This document shows positions 1 through 64,000 of a DNA stretch of 64,000 nt, piece after piece. The notes below the pieces were generated by a model. It did no database searches and was not told where the DNA came from. It saw only the letters and a list, made by a program, of their open reading frames with translations. Origin of the DNA: Cryptosporangium minutisporangium. GTDB taxonomy: Bacteria > Actinomycetota > Actinomycetes > Mycobacteriales > Cryptosporangiaceae. The translations under genes were made by a program, and so were the position numbers. Location of the stretch: assembly GCF_039536245.1 (NCBI RefSeq), contig NZ_BAAAYN010000038.1, forward strand, positions 69,369 to 133,368, given 5' to 3'. Every line of letters starts with the position of its first letter. Within the stretch, counting starts at the first letter, position 1.

Positions 1-31
1 GGATTTGGCGTCAATTCGTGCGTGCCCGGTC
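1..31. other. Non-coding edge of the window
   Basis: These bases lie downstream of the minus-strand permease that ends at 32. They begin with GGATTTGGCGT, which recurs in the right arm of the long hairpin at 36211-36273. They may be the cut remnant of a similar terminator or dispersed palindrome. Nothing else is visible. Confidence 0.3.
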
Positions 32-775
32 TCAGGCGTCGCGGCGGTGGAGCAGGAACGCGCCGAGGAGGAGCGTGCCCACCGTCCAGAGCGCGAGCAC
101 CCCTAGCCCGTGCCACGGCTCGACCGGCAGGTCGTCGAGGTTGATCGTCGCCTGCACGGCCAGCCCCGCGTCCGCGGGCAAGACCTGCCGCAGGTGCCGC
201 TGCCAGTCCGGATCGCTCACCATCGCCGTGACGATCGGACCGATGTAGAGCAGCCCGAGCACGACGCCGATCGCCGCCGCCGACGCCCGCGCCACCGCCG
301 CCGCGCCGAGCCCCAGCAGCGCGACCAGCATCAGGTAGAGCACCGAACCCACCACCGGGCGCAGCACCGCACCGGGGCCGAGGTCGTCCCCGAGCACGGC
401 CCGCCCGATCAGCCAGGCGGCGCCGACGCCGACCGCCCCCGCGCCCCCAACCAGACCCAGTACCAGCGTCGCCTTCGCGGCCAGCACCGAGACCCGGTCC
501 GGCAGTGCGGCGAGCGTCACCGTGATCATCCCGGTGCCGTACTCGCCGCCGAGCAACACGACCGCGAACACCGCGGCCACCGCCTGGCCGAGCTGGACGC
601 CGCTCAGCGTCAGCTTCATCGTGTCGGTGGCACAGGGGCAGGTCACCGAACCCACCGCCAGCGCGCTCAGCCCGGCAGTGGCCACCGCGATCGCGAGCAC
701 CGACCACGCGGCGCCGGGCGACGTCCGCAACTTGGTCCACTCGCCCCGCAGGGCGTCGGAAAGCCGGGGCCGCAT
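32..775 (-). CDS. ABC-2 type transporter permease
   Basis: Membrane subunit of an ABC exporter, 247 residues. About six hydrophobic segments are visible: near residues 21-42, 64-78, then a cluster in the middle and a last one close to the C-terminus. The N-terminus (RPRLSDALRGEWTKLRTS) has the basic amphipathic 'EWTKLRT' signature typical of actinobacterial ABC-2 permeases. Its start ATG overlaps the TGA of the upstream permease (TGATG), so the two are translationally coupled and last in a three-gene operon with the ATPase at 2316. The substrate is unknown. The adjacent two-component system suggests an inducible exporter, perhaps for a cell-envelope-active compound; that is inference. Confidence 0.85.
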   Translation of the reverse strand: MRPRLSDALRGEWTKLRTSPGAAWSVLAIAVATAGLSALAVGSVTCPCATDTMKLTLSGVQLGQAVAAVFAVVLLGGEYGTGMITVTLAALPDRVSVLAAKATLVLGLVGGAGAVGVGAAWLIGRAVLGDDLGPGAVLRPVVGSVLYLMLVALLGLGAAAVARASAAAIGVVLGLLYIGPIVTAMVSDPDWQRHLRQVLPADAGLAVQATINLDDLPVEPWHGLGVLALWTVGTLLLGAFLLHRRDA

Positions 776-2319
776 CAGACGTCCCGGCGGCGCAGGACGA
801 CGACCGCGAGCGCGAACGCGGCCGCGGTCCAGGCCAGCAGTACGGCCAGCCCACCGGCGGGCGGCAGCGGGAAGTACCCGAGCGAAGGGATGTAGAGGTT
901 GTCGACCTGGGCGTACTCGACCGCGCTCTGCTGCACGGCGAACGCGGCGGCTGGCGTGAGCCGCAGCACCCAGTCGCCCACGCCGTTCGGTAACACGCTC
1001 AGCGCCAGCAGGTACGGCAGCACGGTCACGGCGAGCACGGTGGTGAGCGCCGCCGCGCTACGCCGGATCACGGTCCCCAGCGCCAGCGCCAGCACCGCGC
1101 AGGCCGCGAGCAGCGCCGCGGTACCGAGCACGATCCGGACCTCGGTGGCGGTCGACACCGCGTTGACGTACACGCCGTTGGCGCGCAGCACCCGCTGCCC
1201 CAGCGTCACGACGACCGCCGCGGCGATGGCGCCGGTGACCGCCGTGACCGCCGCGAGCACCACCGCCTTCGCCGCGAGCATCCACCCGCGCGCGGGACCG
1301 GCGGTGAGCGTGGTGCCGATCAGCCCGCGCCGGTACTCGACGGTGACGAAGAGCGTGGCGACGACGACGAACAGGATCAGCCCGGCGAACGTCCCGACGA
1401 GCGTCTGGCTGACGCTCGTGCCCAGGCCGTTCGCTCCGGAGACGGCCGGTGCGACGTCACCGGACCCGGTCAGCGTGAAGACCCCGTTCTCCTCCGTCGA
1501 GCCGGACTCGGGCTGGGGCGGTCCGGGGGCGTGCTCCTGGGACGAACCGGCGACGGGGGAGTCGGCCGTGGGGGAGTCGCCGGTCCGATCCGGTCCGCCC
1601 ACGTGGTCACTGCGCCACGAGCGGCCCGCGGTGCCGTCCAGTCGGACGGAGTCGAACTCCGCGGTCGCGGTGCTCGGACCGCCGGTCGCACCGATCGTCC
1701 CGAACGACGTGTCCGACACCTCGGAGTACTGCGGGGACGTCGCGAACAGGCCCGCCTCCACGGTATCCGGCAGGTGCCGCACGGTCACCCGGCCCACCGT
1801 CCGCCAGCCGGTGCCGTCCGTCGACTCGGCCGCGGTGACCGTGTCGCCGGACCGCGTCAGCCGCAGCCACCGCGGTGCGCTGTCCACGGCCGGGCCCGCG
1901 ACGTCGTGCACGTAGTCGTACTGCAGGCGGACGCCGTGGCCGCCGGTGAGCATCACCGCGGCGTACGAGGACCCGGGCGAGGTGCCGTCCTTGAGCATCA
2001 GCCCGACCTTCGCCCACGGCACCAAGCCGGGCTCGGGCGGACCACCGGCCATCGTCGAGCCGGTCAGCGAGGTGATCCGGGCGGTGATCGTCCCGTCTCC
2101 GGTGAGCGTCCGATGGACGAACCGGAAGCTGTCGCTGACCTCCTGCCCCTCCGGGCCGATCGGCAGCCCGCAGTCGTCGCCGCACGTACCCTGCATGCCC
2201 GGGAGCACCCCGATCCCGACGATCAGCACGGCGGCGCCGATCGTCGCGAGGACCCAGCCTCGCACGGTCCGGAACTTCGTCCACTCGGCGCGGAGCAGGC
2301 GCCCGAGCTGCCCGGTCAT
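775..2319 (-). CDS. ABC-2 permease with a large extracellular sandwich-like insert
   Basis: A 514-residue permease, about twice the usual length. It starts with the same 'EWTKFRTVRGW' N-terminus as its neighbour and one membrane segment (about 20-40). Residues about 45-235 then form a hydrophilic domain with motifs of a concanavalin/DUF1349-like beta sandwich (SFRFVHRTLTGDGTITARI, AKVGLMLKDG, WLRLTRSGDTVTA). A Ser/Pro/Gly-rich linker follows to about 300, then four to five further membrane segments. The insert has Cys residues near its start (GTCGDDCG) and sits in the first external loop. The start ATG overlaps the ATPase stop (ATGA). The family assignment of the insert is from motif memory; the permease call is firm. 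The domain may bind a glycan or surface ligand, which is inference. Confidence 0.8.
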   Translation of the reverse strand: MTGQLGRLLRAEWTKFRTVRGWVLATIGAAVLIVGIGVLPGMQGTCGDDCGLPIGPEGQEVSDSFRFVHRTLTGDGTITARITSLTGSTMAGGPPEPGLVPWAKVGLMLKDGTSPGSSYAAVMLTGGHGVRLQYDYVHDVAGPAVDSAPRWLRLTRSGDTVTAAESTDGTGWRTVGRVTVRHLPDTVEAGLFATSPQYSEVSDTSFGTIGATGGPSTATAEFDSVRLDGTAGRSWRSDHVGGPDRTGDSPTADSPVAGSSQEHAPGPPQPESGSTEENGVFTLTGSGDVAPAVSGANGLGTSVSQTLVGTFAGLILFVVVATLFVTVEYRRGLIGTTLTAGPARGWMLAAKAVVLAAVTAVTGAIAAAVVVTLGQRVLRANGVYVNAVSTATEVRIVLGTAALLAACAVLALALGTVIRRSAAALTTVLAVTVLPYLLALSVLPNGVGDWVLRLTPAAAFAVQQSAVEYAQVDNLYIPSLGYFPLPPAGGLAVLLAWTAAAFALAVVVLRRRDV

Positions 2320-3050
2320 CGGGCGTCCTCCGAGGAGGTGTGGAACTCGACCGCGCTCCGGGTCAGGTCCAGGTAGGCCTGCTCCAGCGACGAGTGACCG
2401 GCCACCAGATCGGGTACCGGGGCGTCGGCGAGGACCCGGCCGCGGCCGACCACCACCAGGTGGTGCGCGGTGTCCTGCAACTCGCCCATCAGGTGACTCG
2501 AGACCAGCACGGCTCGGCCGTCCACGGCCAGTGACCGGAGGAACCCGCGCATCCAGATGATGCCGTCCGGGTCCATGCCGTTGAACGGCTCGTCCAGCAT
2601 CACGGTCGGCGGGTCGCCGAGCATCGCCGCGGCGATGCCGAGCCGCTGTCGCATGCCCAGCGAGTACCCGCCTGCGCGGCGTCGCGCCACCGACGTCAGG
2701 CCGGTGAGCGCCAGGACCTCGTCCACCCGCCGGCCGTGCAGGCCCTGCGAGTGCGCGAGCCAGAGCAGGTGGTTGCGGGCCGTCCGGCTCGGCTGCAGCG
2801 CGGCGGCGTCCAGCAGCGAGCCGAGGTGGCGCAGCGGACGCCGCAGCGTCCGGTACGGCTGCCCGTCCACCAGCGCGGTACCCGCCTCGGTGGCGTCCAG
2901 CCCGAGGATCACCCGCATCGTGGTGGATTTGCCGGCGCCGTTCGGCCCGACGAATCCGGTGACCACGCCGGGCCGCACGGTGAACGCCATCCCGTCCAGG
3001 GCGACCGTCGATCCGAACCGCTTGCGGAGCCCGTCGACGACGATGCTCAT
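2316..3050 (-). CDS. ABC transporter ATP-binding protein
   Basis: Cytosolic ATPase of the exporter formed with the two downstream permeases; 244 residues. Walker A is GPNGAGKSTT (residues 35-44), the signature is YSLGMRQRL and Walker B is TVMLDEPFNGMDP, followed by the switch histidine in SSHLMGEL. I chose the ATG at 3050 because AGGGAG lies six bases upstream; a GTG-type start 24 bases earlier lacks a site. It belongs to the CcmA/BcrA-like class that pairs with ABC-2 permeases, often in lantibiotic or bacitracin resistance and export. It is first in its operon and divergent from the response regulator at 3213, whose product probably controls it through the repeats at 3099-3189. Confidence 0.9.
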   Translation of the reverse strand: MSIVVDGLRKRFGSTVALDGMAFTVRPGVVTGFVGPNGAGKSTTMRVILGLDATEAGTALVDGQPYRTLRRPLRHLGSLLDAAALQPSRTARNHLLWLAHSQGLHGRRVDEVLALTGLTSVARRRAGGYSLGMRQRLGIAAAMLGDPPTVMLDEPFNGMDPDGIIWMRGFLRSLAVDGRAVLVSSHLMGELQDTAHHLVVVGRGRVLADAPVPDLVAGHSSLEQAYLDLTRSAVEFHTSSEDAR

Positions 3051-3098
3051 GCTGTTCTCCCTCTGCCTCGGCAACGCCGATTGGTCTACGCGCCGAGC

Positions 3099-3189
3099 GG
3101 TGTCAGCCCGGTGTCAGGTCTGCGTCGGCTGAGGTCCGCTTCCGACACCGTCGGTGTCACGTTGGCGCCGCGGACACCGAATTGACACC
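3099..3189. promoter_or_regulatory. Array of six GGTGTC/GACACC half-sites in a divergent promoter
   Basis: GGTGTC occurs at 3099, 3110 and 3153, and its complement GACACC at 3144, 3173 and 3184. The two outer pairs are direct repeats exactly 11 bp apart, pointing towards each other, and the middle pair forms the 15-nt palindrome 3144-3158. OmpR/PhoB-type regulators bind direct repeats spaced about one helical turn, and the divergent genes here encode such a regulator and its probable target exporter. This is most likely the regulator's own operator; the assignment is inferred. Confidence 0.6.
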
Positions 3190-3212
3190 CGGGGCCTGGC
3201 ATCGTGGGGCCG

Positions 3213-3875
3213 GTGAGAGTGCTGGTCGTGGAGGACTTCGAGATCTTGGCGCGGACGCTGGGAACCGGGCTGCGGCGGGAAGGAATGGCGGTCGACGTCG
3301 TCCTGGACGGAGCCACCGCACTCGAACGGCTCGCGATCACGCCGTACGACGTGGCGGTGCTCGACCGGGACCTGCCGGGCGTCCACGGCGACGAGGTGTG
3401 CCGCCGGATCGTCGCCGACCACCCCGCCTGCCGGGTCCTGATGCTCACCGCCGCGAGCACCGTCCGCCAGCGGGTGGACGGCCTCGGGCTGGGCGCCGAC
3501 GACTACCTGCCGAAGCCGTTCGACTTCGCGGAACTGGTCGCCCGCGTTCGCGCGCTCGCCCGGCGTCCGGGGCCCGCGCTGCCACCGACGCTGGAGAGCG
3601 GCGACCTCACGCTCGACCCCAACCGCCGGGTGGCGACCCGCGCCGGACGGCGGCTGGATCTCAGCCCGAAGGAGTTCGCCGTGCTGGAGTACCTGCTCGC
3701 GTCGCCGGGCCGGGTGATCTCCCCCGAGGAGCTGCTCGAACACGTCTGGGACGAGGCCGCCGACCCGTTCACGACCGCCGTGAAGACCACGATCAGACGA
3801 CTTCGGACGAAGCTCGGCGATCCGCCGGTCGTGCACACGGTCCGCGGCGGCGGCTACCGACTGGGCCAACTGTGA
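3213..3875 (+). CDS. OmpR/PhoB-family response regulator
   Basis: DNA-binding response regulator of 220 residues. The receiver domain has the acidic pair ED (7-8), phospho-acceptor Asp51 (VAVLDRDLPG), a Thr at 79 and Lys101 (DDYLPKPF). The C-terminal winged helix is typical: LSPKEFAVLEYLL, then RVISPEELLEHVWDE and TIRRLRTKLGDPPVVHTVRGGGYRL. The start is GTG at 3213 (MRVLVVED) or three codons earlier at 3204; I prefer 3213 because the family starts at this strand. It is followed after 28 bases by a histidine kinase, and faces the ABC exporter operon across a promoter with six likely binding half-sites. Confidence 0.9.
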   Translation: MRVLVVEDFEILARTLGTGLRREGMAVDVVLDGATALERLAITPYDVAVLDRDLPGVHGDEVCRRIVADHPACRVLMLTAASTVRQRVDGLGLGADDYLPKPFDFAELVARVRALARRPGPALPPTLESGDLTLDPNRRVATRAGRRLDLSPKEFAVLEYLLASPGRVISPEELLEHVWDEAADPFTTAVKTTIRRLRTKLGDPPVVHTVRGGGYRLGQL

Positions 3876-3903
3876 AGGGGCCAACCGTGAAGGGGCCAAA
3901 CGC

Positions 3904-4968
3904 GTGACGCTCCGTGGGCAGTTGACGCTGCTCTACTCCGGCGCGTTCGTGGCCTGCGGCGCGGCTCTGCTCGGCGTCCCGCTGCTGCAGGTGAGTGAGT
4001 CGTCGCCCGTTCCCGGCCAGGTACCGGCGTCGGACGGCGTCGGGCAGCCGGCGGCCGAGGCCGGCGCGCGGCAGGACCTCGTGGTGTCGTCCCTGGTGGG
4101 GCTGGCGCTCACCGTGCTGGTCGCGATCGTGCTCGGCTGGCTGATCGCCGGGCGGCTGCTCCGTCCGCTGCGGACGATCACCGCGACGGCCCGGGAGATC
4201 TCCGCATCGAACCTGCACCGCCGGCTGGGCGTCAACCGGCGGGACGACGAGTTCCGCCAGCTCGCCGAGGTGCTCGACGACCTGTTCACGCGGCTGGAGG
4301 CGTCGTTCGAGGCGCAGCGGCGGTTCGTCGCGAACGCGTCGCACGAACTCCGTACACCGCTGACGGCGGAGCGCACGCTGCTGCAGGTGGCGCTCGCCGA
4401 CCCGGACGCCACCGCCGACGACCTGCGGGCCGCGTGCCGCGAGGTGCTCACGCTGGGGGCGCAGCAGGAGCGGCTGATCGACGCGCTGCTCACGCTGGCC
4501 GGTAGCGAGTCCGGAATCGAACACCGGGAGCCGCTCGACGTCGCCACGATCGTCGACGACGTGGTTCACGGCCGCGGCGTCGGTGAGGGCGTGCGGGTGG
4601 ACGCGCGGCCGGCGCCGACCACCGGCGACCCACACCTGGTCGAGAGTCTGGTCGCCAACCTGGTGGACAACGCGGTGCGACACAACGTCCCCGAGGGTTG
4701 GGTCCCCGCCGGTTGGGTCGAGGTGACGACCGGCACCGTCGACGGACGGGCCCGGCTGACCGTCCGGAACACCGGCCCGGTGATCTCGGAGGCGGACGTC
4801 GCCCGGCTGCTCGAACCGTTCCAGCAGCTCGAGGGTGCCCGGGTCCGGCATGGCGGCGGGCACGGCCTCGGCCTCGCGATCGTCCGGGCGATCGCCGATG
4901 CGCACCGGGCCGTGCTGAGCGTTCGCCCTCGCTCGGAGGGCGGTCTCGACGTCACCGTGACGTTCTGA
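3904..4968 (+). CDS. Membrane sensor histidine kinase
   Basis: Partner kinase of the preceding regulator, 354 residues. Membrane segments lie at about 8-30 and 59-82 with a short external loop of about 30 residues, so the stimulus is probably sensed in or at the membrane, as for many cell-envelope-stress kinases. A HAMP domain follows (RLLRPLRTITATAREIS). The phospho-acceptor His147 lies in NASHELRTPL. The ATPase domain has the N box LVDNAVRHN and a glycine-rich G2 box HGGGHGLGLAIVRAIADAH. The spacer before this gene contains a tandem GTGAAGGGGCCAA; the GTG at 3904 is the only start that gives a normal N-terminus (LRGQLTLLYSGAF). Confidence 0.9.
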   Translation: MTLRGQLTLLYSGAFVACGAALLGVPLLQVSESSPVPGQVPASDGVGQPAAEAGARQDLVVSSLVGLALTVLVAIVLGWLIAGRLLRPLRTITATAREISASNLHRRLGVNRRDDEFRQLAEVLDDLFTRLEASFEAQRRFVANASHELRTPLTAERTLLQVALADPDATADDLRAACREVLTLGAQQERLIDALLTLAGSESGIEHREPLDVATIVDDVVHGRGVGEGVRVDARPAPTTGDPHLVESLVANLVDNAVRHNVPEGWVPAGWVEVTTGTVDGRARLTVRNTGPVISEADVARLLEPFQQLEGARVRHGGGHGLGLAIVRAIADAHRAVLSVRPRSEGGLDVTVTF

Positions 4969-4975
4969 CCCAAAC

Positions 4976-5013
4976 GAATACCTCGTGTATTCAGGCAAGT
5001 GCTCTTTGAATAC
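4976..5013. promoter_or_regulatory. GAATAC/GTATTC sites upstream of the conservon
   Basis: GAATAC (4976-4981), five bases, then GTATTC (4987-4992) form an inverted repeat, and a third copy GAATAC is at 5008-5013. The element is AT-rich against its surroundings and lies in the only gap upstream of the cvn operon, so it may be its promoter or operator. No regulator is assigned. Confidence 0.35.
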
Positions 5014-5105
5014 GCGGCAGTATCACCACTCCCGTGTCGGCTCACCAGTATCGGGGGGAACGGCGGAGCGCCTCCGGCCGCCGGTCCACGAAGGAGCTGA
5101 TCGGA

Positions 5106-7517
5106 GTGTCCGTGGCACCGCGTCCGGGCGGACGCCGTTCCGGCGGGTCGATCGGGCGCCGCATCATCCGCACGCTCGCGCTGCCGGTGGCCGCCACCGT
5201 CGTCCTCCTGGCGGTGATCGCGGTCGTGCAGGTCGCCAACTACCGCTCGGCGGCCGAGACTGCGCGCGCGGTCGGCCTCGAACTCGCGGTGCAGGACCTG
5301 ATCCGCGAACTGCAGAACGAACGCGGGATCACCGCCGGGCTGCTCGGCGGGAACGCCGGCTTCCGGGCCGAGCTGCCTCCGGCCCGGGAACGCGTGGACG
5401 ACCAGCGGGATGCGGTGGAGAAGTTGGTCACCGGCGGCGGAGCCGGGGAGGAGCGCGTTGCAGCCGCCGTGCGGGAACTCGACGGCCTCGCCGGCGTGCG
5501 GGCCGGTGCCGACGCCGGATCCGCCGCGCGGGCGCCCACGTTCGCGTACTTCACCGCGCGCATCGGCGTGCTCACCGACGTCGACACCGGTCTGGACAGC
5601 TCCGGCGACGCGGCCCTGCGGCGCCACGTCGCGGCCCTGGACGCGCTCGGCGCCGTCACCGAGGCCACCGCGCAGGAGCGGGCGTTCCTCAACGGCGTCT
5701 TCTCCGCCAGCGGCTTCCGCGGCGACGAGTTCCTCCAGTTCGTCACGATGCGGTCCGCGAAGGACACCGCGGCGGCCGCGTTCAGCCGTCACGCCGACGG
5801 CACCGCCCGTACGGCGCTCGCCTACCTCCTCGACACCGGGGCCGCACGCGAGGCGGCGTACTTCGAGAAGGTCGCGCTCGGCGCGGGCGACGGGCGGTAT
5901 CTCCAGGTCAACCCGCAGTCGTGGTGGTCCGCACTCACGACGGTGCTGGACGACATGCTCCAGCTGCAACAGCACGTCGGATCGGTCATCCAGGCGCGGG
6001 CGGAAAGCCTCCAGCACCAGGCGACCGTCCGCACGGCCCTGTTGCTCGCCGCGGTGCTGCTGAGTCTCGTCGGCTCGATCGTCCTCGCCGTCCGCGCGTC
6101 CCGGTCGATCGCACGGCCGCTCGCCGCGCTCGCCGCGGAGGCCAACCGCGTGGCCGGTGTCCAGCTCCCGGAGGCCGTCCGGCGCGCGACCTCCGGCGAC
6201 GAGGCCACCTCGCCGCCACCGGTCCGGGTGTCCCGCGGCGCCGGCGACGAGGTGCGGCTGGTCGCCGACGCGTTCGACCGGGTGCAGGCCACCGCGTACA
6301 CGCTCGCCACCGAGCAGGCGCGTCTGCGCCGCAGCGGCGCGGAGTCGCTGGCGAACCTCGGTCGGCGCAACCAGAACCTGCTGCGCCGCCAGCTCGGGTT
6401 CATCACCCGGCTGGAGCGGGAGGAGTCCGACCCGACCGGGCTGGCCAACCTGTTCGAGCTCGACCACCTGGCCACCCGGATGCGACGCAACGCGGAGAGC
6501 CTGCTGGTGCTGGTCGGCGCCGCGAGCCCACGGCAGTGGTCGGACCCGTTGCCGGTCACCGACGTCATCCGGGGCGCCGTGTCCGAGGTGGAGGAGTACC
6601 GCCGGGTCGCGCTGCGCCGCGTGGACGACGTGCGGGTGGCGGGCTCGATGGTCAGCGGGGTCGCCCACCTGCTCGCCGAGCTGATCGAGAACGGGCTGGC
6701 CTTCTCCCCGCCCGACGTCGACGTCGAGATCCACGGCCGCCGGATCGGATCCGGCTACCTGATCGCGGTGGTCGACCAGGGCGTCGGGCTGAGCGCCGCC
6801 GACCTGCGGCGGGCCAACGAGCGGGTGCGCGGCGAGGGTGACTTCCTGACCGCACCGGCCCGGTTCCTCGGGCACTACGTCGTCGGCCGGCTCGCCGTCG
6901 GGATGGGCGTCGGCGTGGAGCTCGCACCGTCGCCGGTGACCGGCGTGACCGCCCGGATCACGCTGCCGGCGAGCATGTTGTCCGATCCGGCCCCGGTGGA
7001 GCGGATCACGGCCGAGTTGCCGGGGCGCGCTCCGGTCCCGGTCGAGCCGCGCGCACTGACCGCGTCGGTTCCGGCTGGCACCGGACGGTGGTGGGCGACG
7101 GCGGATCCGTCCGCGCCGGCGTCCCCATCCGCCCCGTCAGCCCCGTCCGCCCCGTCAGCCCCGCCCGCCCCGTCAGCCCCGTCCGCCCCGTCGGCCCCGC
7201 CCTCCGAGATCGCCGAGCCCGCCGACCTTCCGGCGACCGTCGAGTCCGTCGTGCTCGCCCGCGACCCCGCCGACGACAACCCGTCCGCGCCCGCCCAGCG
7301 CACCCGGAACGGCCTGCGCAAGCGCCCACCGCGCAGTCAGCGCACGGCGGTCGCCGGAGTACGTCCGGCCGTGTCCGCGCCGGTGCAGGAGCGGCCCGCG
7401 CTGCTCAACGAGTCGCCGGAGGCGCTGCGTGCCCGGCTGGCGGCGTTCCGCGACGGGGTCCAGCGCGGCACGACCGGAACCAGCGCCACCGTGCCACAAC
7501 GAAAGAAGCATCCGTGA
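5106..7517 (+). CDS. cvnA: Conservon sensor kinase CvnA with nitrate-sensing domain
   Basis: First gene of a conservon, the actinobacterial four-gene set whose products form a membrane-associated, G-protein-coupled-receptor-like complex. The 803-residue product has a membrane segment near residues 20-45, an external helical nitrate/nitrite-sensing (NIT) domain with 'LQNERGITAGLLGGN', a second membrane segment (TALLLAAVLLSLVGSIVLAV), a HAMP region and an ATPase domain with ELIENGLAFSPP and VVDQGVGLSAADL. The C-terminal 170 residues are a disordered Ser-Ala-Pro linker and a basic tail. I prefer GTG 5106 because AAGGAG (5091-5096) precedes it; GTG 5034 in the same frame would add 24 residues. 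Its stop overlaps cvnB (GTGA). Confidence 0.85.
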   Translation: MSVAPRPGGRRSGGSIGRRIIRTLALPVAATVVLLAVIAVVQVANYRSAAETARAVGLELAVQDLIRELQNERGITAGLLGGNAGFRAELPPARERVDDQRDAVEKLVTGGGAGEERVAAAVRELDGLAGVRAGADAGSAARAPTFAYFTARIGVLTDVDTGLDSSGDAALRRHVAALDALGAVTEATAQERAFLNGVFSASGFRGDEFLQFVTMRSAKDTAAAAFSRHADGTARTALAYLLDTGAAREAAYFEKVALGAGDGRYLQVNPQSWWSALTTVLDDMLQLQQHVGSVIQARAESLQHQATVRTALLLAAVLLSLVGSIVLAVRASRSIARPLAALAAEANRVAGVQLPEAVRRATSGDEATSPPPVRVSRGAGDEVRLVADAFDRVQATAYTLATEQARLRRSGAESLANLGRRNQNLLRRQLGFITRLEREESDPTGLANLFELDHLATRMRRNAESLLVLVGAASPRQWSDPLPVTDVIRGAVSEVEEYRRVALRRVDDVRVAGSMVSGVAHLLAELIENGLAFSPPDVDVEIHGRRIGSGYLIAVVDQGVGLSAADLRRANERVRGEGDFLTAPARFLGHYVVGRLAVGMGVGVELAPSPVTGVTARITLPASMLSDPAPVERITAELPGRAPVPVEPRALTASVPAGTGRWWATADPSAPASPSAPSAPSAPSAPPAPSAPSAPSAPPSEIAEPADLPATVESVVLARDPADDNPSAPAQRTRNGLRKRPPRSQRTAVAGVRPAVSAPVQERPALLNESPEALRARLAAFRDGVQRGTTGTSATVPQRKKHP
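7108..7203 (+). repeat. Ser-Ala-Pro coding repeat in the CvnA tail
   Basis: Degenerate repeats of GCCCCGTCA/GCCCCGTCC encode about 28 residues of (SAP)n linker between the kinase core and the basic C-terminus of CvnA. It is a simple-sequence tract that could vary in length between strains. Confidence 0.6.
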
Positions 7518-7948
7518 GCTCTCCGAGAGTCGACAGCCCGGCCGATCGGCACCAGTTCAACTGGCTGCTCGGCAACTTCGTCCACCAGACCGACGGCGTC
7601 CGCGACGCGGTGGCGGTGTCGTCGGACGGGCTGCTCATCGCGGGCTCCGACGGGCTCGGCCGGGCCGACGCGGACCAGTTGGCGGCGATCGTCTCCAGCC
7701 TGGCGAGCATCGCCCGGAGCGCGTCCCGCCGGTACGACTTCGACGGCCTCAAGCTGATCATGATCGAGATGCGGCGGGGTTTCCTCCTGGTCTCGGTCAT
7801 GGCGGGCGGGAGCTGCCTCGGTGTGGTCGCCGACGGGGAGAGCGACCTGGGCCTCGTCGGATACGAGATCTCCCTGCTGGCCGAGCGGTTCGGTGACCTG
7901 CTCACCCCGGCGCTGATCGCTGAGTCCCGGCAACACCTACCGAGATGA
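7514..7948 (+). CDS. cvnB: Roadblock/LC7 protein, CvnB
   Basis: Second conservon component, 144 residues, a Roadblock/LC7 fold that in characterised conservons links the sensor kinase to the CvnD GTPase at the membrane. Typical family motifs are FNWLLGNFVHQTDGVRDAVAVSSDGLL and LIMIEMRRGFLLVSVMAGGSCLGVVAD. The GTG start at 7514 overlaps the cvnA stop by four bases (GTGA), which fixes the start; the reading frame is open further upstream but that part is the shadow of cvnA. The stop overlaps the cvnC start (ATGA). Confidence 0.9.
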   Translation: MSSPRVDSPADRHQFNWLLGNFVHQTDGVRDAVAVSSDGLLIAGSDGLGRADADQLAAIVSSLASIARSASRRYDFDGLKLIMIEMRRGFLLVSVMAGGSCLGVVADGESDLGLVGYEISLLAERFGDLLTPALIAESRQHLPR

Positions 7949-8334
7949 CGTCGTTCCCGGGGCGGCTCGGCCCACCCGCCGGACGGCCCGGAGCGGCGAC
8001 CCCAGCGGACGAGGACCCAGTCGTCCGTCCGTTCGTGCTCACCGGCGGGCGGACCGTTCCGCTCCGCGACGGACTGCGGATCGAGACACAGCTGCAGACG
8101 ACGCCGTCGGCGCTCGCCGCGCCGCTGCGATTCGAGTCGCGGCGGATCGTCGAACTCTGCCAGGCCCCGAAGTCGATGGCGGACCTCTCGGCGGCGCTGC
8201 GGGCACCGCTGGCCGTCGTCCGGATCCTCGTCTCCGACCTCCTCGGCGCGGGGCACCTCCGGACCGACGCGCCGGTCGGCGCATTCACCCCCGCACTGAT
8301 CGAAAGGATCCGGGATCGTGTTCGGGCGCTCTAA
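7945..8334 (+). CDS. cvnC: DUF742 protein, CvnC
   Basis: Third conservon component, 129 residues, DUF742. The family's core is visible as VRPFVLTGGRTVP near residue 30, ETQLQTT, and a winged-helix-like region RFESRRIVELCQAPKSMADLSAALRAPLAVVRILVSDLLGAGHL. Such proteins are thought to act as adaptor or DNA-binding-like partners of the GTPase; the biochemical role is not settled. The start ATG overlaps the cvnB stop (ATGA) and the 3' end overlaps cvnD by 17 bases. Confidence 0.9.
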   Translation: MTSFPGRLGPPAGRPGAATPADEDPVVRPFVLTGGRTVPLRDGLRIETQLQTTPSALAAPLRFESRRIVELCQAPKSMADLSAALRAPLAVVRILVSDLLGAGHLRTDAPVGAFTPALIERIRDRVRAL

Positions 8335-8935
8335 CGAACCGGTGGTTCCACCGATCGCTGTCAAGGTCGTCGTCGGCGGCGGTTTCGGCGTCGGCAAGAC
8401 GACGTTCGTCAGCGCGATCTCGGAGATCGAGCCGCTGATCACCGAGGCGGAGATGACCGACCGGTCGATCGGGATCGACGACACGTCGGCGGTCACCGGG
8501 AAGACCACGACCACCGTCGCGCTGGACTTCGGGCGGATCACGCTCGACGACGCGCTGCTGCTCTACCTGTTCGGCACCCCGGGCCAGGACCGGTTCGCGT
8601 TCCTCTGGGACGACCTGGTCGACGGGGCGCTCGGCGCGGTCGTGCTGGTGGACACCCGCCGCGTCGAGGACTGTTTCCGCACGATCGACTACTTCGAAGA
8701 GCGGGACCTCCCGTTCGTCATCGGCGTCAACGTGTTCGAGCCCGGTCAACGGTTCGCGCTGGACGAGGTGCGCGAGGCGCTCGGCGTCGAACCCGGGGTG
8801 CGGCTCGTGGAATGCGACGCACGCCAGCGGGAGTCGGTCAAGGACGTCCTGGTCGCGCTGACCGAGGAGGTCCTCGCCCGGCGCCTGAACACGGATCGGG
8901 CGGTCGCCCCGGGAATGAGGCAGGAGACATGGTGA
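8318..8935 (+). CDS. cvnD: Conservon GTPase CvnD
   Basis: Small Ras/MglA-like GTP-binding protein of 205 residues, the signal output of the conservon. The P-loop is GGFGVGKTT (residues about 20-28), the switch II/G3 motif is GTPGQDRF and the G4 position reads GVNVFEPG, where classical GTPases have NKxD, as is common in this family. The GTG start at 8318 has AAAGGA nine bases upstream and lies inside the end of cvnC. The stop overlaps the start of the binding lipoprotein at 8929, which adds a fifth gene to the unit. Confidence 0.9.
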   Translation: MFGRSNEPVVPPIAVKVVVGGGFGVGKTTFVSAISEIEPLITEAEMTDRSIGIDDTSAVTGKTTTTVALDFGRITLDDALLLYLFGTPGQDRFAFLWDDLVDGALGAVVLVDTRRVEDCFRTIDYFEERDLPFVIGVNVFEPGQRFALDEVREALGVEPGVRLVECDARQRESVKDVLVALTEEVLARRLNTDRAVAPGMRQETW

Positions 8936-9879
8936 GGTGGCGCACGACGGTGGCCCTGATGAGCGTCCTGGTGCTCACCGCCTGCGGTGGGTCGGACGCG
9001 GCGATCACCGCGCCACCCGGCGTACCCGAGGCCGAGTGCTCGACGGTGACGATCGCGGTGAACCCCTGGGTGGGCTACGCGGCGAACGTCGCGGTCGTGA
9101 GCTACCTGCTCGAGCGTGAACTCGGCTGCACGGTGGTCGAGAAGCAGCTCACCGAGGACGCTTCCTGGGAGGGGATGGCCGCGGGCAGCGTCGACGTCAT
9201 CCTGGAGAACTGGGGCCACGACGAGCAGAAGAAGAAGTACATCGACGACCGGAAGGTCGCGGTGGAGCTCGGGCTGACCGGTAACAAGGGCGTCATCGGG
9301 TGGTACGTGCCGCCGTGGATGGCGCAGAAGTACCCGGACATCACGAACTGGCGGAACCTGAACAAGTACGCCGCCCAGTTCGCCACCGCCGCGTCGAACG
9401 GGAAGGGACAGTTCCTCGACGGCGACCCGTCGTTCGTCACGAACGACGCCGCGCTCATCGCCAACCTTCGCCTCGACTTCACCGTCGTCTACGCCGGCAG
9501 CGAGGACAAGCTGATCGCGGCGTTCCGCGCCGCGGAGGCCAACCGGACGCCGCTGATCGGCTATTTCTACGAGCCGCAGTGGCTGCTGTCGGAGATCCCG
9601 CTGAAGCGCATCCGGCTCCCGGTCTACCGACCGGGCTGCGACGCGAACCCGAAGACGGTCGCCTGCGATTACCAGCCGTACGACCTGGACAAGATCGGGC
9701 GCGCGACGTTCGTCGACTCCGGCAGCCCCGCCGCGACGCTGATCAAGAACTTCACCTGGACCAACGCCGACCAGAACGCGGTCGCGCGCGATCTGACCGT
9801 GAACCAGCTGTCGCCGGATCGGGCGGCGAAACGGTGGCTGGACACGCACCGCGCGACCTGGGAGAAGTGGCTGTCATAG
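8929..9879 (+). CDS. Glycine betaine/choline-type substrate-binding lipoprotein (OpuAC/ProX-like)
   Basis: Extracellular binding protein of 316 residues with a lipoprotein signal: hydrophobic stretch VALMSVLVLTAC, with the lipobox Cys at about residue 19. The mature part has the OpuAC pattern (TIAVNPWVGYAANVAVVSYLLERELG, SVDVILENWGHDE, GVIGWYVPPW). ATG 8929 follows AGGAGA and overlaps the cvnD stop, so it is cotranslated with the conservon. No permease or ATPase gene for betaine uptake is nearby. It therefore either serves a transporter encoded elsewhere or presents a ligand to the CvnA sensor; the second idea is inference. Several Trp and acidic residues that could form a quaternary-ammonium cage are present but not assigned. 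Confidence 0.85.
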   Translation: MVRWRTTVALMSVLVLTACGGSDAAITAPPGVPEAECSTVTIAVNPWVGYAANVAVVSYLLERELGCTVVEKQLTEDASWEGMAAGSVDVILENWGHDEQKKKYIDDRKVAVELGLTGNKGVIGWYVPPWMAQKYPDITNWRNLNKYAAQFATAASNGKGQFLDGDPSFVTNDAALIANLRLDFTVVYAGSEDKLIAAFRAAEANRTPLIGYFYEPQWLLSEIPLKRIRLPVYRPGCDANPKTVACDYQPYDLDKIGRATFVDSGSPAATLIKNFTWTNADQNAVARDLTVNQLSPDRAAKRWLDTHRATWEKWLS

Positions 9880-9887
9880 AAGTTGTG

Positions 9888-9899
9888 GCTTATATAAGC
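9888..9899. promoter_or_regulatory. Perfect 12-bp palindrome, likely ArsR-type operator
   Basis: GCTTATATAAGC is a perfect palindrome in the 42-bp gap before the ArsR-family gene, 23 bases upstream of its GTG start. It is AT-rich in an otherwise GC-rich sequence. ArsR-family regulators bind such short dyads over their own promoter. Inferred autoregulatory operator. Confidence 0.5.
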
Positions 9900-9921
9900 A
9901 CCGCATGATATCGTCTGCCTC

Positions 9922-10290
9922 GTGCATGCGTTCGATGTGCTCGGCGACCCGGTGCGCCGCCGGATCCTGGAGCTGCTCGCCGACGGCGAGCAGCCCTCCG
10001 GCGCGATCAGCGACGTCATCCGAGCCGAGTTCGGAATCACCCAGCCGGCCGTTTCGCAGCATCTGCGCGTCCTGCGGGACAACGGGTTCGCCTCCGTGCG
10101 GCCGGAGGGCGCGCGGCGGCTCTACGCAGTGGAGGCGACCGCCTTGCGCGAAGCGGACGACTGGCTGGGGCAGTTCCGGCGGTTCTGGACGCCACACCTC
10201 AACGCGCTGGCCACCGAGGTGGCCCGCGGCAAACGGCAGCGGCGAGTAGCCGCACCGCCCGACGACGACCCCCGGGGAGCAACCGAATGA
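9922..10290 (+). CDS. ArsR-family transcriptional regulator
   Basis: Winged-helix repressor of 122 residues: HAFDVLGDPVRRRILELLADGEQPSGAI, recognition region ITQPAVSQHLRVLRDNGFASVRPEGARRLYAV. No metal-binding Cys pair (CxC) of the metal-responsive ArsR proteins is present, so it belongs to the non-metal subgroup usually paired with an SRPBCC protein. GTG 9922 is used since the family starts at this point. Its stop overlaps the downstream SRPBCC gene (ATGA), giving a two-gene operon, probably autorepressed through the palindrome at 9888. Confidence 0.85.
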   Translation: MHAFDVLGDPVRRRILELLADGEQPSGAISDVIRAEFGITQPAVSQHLRVLRDNGFASVRPEGARRLYAVEATALREADDWLGQFRRFWTPHLNALATEVARGKRQRRVAAPPDDDPRGATE

Positions 10291-10925
10291 TCGACGTGAA
10301 GAGCCACATCAGCGCGGTGCGCCGCACGCTCGGCAGCCGTGAGCTGGAGGCCGGGACGGCACGGGTCTCCACGATCAGCCAGGTCTACGACACCGACATC
10401 GATGACCTCTGGGACGCCGTCGCGACCGCCGAGCGGATCCCGCGCTGGTTCCTGCCGATCTCCGGCGAGCTGAAGGAGGGCGGCCACTACCAGCTCGAAG
10501 GCAACGCCGGCGGCACGATCACCCGGTGCGACAAGCCGCACGGCTACGACGCCACGTGGGAGTTCGGTGGCATGGTCAGCTGGATCGAGGTGCGGCTGAC
10601 CCCGGAGGGCGAGGGGCGGACGCGCGTCCAGCTCGAACACGTCGCGCACGTCGACGACGCGCTCTGGGAGCAGTACGGCCCTGGCGCGACCGGCCTCGGC
10701 TGGGACTCCGGCTTCTGGGGCCTGGCCAACTATCTGGCCGACCCGACCTCGACGCCGGCGGACTCGGCGGCGGCCGCCGCCTGGGTGGCCTCTCCGGACG
10801 GCAAGCTGTTCATGCGGCTGTCCAGCGATGCCTGGGCCGAGCAGGCGATCGCCGCCGGGGACGACCCGGAGCAGGCCCGGGCCGCGGCCGAGCGAACCTA
10901 CGCGGCCTACACCGCCGAGGCGTAG
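10287..10925 (+). CDS. SRPBCC (AHSA1-like) domain protein
   Basis: A 212-residue START/Bet v1-like fold. Family motifs: STISQVYDTDIDDLWDAVATAERIPRWFLP near residues 27-56, GNAGGTI, then WEFGGMVSWIEVRLTPEG and TRVQLEHVAH. These proteins have a hydrophobic cavity, and the ArsR-SRPBCC pair is very common in actinobacteria, but the ligand is usually unknown. The C-terminal 80 residues (WDSGFWGLANYL and after) are an extension often seen in this pair. Translationally coupled to the ArsR gene by ATGA. Confidence 0.85.
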   Translation: MIDVKSHISAVRRTLGSRELEAGTARVSTISQVYDTDIDDLWDAVATAERIPRWFLPISGELKEGGHYQLEGNAGGTITRCDKPHGYDATWEFGGMVSWIEVRLTPEGEGRTRVQLEHVAHVDDALWEQYGPGATGLGWDSGFWGLANYLADPTSTPADSAAAAAWVASPDGKLFMRLSSDAWAEQAIAAGDDPEQARAAAERTYAAYTAEA

Positions 10926-10984
10926 GCCCCGCCCGTCCGGGTAGCCGCTCCGCGAAACTGTCGTCGAGACGCGTGGAGCAGCTC

Positions 10985-12052
10985 ATGCCCAAGCCGGTAG
11001 CGGAGCAGGTAGCGGTCGTCGTCGGGGCGTCCACCGGAATCGGCAGGGCGACCGCGCTCGCGTTCGCCGCCCGGGGAGCCCGGGTGGTGTGCGCCGCGCG
11101 CAACGCGGTCGCCCTGCACACGCTCGTCGACCAGATCCGCAAGGACGGCGGCACGGCGACGGCGGTACCCACCGACGTCGCCGATCCCGCGGCCGTCCGG
11201 GCCCTCGCGGACGCCGCCGAGCAGGAGTTCGGCCGGATCGACACCTGGGTGAACAACGCCGCGGTCAGCATCTGGGGGCGGATCGAGGACATCACCGACG
11301 AGGAATTCGACCGGGTGATCCGGGTCAACTTCCTCGGGCAGGTGCACGGCGTCCACGCGGCGCTACCCGCGCTCCGCCGGGCCGGCGGGGGTGTCCTCAT
11401 CGGCGTCGCCTCGGTGGAGGGGATCCGGTCGGTGCCCCTGCACGCCCCGTACACGGCGAGCAAGTTCGCCCTCCGGTCGTTCTACGACACGCTGCGGATC
11501 GAGCTGGCACAGTCCGGCGACCCGATCGCGGTGACGACGATCCTGCCGGCGTCGATCGACACGCCGCTGTTCGAGCACGGCCGGAGCAAGATCGACGCGA
11601 TGCCGAAGCCGCCGCCGCCGGTCTACGCGCCGGAGCTGGTCGCCGACGCGATCGTCGCCGCGGCGGAGCGTCCGCGGCGAGAGGTCGCGGTCGGGGGCGC
11701 CGCGGTCGGGTTCTACCTGGGACAGCGGCTCTCGCCGGCGCTCACCGACGCGTTGATGTCGATCCGCCGCCTCGGGGCCGGCTCGCAGCAGAGCGACCGT
11801 CCGGACAACCAGCTGGACAACGTGGACCGGCCGCTCGGCGAACCGGGCCAGGTCCGGGGGACCTACTCGGGGCGGGTGCTGCGGCGAAGCGTGCTCACCC
11901 GGGTGATGAGCGCGGCGCCACGCCCGGGGGAGCTGTTGACCGCGGCCGTGCGCCGGGCGAATGCCCGGCGGGCGCAGGCGACCGAGGGCTCCGGACGTCC
12001 GGCCGGGGCGCGTAGCGTCCCGCGGCGGCCGGTGGACAGCCCGGCCGGATGA
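10985..12052 (+). CDS. SDR-family oxidoreductase with C-terminal extension
   Basis: Short-chain dehydrogenase/reductase of 355 residues. The cofactor motif is GASTGIGRA (about 15-23), followed by NNAA, the catalytic Ser in GVASVEG and the YTASK Tyr-Lys pair. A core SDR ends near residue 250; the rest is a polar tail with basic stretches (RRSVLTRVMSAAPRPGELLTAAVRRANARR). Such long forms are frequent in actinobacteria and are often seen with stress-type DUF3618 genes, as here. ATG 10985 has GGAG seven bases upstream. The substrate is unknown. A strong hairpin follows directly. Confidence 0.85.
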   Translation: MPKPVAEQVAVVVGASTGIGRATALAFAARGARVVCAARNAVALHTLVDQIRKDGGTATAVPTDVADPAAVRALADAAEQEFGRIDTWVNNAAVSIWGRIEDITDEEFDRVIRVNFLGQVHGVHAALPALRRAGGGVLIGVASVEGIRSVPLHAPYTASKFALRSFYDTLRIELAQSGDPIAVTTILPASIDTPLFEHGRSKIDAMPKPPPPVYAPELVADAIVAAAERPRREVAVGGAAVGFYLGQRLSPALTDALMSIRRLGAGSQQSDRPDNQLDNVDRPLGEPGQVRGTYSGRVLRRSVLTRVMSAAPRPGELLTAAVRRANARRAQATEGSGRPAGARSVPRRPVDSPAG

Positions 12053-12057
12053 GGCGT

Positions 12058-12087
12058 TCCCGGTGCCGGCCCACGCCGGCACCGGGA
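12058..12087 (+). terminator. Hairpin after the SDR gene
   Basis: A perfect 13-bp stem (12058-12070 with 12075-12087) and a CCAC loop, six bases after the SDR stop. No U tract follows, which is usual for high-GC actinobacterial terminators. It sits between convergent genes and may serve both strands. Confidence 0.7.
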
Positions 12088-12099
12088 CGCTCTCGCGGG

Positions 12100-12414
12100 T
12101 CAGGCCCGGCGGCCGGTCCGTGGAGTGCGTGCGGTTCGGGCGGTGCGTGCGGTCCTGGCGGTGCGCGCGCTCCCAACGTTGCGGCGGTACCAGGGCGACG
12201 GGGGTGTGGGACGACGGCGTCCCCGGCGAAGCACGACGGTGACGAGCGTGAGCGCCCCCACCCCGGCGGCTCCGGCCGCTCCGGCGAGGGCCTTGCGCGG
12301 CCGGTCGGCCTTGGTCGCGAGCGCGTCCACGTTGTCCCCGAGGTCGCGGCGCGTCTCCGCGGTCTCCGCGACTAAGACCTCCGGGGCGGTCTCGGGCGGC
12401 GGTGAGTACGTCAT
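12100..12414 (-). CDS. DUF3618 domain protein
   Basis: Small protein of 104 residues. Residues about 14-40 match DUF3618 (ETAETRRDLGDNVDALATKADRPRKAL), followed by a short hydrophobic segment (GAAGAAGVGALTLVTVVLR) and a basic tail. The tail ends in a tract of Ala-Arg-Thr repeats encoded by GTGCGG-type repeats near 12126-12175, unusual for the family. GAGGAG lies six bases before the ATG. DUF3618 proteins are small, probably membrane-associated, and often lie beside phage-holin-superfamily and stress genes; the function is not known. A phage-holin partner is not present here. Confidence 0.75.
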   Translation of the reverse strand: MTYSPPPETAPEVLVAETAETRRDLGDNVDALATKADRPRKALAGAAGAAGVGALTLVTVVLRRGRRRPTPPSPWYRRNVGSARTARTARTARTARTPRTGRRA

Positions 12415-12471
12415 ACCTGCTCCTCTCGCAGGGGGCGCCCCGATGAACGCGGGCGTCCCGGTCGATGGTGG

Positions 12472-12498
12472 AACGGAACACCCCGGTCGCGTTCCGTT
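12472..12498 (-). terminator. Hairpin after the AI-2E transporter gene
   Basis: AACGGAAC (12472-12479) and GTTCCGTT (12491-12498) pair perfectly over an 11-base loop, 36 bases beyond the stop of the minus-strand transporter. Probable terminator; modest stem. Confidence 0.4.
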
Positions 12499-12534
12499 AC
12501 CGCAGGGCTACCCAGTGCGAGGTTCGACTAACGT

Positions 12535-13710
12535 TCAGGCGGGCGCCACCCCCTCGGCGGGCGCCCCGACCGGTGCCCCGGTCGGCGCGTCGTCCGGTGC
12601 GTCGTCCGGATCGGACTCGCTCGGGACCGCCGCGCCCAGGTCCGCTTCGGGTTCGGTGAGTTGTTCGCGGAGGTAGTTCCACACCACCGCGATCAGCGCG
12701 GCGACCGGAACGGCGAGGAGGCTGCCGACGACCCCGGCCAGGCTTCCGCCGAGCGTCACCGCCAGCAGCACCACGGCCGCGTGCAGGCCCAGGCCGCGGC
12801 TCTGCACCATCGGCTGGAACACGTTCCCCTCCAGCTGCTGCACGACCAGGATGATCGCGAGGACGATCAGCGCGTCGGTGAGACCGTTGGAGACCAGGGC
12901 GATCAGCACGGCGACGAAGCCCGCGAACACCGCACCGACGATCGGGACGAACGCGGACACGAACGTCAGCACCGCCAGCGGCAGGACCAGCGGCACGCCC
13001 ACGATCCACAGGCCGACGCCGATGCAGACGGCATCCAGCAGGCCGACGAAGGCCTGGGACCGGACGAACGACCCGAGGGTATTCCAGCTGCGGTCCGCGA
13101 TCGTCGGAACGTCGGTCGCGAGGCGCCCCGGCAGCTGACGGGTCAGCCAGGGCAGGAAGCGCGGGCCGTCCTTCAGGAAGAAGAACATCAGGAAGAGCGC
13201 CAGGATCGCGGTGATCAGCCCGTTCACCACGGTGCTCACCCCGGTCAGCGTCGCGGTGGCGATACTGCCGACGCTGTCCTGGAGGCGGGCGGTTCCGCTG
13301 TCCAGGGCGCTGGTCACCTGGTCGTCGCCGATGTTCAGGGGCGGTCCGGCGGCCCACTCGCGGAGGCGCTGAATGCCGTCCGCGACGCCGGCCGCGAGCT
13401 CCGGCGCTTGGTCCGCGACCGGTACCGCGATTCCGACCAGCGTGCCGGCGGCCACCACCAGGAAACCGATGGTCACGGTGGACGCCGCCAGCGCCGGCCG
13501 CACACCGTGGCGTCGGAGGAACCGGGTCGGCGGCCAGGTCAGCGTGGTGAGCAGGAGGGCGACCACGACCGGCCAGAGGATCGACCACATGCGGCCCAGC
13601 AGCCACAGCGTCACCGCGGTCAGGAGCAGGACCAGGAGCATCTGCAGCGAGACGCGTGCCGACGTGCGGAGTGCGGCTCGAGTCTTCGTCGAGCTCAGGG
13701 TGGCAGGCAT
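12535..13710 (-). CDS. AI-2E family transporter
   Basis: Polytopic membrane protein of 391 residues, about eight segments, of the AI-2E/PerM exporter family. Recognisable parts are the N-terminal double segment (LLLTAVTLWLLGRMWSILWPVVVALLLTTLTWPPTRFL), the amphipathic helical middle region, GLITAILALFLMFFFLKDGPRFL, and the conserved end VQQLEGNVFQPMVQSRGLGLHAAVVLLAVTLGGSLAGVVGSLLAVPVAALIAV. Some members export autoinducer-2 and others act as ion antiporters, so the substrate is open. The ATG at 13710 with AAGGTGA upstream is preferred over an earlier in-frame GTG. The C-terminal 45 residues are acidic and disordered. Confidence 0.85.
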   Translation of the reverse strand: MPATLSSTKTRAALRTSARVSLQMLLVLLLTAVTLWLLGRMWSILWPVVVALLLTTLTWPPTRFLRRHGVRPALAASTVTIGFLVVAAGTLVGIAVPVADQAPELAAGVADGIQRLREWAAGPPLNIGDDQVTSALDSGTARLQDSVGSIATATLTGVSTVVNGLITAILALFLMFFFLKDGPRFLPWLTRQLPGRLATDVPTIADRSWNTLGSFVRSQAFVGLLDAVCIGVGLWIVGVPLVLPLAVLTFVSAFVPIVGAVFAGFVAVLIALVSNGLTDALIVLAIILVVQQLEGNVFQPMVQSRGLGLHAAVVLLAVTLGGSLAGVVGSLLAVPVAALIAVVWNYLREQLTEPEADLGAAVPSESDPDDAPDDAPTGAPVGAPAEGVAPA

Positions 13711-13833
13711 GGCGTTCACCTTAGGAGCGACCCGGGTCGGTGCCGTGTAGCGGTGGGCCACGCGTGGCGTCGCGCCGAGGCCGGCTTCCGGAAGACGTCG
13801 GGAAGAACCGAGGACCGGCCCGTCGATCGATGC

Positions 13834-13857
13834 CTAAACTTCAAACGATCTTTGACC
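13834..13857 (+). promoter_or_regulatory. Upstream motif shared with the flavoenzyme gene (copy 1)
   Basis: A 24-base AT-richer stretch beginning CTAAACTTC, then AACG, TCTT and GACC, lies 41 bases before the gene at 13899. A 23-base near-copy occurs at 14337-14359 before the next gene, with one gap and few mismatches. The two genes are therefore probably coregulated. The motif could be an operator or a promoter element (TAAACT resembles a -10). Confidence 0.45.
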
Positions 13858-13898
13858 GAGGTCGACGCTCCCACGGCGTGGTGAGGGAAGGAAGGCCG

Positions 13899-14225
13899 AT
13901 GGCCCGAACCATCATGGCGGTGTTCACGAACCCTCGTTCGCCGGAGCAGGAGGAGGAGTACAACACCTGGTACAACCAGGTTCACCTCGCCGAACTGCTG
14001 GAGATCCCCGGCATCGTCGCCGCGACCCGGTACTGGGCGGCCGACGGCACGGCCGACCTCACGCACCGCTACGTCGCGCTCTACGAGGTGGAGGGGGACC
14101 CGGCAGCGGTGTTCGGTGAGCTGTCGACGCGGTCCGGCGGGATGTCGATCTCGCCGAGCCTCGACGCCGAGAACGCACAGGTCGTCTTCTGGGAGCCGAT
14201 CGACGGCGGCTCGCGTTCCCGCTGA
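13899..14225 (+). CDS. EthD-like dimeric alpha/beta barrel protein
   Basis: A 108-residue protein with the pattern of small ferredoxin-like proteins: TIMAVFTNPRSPEQEEEYNTWYNQVHLAELLEIPGIVAATRYW. The NTWYNQVHL segment is characteristic of EthD/DUF4286-type proteins that act as small accessory or isomerase-like factors in aromatic and steroid catabolism. GAAGGAAGG directly precedes the ATG at 13899; an earlier in-frame start would add an atypical basic leader. It precedes the KstD-like flavoenzyme and shares an upstream motif with it, so they probably act in one catabolic route. Confidence 0.7.
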   Translation: MARTIMAVFTNPRSPEQEEEYNTWYNQVHLAELLEIPGIVAATRYWAADGTADLTHRYVALYEVEGDPAAVFGELSTRSGGMSISPSLDAENAQVVFWEPIDGGSRSR

Positions 14226-14336
14226 AGCCCGCAGTCCGCGGCGGCGAACACCTCTCTCCGGCGGCGAGACCAAACCTCAGGTCCGGAAATCCGATTTCCC
14301 ACCGGAAGAACCAGTGACTAACACATAGACCTTTCT

Positions 14337-14359
14337 CTAAACTTCGAACGTCTTGGACC
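14337..14359 (+). promoter_or_regulatory. Upstream motif shared with the EthD-like gene (copy 2)
   Basis: Second copy of the motif described at 13834, 33 bases before the flavoenzyme start. It reads CTAAACTTCGAACG followed by TCTTGGACC. Finding it only in these two adjacent gaps supports joint control; the binding protein is unknown. Confidence 0.45.
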
Positions 14360-14392
14360 ACCGCATGTTCCGACCATCGATGGGGATGAGGC

Positions 14393-16084
14393 ATGGCAAC
14401 GCGGGATGAGTCGTTCGACTTCGTGATCGTCGGCAGTGGCGGGGGTGGACTGGTCGCGGCACTCGCCGCCCACGAAGCCGGTTTGAAGCCGGTGGTCATC
14501 GAGAAGCAGCCCTACCTGGGCGGCTCGACGGGCATGTCCGGCGGCATCATCTGGGTGCCGAACAACCCGCTGATGCGGGCCGAGCGGGTACCGGACTCGT
14601 TCGAGGACGGGATGGCGTACTTCGAGTCGGTCGTCGGCCCGCCCGACCAGGGCTCCTCGCTGGAGCGCCGGGAAGCGTTCCTCACCGAGGGCCCGGAGAT
14701 GATCTCGCTGCTGCAGCGGAAGGGCGTCCGGCTGGTCCGTTGCGAGGGATACGCCGACTACTACGACAACCGCAAGGGCGGAAAGGCGCGCGGCCGGTCG
14801 GTCGAGGGCATCCCGTGGGACGGGCGGCAGCTCGGCGAGTGGCAGACGAAGATCATCCCCGGCATGGGCAAGGGGATGGGCATGGCGGTCAAGACCAACG
14901 AGGTCCGCAGCCTGCCCACCTGGAGCCGTTCCGCCCGGTCGCTGCGCACCACGGTGCGGGTCGGTACGCGTACCTACCTCGGGAAGATGCGCCGCAAGGA
15001 CCTCTTCACCAACGGCATGTCGCTCGTCGGCCAGCTCACCAAGATCCTCGTCGGGGCCGGCATCCCGCTGTGGCTGAACACCGGTGTCGAGGACCTGGTC
15101 GTCGAGGACGGCCGGGTGGTCGGCGTCCGGGCTGTCCGGGACGGTGAGCCAGTGCTGGTCCGGGGCACCCGCGGCGTGCTGCTGGCCGCCGGTGGCTTCG
15201 AGCGCAACGCCGAGATGCGCAAGAAGTACAGCGCCGACACCCAGCCGAACGACGGCCAGTGGACGATGGCCAACCCGGGCAACACCGGTGAGGTGCTCGC
15301 GGCCGCCATCGCGGTCGGCGCGAAGACCGACTACATGGACGACGCCGTGTGGCTGCCCAACCCCCGCATGGAGCTGGCCGGCTCGGCCGTCGCGCTCGGC
15401 CGGCAGTACCCGCACGCGCTCTTCGTGAACGCGCACGGCAAGCGGTTCGTCAACGAGTCGAACTCCTATCTGGAGGTCGGCAAGGCGATGTACGCGAACG
15501 ACGCGGTACCGGCGTGGCTGATCTTCGACGACACGTTCCGGAAGCGGTACCCGTGGGCGCGCGGCCTGCCGACACTGCGCAAGCTCGGCACGGTATTACC
15601 CGGGCGGATGCCGGAGGAGCTGGTCAGCAGCGGCTGGCTCAAGCGCGCGAACACGCTGCAGGAGCTGGCGAAGCAGATGGAGGTCGACCCCGAGGCGCTG
15701 GTGGCCACGATCGGGCGGTTCAACGTCCACGCCGCGCAGGGCGAGGACCCGGACTTCGGGCGCGGTGAGTCGGAGTACAACAAGGTGCTCGGCGACCCGG
15801 GCAACAAGCCCAACCCGGCGCTCGGCCCGGTGGACACCGCACCGTTCTACGCCACCCAGATCTACCCCGGCGACGTCGGCACGATCGGCGGCGTCATCAC
15901 CGACGAGCACGCCCGGGCGCTGGACGAGGCGGACACGCCGATCCCCGGCCTCTACGTGACCGGCAACATGGCCGCGACGGTGATGGGCCGCACGTACCCG
16001 GGTGCGGGAGCGAGCATCTCGAACACGATGACGTTCGGGTACATCGCCGCCCGCCACGCCGCCGCCGCGCAGGCGTCGGCCTGA
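14393..16084 (+). CDS. FAD-binding 3-ketosteroid-dehydrogenase-like oxidoreductase
   Basis: A 563-residue flavoprotein of the FAD_binding_2 family. The N-terminal dinucleotide motif is DFVIVGSGGGGLVAALAA (about 9-26) followed by VIEKQPYLGGSTGMSGG. The C-terminal FAD-closing motif is GLYVTGNMAATVMGRTYPGAGASISNTMTFGYIAARHA, close to the end seen in 3-ketosteroid delta-1-dehydrogenases (KstD) and related 3-oxosteroid dehydrogenases. It probably dehydrogenates a cyclic ketone, steroid or terpenoid-like; the exact substrate cannot be told. The start has GGGGATGAGGC before ATG 14393. It is monocistronic, ended by a 36-bp perfect palindrome. Confidence 0.8.
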   Translation: MATRDESFDFVIVGSGGGGLVAALAAHEAGLKPVVIEKQPYLGGSTGMSGGIIWVPNNPLMRAERVPDSFEDGMAYFESVVGPPDQGSSLERREAFLTEGPEMISLLQRKGVRLVRCEGYADYYDNRKGGKARGRSVEGIPWDGRQLGEWQTKIIPGMGKGMGMAVKTNEVRSLPTWSRSARSLRTTVRVGTRTYLGKMRRKDLFTNGMSLVGQLTKILVGAGIPLWLNTGVEDLVVEDGRVVGVRAVRDGEPVLVRGTRGVLLAAGGFERNAEMRKKYSADTQPNDGQWTMANPGNTGEVLAAAIAVGAKTDYMDDAVWLPNPRMELAGSAVALGRQYPHALFVNAHGKRFVNESNSYLEVGKAMYANDAVPAWLIFDDTFRKRYPWARGLPTLRKLGTVLPGRMPEELVSSGWLKRANTLQELAKQMEVDPEALVATIGRFNVHAAQGEDPDFGRGESEYNKVLGDPGNKPNPALGPVDTAPFYATQIYPGDVGTIGGVITDEHARALDEADTPIPGLYVTGNMAATVMGRTYPGAGASISNTMTFGYIAARHAAAAQASA

Positions 16085-16089
16085 TCGGC

Positions 16090-16125
16090 TCCCGCGCGGG
16101 GCCGGGGCCCCGGCCCCGCGCGGGA
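16090..16125 (+). terminator. Perfect 36-bp GC palindrome, terminator
   Basis: Bases 16090-16107 are the exact reverse complement of 16108-16125: an 18-bp stem with no spare loop bases (in practice a 4-base loop). It starts six bases after the flavoenzyme stop and before the next plus-strand gene. All but the two outermost base pairs are G or C. A factor-independent terminator without U tract is the simplest reading. Confidence 0.75.
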
Positions 16126-16145
16126 CTCCGTACGATCCGTGGGCT

Positions 16146-17405
16146 GTGGAGCAGACGTCCGCGCCAGTGCGCGATCTGACCGATTCGGACCAGAACGAGG
16201 CCGTGCTCACGGTCGCCGAGGGCGGCGCCGGGGACTACGGCCCCGCGATCGCCGCGGAGGCCGCCGCGGTGGCCCGGTCACGCAAACGGCTGAGCGAGCT
16301 GGAAACCCCGGTGCATCTGACCGTGGTCTGGGCGATGTACGGCGAGACCGGGCGGATGGTGCCCCGGTCCGACCATCCGCACGGCGAGGACTTCGTCCGG
16401 GCGAAGGTACGGCAGCTCGATTGGCTGACCGCCGGCCTGCCCGGCGTCACCTGGAGCATCATCGCCTGCGACGACGGGTGCCCGGACCGTCCGTCCAGCG
16501 CCGAGGTAATGGAGCGCATCGTCGCCGCCGAGGGTTACCCGGCCACCGGACACCGCAGCGTCCGGGTGGTCCGGCTGGCCGACGTGCTCGCCTCCGGCCC
16601 TTCGATCAGCCCGGAGTTCGACCGGCTGACCTCGACCGACCAGTCCCGCAAGGGCGGGTCCGTTCTCGCCGCGTTGGCCGAGGCGGTGCGAACCGGCCCG
16701 GGGACCGGCCGCCACGTCGTCGCGTACACCGACGCGGACCTCTCCGCGAACCTCGCGCAGCTGGGTTCGCTGGTCGCGCCGATCGTCGGCGACGAGCGCA
16801 CCGGGACGACGGTCGGCGCGCTCGGCCAGCGGTACGGGGTGGACGGTGCGGTGCTGGTCAAGCCGGACGGGCCGACACGCGAGCCGGAGAGCACCGGCGG
16901 CAAGGCCGACAAGCTCATCGTGCTGTTCCGGCACTACGTGCGGGCGTTGCTGGTCCCGTCGTTGGCGCACGTGCTCGATACCCAGGCGGGCTTCAAGGCC
17001 TTCGACGCCGCCGCGTTGCGTCCGGTGCTGTCGGAGATGACGTCGTTCAACGAGACGTTCGACGTCGAGCTGCTGATCCACCTCGCTCAGCGCTACGGCG
17101 CCGACGCGCTGGCGGTCGAGCCGATCGTGTTCACCGAAGACTTCGCGGCGACGAACTTCCCGTCGGTCGACCCGGGCGCGCGCCACCTGGCGATGGTCCG
17201 GCAGGTCGTGGACCTCTACGACCGGTTCGTCGCGCCGGTCGACCCGGTGACCGGCGAGGCGGCCGAGCTGCTCGCGCTGGTGCGCGGCCTCGACCTGGAC
17301 GGATACGTGCGGCTGATCGAGCGGCTCCGTGCCGAGGACACGGGCGACCCGACGCTCTTCGACCGCCGCTGGCCGGTGGCGCATCTCCGCGCGCTGACGC
17401 GCTGA
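16146..17405 (+). CDS. GT2-like glycosyltransferase family protein
   Basis: A 419-residue soluble protein. Residues about 65-115 hold a nucleotide-sugar-like fold start (HLTVVWAMYGETGRM, WSIIACDDGCPD). The metal-binding acidic motif is YTDADLSANLAQLGSLV, and DTQAGFKAFDAAAL is the counterpart of the DTQCGFK signature in dolichyl-phosphate glucosyltransferase-type GT2 enzymes. There is no membrane segment. The 60-residue N-terminal extension and the helical C-terminus are not typical. Donor and acceptor are unknown. GTG at 16146. The stop lies inside a 20-bp tandem duplication. Confidence 0.65.
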   Translation: MEQTSAPVRDLTDSDQNEAVLTVAEGGAGDYGPAIAAEAAAVARSRKRLSELETPVHLTVVWAMYGETGRMVPRSDHPHGEDFVRAKVRQLDWLTAGLPGVTWSIIACDDGCPDRPSSAEVMERIVAAEGYPATGHRSVRVVRLADVLASGPSISPEFDRLTSTDQSRKGGSVLAALAEAVRTGPGTGRHVVAYTDADLSANLAQLGSLVAPIVGDERTGTTVGALGQRYGVDGAVLVKPDGPTREPESTGGKADKLIVLFRHYVRALLVPSLAHVLDTQAGFKAFDAAALRPVLSEMTSFNETFDVELLIHLAQRYGADALAVEPIVFTEDFAATNFPSVDPGARHLAMVRQVVDLYDRFVAPVDPVTGEAAELLALVRGLDLDGYVRLIERLRAEDTGDPTLFDRRWPVAHLRALTR

Positions 17406-17435
17406 ACCGGGTGCCGACGCGCTGAACCGGGTGCC
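17396..17435 (+). repeat. 20-bp perfect tandem duplication over the stop codon
   Basis: The 20-base unit GACGCGCTGAACCGGGTGCC occurs at 17396-17415 and again at 17416-17435. The first copy contains the stop codon of the glycosyltransferase gene and the second supplies the left arm of the terminator hairpin. It looks like a recent replication slip with no effect on the protein. Confidence 0.8.
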
Positions 17436-17453
17436 CTCGGCGAGGGCACCCGG
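17427..17453. terminator. Bidirectional hairpin between convergent genes
   Basis: Arms 17427-17439 and 17441-17453 pair perfectly (13 bp around a single central base, effectively an 11-bp stem with a 5-base loop). It lies between the glycosyltransferase stop (17405) and the stop of the minus-strand gene (17468), so it can serve both. Confidence 0.75.
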
Positions 17454-17467
17454 TCCGGGGCGGACGA

Positions 17468-18157
17468 TCAGCCGTGCGAGTCGCCGGCGCCGTTGACCAC
17501 GGTGACCCCGGTGGCGAAGGCGGCGATCTCGGTGGCGTCCCAGTGCAGCTGTGCGGGCACCTGGATCTGCACCCAGCGGCCGCCCGGGTCCTGGTAGGTG
17601 AAGATCTGGTAGCCGTCACCCGGAGCGCGGTAGTAGCCGGTCCGGTCGCCCATCGGCACCGGCTCGCCCTCCGTCAGCGTCTCCGGCGGGGTGTCGGACG
17701 ACGCCGAGAGCACGGTCAGCTTGTCCACGAACGAGTCGGGGTTCGTGTCCTTGGCGTCGGCGGGCGCGATCGTCAGCGAGGACTCGCGTCCGCCCTGGAT
17801 CACCCAGCCGTCGGGCACCTGCTGGACGCGGTAGCCCTTGGGCTGCTTCCCGGTGTAGGCGACCAGAACGACCTCCTGCTCGACCGGCGTGGGCGCCGAC
17901 GTGGTCACCCGCTCGACGGTTTGCAGCCGCGTGGTCCCGCTATCTGCTGAGCCGAGGCTCATGAATGCGGCGCCCCCGCCCACGAGAAGGGCGGCCGCCG
18001 CGACCCCGCCGGCGATCGCGGTCCGCCGCCGGAGCAGGTGGCGCCGGCCCCGGGCGAGGTCGTCGGCCGGGTCGGCCGTGGGTGGGCGGAGATCGGTCGT
18101 CATCGGGGTGTGCTCCTCGTTCAGGGCTGCGGCGAGCAGGCTCTTGATGTCGTTCAT
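17468..18157 (-). CDS. Single-pass membrane protein coupled to the SigE-type sigma factor
   Basis: A 229-residue protein. Residues 1-45 are cytosolic and basic at their end (DDLARGRRHLLRRRTAIAG), then one membrane segment (about 48-70), then a polar external domain with LVAYTGKQPKGYRVQQVPDGWVIQ and GYQIFTYQDPGGRWVQIQVP. The start ATG overlaps the sigma-factor stop (ATGA) and GGAG is seven bases upstream. In SigE-type ECF operons such proteins occupy the anti-sigma position, but no zinc-binding anti-sigma motif (HxxxCxxC) is visible, so that role is inference. Confidence 0.75.
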   Translation of the reverse strand: MNDIKSLLAAALNEEHTPMTTDLRPPTADPADDLARGRRHLLRRRTAIAGGVAAAALLVGGGAAFMSLGSADSGTTRLQTVERVTTSAPTPVEQEVVLVAYTGKQPKGYRVQQVPDGWVIQGGRESSLTIAPADAKDTNPDSFVDKLTVLSASSDTPPETLTEGEPVPMGDRTGYYRAPGDGYQIFTYQDPGGRWVQIQVPAQLHWDATEIAAFATGVTVVNGAGDSHG

Positions 18158-18702
18158 CGGCAACTCCGCCCGGGATGGACAGGAACTGGAGGTGGGGCAC
18201 CGTCCGGCGCCAGCAGGTGCCGCAGCTTCGCGACGGCCTTGGCGTTCTGGCTCTTCACGGTCCCCTCGGTGCAGCCGAGCCACTCGGCGGTCTGCTCGAC
18301 GGTCAGGTCGAGCCAGTGCCGGAGGACGACGACCGCCCGCATCTTCGGAGGCAGCGACGCGAGCGCCGCCCGCACCGCCTCCCCGAGGTCGTCGGGAACC
18401 TCCGTCCCGCGGGGGAGCCGCTCGGACTCCGGTGGCTCGGCTACCGACCGTTCGCGGCGCCACCACGGTCGGCGGCTTTCGTCGATGTGGGCATTGACGA
18501 TGCTGCGCCGGACGTAGGCGACCGGGTGATCGCTGCCCCGGATCCGACCCCACGCCACGTAGGCCCGCACCAGCGCGGTCTGCACCAAGTCCTCGGCCCG
18601 GTGTACGTCACCGCAGGCCAGTAGCCGCGCGGTCCGCACCAGGTCGGACCGGTGGTCCCGGACGAAGCCGGCGAACTCCGCGTCGAGCGTCCGTCGATGC
18701 AT
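18154..18702 (-). CDS. SigE-family ECF RNA polymerase sigma factor
   Basis: Extracytoplasmic-function sigma factor, 182 residues. Region 2 is EFAGFVRDHRSDLVRTARLLACGDVHRAEDLVQTALVRAYVAWGRI with the following VAYVRRSIVNAHIDESRR. Region 4 is LASLPPKMRAVVVLRHWLDLTVEQTAEWLGCTEGTVKSQNAKAVAKLRHLL. This pattern is the SigE (ECF41-less, actinobacterial 'SigE70') group. AGGGAGG lies upstream of ATG 18702; the GTG two codons earlier overlaps that site. The sigma factor is cotranscribed with the membrane protein downstream, which probably controls or reports on it. Confidence 0.85.
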   Translation of the reverse strand: MHRRTLDAEFAGFVRDHRSDLVRTARLLACGDVHRAEDLVQTALVRAYVAWGRIRGSDHPVAYVRRSIVNAHIDESRRPWWRRERSVAEPPESERLPRGTEVPDDLGEAVRAALASLPPKMRAVVVLRHWLDLTVEQTAEWLGCTEGTVKSQNAKAVAKLRHLLAPDGAPPPVPVHPGRSCR

Positions 18703-18733
18703 CGGCACCTCCCTCGACCCGATGGACGAACGG

Positions 18734-18762
18734 CGGCCCGCCGGGGGTTGCCCGGCGGGCCG
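18734..18762 (-). terminator. Strong hairpin after the oxidoreductase pair
   Basis: A perfect 12-bp stem (18734-18745 with 18751-18762) over a five-base loop, 15 bases past the stop of the minus-strand oxidoreductase gene at 18778. It separates that operon from the sigma-factor operon on the same strand. Confidence 0.75.
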
Positions 18763-18777
18763 AGAAGTTGCCCAAGG

Positions 18778-19662
18778 TTAGGAGGAAGCCCGGATCACCT
18801 CGTAGAGCGCCGTCCAGTCCTGGTCGCCACGCCCGGCCGCGATCGCGCGGTCGTACTGGGACTTGACCGCGTCGGGCAGGCCGGTGTCGACGCCGGACGC
18901 CGTCGCGGTGCGGACGATGTGGTCCGCGGTGGCGCCCATCATCCGGGCATTGCTCAGCGTGCCGGGATGCTCACCGGCCTCCAGGCGACGGGCCAGCTCC
19001 TTCGCTTCGTCGCCGAGCATCGCGGGGATGTCGGTCAGCGTTACCAGCGCGTCCGGCAGGAAGTCCTCCGCGCGGACGCCGGCGGCGGTGACCAGCGCTG
19101 TCGCGTGCAGCAGGGCCGAGAGCGCGGTGAGGAACACGTCGAGGTGGGCCTGGTAGAACAGCTGGGCCAGGCCGAGGTCCTCCCCGAGGTACTTCGGCTC
19201 GCCGATCACCCGAAGCGCCGGTGCGTGCGCGTCGAGCACGTCCGCCGGACCGCTGTAGAAGACGTACGCGTCGGGCGTGCCGACGGCGGGCGGCGGCACC
19301 ATGACGCCGCCGGTGAGGAACCGCGCGCCCCGGTCGGCGGCCCAGGACGCCGCGTCCCGGGAGGCGTCCGGCGTATCCGAGCTGAGGTTGACCAGCACTT
19401 TTCCGGCCAGGACGTCGGCGGGTACCGCGCCGAGGATGTCGTACATCGCCGGGTAGTCGGTGAGGCTCAGGACGACCAGCTCGCTCGCGGCGACGGCGTC
19501 CGCCGGGGTGGCCGCCCGGGTGGCCCCGGCCGCGACCAGCTCGTCCGCGCGGGCCGGCGTCCGGTTCCACACCGTGACGGGGTGGCCCGCCCGGAGCAGT
19601 GCGGCCACCATCGCGCGGCCCATCGGGCCGAGACCGATCACCGTGACAGGGGTGGAAGTCAT
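18778..19662 (-). CDS. NADPH-dependent imine-reductase-like oxidoreductase (copy 2)
   Basis: A 294-residue member of the 6-phosphogluconate/beta-hydroxyacid dehydrogenase superfamily. The N-terminal Rossmann motif is VTVIGLGPMGRAMVAALLRAG (about 5-25) followed by VTVWNRTPARAD, where Asn-Arg-Thr is the usual NADP phosphate-binding loop. The second half is the helical dimerisation domain. The 'GLGPMGRAM..WNRTP' form and the lack of the hydroxyacid-dehydrogenase catalytic Lys pattern resemble Streptomyces imine reductases. The start ATG overlaps the stop of the first copy (ATGA). The two are paralogues and probably form hetero- or homodimers acting on one small molecule. Confidence 0.8.
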   Translation of the reverse strand: MTSTPVTVIGLGPMGRAMVAALLRAGHPVTVWNRTPARADELVAAGATRAATPADAVAASELVVLSLTDYPAMYDILGAVPADVLAGKVLVNLSSDTPDASRDAASWAADRGARFLTGGVMVPPPAVGTPDAYVFYSGPADVLDAHAPALRVIGEPKYLGEDLGLAQLFYQAHLDVFLTALSALLHATALVTAAGVRAEDFLPDALVTLTDIPAMLGDEAKELARRLEAGEHPGTLSNARMMGATADHIVRTATASGVDTGLPDAVKSQYDRAIAAGRGDQDWTALYEVIRASS

Positions 19663-20528
19663 CGGGCGCTCCTCAGTCCTTCGAACATCCGGGCCGTGCC
19701 GTGCGTGCCGAACCCGGCGGCGATCTGCCGCCGGACCAGGTCGTGTACCGGCGCGAGCACGTCGTCGGCCACCCCCTGGTCGGTGCTGGCCCGGCGCAGG
19801 GCGGAGAGTGCGGTGTCGGTGAACTGCAGGCTCTGCTGGCCCTCGCCGGCGTAGTCCTCGGCGTCGACGACCGCGGCCAGGCCGGCCAGTTGCTCGGACA
19901 TCGCAGCGAGGAACGGCGCCTGCCGCGCCGCGAACTCGGTCGCCGAGATCCCGGCGGTGCCCACCATCGCGGCGCCGTGCAGGAAGCCGGCGAACATCGT
20001 GTACATGCCGGTGAGCATCGCCAGGTCGTAGAGCGACGCGAGGCCCGCGTCCGCGCCGAACCAGGTGCTCGTGCCCCACCGGTCCAGCAGGTCGCGGTGC
20101 GCGGCGTAGGCGTCTTCCGTGCCGCTGTAGAAGATCGCCGACGCCGGGCCCCCGATCATCTCCGGAACGGCCATGATCGCGCCGTCGAGGTAGGTGACGC
20201 CGTGGGCGTCCGCCCAGGCGGCGAGTTCGCGGGCTTCCTCCGGCGTCGTCGTGGTCAGGTTGATCACCGTCCGTCCGGAGAGGTCGGTCGCGACGGGGTC
20301 GAGCACGGTGTGCACCGAGCGGTGGTCGAACAGGCACACGACGATCACCTCGCTGTCCGCGATCGCCTTGGCGGCGGTGTCCGCCACGATGGCGCCGCGG
20401 GCGCCCAGGTCGCGGGTGCGGTCGGAATTCCGGTTCCAGACGGTGACGCGCCGGCCGGCGTCGAGCGTCGTCGCCGCGAGTGCACTGCCCATCGCTCCCA
20501 GCCCGAGGAACGAGGTGCTGGTAGTCAT
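19659..20528 (-). CDS. NADPH-dependent imine-reductase-like oxidoreductase (copy 1)
   Basis: First gene of the pair, 289 residues, same superfamily as its neighbour: TSFLGLGAMGSALAATTLDAGRRVTVWNRNSDRTRD at residues about 3-38, IVVCLFDHRSVHTVL, INLTTTTPEEARELAAWA. The loop reads NRNS, not NRTP, and the helical half has diverged. ATG 20528 with AAGGA seven bases before it is preferred to an earlier start. The pair is divergent from an HxlR regulator, the usual arrangement for inducible oxidoreductases responding to reactive carbonyl, quinone or disulfide stress. Confidence 0.8.
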   Translation of the reverse strand: MTTSTSFLGLGAMGSALAATTLDAGRRVTVWNRNSDRTRDLGARGAIVADTAAKAIADSEVIVVCLFDHRSVHTVLDPVATDLSGRTVINLTTTTPEEARELAAWADAHGVTYLDGAIMAVPEMIGGPASAIFYSGTEDAYAAHRDLLDRWGTSTWFGADAGLASLYDLAMLTGMYTMFAGFLHGAAMVGTAGISATEFAARQAPFLAAMSEQLAGLAAVVDAEDYAGEGQQSLQFTDTALSALRRASTDQGVADDVLAPVHDLVRRQIAAGFGTHGTARMFEGLRSAR

Positions 20529-20655
20529 CGATCGTCCTTCGTCGTGCTTCGTCGTGGTCAAAGGGGGACGATCGAAATCCTCAGCCGATGCCGTCGAAGC
20601 GGCAAGTACCTACTATTTTGTTCAATACTTACCTGAACGTAAGGATCGAGGTCAG
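20529..20655. promoter_or_regulatory. Divergent promoter region of the oxidoreductase pair and HxlR gene
   Basis: This 127-bp gap contains the most AT-rich stretch of the area (20603-20640). AAGTA (20604) and TACTT (20626) form an inverted pair 17 bases apart, and TTACCT/TACCT occurs twice. HxlR-type regulators bind such dyads between divergent genes, so this is the probable operator. Confidence 0.45.
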
Positions 20656-21015
20656 ATGGGCACGAGTGCGCGGCGAGGGCCGTACATCTGTGGGATCGAC
20701 GCCGCGATGGACGTGGTGTCGGGGAAGTGGAAGTCACTGATCCTCTGGGAACTGGCCAACTACGGCACCCGGCGCTTCGGCGAGCTGCGGCGCGGGCTGC
20801 CCGGCGTCAGCGAGAAGATGCTGATCCAGCACTTGCGCGAGATGGAGGAGGACGGGCTGCTCCACCGTGAGGTGTACCGCGAGGTGCCGCCCCGGGTCGA
20901 GTACTCGCTCACCGAAGACGGCACCTCGCTCAACGAGGCCCTGCGTCCGCTGGGTGCCTGGGGAACGGAGCGGTCCGCGCGCCTCGCCGTCGACGCCGCG
21001 ACCAGACCCGCCTGA
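20656..21015 (+). CDS. HxlR-family transcriptional regulator
   Basis: Winged-helix regulator of 119 residues: GPYICGIDAAMDVVSGKWKSLILWELANYGTRRFGELRRGLPGVSEKMLIQHLREMEEDGLLHREVYREVPPRVEYSLTE covers the whole HxlR domain. The single Cys near residue 12 is the position used as a redox or electrophile sensor in several HxlR proteins (such as YodB and HypR); here that is inference. GAGG lies before ATG 20656. It probably controls the divergent oxidoreductases. Its last 86 bases overlap the 3' end of the minus-strand TIR gene. Confidence 0.85.
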   Translation: MGTSARRGPYICGIDAAMDVVSGKWKSLILWELANYGTRRFGELRRGLPGVSEKMLIQHLREMEEDGLLHREVYREVPPRVEYSLTEDGTSLNEALRPLGAWGTERSARLAVDAATRPA

Positions 21016-21529
21016 CTCGGCTCGTCGCACGGGCCCGACCGGCACCCGCAGGGGCGTCCAGGATCCGTCGGACCGTCTCCCCGAGCAGGACGACGTCGTG
21101 TCGGAACATGTCGTAGCGCAGACGGGCCGCGCTCAGCCGGGTGATGGCCCGGATCGACCGAGGCAGCGCGGACGCCGGCGGCATCGCCGCGCCGTCGACG
21201 AGCACCGGCACGACCGGCACACCGCATCGCAGCGCCTCCTCGATCTCGATCCGGACCACGTCCTCCGGGTCGTCCAGGCGCGCGCCGGTGACGCCCGGGC
21301 CGTGCCATTCGCAGCCGATCAGCATCACCAGGACGCCACTGGCCCTGATCCGGCGCCGGACCTCAGCGGCGACGTCGGCGCCGACGCGCGTGGAGTCGAC
21401 GTCGAGGAAGACGCGGTCCTCGCCGTGTTCCAGGGCGATGCGATCGGCCAGGCGACCGGCGACGTTCGCGGTGTCCCGGCGTCGGTAGCTGATGAACACC
21501 GGCCGGGTGGGATTCGCCGAGTGGGCCAC
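20930..21529 (-). CDS. TIR-domain protein
   Basis: A 199-residue protein, nearly all of it a TIR domain: PVFISYRRRDTANVAGRLADRIA (box 1, about 9-31), VFLDVDSTRVGADVAAEVRRRI, VLVMLIGCEWHG, then RIEIEEALRCGVPVVPVLVDGA with a glutamate at the place of the catalytic Glu of NAD-cleaving TIR proteins. The last 35 residues are Arg-rich and are encoded antisense to the end of the HxlR gene. GTG 21529 has GGAG upstream; GTG 21556 is possible. It is the last gene of an operon with a LuxR-like regulator, a pseudo-kinase and a secreted peptide, so its activity may be a signalled NADase or scaffold response. Confidence 0.75.
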   Translation of the reverse strand: MAHSANPTRPVFISYRRRDTANVAGRLADRIALEHGEDRVFLDVDSTRVGADVAAEVRRRIRASGVLVMLIGCEWHGPGVTGARLDDPEDVVRIEIEEALRCGVPVVPVLVDGAAMPPASALPRSIRAITRLSAARLRYDMFRHDVVLLGETVRRILDAPAGAGRARATSRVRRVWSRRRRRGARTAPFPRHPADAGPR

Positions 21530-21564
21530 GAGAACGCTCCACGGATCAGAGTGCACGGTCAGGG

Positions 21565-22326
21565 CTACTGCGGCACCTCGGCCAGGCCGAGACGCGGAAG
21601 ACGGACGGCGCCGGTCGTGAAGAACGCGGTCACCACCAGGGCGAGGTCCGTCGCGTCCAGCCGGCGCTTGCCGGCGTACAGGTGGCTCCGGACGTTCTCC
21701 ACCGAGCAACTGCGCAGCGACGCGATCTCGGCGGGCCGTCGCCCCTGGGCGTAGTGGGTGAGGACCTCCAGTTGCGAGCGGGTGAGCGTGCGCAGGCGCT
21801 GCTCGATCCGGCGGACCTCGGCCGAGGCCGTCGCCCGCAGGTCGGCCACCTCCGCGAGCGGTGGTAGCAACCGCGTGCTGACCGCCCCGTCGATCCAGCA
21901 GTGACCGGCCGACACCGTGCAGATCGCGTCCGCCAGGTACTCGGCCGCCGTCTCGCGCACCAGGAACCCTCGCGCGCCGGCCCGGAACGCCCCGCCGAGC
22001 ACGCCGTCCGCGCCAGGCGGAACCAGCACCAGCACGTGGACCCGCCGCCGGGCCAGGACGGTGCCGAGCTCGTGCACGACGTCGCGGCCGGGCACGGCCA
22101 GCAGCCGGGCGTCGATGACGACGACGTCCGGCTCGTGCCGACGGGCCAGATCGACCGCGTCGTCACCCCACCGAGTCATCGCGACCAGGCTGAGCGCCAC
22201 CGCGCCGGCCGGGGTGGGGACCACCGCGTCCGTCAGCAGCATCGCCGCGCCGTCGAGGTAGTCCTCGCTGGTATCGGCGAGGATCACCCGCACGACCCGC
22301 GGCCCGGAACGGACGGCGACGCTCAT
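21565..22326 (-). CDS. LuxR-type regulator with a degenerate receiver domain
   Basis: A 253-residue NarL/FixJ-like protein. In the receiver the expected acidic pair is 'ADTSED', so the second acid is lost; the phospho-acceptor Asp is kept (VVVIDARLLAVPGRD), but the conserved Thr/Ser strand reads LVLVPPG and the conserved Lys is Arg (FLVRETAAEYL). The C-terminal helix-turn-helix is recognisable (LTRSQLEVLTHYAQGRRPAEIASLRSCSVENVRSHLYAGKRRL) but atypical. It therefore probably works without ordinary phosphorylation. The ATG overlaps the stop of the membrane pseudo-kinase (ATGA). The TIR gene follows 35 bases later. Confidence 0.75.
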   Translation of the reverse strand: MSVAVRSGPRVVRVILADTSEDYLDGAAMLLTDAVVPTPAGAVALSLVAMTRWGDDAVDLARRHEPDVVVIDARLLAVPGRDVVHELGTVLARRRVHVLVLVPPGADGVLGGAFRAGARGFLVRETAAEYLADAICTVSAGHCWIDGAVSTRLLPPLAEVADLRATASAEVRRIEQRLRTLTRSQLEVLTHYAQGRRPAEIASLRSCSVENVRSHLYAGKRRLDATDLALVVTAFFTTGAVRLPRLGLAEVPQ

Positions 22327-23168
22327 CGCCGCGCCACGTGGGCGAGCACCCACTGCACCATCTCCGACGAGCGGGAGGCCCGGGACTCCACCTCCAGCCC
22401 GCTGGGCTTCACCTCCAGCGGCCCGGCCGACATCGCGGCGAGGGTCTGGCGGAGGTCCTGCACGGCCCGCCCGCCGATGTCCTCGATCCGCCGGAGCGCG
22501 GTGGCCGTGCGTCCGGGATCGCGGCGGAGCACCTGCCCGGCGCCTGCCGCCTGCATCACCATCGCGCTGACCGCGTCGGCGAGGGCGTGCTGCGACACCC
22601 TGGCGGCCTCCAACCGCTCCTGCGCGGTGATCCGTTGCGCGACCGCCAGCCGCCCGATCTCCAGGAGCGTGTCGCGGTACGCGCTGGCCCGCCGGGCGCG
22701 CCCGGCCGTCCACGCGCCGAACCCGGCGAGCGCGCAGCCGACGACGATCGTGGTCCGGCCGGCGATCTCCGGCTCGACGTTGTTCCAGGCCATGACGTCG
22801 AGCGCGGTGGCGCAGAGCGCTGCGGTCGCCACCGGGAGGTAGCGCGCCGACCGGGCGTGGACGGCGCCCAGCGTGTAGGTGGCGACCAGCACGCTCAGCG
22901 TCGGCATGTAGTGCGGGACGAGGCCGTTGGTGGCCAGGCAGAACAGGACGACGACCTGGGAGCAGGTGAGCCACAGGACGCCGACCGGCGCGCGGTGGCG
23001 CCAGTACAGCGCCGCGAACCCGGACGCAGCGACGAGAACGGAGAACAGTGCGCCCGGCGCGGGCCGGAGCAGGCCGGCCAGGACCGAGGGATTGGCGAAC
23101 AGGCACAGGTCGGCGACGAACAGCAGCGCCGCGAAGCCGGCCCGTCGAACCGTGCCGGCGGTGCTCAT
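22323..23168 (-). CDS. Membrane histidine-kinase-like protein lacking catalytic parts
   Basis: A 281-residue protein with about six membrane segments (residues about 8-150) followed by a HisKA_3-like helical region. Aligning ARVSQHALADAVSAM with the family ARELHDvvaHhLSvM puts Gln at the phospho-acceptor position, with a His one residue later. After the dimerisation helices (TALRRIEDIGGRAVQDLRQTLAAM) the protein stops within about 45 residues, so there is no ATPase domain. It looks like a membrane receptor that uses a kinase-type dimer helix for signalling. The start ATG overlaps the peptide gene's TGA and its own TGA overlaps the LuxR gene's ATG. Confidence 0.75.
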   Translation of the reverse strand: MSTAGTVRRAGFAALLFVADLCLFANPSVLAGLLRPAPGALFSVLVAASGFAALYWRHRAPVGVLWLTCSQVVVLFCLATNGLVPHYMPTLSVLVATYTLGAVHARSARYLPVATAALCATALDVMAWNNVEPEIAGRTTIVVGCALAGFGAWTAGRARRASAYRDTLLEIGRLAVAQRITAQERLEAARVSQHALADAVSAMVMQAAGAGQVLRRDPGRTATALRRIEDIGGRAVQDLRQTLAAMSAGPLEVKPSGLEVESRASRSSEMVQWVLAHVARR

Positions 23169-23491
23169 GGCTTGTTCCGGTTCGGCAGCCACGGGATCGG
23201 GGGGATCACCGGGCGTGGAGTCGGCCGGATCCGCCAGATGAAGTCGCAGGCGATACCGGGACAGAACGTCGGGCTGCCGAGGCGTGTCGCCGCGGGGGCC
23301 TCTGCGGCCTCCGGGACCGCCGCGACGGCGGGGGTGGGCACCTCGGTGCCGGTCGCGGCGACCGGTGCGGCCGCGGCGAGCGGTGCGGCCGCGGCGAGCG
23401 GTGCGGCGAGCGGTGTGGCGGCAGCGAGCGGTGCGGTCACGACGCCGAGCACCACGACGAGACGGGCGAAACGTTGCGTAGATCTGCTCAT
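23165..23491 (-). CDS. Small secreted Ala/Pro-rich protein
   Basis: A 108-residue protein with a Sec signal (QRFARLVVVLGVVTAPLAAATP). The middle is low complexity, repeats of PLAAA encoded by CGGTGCGGCCGCGGCGAG-type repeats at about 23345-23440. The last 40 residues are distinct: LGSPTFCPGIACDF with two Cys, then a Pro-rich basic end (IRPTPRPVIPPIPWLPNRNKP). It is the first gene of the four-gene unit and overlaps the membrane pseudo-kinase by ATGA. A secreted signal or a binding partner for that membrane protein is a plausible role; no family is recognised. Confidence 0.65.
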   Translation of the reverse strand: MSRSTQRFARLVVVLGVVTAPLAAATPLAAPLAAAAPLAAAAPVAATGTEVPTPAVAAVPEAAEAPAATRLGSPTFCPGIACDFIWRIRPTPRPVIPPIPWLPNRNKP

Positions 23492-23591
23492 GACTGAAAT
23501 GTTCGATTACTGGGGTCCGTCCGGTCCACGGATCCCCGCCGTGGCGCCGCAACTTCATCAACCAGTGGGAAGCGGGTCTAATCTTCGTCGT

Positions 23592-26500
23592 GTGAACGGG
23601 GAGCGCACGGTCGAGCTGCGGCTGCTGACCGGGGTGGCCTACCGCGGCACCGAGGTGGTGGGACCCCGGCTGCGGAACCTGCTCGCCTTACTCGCCGGTG
23701 AGCTGCGGGCCGGGTGCGCGACCAGCGTCTTGGTCGACGGTTTGTGGCCGCACGGGCTGCCGGAACACCCGGCGAAGGCGCTGCAGGCGCTGGTGTTCCG
23801 CGCCCGCGCGCAGCTCGGCCCGGACGTCGTCGTCTGGACGCCGCGGGGCTACCGGCTCGCGCTCGACGCCGAGCAGGTCGACGTGTCCGCGGCGCGGCTG
23901 CGGGCGTCGGCGGCGACGCGGGAGTCGCAGGCCGGAAACGCCGCCGCCGCGTTGCGCCAGGCGGAGGACGGCCTCGCGTTCTGGGCGACGCCGGAGCCGG
24001 CGGCCGTGGACGACGAGGGGCCGCTGACCGAGCTGCGGGCGGGGCTGCGACCGGTCCACCGATCGCTGGTGCGGACCAGAGCGCTGGCGCTCGCCCGGCT
24101 CGGCCGGAACGCGGACGCTGCCGGGCCGCTCGCCGAGGCGTTCCGCGAGTTCCCCCGGGACGAGGAGATCCTGGCCGAACTGCTGCGCTGCGAGGCGGCC
24201 ACCCAGGGCCCGGCGGCGGCGCTGACCAGGTACGAGACGTACCGGCGGAGCTTGCGCGACGAACTCGGCACCGACCCGGGCGCCGCATTGCAGCAGCTCC
24301 AGCGCGACCTGCTGCGGCCCGCCGCTCCGGTGACCGGGCACGGCCTCCCGCACGACCCGAACCCGCTGCTCGGCCGGGACGACGACGTCGCCGCGGTCAC
24401 CGGCCTGCTGCGCAGCTCCCGCGTGGTGTCGATCGTCGGTCCCGGTGGTCTGGGCAAGACCCGTCTCGCCACCGCCGTCGCCCGGCAGGCGGACCAGCGT
24501 GCGGTGTCCGTCGTGTCGCTGGCCGGGCTCACCGACGCCACCGAGGTCGAACGAACGGTCGCCGCGGCGGTCGCGACCGCCGAGCCCCCACCCGTCGCCG
24601 GCCTGGGCCCGGTTCCCACCCCACCGGACGTCGTCACCGGCATCGTGCAGGCGCTCGGCCCCGGACCGACCCTCCTCGTGCTGGACAACTGCGAACACGT
24701 GCTGGCCGGCGCGGCGGAACTGGCCGGTGCGCTGGTGGCCGCCACCGACCGGGTCCGGATCCTGACCACCAGCCGCACGCCGCTCGGCCTGTCGTCCGAG
24801 GCGCTCTACGCGCTGCCGGAGCTACCGCTGCCGACCAGCGTCGAGCTGTTCCGGCAGCGGGCGCTGGCGGTGCGGCCCGGCGCCGACCTGCCCGACGACG
24901 TCGTCGCGGAGATCTGCCGCCACCTCGACGGCCTGCCGCTCGCGATCGAGCTGGCCGCCGCGCGGATCCGGGTGCACTCCCCGAGTGACCTCGCGAACCG
25001 CCTGGACGAGCGGTTCACGGTGCTGCGCGGCGGCCGTCGGGACGCCCCGCCGCGGCACCGGACGCTCGCCGCGGTCATCGACTGGAGCTGGCATCTGCTG
25101 GACGCCGACGGGCGAGCCGCGATGCGCGCGCTCTCGGTCTTCCCGGGCGGGTTCACCGCGGCGGCGGCCGGCTCGGTGCTGAACGGACCGGACCCACTGG
25201 CGATCCTGGAGCACCTCGTCGACCAGTCCCTGCTGAAGGTGGTCGACGACGGGCCGGGCGTGCGGTTCCGGATGCTGGAGACCGTGCGCGAGTTCAGCGC
25301 GCTGCGCCGGGACGAGGCAGGGGAGACCGATCGGGCGATCGAGCGGTTCCTCGCCTGGGCCCGCGCGTTCGGCCTGGCGCACCACAGTGCGCCGTTCGGC
25401 GACGACTTCGTCGGGGGCATCCGGCGGATCCGGGCGGAGCAGGACAACCTGCAGCACGCGCTGCGGATCGGCATCGATCGGGTCGACGGCGCAACCGTCG
25501 CCGCGACCGCGGCGGCGCTCGGTGGGTTGTGGACGGTCGAGTCGAACTTCAGCCGGATGCTGTCCTTGTCCGGCGAGCCGGTGTGGGTGCTGTCGCACTA
25601 CCGTCCGGACCCGGCGCTGGTCGAGGCCGTGCGGACGGCGGTCGTACTCGCCGCGATCAGCGCGCTGCTGCTCACCGGGGGTGGCGCTGCGCGGTCGATG
25701 GCGACGCTTCGTCGTCTGCCATCCGCTCCACCGACGACGTTGATCAGCGCCGCCGACACCGTGCTGCGGCTGGACGATCCCACCGCGTTGCCCGCGCTGT
25801 GCGAGAGCGACGAACCGATGCTCGCCGCGGCAGCCAACGAGATGGTCAGCTACGCCGCGGAGGCCGAGGGGGATCTCGACGCGGCGCTCGCGGCCGCCAC
25901 GCGCCTGCTCCGCGCCGTCGAGCGGGGCAGCAACCAGTGGCTGCGGGCGGCCGCGCACTCCCGGCTCGGCGAGCTGCACGGCGCGGCCGGCCACACGTCC
26001 GAGGCCATCTACCACCTCTCCGCGCTGCTTCCGGTGCTGGAGGAGCTGGACGCCCACGCCATCGCCGGCCGGGTGCGCTGGGCGATCGTGCACGCGAACG
26101 TCCACGACGGTGCGATCGACGAGGCGGAGCGCTGGCTGGCGCGGATGCCCGGACCGGACAACGCCGACCTGGGGACGACGCTGCTGTTCGATGCCGCGGT
26201 GCGGGCCGAGGTCTGGATCGCCCGGGGCGACGTCGACGCCGGGCTCGCGCTGTGGCGCCGGACGGCCGCCCAGCTGCGGGACGCCGACGAGCGGTCGCTG
26301 CCCGGCCTGCGTTCGTGGGCGACCGAGGTGCAGGCCGCGGCGGTGATCGCGCACGCGTTCGCCGGGCGGCTCGCCGACGTCCCGGAGTTCATCGCGGGCC
26401 TACCCGACCTGTTGGCCCAGACGGTGGCGCTGGTCGCCGAGTCGGAGTCGATGGTCGGCTTCCCGACCTGTGGCGCTCTGGTGCTGGCGCGGGCGCTGGT

Positions 26501-26786
26501 CGAGCTCAGCGACGGCCGGGCCGCCTCCGGCGCCCGGATGGTGGCGCTCGCCGATCGGCTGGGCGTCACCGGCGGTTTCCAGTCGCCGCACTCGGTGGCC
26601 AGGGCTCGCGCGCTCGCGGAGAGCGCCGACGGGCCGGCGTACGTCGACGCGGTGTCGGCCTACGCCGGCCTCGACCGGGAGTCCCTGCTGGTCGCCGCGT
26701 CGGACGCGGCGCGGATCCGCTCGGCGGTCAGCGAGCGGGAGCCCGGCGGAACGCCGCCCGTGCCCACAGGTAGCCGACCAGTGTGA
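23592..26786 (+). CDS. BTAD/NB-ARC (AfsR-like) transcriptional regulator
   Basis: A 1064-residue SARP-type regulator. The N-terminal winged helix is RTVELRLLTGVAYRGTEVVGPRLRNLLALLAGELRAG to WTPRGYRLAL (1-95). The bacterial transcriptional activation domain spans about 97-245 (ending SLRDELGTDPGAALQQLQRDLL). The NB-ARC ATPase has Walker A GPGGLGKTRL (about 282), Walker B LLVLDNCEHVL (about 362) and TTSRTPL. Helical repeats of the TPR type follow to the C-terminus. Such proteins activate secondary-metabolite or stress genes. GTG 23592 is 100 bases from the divergent peptide-kinase-LuxR-TIR operon, its most likely target. The last 59 bases overlap the convergent permease gene. Confidence 0.85.
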   Translation: MNGERTVELRLLTGVAYRGTEVVGPRLRNLLALLAGELRAGCATSVLVDGLWPHGLPEHPAKALQALVFRARAQLGPDVVVWTPRGYRLALDAEQVDVSAARLRASAATRESQAGNAAAALRQAEDGLAFWATPEPAAVDDEGPLTELRAGLRPVHRSLVRTRALALARLGRNADAAGPLAEAFREFPRDEEILAELLRCEAATQGPAAALTRYETYRRSLRDELGTDPGAALQQLQRDLLRPAAPVTGHGLPHDPNPLLGRDDDVAAVTGLLRSSRVVSIVGPGGLGKTRLATAVARQADQRAVSVVSLAGLTDATEVERTVAAAVATAEPPPVAGLGPVPTPPDVVTGIVQALGPGPTLLVLDNCEHVLAGAAELAGALVAATDRVRILTTSRTPLGLSSEALYALPELPLPTSVELFRQRALAVRPGADLPDDVVAEICRHLDGLPLAIELAAARIRVHSPSDLANRLDERFTVLRGGRRDAPPRHRTLAAVIDWSWHLLDADGRAAMRALSVFPGGFTAAAAGSVLNGPDPLAILEHLVDQSLLKVVDDGPGVRFRMLETVREFSALRRDEAGETDRAIERFLAWARAFGLAHHSAPFGDDFVGGIRRIRAEQDNLQHALRIGIDRVDGATVAATAAALGGLWTVESNFSRMLSLSGEPVWVLSHYRPDPALVEAVRTAVVLAAISALLLTGGGAARSMATLRRLPSAPPTTLISAADTVLRLDDPTALPALCESDEPMLAAAANEMVSYAAEAEGDLDAALAAATRLLRAVERGSNQWLRAAAHSRLGELHGAAGHTSEAIYHLSALLPVLEELDAHAIAGRVRWAIVHANVHDGAIDEAERWLARMPGPDNADLGTTLLFDAAVRAEVWIARGDVDAGLALWRRTAAQLRDADERSLPGLRSWATEVQAAAVIAHAFAGRLADVPEFIAGLPDLLAQTVALVAESESMVGFPTCGALVLARALVELSDGRAASGARMVALADRLGVTGGFQSPHSVARARALAESADGPAYVDAVSAYAGLDRESLLVAASDAARIRSAVSEREPGGTPPVPTGSRPV

Positions 26787-27501
26787 ACCCGACGCACCAG
26801 GCGACCGCGATCGGGCCGTCGCTGCCCACCTCGGTACCGAGCAGCAGAGCGCGAAGCGTGTCGATCATCGGGGTGAACGGCTGATTCTCGGCGAACCACC
26901 GCACCGCGCCCGACATCGACTCGGTCGGGACGAACGCGCTGCTCAGGAACGGCAACAGCTGGACCGCCAGGAGGAATCCGGTGGTGCCCTCCACGTTGGG
27001 GGCGGCCAGCCCGACGGCCACCGCGAGCCAGCTGAGCGCGAACGTCATCAGCACCAGGAGTCCGGCGATCGCGAGCCACTCGAGCAGACCGGCGTCCGGC
27101 CGGAATCCGAGTAGCCCCGCCACGACCAGCGCCAGCACCAGGCTCACCACCGTCCGGAGAAGGGCGGCGAGAACGTGGCCGGTCAGCACCGCGGACCGGG
27201 CGATCGCCATCGTCCGGAACCGCTGGATGATGCCCTCGGTCATGTCCCGGTTCACCGCCTGCGCGGTGGACGAGGAGCCGTAGCCGATCGTCATGATCAG
27301 GACGCCCGGCGCGAGGTAGTCGATGTAGTCGCCGCCCGGCACCGTCTCGCCGAGCGCCCCGAAAACGCCGACGAACAGCAGCAGGAGCATGACCGGGATG
27401 ACGGTCGAGACCAGCACCACGGCCGGGTACCGCTGGAGGTGCCGGGTGTTGCGGCGCAGCATCGTCACCGAGTCGCGCACCGTCAGCGAGAGGGTAGTCA
27501 T
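26728..27501 (-). CDS. DrrB-family ABC transporter permease
   Basis: Membrane subunit of an ABC-2 exporter, 257 residues, about six membrane segments. The start MTTLSLTVRDSVTMLRRNTRHLQRYPAVVL and the central GYGSSSTAQAVNRDMTEGIIQRFRTMAIARSAVLTGHVLAALLR are typical of daunorubicin-resistance-type (DrrB) permeases. The start overlaps the ATPase stop (ATGA). The end overlaps the convergent AfsR-like gene by 59 bases, so transcription of the two may interfere. It exports an unknown, probably hydrophobic or drug-like compound together with the ATPase at 27498. Confidence 0.85.
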   Translation of the reverse strand: MTTLSLTVRDSVTMLRRNTRHLQRYPAVVLVSTVIPVMLLLLFVGVFGALGETVPGGDYIDYLAPGVLIMTIGYGSSSTAQAVNRDMTEGIIQRFRTMAIARSAVLTGHVLAALLRTVVSLVLALVVAGLLGFRPDAGLLEWLAIAGLLVLMTFALSWLAVAVGLAAPNVEGTTGFLLAVQLLPFLSSAFVPTESMSGAVRWFAENQPFTPMIDTLRALLLGTEVGSDGPIAVAWCVGFTLVGYLWARAAFRRAPAR

Positions 27502-28493
27502 CGGGCGATCGGCTCCTTCGTCGTGGTCGCCTCGGGGTCGGTGGCGGTCTCGGTCGCCGCCTGGCCGGTCAGCGCGAAGAACACGTCGTCGAGGTCGGGG
27601 GTGCGGACGGACAGCTCGGCGATCTCGACGCCGGCCCGGTCGAGGCGGTCGAGCAGCCCGCGCAGCGCCGGGACCGTGTCGTCCGCAGGGATCCGCAGCG
27701 TCGGTGTCTCGTCGCCGGGGGTGGGGGCCTGCCCCAGCGCTGCGGCGGCCGCGTCCCGTGCGGTGACGTCCGCGAAGACCAGCCGGACGTGGCCGCCCGG
27801 AACCTGACGCTTGAGCTCGTCCGGCGTACCGATCGCGACGAACCGGCCCTGGTCGAGCACGGCGATCCGGTCCGCGAGCTCGTCCGCCTCGTCCAGGTAC
27901 TGGGTGGTGAGGAAGATCGTCACGCCGTCGGCGACCAGCTCGCGGACGATGCCCCACATCGTCTGCCTGCTCCGCGGGTCGAGCCCGGTCGTCGGCTCGT
28001 CCAGGAAGACGACGCGCGGCTTCCCGACCAGCGTCATCGCCAGGTCGAGGCGGCGCCGCATCCCGCCCGAGTAGGTCGAGACCGGCTTGCCTGCGGCGTC
28101 GACCAGGTCGAACTGCTCCAGCAGCCCGGCGACGCGCCGCCGCTTCTCGGCCCGCCCGAGGTGGTTGAGGTCGGCCATCAGCGCCAGGTTCTCCGTGCCG
28201 GTGAGCAGTCCGTCCACCGCCGAGAACTGGCCGGTCACGCCGATCGCGGCGCGCACCGCGTCCGGATCGCCGACCGGGTCGTGCCCGGCGACGCGCAGAG
28301 TTCCGGCATCGGGCGGGAGCAGCGTGGTCAGCGTGTGCACCATCGTGGTCTTCCCGGCCCCGTTCGGGCCGAGGAGCGCGAACGTCGTCCCCTCGGCCAC
28401 CTCCAAGTCGATGCCGTCGAGCACCACGTGGTCCCCGAACGACTTGCGTAGCCCGGCGACGACGATCGCCGGCCGGGAGTGGGCGCCAGTCAT
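27498..28493 (-). CDS. DrrA-family ABC transporter ATP-binding protein
   Basis: A 331-residue ATPase. Walker A is GPNGAGKTTM (about 39-48), the signature is YSGGMRRRLDLA, Walker B is VVFLDEPTTGLDP, and the switch His is replaced by Gln (LTTQYLDEADELA), as is usual in DrrA-type proteins. The C-terminal part after residue 235 includes the DrrA-type domain ending in LDDVFFALTG. It forms an operon with the permease downstream. The substrate is unknown; resistance or export of a secondary metabolite is the common role. Confidence 0.88.
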   Translation of the reverse strand: MTGAHSRPAIVVAGLRKSFGDHVVLDGIDLEVAEGTTFALLGPNGAGKTTMVHTLTTLLPPDAGTLRVAGHDPVGDPDAVRAAIGVTGQFSAVDGLLTGTENLALMADLNHLGRAEKRRRVAGLLEQFDLVDAAGKPVSTYSGGMRRRLDLAMTLVGKPRVVFLDEPTTGLDPRSRQTMWGIVRELVADGVTIFLTTQYLDEADELADRIAVLDQGRFVAIGTPDELKRQVPGGHVRLVFADVTARDAAAAALGQAPTPGDETPTLRIPADDTVPALRGLLDRLDRAGVEIAELSVRTPDLDDVFFALTGQAATETATDPEATTTKEPIAR

Positions 28494-28552
28494 GTCTCTC
28501 CTTCACGGCCGTGGCACGCTCGGCCACGACGGGATCGAGCGTGCGGGAGCCC

Positions 28553-28604
28553 GGTTCCGTGACGGTTCCGCGACGGTTCCGCGAAGTTCTGCGAGGTTCT
28601 GCGC
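28553..28604. repeat. Degenerate 10-11-bp tandem repeat upstream of the chromate transporter
   Basis: Five head-to-tail units of GGTTCYGYGAC (28553, 28564, 28575, 28585, 28595) with small variation. The tract sits in the 204-bp divergent gap between the DrrA-type ATPase and the chromate-transporter gene. Helically phased repeats may bind a regulator; no candidate is adjacent. Confidence 0.5.
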
Positions 28605-28697
28605 TCGCCGATCGCCGCGGTGCCCGGCGCGGGCCCGACAATGTCCCGGGCGGCCGCGGGGACGGCCGTTCGGGAACGACGGAGGGGTGCACCGGGG

Positions 28698-30125
<1,428 letters not shown>

Positions 30126-30234
30126 GCGAGAGCGCCCGCGTCGCGATCTCCATGGCGCGGACGGGCGAACTGCGAAACTATGGCGTTACCTCACCGTCCG
30201 CACAGCCGATTCCTACGTAGGGAGAGGCTTCTCC

Positions 30235-31140
30235 ATGACCGCACCGCGCTTAGGATCGGCTGGTGCGGAGCGCGGTGGTCGGCCTGTGACCGGAGTGCCG
30301 GGGGAGGCCAGTGCGACGGACTCGGAGGCCGGGTCCCGACGCGACGAGCCGGGCCGCCGCCGAGTATTGGCTCGCCGGGCACTGATCGCCGGGGTGGCGT
30401 TATGGGCCGTGGCCCTCACCGTGCTGGTGTTCGTCCGCGGCGGGAACGAGCCCCCACCGGCCGCGGCCCCGGCGCCGTCGCCCTCGCCGAGCGAGACCCT
30501 CACGACCGCGCAGGTGTACCAGACGCTGCTGCCCTCGATCGTGCTGATCCAGGCCAGCGGCGGCTCGTCCGACGTGGACCCGGACGCGCGCACCGCCGCC
30601 CGTACCGCGCTCGGCACCGGCGTCGTCGCCAACGCGAGCGGCGTGATCCTCACCGCGCTGCACGTCGTCGAGGGCGCGCGCAGCATCTCGGTGACGTTCG
30701 CCGACGGCTCCCGCTCGACGGCGTCGGTCGTCCAGTCCGATCCCGCCCTCGACATCGCGGTGCTCGCGCCGGACGGCCTGCCCGACGTGGTGGTGCCCGC
30801 GACACTCGGCGGTGGTGCCGCGGTCGGTGACGACGTCGTGGCGATCGGCAACCAGCTCGGGCTGGCGGACAGCACGACCAGCGGCGTCGTCTCCGGGCTC
30901 AACCGGACGGTCGCCCGCTCCGGCGCCGCCGCGCTGCGCGGGCTGATCCAGTTCGACGCGGCGGTCAACCCGGGAAGCTCCGGCGGGCCGCTGATCAACG
31001 CGCGGGGCGAGGTGATCGGCATCATCGTCGCGCTGGCGAACCCCACGGATGCCGGCACGTTCATCGGGGTGGGGTTCGCGGTGCCGATCGGCGCGGCGCT
31101 GGGCGCGAGCGAGGGCGACGGCCGGGCGCCGCCGCTGTGA
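30235..31140 (+). CDS. Membrane-anchored trypsin-like serine protease (HtrA-like)
   Basis: A 301-residue protein with a long cytosolic N-terminus, one membrane segment (about 49-66, RALIAGVALWAVALTVLVFV) and a Pro/Ser linker before an extracellular trypsin-like domain. The triad is visible: His in ILTALHVVEGA, Asp in SDPALDIAVLA and Ser in NPGSSGGPLINARGEVIGI. There is no PDZ domain. AGGGAGAGG precedes ATG 30235. It lies just upstream of the MoxR/DUF58/VWA operon on the same strand with a 46-bp gap, so it may act with that envelope-related complex. Confidence 0.85.
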   Translation: MTAPRLGSAGAERGGRPVTGVPGEASATDSEAGSRRDEPGRRRVLARRALIAGVALWAVALTVLVFVRGGNEPPPAAAPAPSPSPSETLTTAQVYQTLLPSIVLIQASGGSSDVDPDARTAARTALGTGVVANASGVILTALHVVEGARSISVTFADGSRSTASVVQSDPALDIAVLAPDGLPDVVVPATLGGGAAVGDDVVAIGNQLGLADSTTSGVVSGLNRTVARSGAAALRGLIQFDAAVNPGSSGGPLINARGEVIGIIVALANPTDAGTFIGVGFAVPIGAALGASEGDGRAPPL

Positions 31141-31186
31141 CCGCCCCGGACGGACCACCCGATTCCCGAGCACCGAGGACGGATCC

Positions 31187-32218
31187 ATGACCCGAGAGTG
31201 GAACGGTAGCCGCGCGAGCACGCCGAACGGATCGTCGGCGGGGTCGGGTGGCCGCGGTGGTCCGGTCGAGCAGGTCCTCTACGAGGTCAAGAAGACGATC
31301 GTCGGCCAGGACACGCTGCTCGAACGGCTCCTCGTCGCGCTGATCGCCCGGGGGCACATCCTCGTCGAAGGCGTCCCCGGCCTGGCCAAGACGCTGGCCG
31401 TGAAGTCGCTCGCGGAGGCGATCGGCGGACAGTTCCACCGGGTGCAGTTCACGCCGGACCTGGTGCCGGCCGACATCCTCGGCACTCGCGTCTACCACCA
31501 GCCGACCGGGGAGTTCCAGGTCTCGCTCGGACCCGTGTTCACGAACCTGCTGCTCGCCGACGAGATCAACCGGGCGCCGGCCAAGGTGCAGAGCGCGCTG
31601 CTCGAGGTGATGCAGGAACAGCAGGTCACGATCGGCCGGGAAACCCACGCCGTGCCCGCGCCGTTCCTGGTCATGGCCACCCAGAACCCGATCGAGTCGG
31701 AGGGCACGTATCCGCTGCCGGAGGCCCAGGTCGACCGGTTCATGATGAAGGTCCTCGTCGGGTACCCGAGCGCGACCGAGGAGTTCGTGATCGTCGAACG
31801 GGCGATCGCGCCGGGCGCCGCCATCCAGCGGATCATCGACCCCGAGATCCTCGTGGCGATGCAGCAGGAGGCCGAACGGGTCTACGTCGATCCGGCGTTG
31901 ATCGAGTACGCGGTGCAGTTCGCCGCCGCGACCCGGGAACCGGCCCGAGTGGGACAGGGCGACCTGGCCCGGTACGTACTGTTCGGCGCGAGCCCCCGTG
32001 CCTCGATCAGTCTGGTGCTCGGCGCCCGCGCGCTGGCGTTCCTGCGCGGCCGGGAGTACGTGGTACCTCAGGACCTCACCGACCTCGCGCTCGACGTGCT
32101 GCGGCACCGGCTCGTGCTCTCCTACGAGGCGCTCGCCGACGACGTCACGGCCGACGCGGTACTGACCGGCCTCCTCGGCGCGCTGAGGGTCCCTGAGCCG
32201 GCCGGCCGGGGCGGCTGA
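31187..32218 (+). CDS. MoxR-family AAA+ ATPase
   Basis: AAA+ chaperone-like ATPase of 343 residues. Walker A is EGVPGLAKT, Walker B LLADEINRAPAK, and ATQNPIESEGTYPLPEAQVDRFMM is the MoxR signature. The C-terminal lid has ASPRASISLVLGARALAFLRGREYV. MoxR proteins work with VWA-domain partners in complex assembly or metal insertion; the next three genes encode exactly such partners. The ATG at 31187 gives a 27-residue Gly/Ser-rich leader before VEQVLYEVKKTIVGQD; the frame is open upstream but there it shadows the protease gene. Confidence 0.88.
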   Translation: MTREWNGSRASTPNGSSAGSGGRGGPVEQVLYEVKKTIVGQDTLLERLLVALIARGHILVEGVPGLAKTLAVKSLAEAIGGQFHRVQFTPDLVPADILGTRVYHQPTGEFQVSLGPVFTNLLLADEINRAPAKVQSALLEVMQEQQVTIGRETHAVPAPFLVMATQNPIESEGTYPLPEAQVDRFMMKVLVGYPSATEEFVIVERAIAPGAAIQRIIDPEILVAMQQEAERVYVDPALIEYAVQFAAATREPARVGQGDLARYVLFGASPRASISLVLGARALAFLRGREYVVPQDLTDLALDVLRHRLVLSYEALADDVTADAVLTGLLGALRVPEPAGRGG

Positions 32219-32220
32219 GC

Positions 32221-33129
32221 ATGCCGTCCCGGTTGAGTGCGGGTGGGGCGCCCGACCGGTTACTCCGGCGCCTGGAGTGGAGGCTGCGCCGGCGTCTCGA
32301 CGGGCGGCTCCAGGGTGCGTACCGGACGGTGTGGCGGGGCGCCGGCATCGACTTCACCGACCTCCGCCTCTACACCCCCGAGGACGACGTGCGGCACATC
32401 GACTGGAACGTCACCGCGCGGCTGGACGAGCCCTACGTCCGGCAGTACACCCAAGACCGGGAGCTGACCGCGTGGATGGTCGTCGACCGGTCGGCGTCGA
32501 TGCGGTTCGGAAGAGGCGCCCAGGGGAAAGAGTCGGTCGCCACCGAGCTGACGGTCGGCCTGGCGCAGCTGCTCTCCCACGGCGGTAACCGGGTCGGCGC
32601 GATTCTTTACGACAACGGCGCGCACCAGGTGATCCCACCCCGGACCGGACGGGACCAGATCCTGCGCCTCGCCGCCGAGCTCACCCGGGCACGCCCGGCC
32701 ACGAAACCGGGCAGCACCACGGACCTCGCCGCGATGCTGCAGCTGGCCTCTTCCATGACGTCGAAGCGGCGCAGCCTGGTGTTCGTGCTCTCGGACTTCA
32801 TCGGCGAGCCGGGCTGGGACCGGGCGCTGACGCGGTTGTCCCACCGGCACGAGGTGGTCGTCCTCCGCGTCGTGGACCCGGCCGAGCTGGAGCTGCCCGA
32901 CGTCGGGCTGATCCTGGTGCAGGACGCCGAGACCGGCGAGCAGGTGCTGGTCGACACCAGCGACCCGCTGCTGCAACGCCAGCTGAGCGCCGAGGTGCGG
33001 TCGCGGGAGGAAGCGGTCGAGGACGGGATGCGGCGGGCGGCGGTGACCGCCCATCGGATCACCACCGAACAGGACGCCGTCACCGCGCTGGTCGGGCTGG
33101 TCCAGGACTCCCGCCGGAGGCGCCGGTGA
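32221..33129 (+). CDS. DUF58 domain protein
   Basis: A 302-residue VWA-like protein of the DUF58 class, soluble. The family signature DVRHIDWNVTARLDEPYVRQYTQDRE is at about residues 57-82, followed by WMVVDRSASMRFG, a VWA-like strand with a DxSxS-type MIDAS (DRSAS). Later: LVFVLSDFIGEPGWDRALTRLSHRHEVVVLRVVDP. It starts two bases after the MoxR stop and overlaps the next VWA gene (GTGA). DUF58 proteins accompany MoxR and Bat proteins; the substrate of the complex is not known. Confidence 0.88.
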   Translation: MPSRLSAGGAPDRLLRRLEWRLRRRLDGRLQGAYRTVWRGAGIDFTDLRLYTPEDDVRHIDWNVTARLDEPYVRQYTQDRELTAWMVVDRSASMRFGRGAQGKESVATELTVGLAQLLSHGGNRVGAILYDNGAHQVIPPRTGRDQILRLAAELTRARPATKPGSTTDLAAMLQLASSMTSKRRSLVFVLSDFIGEPGWDRALTRLSHRHEVVVLRVVDPAELELPDVGLILVQDAETGEQVLVDTSDPLLQRQLSAEVRSREEAVEDGMRRAAVTAHRITTEQDAVTALVGLVQDSRRRRR

Positions 33130-34139
33130 CCGTCAGCTATCCGGCCGTGCTGGTGATCGCGGTGCTCGGCACCGGGGTAACCGTGGTGGCCTACGTCCGG
33201 CTGCAGCGACGCCGGACCGCGGCGCTCGCGGCGGCCGGTCTGGACGGTTCCGGCCCGGGCGGCTCGGGTCGGGGCGGCTCCGGCCGGCGCTCGTCCGGTG
33301 GCGGCGCGGTCCGGCGGCACCTGCCCTACGCGCTGCTGCTGGCCGCCCTGCCGCTGCTGCTCGTCGGCCTGGCCCGTCCGGAGGCGACGGTGACCGTGCC
33401 CCGGATCGCGGGCACGGTCGTCCTCGTCTTCGACGCGTCGAACAGCATGCAGGCCGACGACCTGGAGCCCACTCGGCACGCCGCCGAGCAGGAGGCGGCG
33501 ACGTCGTTCGTGGAGGACCAGCCGGACTCGGTCGACATCGGCGTGGTCGTCTTCGGCGACCAGGCCCTGATGACGCAGGAGCCCACCGACGACCGCAACC
33601 TCGCGCTCGCCGCGATCAAACGGGTCGGCGGAACCGGTGGGACGTCGCTCGGCCAGGCGATCCTGGCGTCGCTGAGCACGATCACCGGCAAGCCGGTGAA
33701 CGTGCCGGAGGGGAACACGGCGGCGCCCGCTCCCGACCTCGGCTACTGGCCGTCGGCGACGATCGTCCTGTTCTCCGACGGTGAGAACACCGGCGGCGCC
33801 GACGTGCAGGCGGCGGCCGACCTCGCGGCCACCGCCGGAGTGCGGATCCAGACCGTCGGGGTGGGGACGGCGCAGGGTGGAACCGTCGAGGTCGACGGCT
33901 ACCAGCTCGCCACCGCCCTGGACGAACAGCAGCTGGAGAGCATCGCGAAGACCACCGGCGGCTCGTACCACCGCGCCGAGGACACGGACGGCCTCGCCGA
34001 GACCACCCGCTCGATCGACCTACGCCTGACCAGCAAGGAGGAACCGCTCGAACTCACCGCACCGGTCGCCGCCGCAGCCCTCGTGCTGCTGGTGGCCGGC
34101 GCGCTCCTGATGACCCGTTGGCACGGAAGGATCGTCTGA
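33126..34139 (+). CDS. VWA-domain membrane protein (BatA/B-like), first copy
   Basis: A 337-residue protein with an N-terminal membrane segment (about 3-22), a Gly/Ser-rich basic linker, a second membrane segment (about 62-80), an external or cytosolic VWA domain with intact MIDAS (VFDASNSMQ, then GTGGTSLGQAI) and a C-terminal membrane segment. The layout is that of Bat proteins. It overlaps the DUF58 gene by four bases and the second VWA gene by one base (TGATG). No BatD or BatE gene is present. The role is probably metal-dependent protein-protein interaction with the MoxR complex. Confidence 0.85.
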   Translation: MTVSYPAVLVIAVLGTGVTVVAYVRLQRRRTAALAAAGLDGSGPGGSGRGGSGRRSSGGGAVRRHLPYALLLAALPLLLVGLARPEATVTVPRIAGTVVLVFDASNSMQADDLEPTRHAAEQEAATSFVEDQPDSVDIGVVVFGDQALMTQEPTDDRNLALAAIKRVGGTGGTSLGQAILASLSTITGKPVNVPEGNTAAPAPDLGYWPSATIVLFSDGENTGGADVQAAADLAATAGVRIQTVGVGTAQGGTVEVDGYQLATALDEQQLESIAKTTGGSYHRAEDTDGLAETTRSIDLRLTSKEEPLELTAPVAAAALVLLVAGALLMTRWHGRIV

Positions 34140-35260
34140 TGTCGCTGCACTGGCCGTGGGCGCTCGGCGCGCTGCTGGCCGTGCCGCTGCTCCTGTTCGC
34201 CCGGTGGTGGCTCAACCGGCGTCGGCGGCGGACGGCGATCCAGGTCTCCAGCGTCGCGTTGATCCGGGCGGCGTTACCCCGGCGGCCGTCGTGGCGGCGC
34301 CGGGTTCCGGTACTGCTGTTCCTCGCCGGGCTGCTCGTCCTCGGCGCAGGGCTGACGCGTCCGCAGGCGTCGGTGACGGTGCCGACCGATCAGAGCACGA
34401 TCCTGCTGGCGATCGACGTGTCCGGGTCGATGTGCACCACCGACATCGAGCCGAACCGGCTCGCGGTCGCCAGCGAGGCCGCCCGTAGCTTCATCGAGTC
34501 GCAGGACAACGGCGTCCGGATCGGTCTGGTCGCGTTCTCCGGGATCGCCGGTCTGCTGGTGGCGCCCACGACCGACCAGGAGGCACTGCTGGAGGCGATC
34601 GACTCGCTGACCACCGCCCGTGGCACCGCGATCGGGCAGGCGATCCTCACCGCGATCGACGCGATCGCCGAGATCAACCCGGACGTCGCCGCCAGCGGCG
34701 TCAACCTGGGCGACAGCGCCGCGAAGCCGAGCACCGACCCGAACGGCGGCACCGGCTCCGGGCCGCTCGGCGGCTACGAGCCGGACTCGATCGTCGTGCT
34801 GACCGACGGCTCGAACACCCAGGGCGTCGACCCGGTCACCGCGGCCGAGCAGGCCGCCGCGCGCCGGGTGCGGGTGTTCACGATCGGCTTCGGCAGCACC
34901 GAGCCCGCGCCGATGGTCTGCACTCCCGACCAGATCAGCGGCGACACCACCGGCGGCAACTGGGGCGGTGGTCCGCGCGGCGGCGGCCGGCGCGTGCAGC
35001 AGATCGACGAGGGGGCGCTGACCCAGGTCGCCGACCTGACCGGCGGCCGGTACTTCCAGGCGAAGGACGCCGATCAGCTGGCCGACGTCCTCTCCGACCT
35101 GCCCAGCGAGATCGGAATGCAGCGCCGGGACGTCGAGGTGACGGTGTGGTTCGTTCTCGTCGCCACGGTGCTGGTCGGCGCGGGCGTCGGCCTCTCCCTG
35201 TGGTGGAACCGTCCGCGCGCGCCGGCGCCCCGGAGCGTTGTGCGTTCCGGCAGGGCATAG
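34139..35260 (+). CDS. VWA-domain membrane protein (BatA/B-like), second copy
   Basis: Paralogue of the preceding gene, 373 residues. Two N-terminal membrane segments (about 8-22 and 54-72), MIDAS at ILLAIDVSGSMCTTD, Thr motif LTTARGTAIGQAI, then FTIGFGSTEPAPMVC with a Gly-rich loop (GGNWGGGPRGGGRR), and a C-terminal membrane segment (about 337-358). An extra loop between residues about 180-215 is acidic and Gly-rich. It is the last gene of the MoxR operon; a hairpin overlaps its stop. Confidence 0.85.
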   Translation: MSLHWPWALGALLAVPLLLFARWWLNRRRRRTAIQVSSVALIRAALPRRPSWRRRVPVLLFLAGLLVLGAGLTRPQASVTVPTDQSTILLAIDVSGSMCTTDIEPNRLAVASEAARSFIESQDNGVRIGLVAFSGIAGLLVAPTTDQEALLEAIDSLTTARGTAIGQAILTAIDAIAEINPDVAASGVNLGDSAAKPSTDPNGGTGSGPLGGYEPDSIVVLTDGSNTQGVDPVTAAEQAAARRVRVFTIGFGSTEPAPMVCTPDQISGDTTGGNWGGGPRGGGRRVQQIDEGALTQVADLTGGRYFQAKDADQLADVLSDLPSEIGMQRRDVEVTVWFVLVATVLVGAGVGLSLWWNRPRAPAPRSVVRSGRA

Positions 35261-35276
35261 GTCGCCGGAACGCACA
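35239..35276. terminator. Bidirectional hairpin between the VWA and GNAT genes
   Basis: Arms 35239-35251 and 35264-35276 are perfect complements (13 bp) with a 12-base loop that includes the TAG stop of the VWA gene. The convergent GNAT gene ends at 35289. Probable shared terminator. Confidence 0.7.
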
Positions 35277-35288
35277 CCGCTCACGGGG

Positions 35289-36053
35289 TCAGTCCACCAG
35301 CGACAGGTAGAGGCGAGTGCCGCCGGGGCGGAACCCGACCCGCTCGTAGACCCGCCGGGATCCGTCGCCGCCGTACTCCAGCCAGACCGACGACGCACCC
35401 CGGTCGAGCAAGGCCGCGGTGAGGGCCGCGGTCACGGCCCCACCGATACCCCGGCCGCGGTACTCCGGCCGGGTGCCCACCCCGGCCAGCTCCGCGGTGC
35501 CCTCAGCGAGCGGGGAGCAGGTTCCCGCCCCGGCACAGCCGCCGTCCGAGGCGCGAACGAAGCGGACCGCGCCGCCGGTGTCCTCGATCCGGCGCAGCCG
35601 GTCCGCACCGTCGCGCGACGGCGGGAACTCCCCACCGAACGCCTCGGACAGAGCCGCGTCGATCTGGGCGTACTCGTCGTCGGTGCCGGGGGTTTCGACG
35701 CCGACTCCGGCCGGGAGGGCCAGCGTCGACGGCGTGCAGACCAGGTACTCGTTCCGCGCCTCGGTGGTGAACCCGGCCCGCCGCAGGGCCGGCTCCACCG
35801 CGGGCGCGGCGTCCGGGGCGAACTCCAGGCGCGGCTGGAGGCCACGCTCCCGGAACGCCGTGATCAGCGCGGCGACGCTCCGGTCGGTCGGCTCCGCGCC
35901 CGGCAGCGGCGTCGCGTAGTTGAGAAGAGGGCTGGTCGTCGTCGGCTCCAGGCCCACGACGAACGGGCCGACCTCCAGCGCGATCGGCCGGCGGCGGAGG
36001 TTGGTGACAGCAAAACTCTGGACGTTGGTGCCCACAGGAAGGGAAGACCTCAC
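35289..36053 (-). CDS. GNAT-family N-acetyltransferase
   Basis: A 254-residue acyltransferase. The C-terminal half is the GNAT domain: GVGTRPEYRGRGIGGAVTAALTAALLDRGA is motif A with the RGRGIG pyrophosphate loop, then YERVGFRPGGTRLYLSLV is motif B. The N-terminal half (LITAFRERGLQPRLEFAPDAAPAVEPALRRAGFTTE) is a weaker GNAT-like repeat, so it may be a tandem-domain form. Substrate unknown. The start is uncertain: GTG 36053 or GTG 36035, neither with a clear ribosome site. It is monocistronic. Confidence 0.75.
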   Translation of the reverse strand: MRSSLPVGTNVQSFAVTNLRRRPIALEVGPFVVGLEPTTTSPLLNYATPLPGAEPTDRSVAALITAFRERGLQPRLEFAPDAAPAVEPALRRAGFTTEARNEYLVCTPSTLALPAGVGVETPGTDDEYAQIDAALSEAFGGEFPPSRDGADRLRRIEDTGGAVRFVRASDGGCAGAGTCSPLAEGTAELAGVGTRPEYRGRGIGGAVTAALTAALLDRGASSVWLEYGGDGSRRVYERVGFRPGGTRLYLSLVD

Positions 36054-36210
36054 GGGTGAAGGGATGGGAAACCATCGGGACGCCGTGAGAGGGCCGAGCG
36101 GGGATCCGCTCAGCGACGGCGACCGCTGCGGGGCGCCGAGAACATAGGCTTCAATCCTTCATCAGATATGTGCGCGACCACCTTACCGTGGCGCGCCGCC
36201 GGTGCCGCAA

Positions 36211-36273
36211 CGCTGATTTACGTCGAATCCGCCTCCACGCCGCTCGTGGCGGCGGATTTGGCGTAAACCAGCG
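36211..36273. repeat. Long imperfect hairpin in the 36054-36302 gap
   Basis: The arms 36211-36239 and 36245-36273 form a stem of about 28 pairs with four mismatches and a five-base loop, AT-rich at its base (GATTTACG with its near complement). It lies after the minus-strand TetR gene (stop 36303) and before the GNAT gene. The right arm shares GGATTTGGCGT with bases 1-11 of the window. It may be a terminator or a member of a dispersed palindrome family. The rest of the 249-bp gap shows only GC-rich sequence and no gene. Confidence 0.5.
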
Positions 36274-36302
36274 CGCGCCGCGGCCCCGAGGCCGCGCCGC
36301 GG

Positions 36303-36947
36303 TCAGCCCTGGACGGTTCCGAGCGCGCGGCGCACGAGGGCGAGGAACTCGTCGCGGGGGATGCCCGACGCGTCGCCGGTGAGCTCCGGGTCGACCTGCG
36401 TCTGGGCGAGCACCAGGCCCCCGACGTACTGCGCGAGGTGGCGCGGATCGCCGTCCCGCACCGTGCCGTCGCCCTGCCCGTCGCGGATCGCGATCGCGTA
36501 CGCCTCCAGGATGCGGCGGAAGTGCCCACGCGAGTCGGGGGAGAAGTCCGGCCGCAACGCGCCGAGCGTCAGCCGGGTGCGGTCGGGGAACTCACCGAGC
36601 GTCCGGACCGCGGTGGACGCCATCGAGAGCAGCGTGTCCAGCCCGGTACCGCCGGCGCCGACGCAGGCGGTGAGCCGCTCCACCAGCACGGTGGTGTGCC
36701 GGTCGAGTACGGCGGCGTAGACCGCGTCCTTGCTGCGGAAGAAGTTGTAGATGCCGCCGACGGAGTAGCCGCTGCCCGCCGCGATCTTCTCCAGGCTCGT
36801 GCCGTCGTACCCGTGGGCGGCGAACAGTTCCTCGGCCACCTCGACGATCTCCCGGCGCCGACTCTCCAGGCGCTGCGCCCGGCGGAGCTCGCGTGGCGAC
36901 GCGCCCTCGGCCGAGGGGTCCTCCGCGGGCTGGGGTTGCGTGCTCAA
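36303..36947 (-). CDS. TetR-family repressor
   Basis: A 214-residue TetR regulator. The helix-turn-helix is IVEVAEELFAAHGYDGTSLEKIAAGSGYSVGGIYNFFRSKDAVYAAVL (about 34-81). The C-terminal ligand domain is divergent; LSMASTAVRTLGEFPDRTRLTLGALRPDF is visible. It is divergent from the catabolic operon starting at 37035, with a 13-nt palindrome between them, so it probably represses that operon and itself, with an acyl-CoA or aromatic or steroid-derived ligand. The ligand is inferred from context only. Confidence 0.85.
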   Translation of the reverse strand: MSTQPQPAEDPSAEGASPRELRRAQRLESRRREIVEVAEELFAAHGYDGTSLEKIAAGSGYSVGGIYNFFRSKDAVYAAVLDRHTTVLVERLTACVGAGGTGLDTLLSMASTAVRTLGEFPDRTRLTLGALRPDFSPDSRGHFRRILEAYAIAIRDGQGDGTVRDGDPRHLAQYVGGLVLAQTQVDPELTGDASGIPRDEFLALVRRALGTVQG

Positions 36948-36974
36948 CTGTACTCCGAATCTAATTCACTCCAT

Positions 36975-36987
36975 TGAACGCCGTTCA
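36975..36987. promoter_or_regulatory. Likely TetR operator
   Basis: TGAACG-C-CGTTCA is a perfect 13-nt palindrome in the 87-bp divergent gap between the TetR gene and the amidohydrolase operon, 48 bases before the latter's start. TetR dimers bind short dyads of this kind. Inferred. Confidence 0.6.
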
Positions 36988-37034
36988 GACTAGCTGATAC
37001 GTTCGGCTCGCCAACGACGGTGAGGAGCCACTCG

Positions 37035-38276
37035 ATGTCCCGACGGCTCGGCTTTCCGGTGTTCGACGCCGACAACCACATGTACGAGACCACCGACGCG
37101 TTCACGAAGTACCTGCCGGAGGAGTACGCCGGCCTGGTGAAGTACGTGCAGATCAACGGCCGGACCAAGATTGCGCTGCGGAACGTGATCAGCGAGTTCA
37201 TCCCGAACCCGACGTTCAACAAGGTCGCTCCGCCCGGCGCGCAGGAGCTGGAGTTCCGCCTGAAGAACCCGTCGTCGAAGACGCAGGTGCAGCCCGGCGA
37301 CAAGGTGATCGCGCCGCCGCCCCGCTACATCGAGGCGCTCCCGGCGTTCTTCAACCCGGCCGACCGGCTCGAGCTGCTGAACGAGCTGAGCATCGACCGA
37401 TCGATGATGTGGCCGACGCTCGCCAGCCTGCTCGAGGAGCGGCTCGCCGACGACCCGGACGCCACCCACGCGATCGTGCACGCGCTGAACGAGTGGATGC
37501 ACGAGCACTGGACGTTCAACTTCGAGGAGCGGATCTTCCCGACCCCGGTCGTCACGCTGCCGATCGTCGACAAGGCGATCGCCGAGCTGGAGTGGGTGCT
37601 GGAGCGCGGCGCGAAGGCGATCCTCGTCCGCCCGGCCCCGGTGCCGGACTACGGCGGCCGCCGCCGCTCGATGGCGTTACCGGAGTACGACCCGTTCTGG
37701 ACGCTCGTCCAGGACTCCGGCGTCGTCGTCGGGCTGCACGCCTCGGACGACGGCTTCACCCGCTACCTCAACGAGTGGGAGGGCCACGTCGGCGAGTACG
37801 TCCCGTTCGCCAAGGGCCGCCCGTCCGCGTTCTCCGCGGTGGTCTCCGCCGAGCATCGCACGATCAAGGACCTGGTGACCTCGCTCGTCACCCACGGGGT
37901 AGTGACCCGCTTCCCCGACATCCGGTTCATGCCGATCGAGAACGGCAGCGTCTGGGTGAAGCCGATGATGGACGGCTTGCGCAGCGTCCACGAGCGACGT
38001 CCGGAGATCTTCGACGAGGACCCGATCGAGGCCCTGCTGCGGTCGGTGGTGTTCAACCCGTTCTACGAGGAGGACGTGGTGGGGCTCGTCGAGACCGTCG
38101 GCGCCGACCGCGTCGTGTTCGGCTCCGACTATCCGCACCCCGAGGGCATGTTCGATCCGGTGACGTTCGTCGACGAGATCGAACCGCTGGCAGATGAAGA
38201 CAAGGCCAAGATCATGGGCGGCAACCTCTCCCGCCTGATGGGCCTCGACCCGGCGAAGGCGGCGCTTCCGGCATGA
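37035..38276 (+). CDS. Amidohydrolase-family 2 metal-dependent hydrolase
   Basis: A 413-residue TIM-barrel hydrolase or decarboxylase. FPVFDADNHMYE near the N-terminus replaces the usual DxHxH metal motif by DADNHM. RFMPIENGSVWVKPMM and FGSDYPHPEGM near residue 360 are typical of the amidohydrolase-2 group found in actinobacterial steroid and aromatic degradation clusters. GAGGAG precedes ATG 37035. Its stop overlaps the enoyl-CoA hydratase gene (ATGA). It is the first gene of a four-gene operon. The precise reaction is not identifiable. Confidence 0.8.
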   Translation: MSRRLGFPVFDADNHMYETTDAFTKYLPEEYAGLVKYVQINGRTKIALRNVISEFIPNPTFNKVAPPGAQELEFRLKNPSSKTQVQPGDKVIAPPPRYIEALPAFFNPADRLELLNELSIDRSMMWPTLASLLEERLADDPDATHAIVHALNEWMHEHWTFNFEERIFPTPVVTLPIVDKAIAELEWVLERGAKAILVRPAPVPDYGGRRRSMALPEYDPFWTLVQDSGVVVGLHASDDGFTRYLNEWEGHVGEYVPFAKGRPSAFSAVVSAEHRTIKDLVTSLVTHGVVTRFPDIRFMPIENGSVWVKPMMDGLRSVHERRPEIFDEDPIEALLRSVVFNPFYEEDVVGLVETVGADRVVFGSDYPHPEGMFDPVTFVDEIEPLADEDKAKIMGGNLSRLMGLDPAKAALPA

Positions 38277-39145
38277 CCGACTACCAGTTCCTCACGGTCG
38301 AGCGGCTCGACGAGGGCGCGATCGTCCGGATCCTGCTCAACCGCCCCGATCAGCGCAACGCCCAGAACCGCGGGCTGCTCGTCGAGCTGAACGAGGCCTT
38401 CCTCGCCGCGGAGGCCGACGACGCGGTCCGGGTCGTGATCCTCGGCGGCGCCGGGCCGATGTTCTCGGCCGGGCACGACACCGGCACGAAGCAGAGCATC
38501 GCGGAGATGACGCCCGGCCCGACCCTGCACCCCAGCTGGCAGGTGAACGGCGGCACCCGGCAGGGCGTCGAGCGGCTGATGCTCCAGGAGTGGCACTACT
38601 TCTTCCAGAACACCAAGCGGTGGCGCGACCTGCGGAAGATCACGATCGCGCAGGTGCACGGCAAGGTGTTCTCGGCGGGCCTGATGCTGATGTGGGCCTG
38701 CGACCTGATCGTCGCCGCGGACGACACGGTCTTCTCCGACGTCGTGGGCCAGCGGCTGGGCATGTGCGGCGTGGAGTACTTCGGCCACCCGTGGGAGTTC
38801 GGGCCGCGCAAGGCCAAGGAACTCCTGCTCACCGGCGACTCGATCAGCGCGGACGAGGCGCACCGGCTGGGCATGATCAGCAAGCTCCACCCGGAGGCCG
38901 AGCTGCCCGACCGCACGCTGGAGTTCGCCAGGCGCATCGCCCAGCTGCCGACCGTGACGTCGCTGCTGATCAAGGAGTCGGTCAACCAGACCGTCGACCA
39001 GATGGGCTTCACCAACGCGCTCAACTCGTGCTTCACGCTGCACGAGCTCAACCACGCGCACTGGGCCCAGCGGCACGACGACGGGTTCCCGCTCGCGCGG
39101 CCGGAGGACGGCGTCCCGGACTGGCGCGCCGCGAAGGCCAAGTAG
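38273..39145 (+). CDS. Enoyl-CoA hydratase/isomerase family protein
   Basis: Crotonase-fold enzyme of 290 residues. IVRILLNRPDQRNAQNRGLLVELNEAF is the conserved N-terminal part. SAGHDTG gives the first oxyanion-hole element, VHGKVFSAGLMLMWACDLIVAADD the second. The usual active-site Glu of classical hydratases is not evident in the GMCGVEYFGHPWEFG stretch, so isomerase, hydrolase or C-C lyase activity is possible. An insertion of about 40 residues (MTPGPTLHPSWQVNGGTR and after) distinguishes it from short hydratases. It sits in the operon between the amidohydrolase and an SDR. Confidence 0.85.
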   Translation: MTDYQFLTVERLDEGAIVRILLNRPDQRNAQNRGLLVELNEAFLAAEADDAVRVVILGGAGPMFSAGHDTGTKQSIAEMTPGPTLHPSWQVNGGTRQGVERLMLQEWHYFFQNTKRWRDLRKITIAQVHGKVFSAGLMLMWACDLIVAADDTVFSDVVGQRLGMCGVEYFGHPWEFGPRKAKELLLTGDSISADEAHRLGMISKLHPEAELPDRTLEFARRIAQLPTVTSLLIKESVNQTVDQMGFTNALNSCFTLHELNHAHWAQRHDDGFPLARPEDGVPDWRAAKAK

Positions 39146-39931
39146 ATGGACCTCCTCGTCAGGGACAAGGCGTACGTGGTCGTCGGCGGCACCTCGGGGA
39201 TCGGCTTCGCCGCGGCCCGGGAGCTGGCGGCCGAGGGTGCCCGGGTCGCGGTCGTCGGCTGCGACCCCGGGCGGGCCGAGGCCGCTGCGGCCGCGCTCCG
39301 CGAGGCGGGTGCCGCGGAGGCGTTCGGCGTTCCGGGGGACGTGTCCCGGAGTGCGGTGGCCACGGTGCGGGCGGCGGCCGACCGGCTCGGTGGGCTGGAC
39401 GGCATCGCGGTCACCACCGGTCTGAGCGGGCACGAGCCGATCAGCATCGACGACGACCGCTGGGCGCACGTGTTCGCCGACGTACTGCTCGCCACGGTGC
39501 GCAGCGTCGAGGCGGCGCTGCCCTACGTCGAGCGGAAAGGCGGCACGATCGTGACGACGGCCGCCTACAGCATCCGGGCCCCGGAGATCGCCCGGCTGCC
39601 GTACGCGTCGCTGAAGAGCGGCGTCGCGACGTTCACGAAGGGCATCGCCAAGGCGTACGGAGCCGCCGGGGTCCGGGCGAACTGCGTCTGTCCCGGCGCG
39701 ATCGAGACCGAGAACCTGTCCCGGCTGCGGCAGCACCTCGCCGCCGAGCGCGGTGTTCCGCCCGAGGGCGTCCTCGAGCAGGTCATGGTCGACGAGTGGC
39801 ACCTGGACGTCGCGCTCCGGCGCCCCGGCCGCCCGGCGGAGGTCGGTGAGCTGATCGCGTTCCTGCTCTCGCCGCGGGCGGGCTACCTGACCGGCGCGCT
39901 GATCAACATCGACGGCGGGACGAACTTCTGA
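39146..39931 (+). CDS. SDR-family oxidoreductase
   Basis: A 261-residue short-chain dehydrogenase. The cofactor motif is VVVGGTSGIGFAAARELA (about 10-27), the Asn-region motif is VTTGLSG, and the catalytic Tyr-Lys pair is in LPYASLKSG. The C-terminal LTGALINIDGGTNF is the standard end of this family. It starts immediately after the hydratase stop (TAGATG) and overlaps the thioesterase gene by TGATG. In this operon it probably oxidises a hydroxyacyl-CoA or cyclic alcohol intermediate. Confidence 0.88.
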   Translation: MDLLVRDKAYVVVGGTSGIGFAAARELAAEGARVAVVGCDPGRAEAAAAALREAGAAEAFGVPGDVSRSAVATVRAAADRLGGLDGIAVTTGLSGHEPISIDDDRWAHVFADVLLATVRSVEAALPYVERKGGTIVTTAAYSIRAPEIARLPYASLKSGVATFTKGIAKAYGAAGVRANCVCPGAIETENLSRLRQHLAAERGVPPEGVLEQVMVDEWHLDVALRRPGRPAEVGELIAFLLSPRAGYLTGALINIDGGTNF

Positions 39932-40809
39932 TGCTGCCCTCGGTCTCCGACGTGCGGGACGCGTTGACCCTGGAGCCGCTCGCGCCCGGGCGGTGGCTAG
40001 GGAAGAGCGTCCCGTCCCGGGCGGGCGTCGTCTTCGGCGGTCAGCTGATCGGCCAGGCGATCGCTGTGGCGGCCGCGACCGTGCCGGCCAAGCGGGTGGC
40101 GTCCGTCCACACGGTGTTCGCGCGGACCGGCCGGACGGACGCACCCGTGGAGCTGGACGCCGACCCGCTGCACGACGGACGCTCGTTCGCCGGGCTCACG
40201 GTGACCGCGCGGCAGGGCGACCGGCTGCTCGCCCGATCGCTGCTGCTCCTCGACGTTTCAGAGGACGACGTCGTTCGGCACCGGCCCGAGGCTCCGGCGA
40301 CCGGCGGGCCGGCCGCGGTCGGTCCGGGGGCAGCCCATCCGCGGCCCGCGATGCTGGCCGGCTGGGAGCACCGGTACGTCGAGGACGTCGACCTGACCGA
40401 CCCGGACGCGGTGGGCCCGCCCGAGCTCGCGGTCTGGTCCCGGTTCGAGGCCGGTGGCAGGGCTGCGGCCGACGGACCGGCGCTGCTCGCCTGGGCCACC
40501 GTCGGGTTCCTGGTCGGCACCGCCCTGCGCCCGCATCCGGGCGTGGGGCTCGCGAACGCGCACCGGGAGCTGTCCACCGGCGTCCTGACGCACACGCTGA
40601 CGTTCCACGACCCGATCGCCGCCGACGAGTGGCTGCTGCTGACCCAGCGCAGCACGGTCGCCGGCGGCGGCCGCGCCTACGGCACCGGCGAGGTGTTCAC
40701 CGAGGACGGTCGGCCGGTCGCGAGCTACGACCAGCTCGCGATGGTCCGCCGGATGCCCACTGTGTCCTCGGCGGGATCGTCGTCCTCGGCGGGAGCGTCC
40801 GGGCTCTGA
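39931..40809 (+). CDS. TesB-like acyl-CoA thioesterase
   Basis: Double-hotdog thioesterase of 292 residues. RAGVVFGGQLIGQAIAVAAATVPAKRVASVHTVFARTG is the first hotdog helix region; RELSTGVLTHTLTFHDPIAADEWLLLTQRSTVAGGGRAYGTGEVFTEDGRPVASYDQLAMVR is the second. This is the acyl-CoA thioesterase II pattern. It hydrolyses acyl-CoA, perhaps releasing CoA during breakdown of the operon's substrate. It is the last gene, convergent with the SHOCT protein gene five bases downstream; the final 20 residues are a Ser/Gly tail. Confidence 0.85.
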   Translation: MLPSVSDVRDALTLEPLAPGRWLGKSVPSRAGVVFGGQLIGQAIAVAAATVPAKRVASVHTVFARTGRTDAPVELDADPLHDGRSFAGLTVTARQGDRLLARSLLLLDVSEDDVVRHRPEAPATGGPAAVGPGAAHPRPAMLAGWEHRYVEDVDLTDPDAVGPPELAVWSRFEAGGRAAADGPALLAWATVGFLVGTALRPHPGVGLANAHRELSTGVLTHTLTFHDPIAADEWLLLTQRSTVAGGGRAYGTGEVFTEDGRPVASYDQLAMVRRMPTVSSAGSSSSAGASGL

Positions 40810-40814
40810 TCGGC

Positions 40815-41279
40815 TCAGAACAACTGCCGCTTGGCCTCCTCGAACTCCTCTTTGCTCAGCTGTCCGACCTGCACGAGCTGCCAGAGCCGGCGCAGCTCTT
40901 CGGCGGGGTCGGGGCGGGAGGGCGCCACCTGCTGCTGCTGCCGGGCGAGCGCCGCGGCGCGGGCGGCGTCGATGAACGCCCGCAGCCGCGCGAAGTCGTC
41001 CTGACGGCCGTTCCGGAACGCCACGGTCAGCTCGGCGACCGGCCGGAGTGCGTCGGGCGTAGCGATCTCGATCGTGAACTGACCACCGGTGAACCGGGCG
41101 GTCTTCAACTCCATCGACAGGATGTCCTGCACGTGCACGCGCCGGTCGCCGGGTCTGACCGGCTCGCCTTTGCGATGGACGGTGACCCAGGTGCCGTCGA
41201 AGGTGATCTGTTCGGACTGACCCAGGACGCGCAGTGGATCGCGGGGAGTCGGCGGTGGGAACAGGGGAGGGCTGGCCAC
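40815..41279 (-). CDS. DUF4429/SHOCT domain protein
   Basis: A 154-residue protein. The N-terminal part resembles DUF4429: GQSEQITFDGTWVTVHRKGEPVRPGDRRVHVQDILSMELKTARFTGGQFTIEI. The C-terminal 30 residues are a SHOCT domain: PAEELRRLWQLVQVGQLSKEEFEEAKRQLF. Both are small domains with no known catalytic activity; SHOCT often mediates oligomerisation or nucleic-acid or protein binding. GTG 41279 is the only reasonable start. The gene is separated from the upstream two-component operon by two hairpins. Confidence 0.8.
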   Translation of the reverse strand: MASPPLFPPPTPRDPLRVLGQSEQITFDGTWVTVHRKGEPVRPGDRRVHVQDILSMELKTARFTGGQFTIEIATPDALRPVAELTVAFRNGRQDDFARLRAFIDAARAAALARQQQQVAPSRPDPAEELRRLWQLVQVGQLSKEEFEEAKRQLF

Positions 41280-41333
41280 TCCGGCGACGCTAGAGGTGGG
41301 AGTTGCATCCCGGGCGCCGCTTTGGGTGGAGAT

Positions 41334-41383
41334 GGACGACCTCCGTATGGAGGTCGTCCGGACAGTCACCGCGAAGTGACTGT
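41334..41383 (-). terminator. Two adjacent hairpins after the two-component operon
   Basis: Hairpin one pairs 41376-41383 with 41062-type partner 41362-41369 (8 bp, six-base loop); hairpin two pairs 41334-41344 with 41349-41359 (11 bp, GTAT loop). Both are perfect. They lie between the stop of the LuxR regulator (41414) and the start of the SHOCT gene (41279), so they probably terminate the regulator operon. Confidence 0.65.
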
Positions 41384-41413
41384 TCGTAGGTGGCGCGGCG
41401 GCCGACTTTCTGG

Positions 41414-42088
41414 TTAGGCCACCAACCCGCCCTGGTACGCCAGCACCACGGCCTGTGCACGGTCGCGTGCGCCGATCTTGGCGAGGATTCGCTTGACGTG
41501 CGTCTTCGCGGTCGATTCGGCGATCACCAGGCGATCGGCGATCTCCCGATTGGACAGGCCTGCGGCGACGAGCGCGAGCACCTCGGCCTCGCGTTCGGTC
41601 AGCGGATCGAGGCGCCGCCGGGCCGCGGACGCCGCGGGCACGTCCGGCTCCGGCCCGCGCCGGACGAAGTGCTCGACGAGGTCCCGGGTGACCGCCGGAT
41701 CGATCAGATCCTCCCCACCGGCCACCGTACGCACCGCGTCGACCAGCCGCTCGGGCGAGGTGCGCTTGAGCAGGAACCCACTCGCACCGGCCCGGAGCGC
41801 TCCCCAGACGTACTCGTCGTGGCGGAACGTCGTGAGCACGAGTACTCGCGTGCGCAGCGCGGCGTCGACGATCCGCCGGGTGGCCTCGATGCCGTCGATA
41901 CCCGGCATCCGAACGTCCATCAGGACGACGTCCGGAACGTGGTGGTGGCAGGACTCGACGGCGGCGAGCCCGTCGGAGGCCTCTCCGACGACGTCGATGT
42001 CCTCGGCGGCGCCGAGGATCACACCGAGCCCGGCGCGCAGCAGCGCGTCGTCGTCGGCGAGCAGGACCCGGAGGCGGGAGGCGGTCAC
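41414..42088 (-). CDS. NarL/FixJ-family response regulator
   Basis: A 224-residue regulator with an intact receiver: LLADDDALLRAG acidic pair, phospho-acceptor Asp in VVLMDVRMPGIDG, Thr in LVLTTFRHDEY and Lys in GFLLKRTSPERL. The LuxR helix-turn-helix is LTEREAEVLALVAAGLSNREIADRLVIAESTAKTHVKRILAKIGARDRAQAVV. The GTG at 42088 overlaps the kinase stop (GTGA). It is cotranscribed with its kinase and a membrane protein. The target genes are not evident from sequence. Confidence 0.9.
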   Translation of the reverse strand: MTASRLRVLLADDDALLRAGLGVILGAAEDIDVVGEASDGLAAVESCHHHVPDVVLMDVRMPGIDGIEATRRIVDAALRTRVLVLTTFRHDEYVWGALRAGASGFLLKRTSPERLVDAVRTVAGGEDLIDPAVTRDLVEHFVRRGPEPDVPAASAARRRLDPLTEREAEVLALVAAGLSNREIADRLVIAESTAKTHVKRILAKIGARDRAQAVVLAYQGGLVA

Positions 42089-43242
42089 GGTAGCGGTAAC
42101 ACCGCACGGACGCGGAACCCGCCGCCGTCGCGCGCGGCGTGTTCGACGGTTCCCGCGAAGAGCGCGGCGCGTTCCGCGATCCCGAGGAGCCCTCGTCCAG
42201 CGCGGTAGTCCGGCGGCGGGCCTGCCCCGTCGTCGCACACCTCCAGCTCGACGTGGCGTCCGTCGCAGCGCGCCGAGACGGCGACCGAGCGCGCCCGGCC
42301 GTGCCGCAGCGCGTTGGTGAGCGCCTCCTGGACGATCCGGTAGGCGGCGCGGTCGAGCCCGGCAGGCAACGCGTCGGCGGGCGGCTCGATGCGGACCGCG
42401 ACCGTGGTGCCGGTGCCGGCCATCCGCTCGGCGAGCCGGGGCACCGCCGCCAGCCCGGGTGGACCGTCGACGGCGTCGTCCGCTCGCGCGCGCCCGTCGT
42501 CCGGGCGCAGGGCGCCGAGCACGTGGTCGAGTTCGTCGAGCGCCTCCCGGCCGCTCTCCTCCACGTCGCGGAGGATGCCGCGGGCCTGGTCCGGGTCCCG
42601 GTCGAGGATCACCCGCGCGGCTCCGACCCGGACCAGCATCACGGAGACCGTGTGACCGACGAGATCGTGCAGTTCGCGGGCGATCCGGGTGCGTTCGTCG
42701 GTGACCGCGTCCCGGCGCAGCTGCCGCTGGGCCTCCGCGTGCGCCCCGGCCTGCTCCTCGCGCCGGCGTGCGGCGGTGTAACCGGCCGCCCAGACCAGCA
42801 GCCAGAGGAACACCACCGCGGCCGGAACCACCGCCGGGGCGTCCGACCGGGCGAAGTACGCCACGATGCCCGGCAGCATGATCACCGGGCCCCAGGCACC
42901 GCGCCGACGGTCGGCATTGTGGCCCAGCGAGTACAGCCCCATCAGGTTCACCAGCGGGGTGAGGTCCGCGGGCCCCAGCCAGAGGGACTCCACGGCCAGC
43001 GCGGCGGTCTGGACGGCGTAGGCGGTCACCGGCGTCCGGCGGCGCAGCGCGAGGCCCCCGGCCACGACGACGCTGAGCGCCACCGCGAACGGCAGGTGAC
43101 GACCGGGTCCGGGGTCGGCGGCGAGCCGCGCGACGACCATCGCCACCAGGGCGACCACCGCCGGCGCCAGGTCGAGGACGGGCGGCGGCAGCGCCCGCAG
43201 CCGCGCGCCGATCGCACGCGCGGCCTCCGGTGGTCCGATCAC
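42085..43242 (-). CDS. HisKA_3 membrane sensor histidine kinase
   Basis: A 385-residue NarX/DesK-type kinase. Hydrophobic segments cover residues about 20-170 (four to six membrane passes, no large external domain), followed by a coiled segment and RTRIARELHDLVGHTVSVMLVRVGAARVILD with the phospho-acceptor His. The ATPase domain has YRIVQEALTNALRHGRARSVAVSA (N box) and GRGLLGIAERAALFAGTVEHA (G box). GTG 43242 has GAGGTAGGA upstream. It starts six bases after the stop of the membrane protein gene, so that protein is probably a sensor partner or a target. Confidence 0.88.
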   Translation of the reverse strand: MIGPPEAARAIGARLRALPPPVLDLAPAVVALVAMVVARLAADPGPGRHLPFAVALSVVVAGGLALRRRTPVTAYAVQTAALAVESLWLGPADLTPLVNLMGLYSLGHNADRRRGAWGPVIMLPGIVAYFARSDAPAVVPAAVVFLWLLVWAAGYTAARRREEQAGAHAEAQRQLRRDAVTDERTRIARELHDLVGHTVSVMLVRVGAARVILDRDPDQARGILRDVEESGREALDELDHVLGALRPDDGRARADDAVDGPPGLAAVPRLAERMAGTGTTVAVRIEPPADALPAGLDRAAYRIVQEALTNALRHGRARSVAVSARCDGRHVELEVCDDGAGPPPDYRAGRGLLGIAERAALFAGTVEHAARDGGGFRVRAVLPLP

Positions 43243-43247
43243 GTTTC

Positions 43248-44180
43248 CTACCTCATCACGGCCGAGGAACGCGTCTCCGCGCCGCCCCGTGCCTCGGCGG
43301 TCCCCGGCGCTCCGGCCCTCGCCCGCAGGCCGCGGAGGACGAGAGCGGCGACGACGACGAACAGCGCGGCACCCACTCCGCCGAGCAGCCCGATCGCGGG
43401 CGTGGGGGAGATCCACGGCTCGCCGGCGTAGGCGGTGACCGTCACCGCGGCGAACAGCGCGGTGTATCCGGCGGCCCCGGCCAGCGCGGCCACTCGACCC
43501 CGTCGCCCGCCCAGCTCCAGGCCGACCGCGAGCAAGCCGAGAACCTGCAGCCCGTGGATGCCGAGGGCATGTGCGAGCTTCGCGCTGCCCGCGGCCCCGA
43601 AGAGCAGTTCCTCCGGCACGTGCCCGGTGGCGTCGACGACGTCCTCACCGACGCCGGCCATGCTGCCGCCGATCGCCCCACCGGCCAGCACCAGCAGCAG
43701 CCCGACCAGGACGGCGACGCGGGCGGCGGGACGGCCCCGGAATCCGAACAGCGCCCACACCAGCAGCACGACGAGGCCGGCGACCAGCAGGAACACCGAC
43801 TGCGCCATTACGTCCCAGATCGCCTCGTCGGTCGGCGTCGCCGCGTTGAAGTGCGACGGCACGCCGCGCCACCGCTGCACGGTGATCAGCGCGACCTCGA
43901 TCACCGAGGTGACGCCGATGATCCCGGTCGGGACCCAGCCCCACCGCCGGTCCGGCAGTTGGCGCAGCACCCACGCGACCGACCACAGCAGCATGCCGAA
44001 CGACGTGCCGAACACCGCGGGCTTGCGCCAAGAGACCGCACCGGCCCACGGTCCGTCGGCAACGGCGATCCCGGTGTGCACCACGCCGGAGAGCACCAGC
44101 GCCGTGCCGGCCCACCAAAGGAAGCGCTGCTGCCGGGTCACCGGCCGGATCGCGTCCCAGAAGCTTCGTATCGTCGTCAT
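43248..44180 (-). CDS. Polytopic membrane protein of unknown function
   Basis: A 310-residue membrane protein with about eight segments, beginning FLWWAGTALVLSGVVHTGIAVADGPW. Conserved-looking polar spots are SWRKPAVFGTSFGMLLWSVAW, HFNAATPTDEAIWD and ALGIHGLQVLGLLAVG. No transporter family is recognised. ATG 44180 gives a normal N-terminus (TTIRSFWDAIRPVTRQQR). It is first in an operon with a kinase and a response regulator, five bases from the kinase, so it probably senses or handles the same signal. Confidence 0.7.
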   Translation of the reverse strand: MTTIRSFWDAIRPVTRQQRFLWWAGTALVLSGVVHTGIAVADGPWAGAVSWRKPAVFGTSFGMLLWSVAWVLRQLPDRRWGWVPTGIIGVTSVIEVALITVQRWRGVPSHFNAATPTDEAIWDVMAQSVFLLVAGLVVLLVWALFGFRGRPAARVAVLVGLLLVLAGGAIGGSMAGVGEDVVDATGHVPEELLFGAAGSAKLAHALGIHGLQVLGLLAVGLELGGRRGRVAALAGAAGYTALFAAVTVTAYAGEPWISPTPAIGLLGGVGAALFVVVAALVLRGLRARAGAPGTAEARGGAETRSSAVMR

Positions 44181-44341
44181 GACCGGGACGCTAGGACCGC
44201 CCGAACGCGCCGCCGTCCCCCTGACGAGGACACCTGGCATACCCCCGAGGGGGTACGGGATGTTCGTCGGTGCGGTGGGGTATAGCCGAAGCGGCACGAC
44301 CATTCGCGTGCCGCTCCATCCGAGGAACCGAGGACGCACCT

Positions 44342-44845
44342 GTGACCGAACTGCCGCTGTACGCGACGCTGGGATTCACCGACGCCGAGTGGGGGCTGCT
44401 GGTCGGCCTGCCCCAGTCGGTGCTGGTCGCGGCGAGCGCCGTCACCCCCGACAGCACCCGCAAGACCCGCGCCGAGACCGCCGCCGGGCTGGACGTCATC
44501 TCGGACGCCCGCGCGTCGGCGAGTCCGCTGGTCGCGGCGATCGCGGCGGAGATCGTCACCGAGGTGGGCGAGCCCGACGTCGGCGTCGAGCCGCCGGTGA
44601 TCGAGCCGCCGGACCCGCAGGCCTACGCCCGCGACGTGCTGGGCCGCGCCGCCGAGGCCAACGCGCTGCTGGCGGCGAAGGCGGAGAAGGCCGATGCGGA
44701 GACGTACCGGCACTGGCTGGTCGAGGTCGCGGAGAGCGTCGTGGGCGCCGCGTCGTCCGGTGGGCTGCTCGGCATCGGCGGCGAGGCCGTCACCGAGGAC
44801 GAGCGGGCGTTCCGCGACGACCTCGCCAAGACCCTCACCGACTGA
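44342..44845 (+). CDS. Hypothetical protein, mainly helical
   Basis: A 167-residue acidic protein without signal or membrane segments. The start LPLYATLGFTDAEWGLLVGLPQSVLVAASAVTPDSTRKTRAETAAGLDVI is regular, followed by Ala-rich helices (DVLGRAAEANALLAAKAEKADAETYRHWLVEVAESVVGAASSGGLLGIGGEAVTEDE). The GTG at 44342 with GAGGA nine bases upstream is the best start. It resembles a small conserved actinobacterial protein of unknown role; I recognise no domain. It lies divergent from the membrane protein gene at 44180. Confidence 0.65.
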   Translation: MTELPLYATLGFTDAEWGLLVGLPQSVLVAASAVTPDSTRKTRAETAAGLDVISDARASASPLVAAIAAEIVTEVGEPDVGVEPPVIEPPDPQAYARDVLGRAAEANALLAAKAEKADAETYRHWLVEVAESVVGAASSGGLLGIGGEAVTEDERAFRDDLAKTLTD

Positions 44846-45225
44846 CGCGTTCCCCCGCAGCACCCCCGAGCGCCCGCCTCTCTGCGGGCATCCGGCCCGG
44901 CCCGTCGTCCACTCGGCGCGGCCGGGCCGCACTGTGTCTGATCCCCGGTCGAGCGACGTCTCCTCCCGGACGGACGGACAGGCCCTTTTCCGCTCACTCT
45001 CTGTGATCGGCGTACCCGGTTAGAACGACGCCGACCAGGACGAAAAGTCCCGCCGCCGACGACGAGTGGCCTGGTCGAGGGCTCAGGATGCGCAACCTGA
45101 GGTTGACGATCCATCGGTATTCGACCCCCTGTGACCGTCATTACAGTCCTTCACGACTCGTTCGGATCGGCCGTCCGTCGTTACCCCCCGCACTTTTTCG
45201 CTTTTCGACGCAAGGAGGCGTCCAT
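44846..45225. other. 380-bp intergenic region before the peptide ABC operon
   Basis: CGGCCCGGC (44893-44901) and GCCGGGCCG (44921-44929) can pair as a terminator of the upstream gene. Further on, CTTTTTCGCTTTTCGACG precedes the AAGGAGG ribosome site of the binding-protein gene. TTGACG at 45103 could be a -35 element, but no good -10 follows at the right distance. No gene or RNA is recognised. Confidence 0.4.
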
Positions 45226-46752
45226 ATGAGAAGGCATAGGTCAGCGGCCTCGTTGCTGACCGGACTCGTCGCGCTGTCCCTGGCGCTCGCCGGATGTTCC
45301 GGCGACTCCGGGAACAGCAGCGAGTCCGGCTCGGCGACGCTGAACGTGAACGCCGGCGGCTTCCCCGAGAACTGGGCGCCCGGCCAGCGGTTGGAGGCCG
45401 GCTTCCTGCGCCTGCCGTACGAGAACCTCGTCGCCAAGAGCCGGGACGGGAAGTTCAGCCCGGTGCTCGCCACGGAGTGGAAAGAGACCGATAAGGCACT
45501 CACGCTCACGCTGCGCGAAGGCGTCACGTTCCACGACGGGACGCCGTTCAACGCCGCCGCGGTGAAGGCGAACCTGGAGTTCGTCCGGGACGGTGCCACC
45601 GCCTTCGGTGGCCCGCTCAAGGCCATCACGACGATCGACACCCCGGACGAGAAGACCGTCACGCTGAACCTGGCCCGGCCGACGCCGTCGCTGCTGACGA
45701 CGCTCTCCACCCGGGCGGCACCGATGGCCAGTCCGGCGGCGCTCAAGGACGGCTCGATCGCGAAGAAGCCCATCGGCACCAGCCCGTGGGCGTACGACGA
45801 GGCCGCGTCGACCCCCGGCACGACGATGACGTTCACGAAGTTCGAGGAGTACTGGGGCGGCACCGACGCCGTCGCGTTCGACACGGTCAAGCTGTTCAAC
45901 ATCGAGGACGAGAACGCCGCGGCCGGTGCGCTCACCAGCGGCCAGGTCGACGTCACGATCGCACAGCCGGAGCAGGTGGATCAGCTCACCGGCACCCCGG
46001 GCGTCGAGACCGTCGACTACGCCGCGATCCGCAACAACGTCATCTTCTTCGACCGCGGCCCCGGCGGCGCGTTCGCCGACGTCCGCGTCCGGCAGGCCGC
46101 CTGCTACGCGATGGACAACACGGTGACCGGGAAGCTGGCCTCCGCGGAGCCGAGCAAGCAGCACTTCGCCGAGGGTGAGCTCGGCTACAACGCGCAGATC
46201 ACCGGCTACTCCCACGACCTCGCCAAGGCCGAGCAGCTGATGGCGGCGGCGGGCAACCCGAAGGTCACCGGCACCGTACTGGCTGCCCCGTTCACCAAGT
46301 CCGAGGTCGAGGTCTACGCCGACCAGATGTCGAAGGCCGGCATCACGATCAAGGTGCAGACCGCCGCCCCGCCGCAGTTCCAGTCCGAGTGGAACAGCGG
46401 CAAGTACCCGGTCGGCATGGCCAACAACGACCAGATCCACCCGTACGAGTGGTACAAGGCCTACTTCGCCGCCCAGGCACCGGGCAACCCGTCGAAGGCC
46501 GAGAGCCCCGCGCTCAAGGCCGCCGCGGAGAAGGCGATCGCCGCCGGCAGCACCCCCGAGGCCGAGCAGCTCTGGGGCGAGGTCACGAAGATCATCTCCG
46601 AGGAGGCGCTGACCTGCTCGCACCTCAAGGGCACCGAGGTCATCGCCTACCAGTCGAACAAGGTCGAGGGCGTCGCCGTGCCGGCGGAGGCCTGGGAGCC
46701 CAACCTGATCAACTGGCGAGACCTGAAGCCGGCCTCCGGGACGGCGAAGTGA
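45226..46752 (+). CDS. Peptide/nickel-type ABC substrate-binding lipoprotein
   Basis: SBP_bac_5-family binding protein, 508 residues. Lipoprotein signal: LLTGLVALSLALAGCSGDSG with the lipobox Cys near residue 24. Mature motifs include LYENLVAKS-like PYENLVAKSRDGKFSPVLATEWKETD, LREGVTFHDGTPFNAAAVKANLEFVRDG and the end NLINWRDLKP. AAGGAGG lies before ATG 45226, giving strong translation. It is the first of six consecutive genes for a peptide or nickel-like importer. Ligand unknown: oligopeptide, opine or glutathione-like molecules are typical. Confidence 0.88.
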   Translation: MRRHRSAASLLTGLVALSLALAGCSGDSGNSSESGSATLNVNAGGFPENWAPGQRLEAGFLRLPYENLVAKSRDGKFSPVLATEWKETDKALTLTLREGVTFHDGTPFNAAAVKANLEFVRDGATAFGGPLKAITTIDTPDEKTVTLNLARPTPSLLTTLSTRAAPMASPAALKDGSIAKKPIGTSPWAYDEAASTPGTTMTFTKFEEYWGGTDAVAFDTVKLFNIEDENAAAGALTSGQVDVTIAQPEQVDQLTGTPGVETVDYAAIRNNVIFFDRGPGGAFADVRVRQAACYAMDNTVTGKLASAEPSKQHFAEGELGYNAQITGYSHDLAKAEQLMAAAGNPKVTGTVLAAPFTKSEVEVYADQMSKAGITIKVQTAAPPQFQSEWNSGKYPVGMANNDQIHPYEWYKAYFAAQAPGNPSKAESPALKAAAEKAIAAGSTPEAEQLWGEVTKIISEEALTCSHLKGTEVIAYQSNKVEGVAVPAEAWEPNLINWRDLKPASGTAK

Positions 46753-46795
46753 CCTCGTCGGTCAATTGGCGACGGGCAGCGGGGAGGGCGGTCCG

Positions 46796-47740
46796 ATGAG
46801 CAAGCTCATCGGCTACCGTCTCCTCCTCGCTGCCCCGCAGCTGGCGCTCGTCGCGTTGCTCGCGTTCTCGCTGACCTACGTCGTGCCGGGCAGCCCGGCC
46901 GCGGAGATCCTCGGCGCGAACGCGACACCGGAACTGATCGCGCAGGTCGAGGCGAAGCTCGGCCTCGACCAGCCGATGCTGACCCGGTTGGTCGACTGGT
47001 TCGGCGCCGCGGTCACCGGCGACCTCGGAGTCTCCTACCGGTCGGCGGTGCCCGTCACCGACCTGCTGCTGGAGCGGCTCCCGGCCACCCTTTCGCTGAT
47101 CGTCGGCGGCCTGGTGGTGGCGGTGGTCTTCGGGATCGGGATGGGCGTGCTGGCCGGAACGCGGCCGGGTTCGATCGCCGACCGGCTGGTCGTCGGCGTG
47201 ACGTCGATCGGCAACGCGATCCCGGAGTTCTGGCTCGGCCTGATCCTGCTGCTGGTCTTCGCCGTGCAGCTCGGCTGGTTCCCGGTCGTCGGCTACGTCC
47301 CGCTGGACGTCGACCCGGCGGCGTGGTTCACCGGCCTGGTGCTGCCGTCGCTGGCGCTCGGCATCGGTTCGTCCGCGCTGATCGCTCGGCAAGCCCGGGC
47401 CGCGATGGTCTCCGCGCTGGGCTCGCCGTACATCGACACGCTGACCGCCGCCGGGGTGTCCCGGCGGCGGATCGTCTTCCGCTACGCGCTGAAGAACGCG
47501 ATGGTGCCGGTGCTCTCCGCGATGGGCATCACGGTCAACATCCTGATCGGTGCCAGCTTCGTGGTGGAGAAGGTGTTCTCCGTCCCCGGCATCGGCAACC
47601 TGATGCTGACGAGCGTGATCGGGAAGGACTTCCCGGTCGTGCAGGGCGGCGTCCTGCTCGTCGCCTGCCTCGTCATCATCGTCAACCTGCTCCTCGACGT
47701 GGGCTACGGCCTGCTCAACCCCCAGGCGCGGCCGTCATGA
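46796..47740 (+). CDS. Peptide/nickel-type ABC permease (DppB-like)
   Basis: Permease of 314 residues, six membrane segments. Typical N-terminal part IGYRLLLAAPQLALVALLAFSLTYVVPGSPAAEILG and GLDQPMLTRLVDWFGAAVTGDLGVSY. The EAA loop is YIDTLTAAGVSRRRIVFRYALKNAMVPVLSAMG. ATG 46796 has GGGGAGGG upstream. Its stop overlaps the start of the fused permease-ATPase (ATGA). It forms the translocation pore with the permease half of that protein. Confidence 0.9.
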   Translation: MSKLIGYRLLLAAPQLALVALLAFSLTYVVPGSPAAEILGANATPELIAQVEAKLGLDQPMLTRLVDWFGAAVTGDLGVSYRSAVPVTDLLLERLPATLSLIVGGLVVAVVFGIGMGVLAGTRPGSIADRLVVGVTSIGNAIPEFWLGLILLLVFAVQLGWFPVVGYVPLDVDPAAWFTGLVLPSLALGIGSSALIARQARAAMVSALGSPYIDTLTAAGVSRRRIVFRYALKNAMVPVLSAMGITVNILIGASFVVEKVFSVPGIGNLMLTSVIGKDFPVVQGGVLLVACLVIIVNLLLDVGYGLLNPQARPS

Positions 47741-49680
47741 CCCACTTGTCGATTCCCCATCCCGAGGTGGCGGCGCAGACCGACGTCGCTGCACACACCG
47801 GCTCCGGGCCGTCCGGCTCGCGGCGTGTGCTGGCCGGCGTCCTGCGCCAGCCGGCCGCGGTGACCGGCCTGGTGTTCCTGCTGCTCGTCGCCGTGGCGGC
47901 GATCGCCGCACCGTGGATTGCCCCCTACGGACCGACCGAGAAGGACTACGACGCCACGCTTGCGGGCCCGTCGGCCGACCACTGGCTCGGCACCGACCAA
48001 CTCGGCCAGGACACGTTCACCCGGGTGCTCTACGGCGCCCGGATCGCGCTGATCGTCGCGTTCGGATCGGTCGGCATCGCGATGGCGATCGGCGTTCCGT
48101 TCGGCCTGCTGCTGGGCTACCGCGGAGGTTGGCGCGATCGGATCGGATCCCGTCTGATCGACGTCTCCGACGCGCTGCCCGGCATCCTGCTCGGGTTCGC
48201 GGTCATCGCCGTGCTCGGCCGCGGCCTGTTCAACCTGATGTTCGCGATCGGCCTGATCTTCTGCATGGGGTTCGCCCGCACGACGCGCGCGGTCGCGCTC
48301 GCCGAACGCAAAAAGCTCTACGTGGACGCGGTGCGCGTGGCCGGCCTGCGGACGCCCGCCATCCTGTTCCGGCAGGTGCTGCCGAACCTCGCCGGCGCGC
48401 TGATCGTGCAGGGGTCGGTGTTCCTGGCCTCGGCGATCATGATCGAGTCGGCGCTGAGTTTCCTCGGTATCGGCCTGGAGTCGGACACCCCGACCTGGGG
48501 CGCGATGCTGAGCAACGCCGCGGCCAACACCCAGCAGCCGTTCCTCGCCGTCCCGCCGGGGCTGGCGATCGTCTGCACGGTGCTGGCGTTCAACATCGTC
48601 GGCGTCGGGATCGGCGACGCGATGACCGGCACCGGCCGGTCCTCGCTCCCTCGCCGCCGCGTGCGGCGCGCGGCCGCCCCGGTGGGCGAGTCGGTCACGC
48701 CCGAGGCCCGTGCCGTACTGGAGTTCCGGGACGTCACGGTGGCGGTGGGCGGCGGGAAGGAGCCGGTGCCGCTGGTCCAGGACGTCTCGCTGGCGATCGG
48801 GCGTGCCGAGGTCGTCGCGCTGCTCGGCGAGTCCGGGTCGGGGAAGTCGATGCTCGCCCGGTCGGCGCTCGGCCTGCTGCCCGCTGGTGTCCACTTGGCG
48901 GGCGGCTCGGTGTGGTTCGAGGGCGAGCGGATCGACGACCTCGACGAACGCGGGCTGCGGAAGATCCGCGGCTGCGGCATGGCCGTCGTACTCCAGGACC
49001 CGATGTCCGCGCTGTCCCCGGTGCACACGATCGGACGGCAGCTCGGCGAGCCGCTCCGCGTCCACGCCGGGCTCACCGGGAAGGCCGCGCGGGAGCGGGC
49101 GGTCGAGCTGCTGGACCGCGTCGGTGTCGAGGACGCCCGGGGGCGGCTCGACGACTACCCCCACCAGTTCTCCGGCGGGATGGCGCAGCGCGTCGCGATC
49201 GCGATGGCGCTGGCCGCCGGTCCGCGGCTGCTGATCGCCGACGAGGCGACCTCGGCCCTCGACGTCACCACCCAGAGCCAGGTGCTCGACCTGCTGCTGG
49301 ACCTGCGGGACGAGATGGACATGGCGATCCTGCTGATCACCCACGACCTGGGGGTCGTCGCGGAGAGCTGCGACCGGGCGGCGGTGATGTACGCCGGTCA
49401 GCTCGTCGAGGTCAACGACGTCACGTCGCTGTTCGACGAGCCTCGGCACCCGTACACCGCGGCGCTGCTGGCAGCGAACCCCACCAGCGAGGCCGACGTG
49501 CCCCGCCTGCCGACGATTCCCGGCCGGGTGCCGCCGGCGGGGGAGTGGCCGGCCGGCTGTCACTTCGCCGGCCGGTGCGCCCATGCCCGGCCGCAGTGCA
49601 CCGAAGGGTCCGTTCCGCTCGTCCAGGACGTGCGCTGCGTCCGCGCCGACGAACTCACGCTGGAGGTGACGTCGCGGTGA
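47737..49680 (+). CDS. Fused ABC permease (DppC-like) and ATPase (DppD-like)
   Basis: A 647-residue fusion. Residues about 30-300 are a DppC-type permease (five to six membrane segments, EAA loop [33 protein letters not shown]). After a basic linker ([17 protein letters not shown]), residues about 325-640 are a peptide-transport ATPase: Walker [12 protein letters not shown], signature [12 protein letters not shown], Walker [14 protein letters not shown] and the C-terminal Cys cluster of the oligopeptide family ([14 protein letters not shown]). Fusion of these two subunits is uncommon; normally they are separate genes. The ATG overlaps the DppB stop, and the stop overlaps the second ATPase gene (GTGA). 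Confidence 0.88.
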
Positions 49681-50678
49681 CCCCCTCACCCCTCCTGGAC
49701 GTCCGGGACCTGACCGTCGCGTTCGACGCTGGCCGCGCCATGGGCTGGCGCCGCCGGACGGCGACCGCGGTGGACCACGTCAGCCTCGACGTCCGGCCGG
49801 GCGAGACACTCGGCCTGGTCGGCGAGTCCGGCTCCGGCAAGAGCACGACCGGCCGCGCGATCCTCCGGCTCGTCGACGTCACCAGCGGCACGATCGACTT
49901 CGACGGCGTCGACGTGACGAAGCTGGGCCACCGCACCCCGCTGTCCTATCGGCGCGCGGTGCAGGCGGTGTTCCAGGACCCGCTCGCCTCGCTCAACCCC
50001 CGGCACGTCGTCTCCAGCGCGGTGACGACGTCGCTCCACCGGCACGGCATCGGCGACAGGTCCGAGCGCACCGACCGCGCGGCCGACGCGTTCGAGCGGG
50101 TGGGGCTCTCCCGCGCGCACCTCAACCGGTACCCCGCCGAGCTCTCCGGCGGGCAGCGGCAGCGGGTCGCGATCGCCCGGGCACTCGCGCTGGAGCCGCG
50201 GCTCGTGGTCTGCGACGAGGCGGTGAGCGCGCTCGACCTCTCCACCCAGAGCCAAATCATCAACCTGCTCGCCGACCTGCAGCAGTCGACCGGGATGAGC
50301 TACCTGTTCATCGCCCACGACCTCGGCGTGACGCGGCACATCTCCGACCGGATCGCCGTGCTGCTCGGCGGGCGGCTGGTGGAGACCGCGCCGACCGCGC
50401 AGCTGTTCGCCTCGCCCCGGCACCCGTACACCCGCGCGCTGATCGCGGCGAGCCCGGCGTCCCACCCCGAAGGGCGGGACCGGCGCCGCGCGCGGCGCGC
50501 GGCGCACCGGCACGGCAGACGCGACGAGGCGATCCCACGCGGCCTGCCCGGCTGCCCGTTCCGGAACCGGTGCGACCGGGTGATGGACGTCTGCCACACG
50601 GTGACCCCGCCGCTCCAGTTGCTGGACGACGGGAGCAAGGTCGCGTGCCACCTGTACGAGGACGGTGCCCGTGCTTGA
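49677..50678 (+). CDS. Peptide-type ABC ATPase (DppF-like)
   Basis: Second ATPase of the importer, 333 residues. Walker A is [11 protein letters not shown], the signature [12 protein letters not shown], Walker [14 protein letters not shown], and the switch His is in IAHDLGV. The end [20 protein letters not shown] is the oligopeptide-family Cys motif, which in relatives binds an iron-sulfur cluster. An Arg/His-rich stretch ([16 protein letters not shown]) before it is unusual. GTG 49677 overlaps the stop of the fused protein. With that protein's ATPase half it forms the heterodimeric motor. Confidence 0.9.
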
Positions 50679-51639
50679 GGTCACGCTGCTGGGCACCAAC
50701 GGCGGCCCGCCTCCGCTGGCCGGCCGGTTCGGCATCTCGTCGGCGCTGGTCGTGAACGGCGCGACGTACGTCGTCGACTGCGGGCGGGGTGCGGTCAGCC
50801 AGTACGTCCGGGCCGGTCTCTCGATGCCCTCGCTGACCGCGATCTTCCTGACGCACCTGCACGCCGACCACACCGTCGACTACTTCTCGTTTCCGCTGCT
50901 CGCCGGTGGTGCGTCCGGGACCCGCGGGTTCTCCGAGCCGATCGGTGTCTACGGGCCGGGGCCGTCCGGGCACGAGTCGGGGGTGGCCGGCGCCCCGGGG
51001 CCGGTGCCCGGCACGGTGGAGATGACGCGGCTGGCGAACCGGGCCTTCGCGGCGCACACGACGTTCTTCTCGAGCGAGCACTTCGGCGTCGACCCGGCGT
51101 CGATGGTGGACGTGCACGACGTGTTGCCCCCGGCGTCGGTCGGCGCGTCGCTGACCGAGACCGCACCGCCGATGGAGCCGTTCGTCGTGATGACCGACGA
51201 CAACGTCCGGGTGAGCGCCGTGCTCGTGCCGCACGGCGCGGTGTTCCCGGCCTACGCCTACCGGTTCGACACCGCGCACGGCAGCGTCGTCTTCTCGGGC
51301 GACACCGCCCGGTCGGACAACCTGGGCCGGCTCGCTCACCGCGCCGACCTGCTGGTTCACGAGGCGGCGGCGGCGGAGGCGCTCCCCGCGCTGGGTCTGC
51401 GGCCCGCGCTGCTGGAGCACATCCGCGACGTCCACACCGACGTCGCGGACCTCGGCGCGATCGCGGTGGCGGCCGACGTCGGTGCGGTGGTGGTCAACCA
51501 CCTGAGCCCCGGCGCACTCGCCGCCGAGGAGTGGCAGAGCCTGATCGACCGCAGCCGGGAGAACGCCGGCTTCCGCGGCGAGATGATCCTGGGAGAGGAC
51601 CTGATGAGGATTCCCGTGTCGGCCAGGGCCGCCCGATGA
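50671..51639 (+). CDS. MBL-fold (RNase Z/arylsulfatase-like) metallo-hydrolase
   Basis: A 322-residue beta-lactamase-fold hydrolase. Metal ligands are visible: FLTHLHADHTVDYF (HxHxDH), the His in LVPHGAVFPAYAYRF, the Asp in VVFSGDTARSDNL and the His in VNHLSPG. An inserted region (about 85-150) carries the substrate-specific part. GTG 50671 is preferred (spacing to GAGGAC); GTG 50665 is two codons earlier. It overlaps the ATPase stop and the next gene's ATG, so it belongs to the import operon and may process the imported substrate. Confidence 0.85.
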   Translation: MLEVTLLGTNGGPPPLAGRFGISSALVVNGATYVVDCGRGAVSQYVRAGLSMPSLTAIFLTHLHADHTVDYFSFPLLAGGASGTRGFSEPIGVYGPGPSGHESGVAGAPGPVPGTVEMTRLANRAFAAHTTFFSSEHFGVDPASMVDVHDVLPPASVGASLTETAPPMEPFVVMTDDNVRVSAVLVPHGAVFPAYAYRFDTAHGSVVFSGDTARSDNLGRLAHRADLLVHEAAAAEALPALGLRPALLEHIRDVHTDVADLGAIAVAADVGAVVVNHLSPGALAAEEWQSLIDRSRENAGFRGEMILGEDLMRIPVSARAAR

Positions 51640-52571
51640 GGGCCTACGTGCTGCCGGCCACCGGTGAGGAAGCCGCCGTGACCGATGCGCCGCCGCCCGG
51701 CGACCCCGGCCCCGGCGAGGTGCGGATCCGGGTGCGGTGCTCCTCGGTCAACCCGTCGGACCGGATGATGGCGGGCGGCTTCTTCCGGTGGATGGAGCAC
51801 CACTACCCGGCGGTCCTGGGCCGCGACTTCGCCGGGACGATCGACGCGGTGGGGGACGGCGTCACCCGCTTCACCACCGGCGACGAGGTGTTCGGTTTCG
51901 TCAAGCGGCCGTACGTCGGGGACGGCACGTTCGCCGAGTACGTCACGATCCCGGCCGACCGGTACGCCGTCCACCGCCCGCCGGGCCTGTCGGTCGAGGA
52001 CGTCGGCGACCTCGGCGTCGCGGGGGCGACCGCGCTGCAGTGCGTGGACGCGTTGGCCTGCGCTGCGGGCGAGACCGTGCTGATCAACGGCGCGACCGGA
52101 GGGGTCGGGTCGTTCGCGGTGCAGCTGGCCCGGCGGGCCGGTCTGCGGGTGATCGCGACCGCCCACGGATCCGACGCCGAGCAGCACGTCCGCTTCCTCG
52201 GCGCCACCGCGACCGTCGACTGGACCACCGGCGACCTCGCCGACCAGGTGCGGGCGCTCGCGCCGGACGGCGTCGACGGCATCGTCGATCTGGTCTCGTC
52301 GGACCAGGACGCGATCACCGCGCTGGCCAGGCCGGTGCTGGCGCCGGGGCGTGCGGTGGCCGCCACCCGCAGCGGGTCGTCGCACGCCGACTTCACCGTG
52401 CACGGCGTCCACTGCTCGCCCGCGCTCGACCTCCTGCACCGGCTCGCCGACGCCGCCGTCGACGGGCTCGTCGTCCCGCGGGTCGCCTCGCACCCGCTGG
52501 ACAAGATCGAGGACGCGTTCGCCGCGCTGGCGCGGGCGCCGCTCGGCAAGGTCGGTCTCGAGGTGGCGTGA
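51636..52571 (+). CDS. Zinc-independent quinone-oxidoreductase-like MDR enzyme
   Basis: A 311-residue medium-chain dehydrogenase/reductase of the NADPH:quinone oxidoreductase group. GEVRIRVRCSSVNPSDRMMAGG, YPAVLGRDFAGTIDAVGDGVTRF, and the nucleotide-binding INGATGGVGSFAVQLARRAG are the family motifs. There are no zinc-binding Cys clusters. ATG 51636 overlaps the hydrolase stop. As the last gene of the import operon it probably reduces an unsaturated carbonyl or quinone derived from the imported compound. Confidence 0.85.
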   Translation: MRAYVLPATGEEAAVTDAPPPGDPGPGEVRIRVRCSSVNPSDRMMAGGFFRWMEHHYPAVLGRDFAGTIDAVGDGVTRFTTGDEVFGFVKRPYVGDGTFAEYVTIPADRYAVHRPPGLSVEDVGDLGVAGATALQCVDALACAAGETVLINGATGGVGSFAVQLARRAGLRVIATAHGSDAEQHVRFLGATATVDWTTGDLADQVRALAPDGVDGIVDLVSSDQDAITALARPVLAPGRAVAATRSGSSHADFTVHGVHCSPALDLLHRLADAAVDGLVVPRVASHPLDKIEDAFAALARAPLGKVGLEVA

Positions 52572-52603
52572 ACCGATCGGCCGAGCTGGACTGATCCCTA
52601 TAC

Positions 52604-52617
52604 TTGATTGGTTCCAA
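52604..52617. promoter_or_regulatory. AT-rich dyad before the first Fur-family gene
   Basis: TTGATTGGTTCCAA lies 23 bases before the Fur-family gene, the only AT-rich stretch in that gap; TTGG and CCAA are complementary and TTG/CAA flank it. It may be the autoregulatory operator or part of the promoter. Weak evidence. Confidence 0.3.
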
Positions 52618-52639
52618 AACCTGAGCGAGACTTCGACGT

Positions 52640-53065
52640 GTGCCCACCACGTCGGAGTTCGAACGGATGCTGCGGGGAGCCTCCCTGCGGGTGACGCGTC
52701 CGCGCCTGGCGGTGCTGCACGCGGTGTACGAACGTCCGCACGCCGACACCGACTCGATCCTCGGTGCGGTGCGGGCGGACCTCGGTGAGGTGTCCCACCA
52801 GACCGTCTACGACGTCCTGCGCGCGCTGACCGACGCCCGGCTGGTGCGGCGCATCGAACCGGCCGGCTCGGTAGCGCGCTACGAATCACGGGTCGGGGAC
52901 AACCACCACCACGTCGTCTGCCGGACGTGCGGCGTCATCGCCGACGTCGACTGCGCCGTCGGGGCCGCACCCTGCTTGACCGCCTCTGCGGACCTCGGCT
53001 TCGCGATCGACGAGGCCGAGGTCACCTACTGGGGCGTGTGCCCCGGCTGCTCGGCCGCCTCGTAA
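52640..53065 (+). CDS. Fur-family metalloregulator, first paralogue
   Basis: A 141-residue Fur/FurA-type repressor. The winged helix is LRVTRPRLAVLHAVYERPHADTDSILGAVRADLGEVSHQTVYDVLRALTDARLVRRIEPAGSVARYE. The metal-binding half has DNHHHVVCRTCGVIADV and the C-terminal CPGC, giving the two CxxC pairs of the structural zinc site and the HHH regulatory cluster. FurA usually sits beside katG, but here a STAS gene follows. GTG at 52640. A close paralogue is at 62746. Confidence 0.85.
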   Translation: MPTTSEFERMLRGASLRVTRPRLAVLHAVYERPHADTDSILGAVRADLGEVSHQTVYDVLRALTDARLVRRIEPAGSVARYESRVGDNHHHVVCRTCGVIADVDCAVGAAPCLTASADLGFAIDEAEVTYWGVCPGCSAAS

Positions 53066-53173
53066 CGCCCGCGCGCTCTGTCCACCCGCCGCTCCACCGG
53101 TTAGGCTCGACGTGTCGCCGTGGCCTTCTGAGTCGAGGGAACGCGGTCGACGTCGAGCGACGGGGTCGCCGTC

Positions 53174-53518
53174 ATGAAATCTCACCTTCCCGGCGGGCAG
53201 GCGGATGCTGCGCCGCTGCTGCGCGCCAGCGTCAAGCGGATCGGCGCCTCTCACGTGCGCGTCCGCCTGATCGGCGAAGCCGACCGCAGTTCGTCGGCCC
53301 ACCTGACCAAGGCCGTGACGGCGGCACTCCACCACAACCGGCCGGACGTGATCGACTTGGATCTCGCCGAGGTGCGGTTCATCGACGCCGGTGGGGTGGG
53401 TGCCGTGGTCGAGGCCCGCCAGCACTGTGCGGCGGCGAACTGCCGGCTGCGGCTGACCGACCCCCAACCGTTCGTGCGCACGGTGCTGCGGCTCACCGAA
53501 CAGTGGGACGTCGGGTAG
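53174..53518 (+). CDS. STAS-domain protein (anti-sigma-factor-antagonist-like)
   Basis: A 114-residue STAS protein. LLRASVKRIGASHVRVRLIGEADRSSSAHLTKAVTAALHHNRPDVIDLDLAEVRFIDAGGVGAVVEARQHC covers the fold. The Ser that is phosphorylated in SpoIIAA-type proteins lies in the (D)SSG or S(G/A)xx loop; here it is replaced by FIDAGGVG, so a Ser in that loop is missing and the regulation may differ. It may bind an anti-sigma kinase encoded elsewhere. Function inferred from the fold. Confidence 0.75.
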   Translation: MKSHLPGGQADAAPLLRASVKRIGASHVRVRLIGEADRSSSAHLTKAVTAALHHNRPDVIDLDLAEVRFIDAGGVGAVVEARQHCAAANCRLRLTDPQPFVRTVLRLTEQWDVG

Positions 53519-53595
53519 GGCCGTCGGCCGTGTCGTCCGAGAAACGGACGATGTAGAAGGTATGGACGGTCGGCTCCAGGGGTAGATCCGTCGCC

Positions 53596-53892
53596 ATGAC
53601 GGAACCATCGACGCGACCGGACAACACCTCCGACGGCCCGACGCTGGCCGGCGGCCCCTACCTCGGTGGCCCGGGCAACGACGCCGGCTACACCGCCGGC
53701 CTGCCCCGCCCGGGGCATGCCGACGAGATCCCCGACTCCGACGACGCGGCCAAGGACACGATCGCGGCGGCCGGCGCGGCTCCGGCCAGCGCGGCCACCA
53801 CCCCCGCGACGGACGCGGCACGGGAGACGGACACCGGCGAGGCGCCGGACGACGAGCCGGGCGCCGACGTCGGCGCGGTCAATCCCAGCTGA
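53596..53892 (+). CDS. Small acidic disordered protein
   Basis: A 98-residue protein with no hydrophobic core: Gly/Pro-rich start (GPTLAGGPYLGGPGNDAGYTAGLPRPGHADEIPDSDD) and an Ala/Asp/Glu/Thr-rich rest. Codon use agrees with a real gene (G/C at third positions) and the ATG has a weak AGGGG site. It overlaps the convergent SGNH fragment by 14 bases. No family is recognised; it may be a small scaffold-like or secreted protein, but no signal peptide is seen. Confidence 0.5.
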   Translation: MTEPSTRPDNTSDGPTLAGGPYLGGPGNDAGYTAGLPRPGHADEIPDSDDAAKDTIAAAGAAPASAATTPATDAARETDTGEAPDDEPGADVGAVNPS

Positions 53893-54466
53893 GCGAACGC
53901 TCCGACGCACGGTCCTGCCCGACGACCTGGACGCCGCCGAGGCCGGTCCGCGGGGCCGGCCGGTTACCGGTCGCGGCCGACCGGCTGCTGAGGTCGTACG
54001 CCGCCGCCAGCACCGCGGGCGCGAGCGCGTCGGCGATCAGCGCGTAACCGGCGCTGGACGGATGGAAGCGGTCGGCGCTGAACAGCGTCGGATCGTCGGC
54101 GAAGCCCGCCGCGGTCGTGACGGCGGCGTCGGCGATCCGGGCGCCCGCGGCGCGCGCCACGCGGACCTGCGCCTGCTGCAGGCGGAGGCTGCCCGCCCGC
54201 ACCACCGGCCGCATCGCGGCCGGCACCCACGGGACCACGCTCAGATCCGGGGCGGGTGCGACGACGACCTCCGCGCCGGCCGCGCGGAGCGTCCGCACCG
54301 CATCGCCGAGTTGGGTCGCGGCGTGCTCCGGCGGCACCAGGCGGGTGAGGTCGTTGGCGCCGATGATGACGAGGGCGAGCGACGGCCGCCACGCTGCCGC
54401 GCGTCGCACCTGGGCGTCCAGGTCCTGGCTGCACGCGCCGGGCACGGCGAACGCCGGAGCGTCGCG
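53879..54466 (-). pseudogene. N-terminally truncated SGNH/GDSL hydrolase
   Basis: About 190 residues match the C-terminal part of an actinobacterial SGNH hydrolase: RRAAAWRPSLALVIIGANDLTRLVPPEHAATQLGDAVRTLRAAGAEVVVAP holds block III (GxND) and SADRFHPSSAGYALIADAL holds the catalytic Asp-His block V. The N-terminal about 80 residues with the GDS block and the catalytic Ser are absent. Upstream, the same frame runs directly into the stop codon of the STAS gene (54467-54469) with no room for the missing part. It is most likely a deletion remnant; translation from GTG 54445 would give an inactive 188-residue protein. Confidence 0.7.
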
Positions 54467-54844
54467 TCACCTTCCTGCTGTGGCCAGCGTCGCCAGCAAC
54501 CGGTCGTCGGCCACCGGCAGGACCTCGGCGAGCGAGGTGGCCGCCAGGATGCGGCACAGCAGCGTCGGCGGATTCGCCACCGTCAGCTCGGCGCCCACGG
54601 CCGCGACCGAGGCGCGGGTGCGGAGCAGAGCGGTGAGGCCGCAGGCGTCGACGAACGCCAGTTTTGTGCAGTCGAGGACGACCACCTCGACGGTCCCCTC
54701 GGCGAGGTCGCCGACGGCGTCGAGGAGGATCGGAGCGGTCTGGTGGTCGAGTTCGCCCTCCAGCGCGCAGCACACGATGCGGTCGAGATGGCGCACGCTC
54801 ACCGCGAACGGAACGCTCGCCCCGAACTGTGGTGGATCGGCCAT
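54467..54844 (-). CDS. STAS-domain anti-sigma-factor antagonist
   Basis: A 125-residue STAS protein: RIVCCALEGELDHQTAPILLDAVGDLAEGTVEVVVLDCTKLAFVDACGLTALLRTRASVAAVGAELTVANPPTLLCRIL. The Cys-Gly pair in FVDACGLTALL stands where SpoIIAA has the phosphorylated Ser, so it may not be regulated by phosphorylation at that position. GGGAGG precedes ATG 54844. Its stop codon is immediately followed, in the same frame, by the truncated SGNH hydrolase, so the two were probably joined by a deletion. Confidence 0.8.
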   Translation of the reverse strand: MADPPQFGASVPFAVSVRHLDRIVCCALEGELDHQTAPILLDAVGDLAEGTVEVVVLDCTKLAFVDACGLTALLRTRASVAAVGAELTVANPPTLLCRILAATSLAEVLPVADDRLLATLATAGR

Positions 54845-55040
54845 GGCGGCCTCCCGAGTGCGTCCGGAACCGTCGTGATGGATGCGGGCAGGTGAGAACG
54901 GCGGCTTCGTCGCCCGATCTCACGGTAACGAGTGACCCCGGCCTGATCCACACTCATTCACGTCCGGATCCGCGGGCGGCGGACCGCGCCACGCCTACGC
55001 ACGGTATTGATCGCGCCTGGTCGGGGGTACGAGGCAGCGC

Positions 55041-56462
55041 ATGGGACAAGAGAGTCTTCCAGTGCTGGAGGCGATCGAGCAGTTCCGCGACGCCGGAAAC
55101 TACTCGTTCGGGCTGCCCGGCCATCGTCTCGGGCGGGGAATCGACGAGCGGACCGCGGCCGTGCTGTCGCCGGGCGCGTTCGAGGCGGACGTCGAGCTGG
55201 CCAAGCAGGGTGTGCCGGAGGCGGAGAAGCTGCTAGCGCAGGCGGTCGGTGCTCGGGACGCGGTGTTCACCACCTGTGGTTCGAGCATCTCGATCCACAC
55301 CGCGCTGCTGACGGTGACCGGCCCCGGCCAGAAGGTCCTGGTCGACCGGAACGTCCACAAGTCCGTGGTCGCCTCGTTGATCCTGGCCGGTGCGATCCCG
55401 GTGTGGCTGCGGCCGCGCTGGGACTACGAGAACCAGATCGCGCACCCGGCGACGGCCGGGGACGTCGTCGAGGCGCTGGAGCGCGATCCGGAGATCAGCG
55501 CGGTGCTGGCGATCACGCCGACCGAGTACGGCACCGGCGCCGACGTGCACGGCATCGCGGACGCTTGCCACCAGCGCGGGGTGCCGCTGCTGGTCGACGA
55601 GGCGTGGGGTGCGCACTTCCCGTTCCACCCCGACCTGCCGACCGCGGCGGTGCGGGCCGGTGCCGACATCACGATCCAGAGCCTGCACAAGGCCGGCGGC
55701 GGTCTCTGCCAGTCGTCGATCATGTTGCTCGGTGGCGATCTGGTCGACCCCGTCGACCTGCGATTGCGGCTGGACCTGATCACGACGACCAGCCCGTCGG
55801 CACTGTTCTACGGATCGATCGACGGATGGCGGCGGCGGATGGCCGCCGAGGGCGAGAAGCTGTTCGGCCGGGCGCTGGACCGAGCCGCGCGGCTGCGCGA
55901 ACGGCTCGGTGGGGTGACCGGCCTGGCGGTGCTGGGCTCGGACATCATCGGCCACGACAGCGTCGCCGAGTGGGATCCGCTGAAGCTGTCGGTCGACGTC
56001 TCCGCGCTCGCATCACCGGTTACCAGGCGAAGGAGTGGCTCCAATCGGAGCAGCGGCTCGCCGCGCAGCTCGGGGACTCCCGCCGGGTGATCTGCTCGCT
56101 CAGCTACGCCGACGACAACGATGCGGTCGAGCGGCTCGCGGCGGCGTTCGAGGCGCTCGCGGCGGACCCGCCGAGCCCGGACCGGCCGGCGCCGGCGGTC
56201 CCGCCGCTGGACGAACTGAACCTGGAGCAGGCGATGCCGCCCAGGGACGCGTTCTTCGCCAAGACCCAGCAGGTGAAGGATCCGGTGGGGCGGATCTCTG
56301 CCGAGATGATCAGCCCGTATCCGCCGGGGGTACCGGCCGTCCTGCCCGGGGAGCGGTTCAACGCCGCGGTGGTCGAGTACCTGCGCGGGCAAGGCGGCGG
56401 GCATGACGATCCCGGACGCCGCCGACCCCGAGCTGGAGACGTTCCGGGTCGTCCACGAGTAG
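55041..56462 (+). pseudogene. Orn/Lys/Arg decarboxylase family gene with two frameshifts
   Basis: PLP-dependent fold-I decarboxylase. NYSFGLPGHRLGRG, TTCGSSISIHTALLTVTGPG, LLVDEAWGAHFPFHP and the PLP-Lys motif ITIQSLHKAGGG are in the start frame. At about 56010 one base is missing (SVDVSAL is followed in the next frame by ITGYQAKEWLQSEQRLAAQLGDSRRV). At about 56391 one extra base returns to the first frame, which then gives GMTIPDAADPELETFRVVHE and the stop at 56462. The whole span is 474 codons, the normal length. As sequenced, translation stops at 56090. Either two sequencing errors or a decayed gene. Confidence 0.7.
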
Positions 56463-56514
56463 CCCCGCCACGGGTGACTACGGTGGCGAGGACGATCTGG
56501 TGAGGAGCAGCCCC

Positions 56515-57867
56515 ATGTCCGAACGGAACACGATCGCGGCGGCGGTCGAGGCGGTCATCCCCGGAGCGCGTGCCGATCTCGAGCGGCTGGTGCGGATCCC
56601 CAGTATCTGGGCCGACCCGGCACACGCCGCCGACACCGAGGCCAGTGCCGCGGCGGTGGCCGAGCTCGCCGGTGCGCTGAACCCGGCGAGCGTGCGGATC
56701 ATCCGCGCCGACGGCGGGGCGCCGGCCGTGCTCGCGCACTGGCCGGCGCCCGAGGGCCAGCCCACCGTGCTGCTCTACGCGCATCACGACGTCCAGCCCA
56801 CCGGCGGCGACGCGCTGTGGACCAGCCCGCCGTTCGAGCCGACCGAGCGGAACGGACGGCTCTACGGCCGCGGAGCCGCGGACGACAAGGCCGGCGTCAT
56901 GACCCACCTCGCGGTGCTGCGCGCGTACGACGGCAGGCCACCGGTCGGCGTCACGCTGTTCGTGGAGGGCGAGGAGGAGTCCGGGTCGCCGACGCTCCCG
57001 GCGCTGCTGCGCGAGCACTCCGAGGAACTGGCCGCGGACGTGATCGTGATCGCGGACTCGGCGAACCCGTCCGTCGACGTCCCCGCGTTGACGACCAGTC
57101 TGCGGGGCCTGGTCGACCTGGTCGTCGAGGTGTCGATGCTGGAGAGTGCGGTCCACTCGGGCGTCTACGGTGGCCCGCTGGGCGACGCGCTGACCGCGCT
57201 CTGCCACACGCTCGCCAGTCTGCACGACGAGAAGGGCGAGGTCGCCGTCGCCGGGCTGCGCCGCAACACCGGCACGGACGCGGCGACCGTGGAGGCGTCG
57301 GAGGCGGAGTTCCGGGCCGAGGCCGGTGTGCTCGACGGCGTCGACCTGCTCGGCTCGGGCACGATCGCCGAGCGGATCTGGCACGCGCCCGCGATCGCGG
57401 TTCTCGGTATCGACGCCCCGGCCGTCGCGAACGCGTCGAACGTCCTGCTGCCCCGGGCGCGCGCGTTCGTCAGCCTGCGGCTCGCACCCGGCGAGGACGC
57501 CGTGGCGGCCCGCGACACGCTCGCCGAGCACCTGCGCGCGCACGTGCCCTGGGGCGCGCACGTCGAGACCGCACCCGCCACCGGCATCGCCGAACCGTTC
57601 AGCCTGGACGCCAGGGGCGGCGCCTACGACGCGGCCCGGCGGGCGTTCGCCGAGGCGTACGGCAATGCCACGGTCGAGACCGGGATCGGCGGCTCGATTC
57701 CGTTCATCGCGGAGTTCGCGCGGGCGTTCCCCGGTGCCGCGGTGCTGGTCACCGGCGTGGGCGATCCGGCGAGCCGCTGGCACGGCATCGACGAGAGCCT
57801 GTCGCTCCCGATGTTCACGACCGGCGTGCGCGCGGAGGCGTTCCTCCTCGACGAGCTGCGGCGCTGA
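56515..57867 (+). CDS. M20-family metallopeptidase (dipeptidase-like)
   Basis: A 450-residue M20 peptidase. VLLYAHHDVQPTG gives the first metal His-Asp pair, GRGAADDKAGVM the bridging Asp, FVEGEEESGSPTL the catalytic Glu and metal Glu, and the dimerisation domain follows (SMLESAVHSGVYGGPLGDALTALCHTLAS). It resembles carnosinase/succinyl-diaminopimelate desuccinylase-type enzymes that cleave dipeptides. GAGGAG precedes ATG 56515. It is next to the decarboxylase gene on the same strand; a shared amino-acid degradation role is possible but unproven. Confidence 0.85.
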   Translation: MSERNTIAAAVEAVIPGARADLERLVRIPSIWADPAHAADTEASAAAVAELAGALNPASVRIIRADGGAPAVLAHWPAPEGQPTVLLYAHHDVQPTGGDALWTSPPFEPTERNGRLYGRGAADDKAGVMTHLAVLRAYDGRPPVGVTLFVEGEEESGSPTLPALLREHSEELAADVIVIADSANPSVDVPALTTSLRGLVDLVVEVSMLESAVHSGVYGGPLGDALTALCHTLASLHDEKGEVAVAGLRRNTGTDAATVEASEAEFRAEAGVLDGVDLLGSGTIAERIWHAPAIAVLGIDAPAVANASNVLLPRARAFVSLRLAPGEDAVAARDTLAEHLRAHVPWGAHVETAPATGIAEPFSLDARGGAYDAARRAFAEAYGNATVETGIGGSIPFIAEFARAFPGAAVLVTGVGDPASRWHGIDESLSLPMFTTGVRAEAFLLDELRR

Positions 57868-57876
57868 CGTCCGGGC

Positions 57877-58823
57877 TCAGCTCTCCACCAGCTCGGCCAG
57901 TTCGGTGAGGCTGGAGACCAGCGCCGCCACCTGACCGAGCGCGTGCCGGTGGCACTCCGCGACCGCCGCGGCGAGCGCCTGCTCGGGTGGGCCTCCGTCG
58001 TCCGCGAGCCGCGGGGCCTCGGCCATCAGCGCGGCGACCCGCTCCTGCAGGTGCCCGCGCACCGACCCGACGAGTGACTCGGCGGCCTCGGCGCAGAGCG
58101 CGATCGCGATCGCGGTGCCGATCAGTCCGGCGAGCGCGTCGAGGTTGTGCGTCATCAACCCGAGGTACTGGTCGACGTCGCGTCCGGGCCATGCGAGGAC
58201 CGGGCGTAACGCCCGCTGCAGATCGGTGCGGACGCCGTGCAGGTCGGCGGCGGTCCCGTGCAGGGTCGCGACCTGAGCGGCGACCACGGCCGGTCGTCCG
58301 GTCAGCCCGTCGAGCACCCCGCGGAGCGGTTCCAACCGGGGGAGCGCCCACGCGGCCGGGTGCGCGGCAGTCGGGTCCGGGTCGACGGGTCCGGGTCGAA
58401 CGGGTCCGGGCCCGCGCGGGAGTGCCCGACGACCAGCGCCGGGTCGATCCACGCTCCGTCGGTGATCCGCTCGTGCAGGTAGGTGTACTGGTCGGCGGGC
58501 CGGCCCAGCAGCCAGGGGCTCCGGATGACGACCGGCCCGACCGGGCAGTCCCCGTCTTCGTCGCCGGCCGCGACGGCCTCCCAGAGGTCGTCGGCGAAGA
58601 TCGCGAAGTTCTCGGCCACGTACTCGACCAGCTCGGCCTGGCGCGCCGTGACCCGGTCCAGGGCCTCGGCGATCCATCCGGCCAGCGACCCGAACGACTC
58701 GTCGTCCCAGGTGAGACTCCGGCACACCGCCCCGATCCAGGCGAGCCGGAGACGCACGGTGGAGATCTCCGCCGCGTGCGCCCGCAAGGTCCGGATGTCT
58801 GGCGGCCGGCCGTCGAACCTCAT
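57877..58823 (-). pseudogene. Helical protein of unknown function, frameshifted in a repeat
   Basis: From ATG 58823 (GGAGGACAG upstream) the frame encodes RTLRAHAAEISTVRLRLAWIGAVCRSLTWDDESFGSLAGWIAEAL and ends out of frame in Arg-rich sequence. From about 58385 another frame continues with GLTGRPAVVAAQVATLHGTAADLHGVRTDLQRALRPVLAWPGRDVDQYLGL to the stop at 57877. One unit of the 14/15-bp repeat at 58372-58410 has 14 bases and the next 15, which explains the shift. Restoring one base gives about 315 residues. The N-terminus has WxG-like helical features of type VII secretion-associated proteins; this is weak. Confidence 0.6.
58372..58410. repeat. 14/15-bp tandem repeat at the frameshift
   Basis: CGGGTCCGGGTCGA (58372-58385), CGGGTCCGGGTCGAA (58386-58400) and CGGGTCCGGG (58401-58410). 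The first unit lacks one A relative to the second. It lies inside the broken gene and changes its frame, so slippage here is the likely cause. Confidence 0.75.
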
Positions 58824-58984
58824 CTGTCCTCCCGCTGCGGACGCCTCTGCCGTGCCCATCCTTCCCGGCGGTGCGCTGCCGCCACAGACGTGGGCGGTGG
58901 ACGTTGCGCGGCCGGCCCGGGCGTCTGATCCTGGACGAGAGCTGGGCCCACCAGTCGCTGGGCTCCGACTCCAGGAGGCGACCG

Positions 58985-60115
58985 CTGACCGAAAGACGAA
59001 TGATCGCCCTCGTCGTCGGGATCGTGGTGGTGGCGATGGCGGGCGGCGCACTGGTGGGGGTCGCGCTCACAGCCGATCGCGCGCGACCGACCAGAGCGGA
59101 GTCGACCGCGCCCACCCACGACCGGTCTGGTCGCGCGCGACCGACCAGAGCGGAGTCGACCGCGCCCACCCACGACCGGTCTGGTCGCGCGCGACCGACC
59201 AGAGCGGAGTCGACCGCGCCTGCCCACGGCCGGTCCGGCCCGGTGCCCGCCGACTACGTGGCGATCGAGAAGGTTCCGCGGGTGCGCCGAGGCCCCGCGG
59301 CCGGGAACGACCGGGGTTCGTCCGGCACCTACACCGCGCGGTGCGGCTCCAATCAGGAGGGCCACTACAACTCCGACAACGTGATCGTCAGTCCGGGCGT
59401 GCCGAACGGCGCGCACCACCTGCACGACTACGTCGGCAACACCAGCACCTCCGCCGCCTCCACCGACCGCAGCCTGGCCGCGGCGCCGACGACCTGCCGG
59501 GATCCCGGCGACCGGTCGGCCTACTACTGGCCGGTCCTGCGGGACCTGGTCGATCCCCGGACCCAGGCCCGGTTCCCCGGCGAGTCGGAGTCGGACCGCA
59601 ACGTGGGCCTGGTGCTGCGGCCGGCGGTGTCGATGGTGTACTCCGGCAACCCGTTCGCGCCGGTGACCGCGATGCCACGCTTCCTGCGGGTCGTCACCGG
59701 GAACGCGAAGGCGCTCACCGCCGGCGGCCGGAACGCGCGCGCCCGGTGGACCTGCCGCGGGTTCGCCGACCGGGTCACCGCCGACCGGTATCCGCTCTGT
59801 CCGGCCGGGCGGGGCCTCACCCGGATCCTGGAGTTCCCGAGCTGCTGGGACGGCCGGAACACCGACAGCGCGAACCATCGCACGCACGTCGTCTTCCCGG
59901 ACGCGCGAGGCGCGTGCCCACCCGGAACGGCCGCGGTGCCGAAGCTGACGATCACGCTGACCTACGACGTGCCAGCGGGGGCGTCGTTCGCGATCGACAG
60001 CTTCCCCGACCAGCGGCGGGCCGCGACGACCGACCACGCAGACTTCGTCAACGTGATGGTGCCGGGGTCGATGGCGCGGCTGGTCGGCTGCCTCAACGCG
60101 GGCCGCCGGTGTTGA
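58985..60115 (+). CDS. DUF1996 domain exported protein with repeat linker
   Basis: A 376-residue exported protein. A membrane or signal segment (MIALVVGIVVVAMAGGALVGVAL) is followed by a low-complexity 18-residue repeat, three times, then the DUF1996 domain: PGVPNGAHHLHDYVGNTS, TCRDPGDRSAYYWPVL, LEFPSCWDGRN, HRTHVVFPDARGACP, SFPDQRRAATTDHADFVN. The first ATG is at 59000, without a ribosome site. AGGAGG (58973-58978) stands six bases before the in-frame CTG at 58985, which would add TERR before the hydrophobic segment, so a CTG start is plausible. DUF1996 proteins are secreted and the function is not established. Confidence 0.8.
   Translation: MTERRMIALVVGIVVVAMAGGALVGVALTADRARPTRAESTAPTHDRSGRARPTRAESTAPTHDRSGRARPTRAESTAPAHGRSGPVPADYVAIEKVPRVRRGPAAGNDRGSSGTYTARCGSNQEGHYNSDNVIVSPGVPNGAHHLHDYVGNTSTSAASTDRSLAAAPTTCRDPGDRSAYYWPVLRDLVDPRTQARFPGESESDRNVGLVLRPAVSMVYSGNPFAPVTAMPRFLRVVTGNAKALTAGGRNARARWTCRGFADRVTADRYPLCPAGRGLTRILEFPSCWDGRNTDSANHRTHVVFPDARGACPPGTAAVPKLTITLTYDVPAGASFAIDSFPDQRRAATTDHADFVNVMVPGSMARLVGCLNAGRRC
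59077..59238 (+). repeat. Three near-identical 54-bp tandem repeats
   Basis: Units start at 59077, 59131 and 59185. The first two differ at one or two bases and the third diverges at its end. Each encodes 18 residues (RARPTRAESTAPTHDRSG and variants) and is in frame, giving a Thr/Ser/Arg-rich linker between the membrane segment and DUF1996. Copy number is likely to vary between strains. Confidence 0.9.
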
Positions 60116-60122
60116 GAGGGGT

Positions 60123-60153
60123 GGCCCGGCGGCGGCTGCTGCACCGCCGGGCC
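60123..60153 (+). terminator. Hairpin after the DUF1996 gene
   Basis: GGCCCGGCGG (60123-60132) pairs perfectly with CCGCCGGGCC (60144-60153) over an 11-base loop, seven bases after the stop. Probable terminator. Confidence 0.7.
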
Positions 60154-60287
60154 GGGGGCTACCAGCGGGCGCGCCGTTCGTAACCCCGCCGCTCGTATGC
60201 CCCGCCGAGTCCGCCGCTATACGTTCGAATCGGGGGTCTCGTCCGCTCCACCTCGGCGATTCGCTCCGCAGCGGCTAGGCTGGTAAC

Positions 60288-60372
60288 GCCCCCGGAGGGG
60301 AAGCCGGGGGCATCTACCACGTTCCGACGGCTTGTCGGCGTATCGCAGTTCCGCGATGGGCCGACAAGCCGT
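60288..60372. other. Two further hairpins in the 60116-60435 gap
   Basis: GCCCCCGG (60288-60295) pairs with CCGGGGGC (60304-60311). A longer hairpin pairs 60327-60339 with 60360-60372 (13 bp, perfect) and continues inside with ATCGC/GCGAT around a six-base loop, about 19 pairs in all. The second lies 63 bases past the minus-strand TetR stop and may terminate it; the pair could also be a structured RNA. No open gene fits in the gap. Confidence 0.5.
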
Positions 60373-60435
60373 TGTGACGTCCGGGGACGCGCCGGGCGTC
60401 CGTCGGCGCCGGAGCCCGGTGTCCGCCGGCTCGCG

Positions 60436-61083
60436 TCAGGACGGCAGCGGGGTGATCGAGGCCAGCCAGAGTCCGACGAGCGCGTCGACCAGGGCATGGG
60501 AAGCCTTCTCCCAGCTCGCCCACGGTGCGGGTCGCCCGGCGGCCAGCACCCGCTCGCAGTCGGCCAGCGTGTTCACGACCAGCTGGCGGGTCATGTAATT
60601 GCGCCCCAGCCGCACCTCCACGGGCATCGGCGGGATGCACCGGTTGAGCCCCTCGAGGATCTGGGTGAGCACCGGATCGGAGAGCGACTCGGTGAGCACC
60701 ACGTCCCGGAATACCGGGTCGGCCATGACCTGGGCGGCGAACCGCGCGTACCAGGTCGGTGCACCGAGTGACTCCAGGTGCTCGGTGGTCGGCCGGACCC
60801 AACACGAGATCCAGTCCCGAGGGTCTTCGGAGCTGTCGATCCGTGCGACGAGTTCGCGGCGTCGCTGGGCGACCGGCCCGCTGTGCCGGTGCACGATCGC
60901 CCGGACGAGGTCGGTCTTGGTGCCGAAGTGGTAGCCGACCGCGGCATTGTTGCCCTGCCCGGCGGCCTCGCTCACCTGCCGGTTCGACACGGTGGCGAGA
61001 CCCCGCTCGGCGAAGAGCCGCTCCGCCGCGTCCAGGATCGCCTCCCGGGTGGCGCTGGAACGGACGTTCGTCGTCGCCCGCAT
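60436..61083 (-). CDS. TetR-family repressor of the MFS exporter
   Basis: A 215-residue TetR protein. AILDAAERLFAERGLATVSNRQVSEAAGQGNNAAVGYHFGTKTDLVRAIVHRH (about 14-66) is the DNA-binding domain, with GNNAAVGYHFGTKTDLV typical of the regulators of MFS drug pumps. The C-terminal domain is normal length. ATG 61083 has GAGGTG upstream. It is divergent from the MFS gene with a 114-bp gap holding two dyads, so it probably represses both. Confidence 0.88.
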   Translation of the reverse strand: MRATTNVRSSATREAILDAAERLFAERGLATVSNRQVSEAAGQGNNAAVGYHFGTKTDLVRAIVHRHSGPVAQRRRELVARIDSSEDPRDWISCWVRPTTEHLESLGAPTWYARFAAQVMADPVFRDVVLTESLSDPVLTQILEGLNRCIPPMPVEVRLGRNYMTRQLVVNTLADCERVLAAGRPAPWASWEKASHALVDALVGLWLASITPLPS

Positions 61084-61120
61084 TGCACACCTCGCTGTGA
61101 CTGAATGCACGCTACAAAGA

Positions 61121-61173
61121 GTTGCCTCCAGCAACCTTCTCGGCGATTGTAAGTCAAGCGACTGATTTAAATC
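61121..61173. promoter_or_regulatory. Likely TetR operators between the TetR and MFS genes
   Basis: GTTGC and GCAAC (61121-61135) form an inverted repeat with a five-base spacer, and GATTTAAATC (61164-61173) is a perfect 10-bp palindrome. Both are AT-richer than the flanks and lie in the divergent promoter. Either or both may bind the TetR protein. Confidence 0.5.
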
Positions 61174-61197
61174 GAATCTTCGAGACAGAGGTCTCCC

Positions 61198-62691
61198 GTG
61201 CAAACCCTTACCTCCGCGGACACCGACTCCGAGAAGTCCGGCGACCGGACCAACCTCGTGGTCGCCGTGCTGGCGCTGGGGGGCATCGCGGTGTCCCTCA
61301 TGCAGACCTTGATCATCCCGCTGATCCCGGAGCTGCCCGCGCTGCTACACGCCTCCCCGGGTGACGCCGCCTGGGCGATCACCGCGACGCTGCTCGCGGC
61401 GGCGGTCGCCACCCCCGTCGTCGGCCGTCTGGGCGACATGTTCGGCAAGCGGCACCTGCTGTTGGTCAGCATCGCGCTGATGGTCGTCGGGTCGGTCGTC
61501 GGAGCCCTGAGCAACAGCCTGACGCCGATGATCATCGGCCGGATCCTGCAGGGCATGGCCGCCGGTGTCATCCCGCTCGGCATCAGCCTGATGCGCGACA
61601 CCGTGCCGCCGGAGCGTCTCGGCTCGGCGACCGCGCTGATGAGCGCATCGCTCGGCATCGGTGGCGCGCTGGGCCTGCCGGCCGCAGCGCTGCTGGCCGA
61701 CCACACCGACTGGCACGCGCTGTTCTGGGTGTCCGCCGCGCTCGGCACGATCGTCGGCGGGCTCGTCGTCGCGATCGTGCCGCACTCGACGGTGGGGACC
61801 GGCGGCCGCTTCGACCTCGTCGGCGCGCTCGGGTTGTCCGGCGCGCTGGTCTCCCTGCTGCTGGCGATCTCGAAGGGCAGCGACTGGGGCTGGACGAGCG
61901 GACTCACGCTCGGCCTGTTCGCCACCGCGATCGTGCTGCTGCTCGCGTGGGGATGGTGGGAGCTGCGCACCGCCGAGCCGCTGGTCGACCTCCGGATCAC
62001 CGCCCGGCGCCAGGTCCTGTTCACCAACGCCGCCTCGATCGGCCTCGGGTTCTCGATGTTCGCGATGTCGCTGGTGATCCCGACGCTGCTGCAGCTGCCG
62101 GTCGCCACCGGGTACGGGCTCGGCAAGAGCATGCTCATGGTCGGCCTGGTGATGGCGCCGTCCGGCCTGGTCATGCTCGTCGCCGCGCCGCTCTCCGCGC
62201 GGATCGCGCGGGTGCGCGGCTTCAAGCTGACGCTGATCCTCGGCGCGCTCATCGTCGCGGCGGGGTACGGGTTCGCCGCCGTGCTGATGGACGAGATCTG
62301 GCAACTGGTCGTGGCCGGCTGCATCATCGGTGCGGGCATCGGTTTCGCGTACGGGTCCATGCCTGCGCTCGTCATGGCGGCCGTACCGCGCACCGAGACC
62401 GCCGCCGCGAACAGCCTCAACACGCTGATGCGGTCGCTGGGCACCTCGGTGGCGAGTGCGGTGGGCGGCGCGATCCTGGCCAACCTGACGATCGCGCTCG
62501 GCCCGGCCACCGTGCCGTCCCAGGACGCCTTCCGGGTGGTGCTGGGCCTCGCCGCCGCGGCCGGGCTGGTCTCCGCGCTGCTCGCGTCGTTCATCCCGCG
62601 GCGCAGCCCGGACGAGCCGGTCGTTCCGTCGCACGGCGCTCCGGCGACCGCGTCGGCGTCGGCGTCGGACGAACTGACCGTCGCGCGCTGA
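61198..62691 (+). CDS. MFS drug-efflux transporter (DHA2-like, 14-segment type)
   Basis: A 497-residue major facilitator with about 14 membrane segments. Segment 1 is VVAVLALGGIAVSLMQTLIIPLIPELP, the loop motif A is GRLGDMFGKRHLLL, and the C motif is GGALGLPAAALLADHTDWHALFWV, typical of antiporter drug pumps of the DHA2 (EmrB/QacA) family. Later parts: GLGFSMFAMSLVIPTLLQLP and TLMRSLGTSVASAVGGAILA. The C-terminal tail is polar. GTG 61198 has GAGGTC upstream. It is divergent from its probable TetR repressor. Confidence 0.88.
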   Translation: MQTLTSADTDSEKSGDRTNLVVAVLALGGIAVSLMQTLIIPLIPELPALLHASPGDAAWAITATLLAAAVATPVVGRLGDMFGKRHLLLVSIALMVVGSVVGALSNSLTPMIIGRILQGMAAGVIPLGISLMRDTVPPERLGSATALMSASLGIGGALGLPAAALLADHTDWHALFWVSAALGTIVGGLVVAIVPHSTVGTGGRFDLVGALGLSGALVSLLLAISKGSDWGWTSGLTLGLFATAIVLLLAWGWWELRTAEPLVDLRITARRQVLFTNAASIGLGFSMFAMSLVIPTLLQLPVATGYGLGKSMLMVGLVMAPSGLVMLVAAPLSARIARVRGFKLTLILGALIVAAGYGFAAVLMDEIWQLVVAGCIIGAGIGFAYGSMPALVMAAVPRTETAAANSLNTLMRSLGTSVASAVGGAILANLTIALGPATVPSQDAFRVVLGLAAAAGLVSALLASFIPRRSPDEPVVPSHGAPATASASASDELTVAR

Positions 62692-62700
62692 CCCCCGCAG

Positions 62701-62727
62701 GGCCGGGTGGACGATGGCCACCCGGCC
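62701..62727 (+). terminator. Hairpin after the MFS gene
   Basis: GGCCGGGTGG (62701-62710) pairs perfectly with CCACCCGGCC (62718-62727) over a seven-base loop, nine bases after the MFS stop. Probable terminator ahead of the Fur-family gene. Confidence 0.75.
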
Positions 62728-62745
62728 GTGCGACGTTAGAGAGCG

Positions 62746-63168
62746 ATGCGTTCCCGGACCGAGACCGAGTTACGCGACGTAGGCCTGCGGGTGACCCGGC
62801 CGCGCGTCGCGGTGCTCGACGTCCTCGCGGACCATCCGCACGCGACCGTCGACCTGGTCGTGGAGCGGGTCCGGGCGCGCCTGGGCGGGGTGTCCACCCA
62901 GGCCGTCTACGACGTGCTGGGCGCCTGCGTCGCCGCCGGATTGGTCCGGCGGATCGAACCGGCCGGATCACCGGCGCGGTTCGAACGGGAGACCGGCGAC
63001 GGCCACCACCACCTGGTCTGCCGCTCCTGCGGCCGGGTCGCGGACGTGGAGGGGCTGCGCGGAACCCCGGCGTGCGAGGACCCGGGCGAGGCCGCCGGTT
63101 ACGTGGTCGAGGAGACCGAGATCGTGTTCTGGGGCACCTGCCCGGATTGCCTGGAGCCTCGGAGCTGA
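62746..63168 (+). CDS. Fur-family metalloregulator, second paralogue
   Basis: A 140-residue Fur-type repressor, close to the one at 52640: LRDVGLRVTRPRVAVLDVLADHPHATVDLVVERVRARLGGVSTQAVYDVLGACVAAGLVRRIEPAGSPARFE, then DGHHHLVCRSCGRVADVEG and CPDC near the C-terminus. Both carry the same two Cys pairs and His cluster, so both should bind zinc and a regulatory metal. No iron, zinc or oxidative stress gene is adjacent; the gene is flanked by the MFS pump and a lipoprotein. Confidence 0.85.
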   Translation: MRSRTETELRDVGLRVTRPRVAVLDVLADHPHATVDLVVERVRARLGGVSTQAVYDVLGACVAAGLVRRIEPAGSPARFERETGDGHHHLVCRSCGRVADVEGLRGTPACEDPGEAAGYVVEETEIVFWGTCPDCLEPRS

Positions 63169-63227
63169 CCCGCCGGCGCACTCGGTCGTGATAGGACGGT
63201 CCGAGGTGACGGATGGAGGTGTCTCTC

Positions 63228-64000
63228 GTGCGACGTCCGCAGCGATCCGTCGTGGTCGCCCTGGCGTTCGGGTTGGCGCTGGTGGGCGCGGGATGCTCCG
63301 GTGAGCCCGACGCCCGCCCGTCGAGATCGGCGTCGGCCTCCCCGTCGGCGTCGTCGGCCTCGTCTCCCGGCGTCGGCGTGGGTCCCTACCGCGCGGGGGA
63401 TTGCCTGGCGGCCGACGGTCGGTACGAGGTGCGTACGGTGGAGTGCGGGCGCCCGCACCTCTACGAGGTGATGCGGTCGGCCGCACTCCCGTCCGGTGCC
63501 ACCTACCCGCCGGATCTCACCACGGTCGAGGCGGCGTGCGAGCGGCAGTTACCGGGCTATCTCGGTAGCCCCGACGCGTACGCGTCCCGGCTGACCGCGC
63601 GGGAGTACGGGCCGACTCGCGCGCAGTGGGACCGGGGCGAGCGCTGGTACGCCTGCCTGTTGGGCGAGCGTGGCCCGGACGACAGCGCGGTGGACCAGAC
63701 GGCGTCGCTGGCCGGGGTCCTCGAGGGCGGGCTCGGCGCGTACCGGAAGTGCCTGACCGCGGCCCCACTGGACGAGCCGAGTCGGACCGTCCCCTGTACC
63801 GAGCCGCACCGCAGCGAGGCGGTGAGCGCGATCGACTTCGGTGGTCGGCCCGGTGCGGTGCCGCCGCAGGACGCGTCGGTACGCGGCGCCGTCGACCGCT
63901 GCGACCAGGTGGTGCGCCGGTACCTGGGCGGCACCCGGCCGGGCGTGCGGACGAGCGCGACCGCGGCGTCGGCGGAGGCCTGGCAGCGAGGGCTCACCAT
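63228..64000 (+). CDS. Septum-formation-domain lipoprotein, cut by the window end
   Basis: The 3' end lies beyond the window. A lipoprotein signal precedes the lipobox Cys: SVVVALAFGLALVGAGCSGEPD. A Ser-rich linker follows. Two Septum_form-like repeats are seen: YRAGDCLAADGRYEVRTVECGRPHLYEVMRSAALP and the later AYRKCLTAAPLDEPSRTVPCTEPHRSEAVSAI. Family members are secreted or membrane-attached in actinobacteria; the name derives from a mycobacterial cell-division annotation and the function is not proven. GTG 63228 has GGAGG eight bases upstream; ATG 63213 is an alternative. No stop occurs before 64000. Confidence 0.75.
   Translation, partial: MRRPQRSVVVALAFGLALVGAGCSGEPDARPSRSASASPSASSASSPGVGVGPYRAGDCLAADGRYEVRTVECGRPHLYEVMRSAALPSGATYPPDLTTVEAACERQLPGYLGSPDAYASRLTAREYGPTRAQWDRGERWYACLLGERGPDDSAVDQTASLAGVLEGGLGAYRKCLTAAPLDEPSRTVPCTEPHRSEAVSAIDFGGRPGAVPPQDASVRGAVDRCDQVVRRYLGGTRPGVRTSATAASAEAWQRGLT

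Follow-up and report, generated by a model that had tools for sequence, protein, structure and literature searches.

The window analysed here is a stretch of 64,000 nucleotides from the draft genome of the G+C-rich actinomycete Cryptosporangium minutisporangium, and between positions 55041 and 56462 of its forward strand lies a putative Orn/Lys/Arg decarboxylase gene whose coding sequence changes frame twice. The ATG at 55041 and the TAG at 56460-56462 share one frame, which makes the total length divisible by three; this length, like the match of both ends to the family, had been reported in the first-pass annotation. Family-coding sequence follows the ATG frame to about 56008, continues in another frame to about 56386 (approximately 376 bases between the breaks, close to the 380 first proposed), and then returns to the ATG frame for 23 codons. 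The features of the gene, with the evidence on which each is placed, are the following.

55041 to 56008, forward strand: segment A, the PLP domain of an Orn/Lys/Arg decarboxylase, in the ATG frame (PF01276; SLHK motif).
56005 to 56012, forward strand: first break, 1 base fewer than in nine relatives (alignment of relatives, codon-usage model, protein spacing).
56009 to 56386, forward strand: segment B, the C-terminal domain, in another frame (PF03711; codon-position differences from the congener G002).
56088 to 56309, forward strand: four TGA codons of the ATG frame, at 56088, 56217, 56274 and 56307 (frame translation).
56380 to 56392, forward strand: second break, 2 bases fewer than in nine relatives (DNA alignment, protein spacing).
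56391 to 56462, forward strand: segment C, the last 23 codons and the stop, again in the ATG frame (frame and relatives).

The Pfam profile OKR_DC_1 (PF01276) matches 55041-56087 with 145.1 bits against a cut-off of 27, and OKR_DC_1_C (PF03711) matches 56009-56407 with 42.3 bits against a cut-off of 24.2, in a frame different from that of the PLP domain; an NCBIfam search gave only matches far below the cut-offs. The SLHK sequence aligns with the STHK of 5fkz and the SFHK of 2x3l (SxHK motif), and we take its lysine to be the PLP-binding residue. From these domain matches the product is predicted to be a PLP-dependent decarboxylase of the Orn/Lys/Arg type, with ornithine, lysine and arginine as candidate substrates. 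The closest known system is the Orn/Lys/Arg decarboxylases that combine OKR_DC_1 with OKR_DC_1_C, in their short version from actinobacteria (about 475 residues): the gene resembles that family in having both Pfam domains above their cut-offs and the SxHK lysine, and differs from its relatives in that the coding sequence is spread over two frames in the draft.

Several other features were recorded around the gene. Upstream, the region 53056-55047 has no blastn match in the fetched stretches of G002, while its flanks are syntenic; it contains a STAS-domain gene (54467-54844, reverse strand) and a GDSL lipase frame (53879-54445, reverse strand), which agrees with its own Pfam profile only from position 42 on. 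Downstream, a second gene with one frame change occupies 57883-58817 on the reverse strand. Its break, near 58388, falls inside a 14-base tandem repeat (58372-58410); the G002 counterpart of this gene is a single coding segment, and a Pfam search with both of its frames gave no match. Farther on, at 59077-59235, a 54-base tandem repeat (2.9 copies, 97% matches) adjoins a DUF1996 gene.

We have measured the size of the two breaks against nine close relatives aligned as DNA (71-86% identical), namely the congener G002, with 86% protein identity to the decarboxylase, and eight sequences from Dactylosporangium, Actinoplanes, Paractinoplanes, Couchioplanes and an Intrasporangiaceae genome, which are 71-77% identical in segment A and are open through segments A, B and C. 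Near 56009 the sequence of the window is 1 base shorter than all nine relatives, in agreement with the -1 shift first placed near 56010; a codon-usage model that uses no alignment of homologs also switches frame at this point (56009/56012). The spacing in proteins gives the same result: the first place holds one residue (3 bases) in each of 71 relatives aligned as proteins, and 2 bases in the window. Near 56385 the window is 2 bases shorter than 9 of 9 close relatives. At this second place the 71 proteins have either 6 residues (42 sequences) or 7 residues (29 sequences), and all 25 relatives with at least 45% identity have 6 residues, corresponding to 18 bases; in the window there are 16. The +1 shift near 56391 claimed by the first-pass annotation does not agree with these values: one extra base would require a spacing of 15 bases (5 residues), which is present in none of those 25 relatives, and the position that best fits the second break in the alignments is near 56385. 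Relative to the relatives, then, both changes are losses, of one base and of two bases, and the gene is three bases short rather than balanced. No tandem array with a score of at least 40, the mark looked for in a phase-variable gene, was found at 56009 or 56385; no promoter-like or terminator-like site was supported at the breaks.

The presence of two frame changes in the gene is thus borne out by the homologs, by Pfam and by the codon-usage model. What does not survive is the proposal that they are opposite shifts that cancel. A compensated mutation would have the second change put right the protein that the first had disrupted; in its favour are that together the changes amount to a multiple of three and that either end matches the family. 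It had been argued that two such changes are unlikely by chance unless they are sequencing errors or a compensated mutation; by simple arithmetic, about one in two pairs of independent shifts restores the frame. More decisively, the ATG frame meets a TGA at 56088 and three more at 56217, 56274 and 56307, all upstream of the second break; the second change therefore cannot rescue the first. Translation starting at the ATG never reaches it, and ends in a product of 349 residues that has no C-terminal domain. Compensation is thereby refuted for standard decoding, as it would need read-through of four stops, and the finding that both changes are losses relative to the relatives also counts against it; we consider it exceedingly improbable. 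Whether an error or a real inactivation lies behind the breaks, there is no cancelling pair as claimed, and the case is an ordinary one.

The age of the damage can be judged from the constraint that is still visible in the three segments. Compared with G002 in its own frame, segment B has 19, 12 and 41 differences at codon positions 1, 2 and 3, respectively, which is the pattern of a selected gene. Among the invariant columns, those on which all nine relatives agree, segment A keeps 152 of 153, segment B 55 of 56 and segment C 10 of 10 (217 of 219 overall); the two that are lost correspond to the codon at the first break and to one I to M change. When amino-acid changes are polarised with outgroups, segments A, B and C have 10, 3 and 1 on the branch of the window, versus 13, 10 and 0 on the G002 branch. 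There is no sign of the relaxed constraint of an older pseudogene in these data: nearly all the invariant columns are kept, and the window branch is not enriched in amino-acid changes. Because the segments still look selected, the breaks are either very recent or not present in the organism.

The same constraint in all three segments is what might be expected under translational recoding, whereby ribosomes would shift frame at both places and produce the full enzyme. This hypothesis requires two independent sites, and there is no Rfam match in 54000-58500. It also fits poorly with the homologs: of the 78 loci checked (L007-L012, L018, L019 and L027-L096; the six loci on the opposite strand, L008, L009, L011, L012, L018 and L019, were checked for frame separately from the rest), 77 have segment B in the frame of segment A, the exception, L096, being a partial match. 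Slippery motifs were considered by looking at the sequence only, and we found no frameshift site conserved in the homologs that could serve for recoding. Recoding is accordingly very improbable, and the form of it in which both losses are real and the ribosomes of this one lineage shift twice without a conserved signal is hardly credible.

The main rival is instead a plain, uncompensated and recent inactivation, which the first-pass annotation did not include. Under this explanation both losses are in the organism, would have occurred very recently, and leave a product of at most 349 residues without the C-terminal domain. Evidence that such losses do occur comes from nine loci with short matches (L013-L017 and L020-L023), which are outside the set of 78 and were inspected separately. 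Two of them, L021 and L023, form one decayed remnant of the decarboxylase family on contig 18 of the assembly under study (L021:1269-1692), in which residues 3-69 and 71-119 are in two frames and are followed directly by the C-terminal 19 residues, the middle being gone. In the genome G008, two others, L013 and L020, make up a single broken copy, which extends to residue 222-230 approximately, in two frames, and whose last half is absent; the remaining five are weak or without match. Both the contig 18 remnant and the partial copy in G008 look like true decay, judging from these structures. Another family member has thus been lost in the same genome, which therefore favours a real loss and lowers the odds for an error. 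An open paralog, about 35% identical, is present on contig 56 and could make the loss of the gene tolerable. Of seven matches in the genome only 1 was full, which does not support another complete copy of the locus, and a plasmid search gave no match. What weighs against inactivation is that two separate losses would have to be reconciled with the retention of 217 of 219 invariant columns and with a window branch that carries no excess of amino-acid changes. A neutral gene that gathers two indels would be expected to gather substitutions as well. Overall, we rate recent inactivation somewhat below an even chance.

The alternative to inactivation is that the organism carries an ordinary, intact decarboxylase gene, and that the draft sequence lost 1 base near 56009 and 2 bases near 56385; these losses would then be products of sequencing or assembly, absent from the cell itself, and might for instance mark the two ends of a G+C-rich patch, some 376 bases long, with poor coverage. 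The quality of the assembly bears directly on this point. The assembly under study (G000) consists of 152 contigs and 9,231,419 bases; contig 38 contains six runs of N, four of which are single-base, and none lies at the decarboxylase gene. Two rules were used in scanning for frame breaks. A looser one, which registers frame changes between coding stretches and gained 47 candidates from 60 planted single-base deletions, gave 18 candidates in 1,197,941 bases of the assembly, while G002 and G003 together had 8 in 844,563 bases (p 0.32); many of its background candidates are probably gene borders. A strict rule, which recovered 20 of the 60 planted deletions and left 56009 unflagged, gave 4 candidates in 1.198 Mb, and for G002 and G003 a single one in 0.845 Mb. 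That the assembly is generally full of indels is thus not supported, considering the p-value of the looser rule and a strict count too small to tell.

A view closer to the locus was obtained by aligning 86.6 kb to G002, in which six persistent phase breaks touch coding segments. Two are those of the decarboxylase, one is the break near 58388, two lie near gene starts of the assembly under study, and one is on the G002 side. The breaks outside the two genes are the following.

Contig 38, position 22959: phase break about 90 bases from the start of a G002 coding segment, not counted as clearly mid-gene.
Contig 38, position 73238: phase break at a 32-base insertion close to where a coding segment of the assembly under study begins, not counted as clearly mid-gene.
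Contig 38, position 34807: phase break on the G002 side.

Single gaps whose length is not a multiple of three are much more numerous (241) and uninformative, as the aligner ignores codons; persistent phase runs were used for this reason. Earlier scans that included frames of the other strand and gene ends (9 and 2 frame changes on the side of the assembly under study, 5 and 1 on the G002 side) are superseded by these counts. Three breaks fall within 2.4 kb, which suggests that the assembly is weak here, but the third may instead be due to the 14-base repeat in which it lies.

On balance, we give slightly better than an even chance to the gene being ordinary and the breaks being local errors of sequencing or assembly. 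This reading is consistent with the almost complete lack of decay apart from the breaks, with a third in-gene break some 2 kb away near 58388, and with the 4 versus 1 candidates of the strict rule, small numbers obtained with 56009 unflagged. Homologs in two other drafts, both among the 77 loci, are also split, at other places: L055, from the draft of Amycolatopsis thermalba NRRL B-24845, has its segment A divided among three frames, and L054, from a metagenome-assembled Pseudonocardia, extends over two frames with its break elsewhere than in the window. PMC3711429, which deals with complete genomes to 2013, leads in the same direction: unclustered (singleton) frameshifted genes validated by BLASTp are expected there to be sequencing errors and not genuine indels. 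The decarboxylase resembles such singletons, which may be due to a sequencing error or to a recent indel, in having a frame change in one genome with homologs and Pfam matches on both sides; it differs from those described there in having two breaks in one gene, and in belonging to a draft rather than to a complete genome. Set against an error are the result of the looser rule, which shows no clear surplus of frame breaks in the assembly taken as a whole, a point that is also in favour of inactivation; the decayed same-family remnant on contig 18 and the broken copy in G008, which indicate that real loss occurs; the simultaneous loss of two bases, which is atypical of a homopolymer miscount; and the position of the 58388 break in a 14-base tandem repeat, where it may be real slippage. 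The first-pass annotation had offered a choice between a sequencing error and a compensated mutation: the second is excluded by the four stops and the two losses, and the first stands as slightly likelier, although unproven.

The matter bears mainly on annotation: as it is, the gene would be annotated as a pseudogene or as two fragments, with the risk that a decarboxylase of this species is overlooked. Real losses would make it a further case of recent inactivation, in a genome that also has an older remnant from the family.
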